Of a stretch of 10,403 bases of DNA, positions 1 to 10,403 are shown piece by piece. The translations under genes and the position numbers were made by a program. The notes under the pieces are model-generated. The model was not told where the DNA came from and ran no database searches. It saw nothing but the letters and a program-made list of their open reading frames with translations. Positions within the stretch are counted from its first letter, which is position 1; each line of letters opens with the position of its first letter. Origin of the DNA: Sulfurovum sp. bin170 (GTDB lineage Bacteria > Campylobacterota > Campylobacteria > Campylobacterales > Sulfurovaceae); NCBI RefSeq assembly GCF_010892395.1, contig NZ_JAACKB010000357.1, positions 1 through 10,403 on the forward strand, read 5' to 3'.

Positions 1-1070
1 ATAAGACTATTCAGTCCACTGATAAATTACCCCATTATCCTTTTAAGTTAAATAGTGAAACTGAAGATAGTTCAAGCAGTTTTGAAATTGTATTTTTTAT
101 TGATGAAATAAAATATAGATATGGCTTTGAAATTGATAATACAACAGTTTATTCTGAATGGCTATTTGCTGATGAAAAAGGTAAAGAAGCCAAATTATTT
201 TATAGGGATATAGATAAAGATCTTTATGTTAATGAAAAAAAATTTCAAGAAGGGTTACAATTAAAAAAATCAGGATTACAATTAAAAAAAATAAAGAATC
301 AACTCTTTATTTGGAAATGTGATTCTGCTGGTGGAGAAGTATCTCAAAGTATTTTGAAATGGTTTAAAAGATTAAACTTGATTGATGGAGTAGATCATGA
401 CCAATATATTGATTATGCTATGGAACAGATGGATAATCATGTATCAAAACAGAATCTTATAAATTTAGTGAAAACAGCGGATATAGGTATTGAAAACTTA
501 ACTGTAGTAAAAGAAGATGTTTCTAAAGATGCTATTGAAAAAATGCTTTTACCTGAAGAGTTAAAACAATGGATGCTTAAAGATGGAAATATTAAAGATA
601 TATCTTTGAAAACGCATCATAAGAAATATGATGAAAATAATAATGAAATTGGAATTACTACTTTTGAATTAAATAAAGAAGAGTCAAAAGGAACACAAAA
701 ATTCTTTAAAATCTCAGCTCCTATTTTAAATACATTAAAAGAAGGAAAGATATTAATTATTGATGAATTAGATGCTAGTCTACATCCAATGTTAACTAAA
801 CATCTTATCAAGCTGTTCCATAATAAAGAGGTTAATTCTAAAAATGCTCAGTTGATTTTTGCAACTCATGATACAAATTTATTGCATCACTCTATTTTTA
901 GACGAGATCAAATTTGGTTGACTGAAAAAGATTTATATGGAGCAACAAATTTATATTCATTAGCTGAATTTAAGAATGTAAGAAAAGAAGAAGATTTTGA
1001 AAAGTATTATATTCAAGGGAAATATGGAGCTGTTCCTTATCTTAATGATTTTAGGTTTGAAGATATTTAA
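1..1070 (+). CDS. rloA: RloA-like AAA/ABC-type ATPase, 5' end outside window
   Basis: The reading frame is open from base 3 (first full codon) to the TAA at 1068-1070, giving 355 residues of the C-terminal part of an ATPase; the start codon and Walker A motif lie left of the window. The ATG at 354 is internal, because the same frame continues upstream with protein-like sequence (for example IVFFIDEIKYRYGFEID). Visible motifs: an ABC-signature-like ESKGTQ (nt 681-698), Walker B ILIIDELD followed by ASLHP (nt 750-788), and an H-switch FATHD (nt 858-872). The C-terminal FEKYYIQGKYGAVPYL resembles the tail I know from RloA/AAA_15 proteins. RloA proteins are SMC/OLD-like cytosolic ATPases first noted beside restriction-modification genes in Campylobacter; related pairs (AbiL type) act in phage exclusion. 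Gene order with the RloB-like gene 2 nt downstream supports the assignment strongly. GAA and TTA codons dominate, unlike the era region. Confidence 0.85.
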   Translation, partial: KTIQSTDKLPHYPFKLNSETEDSSSSFEIVFFIDEIKYRYGFEIDNTTVYSEWLFADEKGKEAKLFYRDIDKDLYVNEKKFQEGLQLKKSGLQLKKIKNQLFIWKCDSAGGEVSQSILKWFKRLNLIDGVDHDQYIDYAMEQMDNHVSKQNLINLVKTADIGIENLTVVKEDVSKDAIEKMLLPEELKQWMLKDGNIKDISLKTHHKKYDENNNEIGITTFELNKEESKGTQKFFKISAPILNTLKEGKILIIDELDASLHPMLTKHLIKLFHNKEVNSKNAQLIFATHDTNLLHHSIFRRDQIWLTEKDLYGATNLYSLAEFKNVRKEEDFEKYYIQGKYGAVPYLNDFRFEDI

Positions 1071-1072
1071 AT

Positions 1073-2041
1073 ATGGGACGACGAAAAGCTAAAAATCGAA
1101 TAGATAATACTGAAACTGAACTTCGACCAATAGATTTTAAAAGAGATACGAATAATAGAAGAACTATTCCTGATATTATTATTTCATGTGAAGATGAAGC
1201 TTCTTCGCCCACCTATTTACGACAAATAGTTTCACTATTAATTAAAACTAAAATTATTACTCAAGATTCTTTTGTGATTGCTCAACATAAACATACAAAT
1301 CCTTTTGGTGTTTTAACTGATTTAAAAAAATATGAAGATGAGAATAAAAAGAAATATAGTAATTTTGAGCATAAATGGATAGTAATTGATAGAGATGTTG
1401 AAATTATCAAGAAAAAAGCAAAAACAGAAAAGAAACAGGGTTATAAGAAAAATGGACATACAAAAGAGGACTTTGAAAAAGCATTCAATAATGCAAAGAG
1501 TAAAATAAAAAAATATCATATAGAAGTCGCATATATAAATGATTCATTTGAATTATGGTATCTTCTTCATTTTAATTATAGAGACACAGCTATTATCAGA
1601 GATGAAATTCCTAAAGTAGTAATTGAAAATTTAAAAAAGCGTAATTTTAACAAGTTTAAAAACTTAACTGAAAAAACTATGAAGTCTGAAGAAAATACTA
1701 AAAAGATTTATAATGAATTAGAATCTCTACAAAAGAATGCTATTAGAAATGCAGAAACACTATTAGCTTCTTATGGAAATACACATAACCCTGAAAAAGA
1801 TAATCCATCAACTAACTTTCATGTTTTAGTAAAATTATTAAATAGCTTAGGTAAAGATGATGTACTTTTAGAAATAGTAAACAAACTAAGAGAAATTGAT
1901 ATGATGAAGTTCTCAGAGTTGACTATTAATAATATTATGGAATTTCATAATCAGCAGAAAATTAAAGATAAGTTTCGTCTAAAAGAAATTAATTTTGATA
2001 AAACAATTGATTTGATAAAAGTATTACATCTCTTAAAATAA
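1073..2041 (+). CDS. rloB: RloB-like protein (TOPRIM-like nuclease partner)
   Basis: A complete 322-residue protein, near the usual RloB length or somewhat longer. It starts with ATG only 2 nt after the upstream ATPase stop and has no strong Shine-Dalgarno, so it is probably translated by coupling. RloB-family hallmarks: a basic N-terminus (MGRRKAKNR), the strand-loop IIISCEDEASSPTYLRQIV at residues 35-53 (family form is close to CEG-x-T-E-x-Y), KWIVIDRDVE at 101-110 with the acidic D106/D108 pair, and DSFELWYLLHF at 157-167, which matches the family motif around FELWLLLHF. E40, D106 and D108 would be the TOPRIM-like metal-binding set. The C-terminal half is Lys/Glu-rich and helical and I recognise nothing in it. 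Together with the ATPase it probably forms a two-gene defence module; this role is inferred from family and context. Codon use is strongly AT-biased like the upstream gene. Confidence 0.87.
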   Translation: MGRRKAKNRIDNTETELRPIDFKRDTNNRRTIPDIIISCEDEASSPTYLRQIVSLLIKTKIITQDSFVIAQHKHTNPFGVLTDLKKYEDENKKKYSNFEHKWIVIDRDVEIIKKKAKTEKKQGYKKNGHTKEDFEKAFNNAKSKIKKYHIEVAYINDSFELWYLLHFNYRDTAIIRDEIPKVVIENLKKRNFNKFKNLTEKTMKSEENTKKIYNELESLQKNAIRNAETLLASYGNTHNPEKDNPSTNFHVLVKLLNSLGKDDVLLEIVNKLREIDMMKFSELTINNIMEFHNQQKIKDKFRLKEINFDKTIDLIKVLHLLK

Positions 2042-2072
2042 GGAATAACTGTCCAGTCTTCATCACTATATA

Positions 2073-2101
2073 ACTCGCTCCACCTCGTCGCATCCTCTCC
2101 T
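2073..2101 (+). repeat. 29-bp direct repeat, copy 1
   Basis: This 29-bp GC-richer stretch begins ACTCGCTCCACC and ends GCATCCTCTCCT. It matches 6694-6722 in 28 of 29 positions (T versus A at the seventh base) and in the same orientation, while flanking sequence does not match. It lies between the convergent rloB-like and radical SAM genes. A 5-bp arm ACCTC (2082-2086) can pair with GAGGT (2102-2106), partly outside the repeat, which is too weak to call a terminator. The 80-bp gap around it holds nothing else recognisable. Confidence 0.85.
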
Positions 2102-2121
2102 GAGGTACGATGTATAATATC

Positions 2122-3267
2122 TTAAAAACTCTTAATTGGGTTCCCAAGCCTCAAAACCTCTGGAAATAGTCTCTTATAAACCTCACAATATGGAGACTTT
2201 CCACTACAAAAGCTATTAACAACCGCACACCCCCCACCACACCAATATCTCCACTGACACTCTTTGCACTCATCTATCTCATCCACACTAGGATTTTTTA
2301 GACTATTAGAGCTATTTTGTATATCTGCTAAAATAGAGTCTGAATTAACATCAGATACAGGTTGGTTCATGGTCATTGGACATTGAGAAATGTTTCCATC
2401 GGTATCAAATATTATATAGTTCTGCCCGACGCTACAGCTTCGCAGATGAGGTTCGGCTAGATTTGTCATATCTAGTAGAGAGTTTAGTAGTGACTGTTTT
2501 GGGGGATTTTTCTCTATGATTTTAAAAGCTTTTAGCATACCATCTATGATTTTTTGCGTATCTATTGGCTCTTTTCCCTTATAGAAGTTGATAGAGAACT
2601 GTAGCTCTTTTTCTAAAATCCACTCTAAAAGTTCAGGAAGTCCATCTACAGTTTCACTCTGTATAGTTATGGTGATAGATGGTTTGACTCCATTAGCAAT
2701 AGCTGACTCAATATTTTTCATGACCAGAGTTGAGGACTCTTCTCCATTCTTATATACTCTTTGTGACCCACTGATACTATCCAAGGAGATTACCAATTGT
2801 ACTCCACTATTTTTTATCCACTCTAACACCTCTTGATTGAGCATAGTACCATTTGTTAAAAGTGAAGCTATTATCTCTATATCTGAATCTATTGCATATT
2901 GATGTAGAGCTTTTAGTGTGTTGAAGTTTTGCAGGGGTTCTCCACCTGCGTATTTGAGTTTTAGTTTTTTTATCCCATTATCTTTGGCTGTTCTAACCAA
3001 TGAATCTATAATCTTTTTCCCCATACCGATAGATAGTGATTTAGGCTCATGAGGCAAAAAGCAGTAGCTACATCGTAGATTACAGCTATCTGTTAGGTGA
3101 ATCCATGCTGTTAATCTGTCAATTTTTCCAAAGACATTGTCCATACAAGCATCACACTGTCTTACAATATCATCTACACTCTCTATCTTGGAATCGGAGA
3201 CTTTAGTCACGAACAGTGCGAGGCTAAAGCCATCGGTTCCTAGTTCATCCAAAAGTGGAGTTTTCAT
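2122..3267 (-). CDS. Radical SAM/SPASM domain protein (peptide maturase-like)
   Basis: Starting at the ATG at 3267 the protein has 381 residues. An in-frame GTG at 3276 is possible, but the AGAGGG Shine-Dalgarno at 3277-3282 abuts it, while it sits 9 nt before the ATG. The ATG follows the TAA of the upstream STAND gene by 1 nt, so the pair is translationally coupled. The radical SAM cluster motif is CNLRCSYC (C62, C66, C69), with GGEP at 108-111 for SAM binding and SLDS at 161-164. The C-terminal SPASM domain is complete: C278-x12-G-x4-C296, then C334-x2-C337-x5-C343-x3-C347 (CQWRYWCGGGC) and C361, with an extra C354, enough for two auxiliary [4Fe-4S] clusters. Such enzymes use SAM to make 5'-deoxyadenosyl radicals and modify peptides (thioether, C-C or formylglycine formation). 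The substrate is unknown: no precursor peptide gene is visible. An N-terminal pair C38/C41 lies before the SAM barrel. Cytosolic, no signal peptide or membrane helix. Confidence 0.9.
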   Translation of the reverse strand: MKTPLLDELGTDGFSLALFVTKVSDSKIESVDDIVRQCDACMDNVFGKIDRLTAWIHLTDSCNLRCSYCFLPHEPKSLSIGMGKKIIDSLVRTAKDNGIKKLKLKYAGGEPLQNFNTLKALHQYAIDSDIEIIASLLTNGTMLNQEVLEWIKNSGVQLVISLDSISGSQRVYKNGEESSTLVMKNIESAIANGVKPSITITIQSETVDGLPELLEWILEKELQFSINFYKGKEPIDTQKIIDGMLKAFKIIEKNPPKQSLLNSLLDMTNLAEPHLRSCSVGQNYIIFDTDGNISQCPMTMNQPVSDVNSDSILADIQNSSNSLKNPSVDEIDECKECQWRYWCGGGCAVVNSFCSGKSPYCEVYKRLFPEVLRLGNPIKSF

Positions 3268-3268
3268 T

Positions 3269-5887
3269 TTAGTCACCCTCTACCTTTCCATCTCTCCAAA
3301 ATGATAATATATGCAGAGTCTCTGGATACATTTCACCTATCCTATTCTCTTCCCAATATCTACAAAGCCCACTGCCTATATCTCTAATTCTATCCGATGA
3401 GATACTATTTTGTTGAAATATTCTATCCAAATCTACCAATTGACTATAGATGCTATAGGGTTCACTCTCTCCATGTTTTTTGAAGTTCAAAAATGACTCC
3501 ATATAGTACTCCAACAGAGTCTCTACTACAGCCCCTTTGAGTAGTAGTATATCACCCAATTTTTTGGAGATAATCGCTTCAATAAGATAGTAGTTTGAGT
3601 CAGGATACTCTCTTTTAAACTTCTCATACTCCTCTTTTATCTTATCTTCATTATCAAACGATTTAGTTTCTATCAAAATAAGAAGTTGTAGATAGATTGA
3701 AAAGAGCATATATTCAGGATTTGGATGGAACTCATGAATCTTTATCGCCTTGGCTATATGCTCTTTTGCATCCTCAAATCTATCTTCAATAGTAGCGATA
3801 TAACCCTTCTCAAACTCCAAACGGACATCAAGTGAACTAACATCTATATATATATCAACAGCATACTCCAAATCCTCTTTTGCATCATCTAGCCTATTTG
3901 CGTGGATATTTGCTGTAGCCCTCTCAACAAATGCTCTTTTTGAGAAATCTTTATCACCTTTTTGGATAAAAATATCTATCGCCTTATTATAATATGTGAT
4001 AGCCTCTTGGTAGTATCCATATTTGAGATGTATCTCCCCATAGACCTCATACAACGCACCCAAACCTATCTTGAACTCCAACTTCTCCCATATCTTTTGA
4101 GCCACTTTGGCTAGTTTGGTGGCTGATTTGATAATCCCTTTTTGAGCATAAGCAAATGCCAAGTTGTTGTGTATCCACCCTTTTAATATCTGAGACTCTC
4201 TATCCTCATGATACCCCTCAACCAACTGATTTGCCTGTAGATAGTGGGTAATAGCTCTTGATAATTTTCCATTACATCTATATGCCCAACCTAACATATT
4301 GAGTGATTTTGCCTCCAAATGAGTGTTTTTCTCCTCTTTGCTAATGGCGATTGCCCTTTTGGATGCCTCTATCGCCTCCTCAAACTTACCAATTCTAATC
4401 TTGGCATTTACCAAAGAGATAATCAGATTGACTCTGCTCTCAGCACTCAAATCGGTACTATACTCTCTGCTCATTAACTGATAGGTCTTATCATATTTAC
4501 CATCTTTGATATGGTAGTGTGCAATATGTATAATAACACTACTCTTTAGCTCTCTGGAGTTAATTTGGTCGATATAGCTCTCTATAATACCGATTAGAGG
4601 TTTAATATATTTAAACAGCAGACCAATATTAAACTCCTCTTCAAATATCTCTATAAAATACTCTGTCCCCATCTCAACATCTCGATGAAGCTTCAATCTC
4701 AACAATCGCTGTTTAATAAAGGCTTTTTGGCTCAAACTATAAGAGTCCTCTTCAAGTTCCCTCTCCAAAACATATATACTTCTGTCTATGAATCGCTCTC
4801 TCTTTGGAAAAGTTCCCTCTCTTTGTATATGGAGTTCTAAGAGTCTTGAAATCTCATCATGTAGCCCCACTTCACTGTTGTCTATATTTTTAAATAGTAC
4901 AGAGTTTTTGGAGTACTCAAAGAGACTATCCCTCTCATCTCTCTCCAAATCCAATATCTTCTCTATCTCCAATCTACTAGCCTGTTTAACAAGCGATAGG
5001 AGCAAAATATACTCATCTATCCTATTTTCAGCCCTAATAATATCAGAGATTAATCCATCTTCAAACCTCTTCTCTAGGCTCTCTTTTTCGTGTCTATTGG
5101 CAAACAGAATATCATCCACACTATAGCTATCTAGCCACTCTATAGACTCTTCGATACCTATTCTATCAATCGCCAAATCTATCAAAATAGGTTTTCCACG
5201 ACTCAATATCGCGATTTTCTCCTCTGTTTGAGGTTTAACACAGATGCTACTATTGATTCTCTTTTTTTTGATATAAGATTTTATCTCATACTCATTGAAT
5301 TTTTTTAGTTTCAGTTGAGAGATAGACTCTTTTGGCAATATATTAATTAATCTGTCAAGATTCTCACTCCTCCCAGCTATCAAAAACAGTATGTTCTCAA
5401 ACTGCTCAAAAAGATTTTTGAGATATGGGATAGCCTTTAGGTCTAGCTTATCTAGCGTATCAAAAACGATAGTTACCCGCTGATTTTTCGTAAACCGATT
5501 AAACTCCTCCACAAAGACTCTATTTAGCGTCTTGTTATGCTCTTTTAGAGTCAAATCACTAATATCCAACTCTTTTTGGAACTTCTCATAATCCTTTTTG
5601 AGTCTAAAAAAGTTAATAAAATTCTCACCATCCATAAGCTCTTTTGCAATATGAGTAATGATGCTCCCTTGAATCTGAAAATAGTTATTGTCAAAATCTA
5701 TAATCTTACAAATCTTATAGAGAATTCCAAATTTGCTATAGACCTCCTCTAGTAGTCTGGTCTTACCAATCCCACCAATACCTCTTACTGCTATTAACTT
5801 CTTCTCTTCACTACCCTGAAGATAGCGTTCAATAGTCTCTAGCTCTTTAACTCTACCTATAAACTCTACTCTGTTAAATGGATTCAT
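3269..5887 (-). CDS. STAND NTPase (NB-ARC-like) with C-terminal TPR repeats
   Basis: An 872-residue cytosolic protein. The ATG at 5887 has a good AGAGGG ribosome site 7 nt upstream. Domains: an N-terminal GR-x-KEL entry at 11-16 typical of AAA_16/STAND proteins; P-loop GIGGIGKT at 36-43; Walker B VTIVFDTLD at 138-146; a sensor-like LFLIAGR at 167-173; a GxP motif GKPILIDLA at 231-239 (the GLPLAL motif of NB-ARC proteins); a winged-helix region near 285-350 with the MHD-like GLHDEISRLL at 341-350; then helical repeats. About seven TPR-like units lie at roughly 449-477, 484-518, 523-557, 568-603, 608-645, 650-685 and 689-719, the clearest being NMLGWAYRCNGKLSRAITHY. Such proteins are signal-triggered oligomeric switches in which the TPRs sense ligand or partner. 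No N-terminal effector domain (TIR, nuclease, protease) is present, so output may go through the coupled radical SAM enzyme downstream; that is inference. It uses GAG codons freely, as era does. Confidence 0.9.
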   Translation of the reverse strand: MNPFNRVEFIGRVKELETIERYLQGSEEKKLIAVRGIGGIGKTRLLEEVYSKFGILYKICKIIDFDNNYFQIQGSIITHIAKELMDGENFINFFRLKKDYEKFQKELDISDLTLKEHNKTLNRVFVEEFNRFTKNQRVTIVFDTLDKLDLKAIPYLKNLFEQFENILFLIAGRSENLDRLINILPKESISQLKLKKFNEYEIKSYIKKKRINSSICVKPQTEEKIAILSRGKPILIDLAIDRIGIEESIEWLDSYSVDDILFANRHEKESLEKRFEDGLISDIIRAENRIDEYILLLSLVKQASRLEIEKILDLERDERDSLFEYSKNSVLFKNIDNSEVGLHDEISRLLELHIQREGTFPKRERFIDRSIYVLERELEEDSYSLSQKAFIKQRLLRLKLHRDVEMGTEYFIEIFEEEFNIGLLFKYIKPLIGIIESYIDQINSRELKSSVIIHIAHYHIKDGKYDKTYQLMSREYSTDLSAESRVNLIISLVNAKIRIGKFEEAIEASKRAIAISKEEKNTHLEAKSLNMLGWAYRCNGKLSRAITHYLQANQLVEGYHEDRESQILKGWIHNNLAFAYAQKGIIKSATKLAKVAQKIWEKLEFKIGLGALYEVYGEIHLKYGYYQEAITYYNKAIDIFIQKGDKDFSKRAFVERATANIHANRLDDAKEDLEYAVDIYIDVSSLDVRLEFEKGYIATIEDRFEDAKEHIAKAIKIHEFHPNPEYMLFSIYLQLLILIETKSFDNEDKIKEEYEKFKREYPDSNYYLIEAIISKKLGDILLLKGAVVETLLEYYMESFLNFKKHGESEPYSIYSQLVDLDRIFQQNSISSDRIRDIGSGLCRYWEENRIGEMYPETLHILSFWRDGKVEGD

Positions 5888-5973
5888 TATCTATCCCTCT
5901 CACTCCATATTCTTAACTTATATTTAAATTTATCTAAAATTTTATTAATTTTAACTAAATTAGTATTAATATG

Positions 5974-5979
5974 ATTATA
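5974..5979 (-). promoter_or_regulatory. Candidate -10 box for the STAND/radical SAM operon
   Basis: On the minus strand this reads TATAAT, a perfect -10 hexamer in a very AT-rich 124-bp spacer between the toxin gene and the STAND gene. It would give a leader of about 80 nt. No good -35 is seen, which is usual for Campylobacterota promoters. It lies inside an imperfect palindrome (AATAT/ATATT arms, 5968-5981) similar to one before the antitoxin gene. The spacer holds no convincing small ORF: the ATG just before the Shine-Dalgarno reaches a stop after one further codon. Confidence 0.4.
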
Positions 5980-6011
5980 TTTGTGATTTGACCCCTCTTA
6001 TCGATAAATAG

Positions 6012-6341
6012 CTAAAGCTTCAACAACTTGTGTAGAAGTATCCCCTCAAAATTTTGCCTAGAGTCTATTATCATCATAATATAGACTGTATCGTCTCCAA
6101 CCTTGTAGATTATTCTCCAAGGAGTGGCGATAACTTCTCTATAAATTGTTATCCCCTCCCTTTGAAGCTCAGGCACCACTCTCCCTTTTAGTGGAAAGAA
6201 GTTGGATGATTTAGCTTTTTCTCGAATCTTTTTATAGACATCTTTCGCAACAATGGGGCTATCTTTTTTGATATACTCAACTATACTCAAAAGGTCATCT
6301 TTGGCACTCTTAGTCCATTTCAATTTATAAATTTTACACAT
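6012..6341 (-). CDS. RelE/ParE-family toxin
   Basis: A 109-residue small basic protein, the normal length of the family. It begins KIYKLKWTKSAKDDL, the usual strand-helix opening of ParE/RelE toxins, continues with the helical hairpin AKDVYKKIREKA (residues 32-43) and the segment GRVVPEL (53-59), and ends in the beta-sheet core YREVIATPWRIIYKV plus IIDSRQNFEGIL (91-102), which corresponds to the ParE-like signature near the C-terminus. RelE members cleave mRNA on the ribosome whereas ParE members poison gyrase; the sequence shown does not decide between these. Its ATG (6339-6341) directly follows the antitoxin stop codon with no spacer, so the two are one operon. It is followed by 124 bp before the STAND gene, with no clear terminator, so read-through into that gene is possible. 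Confidence 0.88.
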   Translation of the reverse strand: MCKIYKLKWTKSAKDDLLSIVEYIKKDSPIVAKDVYKKIREKAKSSNFFPLKGRVVPELQREGITIYREVIATPWRIIYKVGDDTVYIMMIIDSRQNFEGILLHKLLKL

Positions 6342-6611
6342 CTATTTTAATAACTCATCAACTGAAGCAAACACATCCTCTTCGTCCAATAGATTACCGT
6401 TTCTTATATCCTGTTCTGCAAAAGAGAGTAATTTTAGCATAGTAATAGCATTTTTCATATCTTGATAGCTCTTGGGGTCTTGTAGAACAGCTTTAGGTTC
6501 ACCATTTTGTGTAATAATCATAGGTCTTCGTGTCTCATTTATCTGTTTTAGCACATCAGATGCTCGATTTTTGAGATATGTTATAGGTCTTATATCATTA
6601 ATTATCTGCAT
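6342..6611 (-). CDS. Phd/YefM-family antitoxin
   Basis: An 89-residue protein starting MQIINDIRPITYLK. I chose the ATG at 6611 because it has a strong AGGAGT Shine-Dalgarno 6 nt upstream and begins with the usual Phd/YefM N-terminus; a longer frame up to 6728 would overlap the upstream nuclease gene and translate the 29-bp repeat. The N-terminal half (about 1-55, with NRASDVLKQINETRRPMIIT and NGEPKAVLQD) is the Phd/YefM DNA-binding fold; the C-terminal acidic helix (RNGNLLDEEDVFASVDELLK, 70-89) would bind and neutralise the toxin. Phd/YefM antitoxins repress their own operon, and an inverted repeat at 6631-6646 in the leader is a likely operator. The stop codon TAG abuts the toxin ATG. The pair may serve stabilisation of the repeat-bounded segment or phage defence; that is inference. 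Confidence 0.88.
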   Translation of the reverse strand: MQIINDIRPITYLKNRASDVLKQINETRRPMIITQNGEPKAVLQDPKSYQDMKNAITMLKLLSFAEQDIRNGNLLDEEDVFASVDELLK

Positions 6612-6630
6612 GTTAACTCCTATCGGTTTT

Positions 6631-6646
6631 AATATGATACCATATT
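6631..6646. promoter_or_regulatory. Candidate antitoxin operator (inverted repeat)
   Basis: AATATG (6631-6636) and CATATT (6641-6646) form a perfect 6-bp inverted repeat with a 4-bp spacer. It sits between the candidate -10 box at 6654-6659 and the antitoxin start at 6611, where binding of a Phd/YefM antitoxin would block transcription. The location is the support; AT-rich palindromes can also arise by chance. Confidence 0.4.
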
Positions 6647-6653
6647 TAGACTT

Positions 6654-6659
6654 ATTATA
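6654..6659 (-). promoter_or_regulatory. Candidate -10 box for the toxin-antitoxin operon
   Basis: The minus strand reads TATAAT 42 nt before the antitoxin ATG, giving a leader of about 35 nt with an AGGAGT ribosome site. No good -35 hexamer is visible. It lies between the downstream end of the nuclease gene and the antitoxin, allowing expression independent of the nuclease gene. Confidence 0.45.
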
Positions 6660-6693
6660 CAAAGAGATAGATAGCCGTATTTGTGATAACTTT

Positions 6694-6722
6694 ACTCGCA
6701 CCACCTCGTCGCATCCTCTCCT
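6694..6722 (+). repeat. 29-bp direct repeat, copy 2
   Basis: This is identical to 2073-2101 except for one base (A in place of T at the seventh position) and lies in the same orientation 4.6 kb away. Its right end overlaps the first two bases of the Rpn-type gene stop codon (TAG, 6721-6723, minus strand), so the repeat begins exactly where that gene ends. Together the copies bracket the radical SAM, STAND, toxin and antitoxin genes. No similarity extends beyond the 29 bp. Confidence 0.85.
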
Positions 6723-7626
6723 ATCCATCTTCCTTTAATTTTTCAATCTCTTCAACGCTCAAACCTGTAATCAAAGCGATGGTATCTATATCTATATTTT
6801 GCTTTAGAGATGTTTTGGCTATCTCAATCTTCTCTTCTTTTTTTCCCTCTTCTCTTCCCTCTTTTTTTCCTCTCTTCTCACCTATCTCTTCCCCCTCAAC
6901 TTTTGCCGTATATAGAAGAGAAGCCTTATACATCCTATTCTGTTCTCTTCTCTCATAGACTGCTCTTGCTCTGTCCCCAAGTTTCATCACATTCAAAGTC
7001 TCTTTGGCTTCATCTAGCCCTTTAGCTTTGAACTTATCTTTTATCTCCTCATTTTTGAGAAAATATATCCACTCATCCAAGCTATTTTTTGCAATATCAT
7101 TAAATTTATCAACACGAATAACAAAATACTCTGGGTAAATTTCATAGACTCTATCTATTAGGAATTTGTTTTTTTGATTTTGTGATGGATCCAGTATCTC
7201 TTCATTATCATGAAACCCCCTAAATTCAGTTCTCCCATGATAGATATAGTCTCTACCTTGACCCAACTCAAAATAGACAATATTGACAGAATAGACCTTT
7301 TTGACCTCGACATAACCATCACCTTTTTTGATATATTCTGTAATCAATTTAGAAGAACCATAAAGCATTCGGTTGAAATAGTCGATTTGACTGCTGTGTT
7401 GTACCTCAATCAGAATCAACTCACCACTCTCATTTTTTGTTAACAAATCAACTCTATTAAATTTGTCATCTTCCGTCTCTTGGTTGGCTTCACTCTCCAA
7501 AATTTCTTGAATCTTTACATCAAATTTTAGAAGTTCTGTTAAAAACCCTTCCAAGATTCCAAAGTTTGCTTTTTGACGCAAAATCTTCTTCATCGCCCAG
7601 TCAAAACTTACCAGTTTTCTTGACAT
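6721..7626 (-). CDS. Rpn-family PD-(D/E)XK nuclease / transposase-like protein
   Basis: A 301-residue protein, the usual length for Rpn/PDDEXK_2 (PF12784-like) proteins. The start ATG at 7626 has an AGGAGT ribosome site 7 nt upstream. The opening VSFDWAMKKIL with FLTELL (residues 6-33) is the family N-terminus. The nuclease core shows D60 (NRVDLL) and E74-V75-Q76 (ILIEVQ), the D-x13-E-x-Q form of the PD-(D/E)XK motif that this family uses, followed by DYFNRMLYGSSKLI at 82-95. The C-terminus is a highly charged Lys/Glu/Gly linker at 244-268 and a short helical hairpin ending LSVEEIEKLKEDG, again usual for the group. Rpn proteins are DNA endonucleases that stimulate RecA-independent recombination and some have been tied to phage defence or to transposon-like spread. 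All key residues are present, so the gene looks intact. It is divergent from era and upstream of, in the same direction as, the antitoxin gene (109-bp gap). Confidence 0.88.
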   Translation of the reverse strand: MSRKLVSFDWAMKKILRQKANFGILEGFLTELLKFDVKIQEILESEANQETEDDKFNRVDLLTKNESGELILIEVQHSSQIDYFNRMLYGSSKLITEYIKKGDGYVEVKKVYSVNIVYFELGQGRDYIYHGRTEFRGFHDNEEILDPSQNQKNKFLIDRVYEIYPEYFVIRVDKFNDIAKNSLDEWIYFLKNEEIKDKFKAKGLDEAKETLNVMKLGDRARAVYERREQNRMYKASLLYTAKVEGEEIGEKRGKKEGREEGKKEEKIEIAKTSLKQNIDIDTIALITGLSVEEIEKLKEDG

Positions 7627-7646
7627 TTGCAGACTCCTTTTTTCTG

Positions 7647-7652
7647 ATTATA
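7647..7652 (-). promoter_or_regulatory. Extended -10 promoter for the Rpn-type gene
   Basis: On the minus strand the sequence reads TGATATAAT, an extended -10 (TGN plus TATAAT), ending 20 nt before the ATG. A start about 7 nt downstream would give a very short leader that still contains the AGGAGT site. No -35 match is seen, which an extended -10 can compensate for. Confidence 0.5.
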
Positions 7653-7702
7653 TCATAAAAAATAGTGGGTTATCATATCGACCAACTTATAGCCATTTTG
7701 AA

Positions 7703-7739
7703 CTCGCTCCCATCGCTCCTGCGTGGGAGTGTATATGAG
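7703..7739 (-). repeat. Palindromic hairpin repeat, copy A (inverted relative to B and C)
   Basis: A 37-bp element. On the minus strand it has outer arms CTCCCA/TGGGAG, inner arms CGC/GCG, a loop AGGA and a single bulged A on the 3' side, closed by CTCA at the 5' end and CGAG at the 3' end. It matches copy C at 27 of 37 aligned positions without gaps. It belongs to a type of short GC-rich palindrome that I recall as scattered in intergenic regions of many environmental proteobacteria. Confidence 0.8.
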
Positions 7740-7769
7740 CATTATGGAGTTTTTAAACAGTTTGTGACT

Positions 7770-7808
7770 CTCGTTATGCGTCTCCCACCGAGGACGGATG
7801 GGAACGAG
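7770..7808 (+). repeat. Palindromic hairpin repeat, copy B
   Basis: A 39-bp element with arms TCCCA (7783-7787) and TGGGA (7799-7803), inner arms CCG/CGG, loop AGGA (7791-7794) and bulged A at 7798. CTCG at 7770-7773 and CGAG at 7805-7808 form an outer clamp. The architecture is the same as copies A and C, with different but complementary inner pairs. Confidence 0.8.
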
Positions 7809-7813
7809 CGATT

Positions 7814-7850
7814 CTCGTATGCATCCCCACTAAGGATGGATGGGGACGAG
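7814..7850 (+). repeat. Palindromic hairpin repeat, copy C
   Basis: A 37-bp element with arms TCCCCA (7824-7829) and TGGGGA (7841-7846), inner arms CTA/TGG (one G-T wobble), loop AGGA (7833-7836), bulged A at 7840 and terminal CTCG/CGAG clamp. It follows copy B by 5 bp. Upstream of era it could act as a processing or attenuation structure, but no U-tract follows, so it is not a canonical terminator. Confidence 0.8.
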
Positions 7851-7923
7851 TAATTATATTTGTGACACTAAAGTTAATAGTTTATTAGTTATACTACGAA
7901 AAATTTTTAAAAAGAGAAAAGAG

Positions 7924-8805
7924 ATGACAAAATCAGGATTTATAGCTGTTGTTGGGCGACCAAACTCGGGGAAATCTACACTACTCAATCACCTAATAGG
8001 TGAAAAACTTGCAATGGTATCAAAAAAAGCACAGGCTACTAGAAAACGGATGAATATTATTGTGATGCATGGTGAGCATCAGTTAATTTTTGTGGATACT
8101 CCAGGGATTCATAGAAAAGAGCGATTGATTAATGAGTTTATGCTAGAAGAGGCACTAAAAGCTATGGGCGATAGTGATTTGATTCTATTTTTGGCTCCTG
8201 TGACTGATAAGCTTGATGAGTATGAGAAGTTTTTGGCTCTAAATGAGTCGAAACGGGCAAAACATATAATTATACTGACCAAAATAGACCATGTACGACA
8301 AGAGAAGATACTAGAAAAACTTGGACAGTATCAGAGGTATCAGGATAGGTTTGAGGCTATTATTCCATTTTCTGTTAACAAAAAAGTTGGCAAAAAGGCA
8401 CTTTTGGATGAGGTGGTAAAGTATCTACCAGAGTCACCAGCACTCTTTGATACGGATATAATGACTACAGATAATATTCGTGATATATACAAAGAGCTTA
8501 TCCGTGAATCGGTGTTTGAGAATCTATCTGATGAGATACCTTATGAGTCTGATGTGACTATTGAGAAGATAGATGAAGGTGACCTTATGGACAGAGTTTA
8601 TGCTACTATAGTAGTGGAAAAAGAGACCCAAAAGGGCATTATTGTGGGAAACAAAGGTGAGGGGATAAAACGCGTGGGACGACTTGCTAGAAAACAACTT
8701 GAACTCTTTTCACAGAAAAAAATTTACCTAGATTTACATGTCTCTGTAAAGAAAGGTTGGAGCAAAAGCAGAGGTAGTTTGGAGGAGCAGGGGTACATTT
8801 TTTAA
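7924..8805 (+). CDS. era: GTPase Era (16S rRNA/30S assembly)
   Basis: A 293-residue protein, the standard Era length. The ATG at 7924, preceded by a purine-rich AAAGAGAAAAGAG, gives the usual Era N-terminus; the frame runs back to 7840 but that part crosses hairpin repeat C. GTPase motifs: G1 GRPNSGKST (11-19; the usual form has V in place of S15), switch I with QATRKR (37-42) including G2 T39, G3 DTPG (58-61), G4 TKID (119-122) and a G5-like FSVNKK (149-154). The link region has EIPY (204-207), and the C-terminal KH domain shows IIVGNKGEGIK (239-249) with its GxxG loop, which binds the 3' end of 16S rRNA. Era couples 30S maturation to growth and is essential in many bacteria. In the Campylobacterota I remember, era follows hslU; here the upstream neighbour is the divergent Rpn gene. 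No terminator is seen after it. Confidence 0.97.
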   Translation: MTKSGFIAVVGRPNSGKSTLLNHLIGEKLAMVSKKAQATRKRMNIIVMHGEHQLIFVDTPGIHRKERLINEFMLEEALKAMGDSDLILFLAPVTDKLDEYEKFLALNESKRAKHIIILTKIDHVRQEKILEKLGQYQRYQDRFEAIIPFSVNKKVGKKALLDEVVKYLPESPALFDTDIMTTDNIRDIYKELIRESVFENLSDEIPYESDVTIEKIDEGDLMDRVYATIVVEKETQKGIIVGNKGEGIKRVGRLARKQLELFSQKKIYLDLHVSVKKGWSKSRGSLEEQGYIF

Positions 8806-8830
8806 CTCAATTTAACTCTATCACTACAAT

Positions 8831-8889
8831 TTCTTAAAAAATATTCTAATCTAACACTAGATGTTAAACTTAATATACTTTTTTAAGAA
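8831..8889. repeat. 11-bp inverted repeat in the spacer after era
   Basis: TTCTTAAAAAA (8831-8841) and TTTTTTAAGAA (8879-8889) are perfect inverse copies separated by 37 bp. The arms have one G-C pair each, so a hairpin would be weak; a protein-binding pair of sites or a chance effect of AT-richness are alternatives. The rest of the 180-bp spacer 8806-8985 is AT-rich and shows no small gene. Confidence 0.45.
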
Positions 8890-8938
8890 TATATCTCCTT
8901 AAACTAATCTTACAAGCCACAATTAATATCATTATTAA

Positions 8939-8944
8939 TATAAT
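8939..8944 (+). promoter_or_regulatory. Candidate -10 box for the gene downstream of era
   Basis: TATAAT lies 41 nt before the ATG at 8986, in a run of A and T. No -35 is recognised. The nearest ribosome-site candidate is AAGGGATGG (8963-8971), 14 nt before the ATG, which is longer than usual spacing. It suggests the gene can be transcribed apart from era. Confidence 0.3.
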
Positions 8945-8985
8945 AACTATTAATAAGATTATAAGGGATGGTAAATTAAACAATT

Positions 8986-10403
8986 ATGTCAACAGAAATT
9001 ATAGACCCTAGAATAAAAAAATTTAAAAAAATTATTACAGTTGATCCCTACACTCATACAGACTATGAATATAGAGAACAGGTTCTAAAACCTATAGAGA
9101 AACTATCACTAGATAACAAAAATTTTGTAATTTCATATATTAGAAACAGAGATATGATAATCGCGTCATTTGATATTGGATATGGTGTGGATGAGGCTGA
9201 ACTTGATGATATGCTCTATATGAAAGCGTATGATGAGTTGGGTCTTGACCCTGAAAAAGAGTATACTATAAGTCATCAAAAGGCGGACAGTGATGAGAGT
9301 AGTGGAGTATATAATCTCTTTATTACTGAACCTGAAGTCATTGAGGAAAACACCGCCTATGTACTAGAGAAGACAAGCTATATCGACCTTCTCATTCCTG
9401 CACCTCTTCTCTATAAAACACTCTATACAAGTGAGACCTTAGATAGTAGCGAGTCACATTGTTATATATACTTTACAATGGATGATGCTTTTGTTACGAT
9501 ATATAAAAATGGAGAGTTTTTATACTCTAAATCTTTGGAGTATTCACTCACTCAGATATATGAAAAATATTGTGCAATGATTGGTGAAAAAGTTGATAAA
9601 AAAGAGTTTTTTGAGATATTGGAATCAGAAGGTCTAAAAGCCACAGACTCTGACTATCAGCAGAATTTAATGAAGATGTTTGGGGAGATATTTTTACAGA
9701 TAAATGATATTATTATCTATACAAAAAGAGCTTATGGTATAGATGTGATACAGAAACTATTTTTAGGCTCTATCAAAAGTCCTATCATAGGTCTTGGTGA
9801 TTATGGATATAACTATCTGGGAATTCCTACATTTAACTTGGATTTTAACTTTGGTATGAAAAATGATGAGTGGTATGTTGACCAATTCCAATATATGATG
9901 GTTCAATCTGGACTAGACTATATCCAAAATCCAAGAAAGGTGATGAATCTTACCACAGTACCAAGACCACCTGTTTTTAGCAAAAGAGCAAGTGGTCAAT
10001 TTATTATCAGTGCTACTCTATCATCACTTCTTGCACTGGGTGTACCAATATTTTATCTGGTGCAGTCCTATTTGATTGATGCTCATATATTACAACTATC
10101 TAGTGAAAATGCCAACTACTCTAAGATAACAGCAAAATATAAGAAGATACTAAAAGAGAAGAGAGATATAATAAAAGAGAATAAAAAAGAGTTAGCTAAA
10201 ATCAATAATATCTTTGATGGAAAAGCCAAAACTCTAACCTCTATATATAATAAAAAAGTTGACTATAGACTGAAATCTGGTCTACTAAATAAGTTTGCTC
10301 ATGACCTTATAGAGTATGAGGTTAAGTTAGAGAAGATAAGTAGTGATGAGGATAATTTTACACTATCTGTTGTTAGTGATGATGATAAAAAAATAACAAA
10401 ATA
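8986..10403 (+). CDS. GspL/PilM-like membrane protein downstream of era, 3' end outside window
   Basis: The frame is open from the ATG at 8986 to the window edge (472 codons plus 2 nt), so the C-terminus is missing. An upstream ATG at 8968 meets a stop after two codons. No signal peptide is present. Residues 1 to about 325 look like a soluble cytoplasmic domain; stretches such as ASFDIGYGV, LLIPAPLLYKTLY and CYIYFTMDDAFVTIYKNGEF recall actin-like PilM/GspL folds, but I cannot identify a clear nucleotide motif. One transmembrane helix lies near residues 338-361 (FIISATLSSLLALGVPIFYL), preceded by VMNLTTVPRPPVFSKRASG and followed by a Lys/Glu-rich coiled coil (about 366-415). Cytoplasmic actin-like domain, single helix, then coiled coil and periplasmic domain is the layout of GspL or a PilM-PilN fusion. 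Campylobacter jejuni has a transmembrane protein gene (Cj0660c, from memory) beside era, probably the counterpart. The function is unproven. Confidence 0.7.
   Translation, partial: MSTEIIDPRIKKFKKIITVDPYTHTDYEYREQVLKPIEKLSLDNKNFVISYIRNRDMIIASFDIGYGVDEAELDDMLYMKAYDELGLDPEKEYTISHQKADSDESSGVYNLFITEPEVIEENTAYVLEKTSYIDLLIPAPLLYKTLYTSETLDSSESHCYIYFTMDDAFVTIYKNGEFLYSKSLEYSLTQIYEKYCAMIGEKVDKKEFFEILESEGLKATDSDYQQNLMKMFGEIFLQINDIIIYTKRAYGIDVIQKLFLGSIKSPIIGLGDYGYNYLGIPTFNLDFNFGMKNDEWYVDQFQYMMVQSGLDYIQNPRKVMNLTTVPRPPVFSKRASGQFIISATLSSLLALGVPIFYLVQSYLIDAHILQLSSENANYSKITAKYKKILKEKRDIIKENKKELAKINNIFDGKAKTLTSIYNKKVDYRLKSGLLNKFAHDLIEYEVKLEKISSDEDNFTLSVVSDDDKKITK

Follow-up and report, generated by a model that had tools for sequence, protein, structure and literature searches.

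A STAND-TPR NTPase coupled to a radical SAM/SPASM enzyme with a cysteine motif in its own leader: a candidate modular defence-type system

Why should a STAND-type NTPase be encoded directly ahead of a radical SAM enzyme? Such a pair lies on the minus strand of a 10,403-nucleotide stretch of DNA from Sulfurovum sp. bin170 (contig NZ_JAACKB010000357.1; the whole stretch is hereafter called the window), and a preliminary description made from the letters alone had proposed that the two genes might form an undescribed system. The upstream gene (3269..5887), delimited by its ORF, an alignment of its relatives and Pfam, encodes the 872-aa STAND-TPR NTPase P0001. Eight full-length relatives align over the whole length of this protein with 64–78% identity. 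Its P-loop GIGGIGKT (residues 36–43; 5759..5782), GKP motif of the GxP type (residues 231–233; 5189..5197) and LHD motif of the MHD type (residues 342–344; 4856..4864) are conserved columns in an alignment of 15 sequences, with G38, G39, G41, K42 and T43 invariant, and this combination of a Walker A with GxP and LHD/MHD-type motifs marks it as a STAND NTPase. Scores against the Pfam models AAA_16 (31.8 bits; cut-off 32.6) and NB-ARC (19 bits; cut-off 23.5) were slightly under the cut-offs. TPR_12 was matched well above its Pfam cut-off (1.4e-16), with the best-scoring TPR region at about residues 492–676 (3860..4414), consistent with a C-terminal repeat sensor. Neither Pfam nor PADLOC matched an effector domain in this protein.

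The downstream gene (2122..3267, minus strand) encodes a radical SAM/SPASM enzyme of 381 aa (P0002), whose ATG at 3267 is located 1 nt past the TAA of the STAND gene; an alternative GTG start at 3276 would overlap the latter. Pfam Radical_SAM scored over its cut-off, and Pfam SPASM under it (16.4 vs 21.5). The cluster motif CNLRCSYC (residues 62–69; 3061..3084) and the SPASM cysteines 278, 296, 334, 337, 343, 347 and 361 (2185..2436) are invariant both in 16 aligned enzymes and in a set of 66, each including that of the window, which thus carries the CX3CX2C motif and the SPASM cysteine set of radical SAM/SPASM peptide maturases. Domain and defence models identified the neighbouring genes as RloA/RloB (matched by the PADLOC AbiL models, with the RloA frame running in from the contig end), a ParE/Phd-like pair, an Rpn-type gene and era. 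A 52-aa ORF without cysteines (1989–2147) on the same strand overlaps the end of the enzyme gene in another frame. The preliminary description had reported an NTPase with complete switch motifs at these residues, TPRs and no effector domain, a radical SAM gene 1 nt further on with the full SPASM cysteine set, and RloAB, Rpn and toxin–antitoxin genes nearby, all of which are borne out here.

To see how widely the pair is shared, 84,980 species genomes were scanned with an alignment of the enzyme, which yielded 203 confirmed loci. The best 80 of these were retained, so that the shares given below may be lower among the others. A STAND-TPR gene was found within 600 bp upstream of the enzyme and on the same strand in 65 of the 80 loci, and in 54 of these 65 it overlaps the enzyme gene or stands at most 30 bp away (overlaps are upper bounds because the longest ORF start was used). 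In four further loci of the 80 the STAND gene is convergent to the enzyme, and in two a single gene separates them. Nine of the 80 have no full STAND gene nearby, five of them at contig edges (L022, with a fragment, L046, L047, L072 and L093) and the others being L037 (Cloacimonetes), L089, L091 and L073 (fragment). The retained loci belong mostly to Chloroflexota and Nostocales, with single records from Thioploca, Atribacteria, Cloacimonetes and others, and STAND and enzyme distances correlate over 54 pairs. The pair is real and widely shared, and most retained loci embed it in a larger cassette. A strain-specific curiosity is ruled out by its presence in several phyla. The preliminary description had envisaged a pair unique to one strain, or radical SAM homologues always accompanied by a known precursor and lacking the STAND gene, as outcomes that would speak against a two-gene system; neither was found, and the adjacency that it suggested looking for recurs across different phyla.

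Closer to home the pair is rare, whereas it is common further away. Among 34 genomes of the genus, 150 of the family and 397 of the phylum, a full-length match to the STAND protein was obtained in its own genome only, while eight further genomes of the family gave weaker, partial matches that did not exceed about 31 bits. Metagenomes yielded eleven STAND relatives (64–85% identity, fragments counted) and, for the enzyme, six relatives (60–69% identity) plus one fragment; judging from the equal lengths of their longest contigs, the pairs P0008/P0026, P0009/P0027, P0010/P0028 and P0013/P0024 appear each to lie on one contig. Viral contigs gave no match to the window STAND protein and only distant kin (20–37% identity) in a search with the enzyme alignment, and the enzyme relative P0049 had no match among phage and plasmid records at 1e-20 or 1e-40.

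Clustering of neighbouring genes revealed a third gene ahead of the STAND gene (gene 1) in 55 of the best 80 loci, as a cluster whose membership is loose because it was built by single linkage. We scanned 45 gene-1 proteins, from 39 of the 42 non-Nostocales loci of the cluster, one of its 13 Nostocales loci and five loci with a gene in the same place outside the cluster. AAA_16 was detected in 26 of them, AAA_22 in 18, TIR_2 in seven, EAD7 in three and trypsin in two, while CHAT, EAD8, EAD9 and bDLD1 were seen once each. The Nostoc locus that was scanned opens with a Trypco1 gene and a distinct trypsin-EAD9 gene, and its NTPase-like protein has EAD9 as well. Exchangeable modules such as TIR, CHAT and EAD are typical of conflict systems. 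The defence role that had been proposed from the window neighbours is favoured, with its support coming less from these neighbours than from the TIR, trypsin, CHAT and EAD modules of gene 1 elsewhere. Since the cassette has at least three genes in most retained loci, the enzyme need not be the effector. In the window itself gene 1 is absent, a toxin–antitoxin pair occupies its place, and the operon has no effector or adaptor module typical of conflict systems. As for a copy of gene 1 elsewhere in the same genome, the best of six matches was a 530-aa NTPase-like protein in which no gene-1 module could be recognised by eye.

Upstream of its catalytic core, the window enzyme contains a short motif, QCDAC (residues 37–41; 3145..3159, minus strand), located in a low-confidence tail of the predicted model that is probably flexible. 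The motif, of the type [D/Q]C[A/D]C, runs through the enzyme family. From 200 distinct proteins including that of the window, six with leaders under 25 aa and seven without a recognisable core were excluded, and of the remaining 187 enzymes 156 have C[AD]C or CDAC ahead of the core, compared with an expectation of 3.6 from shuffling of the individual leaders. By comparison, neither form occurs in 62 distant radical SAM proteins of viral contigs, 30 of which have a leader of at least 25 residues. Between one and four cysteine blocks are present per enzyme, mostly spaced 19–25 residues apart, and they are placed before or after an RRE-like domain or, in six proteins, directly ahead of the core. 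The enzyme of L073 has no leader copy and two copies at its C-terminus. In the clade of the window enzyme all seven leaders have an identical RQCDAC. With a stricter pattern, all other ORFs of the 80 loci gave two isolated matches, neither of them in a STAND protein. The variation of the motif in copy number and position inside a single enzyme points to a substrate or tag rather than a fixed ligand, and the enzyme's own tail is its probable target.

The leader also differs in what it lacks. Relative to its six nearest relatives (P0023–P0028), the window enzyme is missing some 80 residues (by visual count on the alignment with P0023) at the in-frame junction F46/G47 (3127..3132, minus strand). 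These residues correspond to an RRE-like domain, whose sequence aligns in all six relatives and whose fold was seen in one of them (P0027). RRE domains are common, if not universal, in radical SAM/SPASM peptide maturases, and the window enzyme has no such leader-binding domain. Leaders too short for it were found in 13 of the 187 enzymes, a number that may include misread starts, and 10 of these 13 retain the cysteine motif (leaders of fewer than 15 residues were dropped from this compact tally). The short-leader state requires at least 10 changes on the enzyme tree, to which misread starts may contribute. Compact enzymes were also associated with ligand-binding inserts (4 of 5 vs 1 of 59, uncorrected for relatedness).

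No small precursor gene had been visible in the window, and a conserved small ORF near other copies had been proposed as a check. We compared 958 ORFs of 30–140 aa that lie outside large genes, within the 6 kb ahead of the enzyme or the 3 kb behind it, in the 80 loci. With the exception of the cyanobacterial Trypco1 (14 loci), no precursor-like ORF recurred widely; the other recurrent groups were an antisense artefact of Trypco1 (10 loci), a response regulator (3 loci) and sets of two or three loci. A cysteine-poor small ORF lies directly downstream of the enzyme in L072 and L074, and a hydrophobic one recurs in L087 and L094. At the DNA level, a pattern covering DCAC plus two bases only had 43 matches in 12 host genomes, compared with 11 for a reversed-pattern control. 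Of the 42 that were read, six fall in the enzyme and 36 in unrelated frames (the remaining one is G526:C21), and none of them was a convincing remote precursor with the same motif; the six in the enzyme account for only part of the excess over the control. Whereas a remote peptide or the STAND protein had been suggested as substrate, the leader motif points to the enzyme's own tail as the likeliest one.

We then weighed the known families that might account for the pair. NCBIfam gave 8 models for the STAND protein and 82 for the enzyme; none of the former, and none of the 25 best of the latter, reached its cut-off, nor did any among the matches of 1e-15 or better for five other enzymes and three other STAND proteins. 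The fold of the enzyme and its best family matches are mostly those of peptide maturases, as would be expected of a RiPP maturase of the usual kind whose precursor gene lies elsewhere. FxSxx-COOH systems (FxsA, FxsB and FxsT), named in the preliminary description as the nearest precedent, are indeed the nearest published arrangement that we found: Kaur et al (2020; PMC7159879) describe multi-gene conflict systems that include TIR modules and in which an AP-ATPase with TPRs has a radical SAM/SPASM enzyme as its neighbour. However, the window proteins score far under the cut-offs for FxsB (TIGR04269; 34.1 bits vs 370) and FxsT (NF040586; 46.3 vs 300), the substrate-like motif is on the enzyme itself, and no FxSxx peptide, zincin peptidase, vWA, MoxR or FtsH came up among the recurrent neighbours and scanned proteins. 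Likewise, CteB and PapB, the maturases of SCIFF and ranthipeptides, respectively, differ from the cassette enzyme, which in the window reaches 120.1 bits against the PapB cut-off of 340 (NF047865; 134.3–149.5 in five relatives), has no recurrent precursor gene near the 80 loci, is coupled to STAND NTPases and bears the cysteine motif in its own leader. Even with the small downstream ORFs of L072 and L074 in its favour, an FxsB-like maturase is improbable in view of these scores, the lack of a widely recurring small ORF and the absence of the motif from other plausible genes of the 12 genomes. Least probable of all is a viperin-like effector producing a small antiviral molecule under the control of the STAND protein. 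The radical SAM core is hit by the pVip models of PADLOC (1.4e-18), but the NCBIfam viperin model (NF038283) gives 62.7 bits against a cut-off of 180, peptide maturases are the better structural matches, and the enzyme has the SPASM cysteine set, which viperins are not known to have.

Two further alternatives give the leader cysteines another task. They might form a metal, iron–sulphur or redox site, as an extra cluster ligand or electron inlet, with another protein as the target of the enzyme. Cysteines together with aspartate can bind metal, SPASM enzymes hold extra clusters, and the strict identity of RQCDAC in the window clade would suit such a site; the changing number of blocks, their position on either side of the RRE-like domain or at the C-terminus in L073, and the low confidence of the leader in the window model do not, and we regard this explanation as rather unlikely, if the most serious of the competitors. 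Less likely still, the motif would be a docking tag, and the enzyme would modify the STAND protein, the partner NTPase or a protein of the invader or host. This would fit the tight coupling of the two genes as well as the RRE-like domain, which implies a bound peptide, yet 13 of the 187 leaders are too short for that domain after repeated changes on the tree. The absence of the motif from STAND proteins under the stricter pattern argues weakly against it.

The cassette looks like an undescribed modular defence-type system, and no description of it was found in the full-text literature searched, outside which most subscription papers lie. Some gene-1 proteins bear the exchangeable modules of the EAD, Trypco1, bDLD, TIR and CHAT-NTPase conflict systems; in contrast to these, a radical SAM/SPASM enzyme is the partner that stays constant in this cassette. 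Starting from what the sequences establish, namely the gene order, the intact NTPase and catalytic motifs, the leader motif, which differs in number and place between enzymes, and its near-absence, under a pattern scan, from the other ORFs of the loci, we favour, at slightly less than even confidence, a reading in which the window pair represents either a two-gene remnant or a minimal version of a hitherto unnamed conflict system, modular, patchily distributed and probably directed against invaders, with a self-modifying maturase. In full order it would comprise an NTPase-type protein whose effector or adaptor module is exchangeable, a STAND-TPR switch, and a radical SAM/SPASM maturase with a substrate motif in a flexible leader. 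With SAM and its clusters, the maturase would modify cysteines of its own C[AD]C/CDAC leader, in cis or between protomers, most likely by a thioether-type change as in CteB and PapB. The co-translated STAND-TPR protein could then read the modified tail, or the loss of the modification when an invader disturbs the SAM, iron–sulphur or redox supply, and would respond with a nucleotide-state switch and oligomerisation. In the fuller loci, the TIR, trypsin, CHAT or other module carried by gene 1 might thereby be recruited. In the window the system is reduced; with gene 1 missing, its effector may act in trans or may be none other than the enzyme, or else decay may have set in, and this copy may not be fully active.

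If the self-modifying reading is true, bacterial NLR-like systems, above all those of Chloroflexota and Nostocales, would gain a constant radical SAM component, and the family would exemplify a radical SAM maturase that carries its core motif as a fusion. It is conceivable, although we hold this more doubtfully, that a self-modifying radical SAM/SPASM enzyme, with catalyst and core motif in one chain, acts as tag or sensor input for a STAND-based immune system with exchangeable effectors and, by its own radical chemistry on the tail, reports the SAM, iron–sulphur or redox state of the cell to an NLR-like switch. The targets of radical SAM enzymes found with STAND/AP-ATPase conflict genes would then become testable, and the short and conserved leader motif lends itself to an easy mass spectrometry assay.

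The leader of the radical SAM/SPASM enzyme, an N-terminal tail with a cysteine motif, varies across the family, and its length is associated with a difference in the partner STAND-TPR NTPase. Five STAND proteins contain, directly after the P-loop region, an inserted ligand domain of the periplasmic-binding-protein type (Peripla_BP_4, about 1e-30). These are encoded at L019:6124-9840, L036:6223-9876, L065:6052-9918, L066:675-4415, and L081:6325-9945 (coordinates within each enzyme-family locus). Four of the five are partnered by a compact, that is, short-leader, enzyme, and the insert occurs in the partners of 4/5 compact enzymes versus 1/59 full ones, counts that are uncorrected for relatedness. 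In a divergent enzyme subgroup starting with MKIW, MKIY, or MKVW (P0093, P0094, P0105, P0106, P0113, P0128, and similar leaders), the leaders are D/C/G-rich in other ways and lack the CAC/CDC motif.

Additional genes were also found around the cassette. Many Chloroflexota loci carry, ahead of gene 1 (the third cassette gene, of a loosely defined, NTPase-type family), one or two genes of another family, cluster 2, and often a long unannotated gene as well. Cluster 2 is present in the 5' part of 17 loci (e.g., L024, L043, L044, L050, L055-L058, L060, L070, L084, L087, and L094); for the three of its proteins that were scanned, Pfam gave weak NTPase matches or none. At the scanned Nostoc locus, Trypco1 and EAD9-trypsin genes (L023:4283-5519) precede gene 1, which itself bears EAD9; genes of these clusters are also seen at other loci from cyanobacteria.

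Members of one small-gene cluster separate the STAND gene from the enzyme (L070:9364-9819, L077:3934-4416, L087:9225-9770) or, at a contig end, lie immediately ahead of the enzyme (L089:288-800); L064 has a member elsewhere. The one copy scanned, from L077, is a GNAT acetyltransferase. Two pairs of loci share small ORFs (L072:1498-1755 with L074:5665-5886; L087:11474-11605 with L094:13431-13625), three of the four lying 126-209 bp downstream of the enzyme; by eye, none shows a Cys-rich core.

In the window, the enzyme's 3' end adjoins RloA/RloB (AbiL-like; 3-2041, plus strand). Since their G+C content (0.25-0.26) is below that of the enzyme-to-era genes (0.34-0.37), RloA/RloB are probably a separately acquired block.
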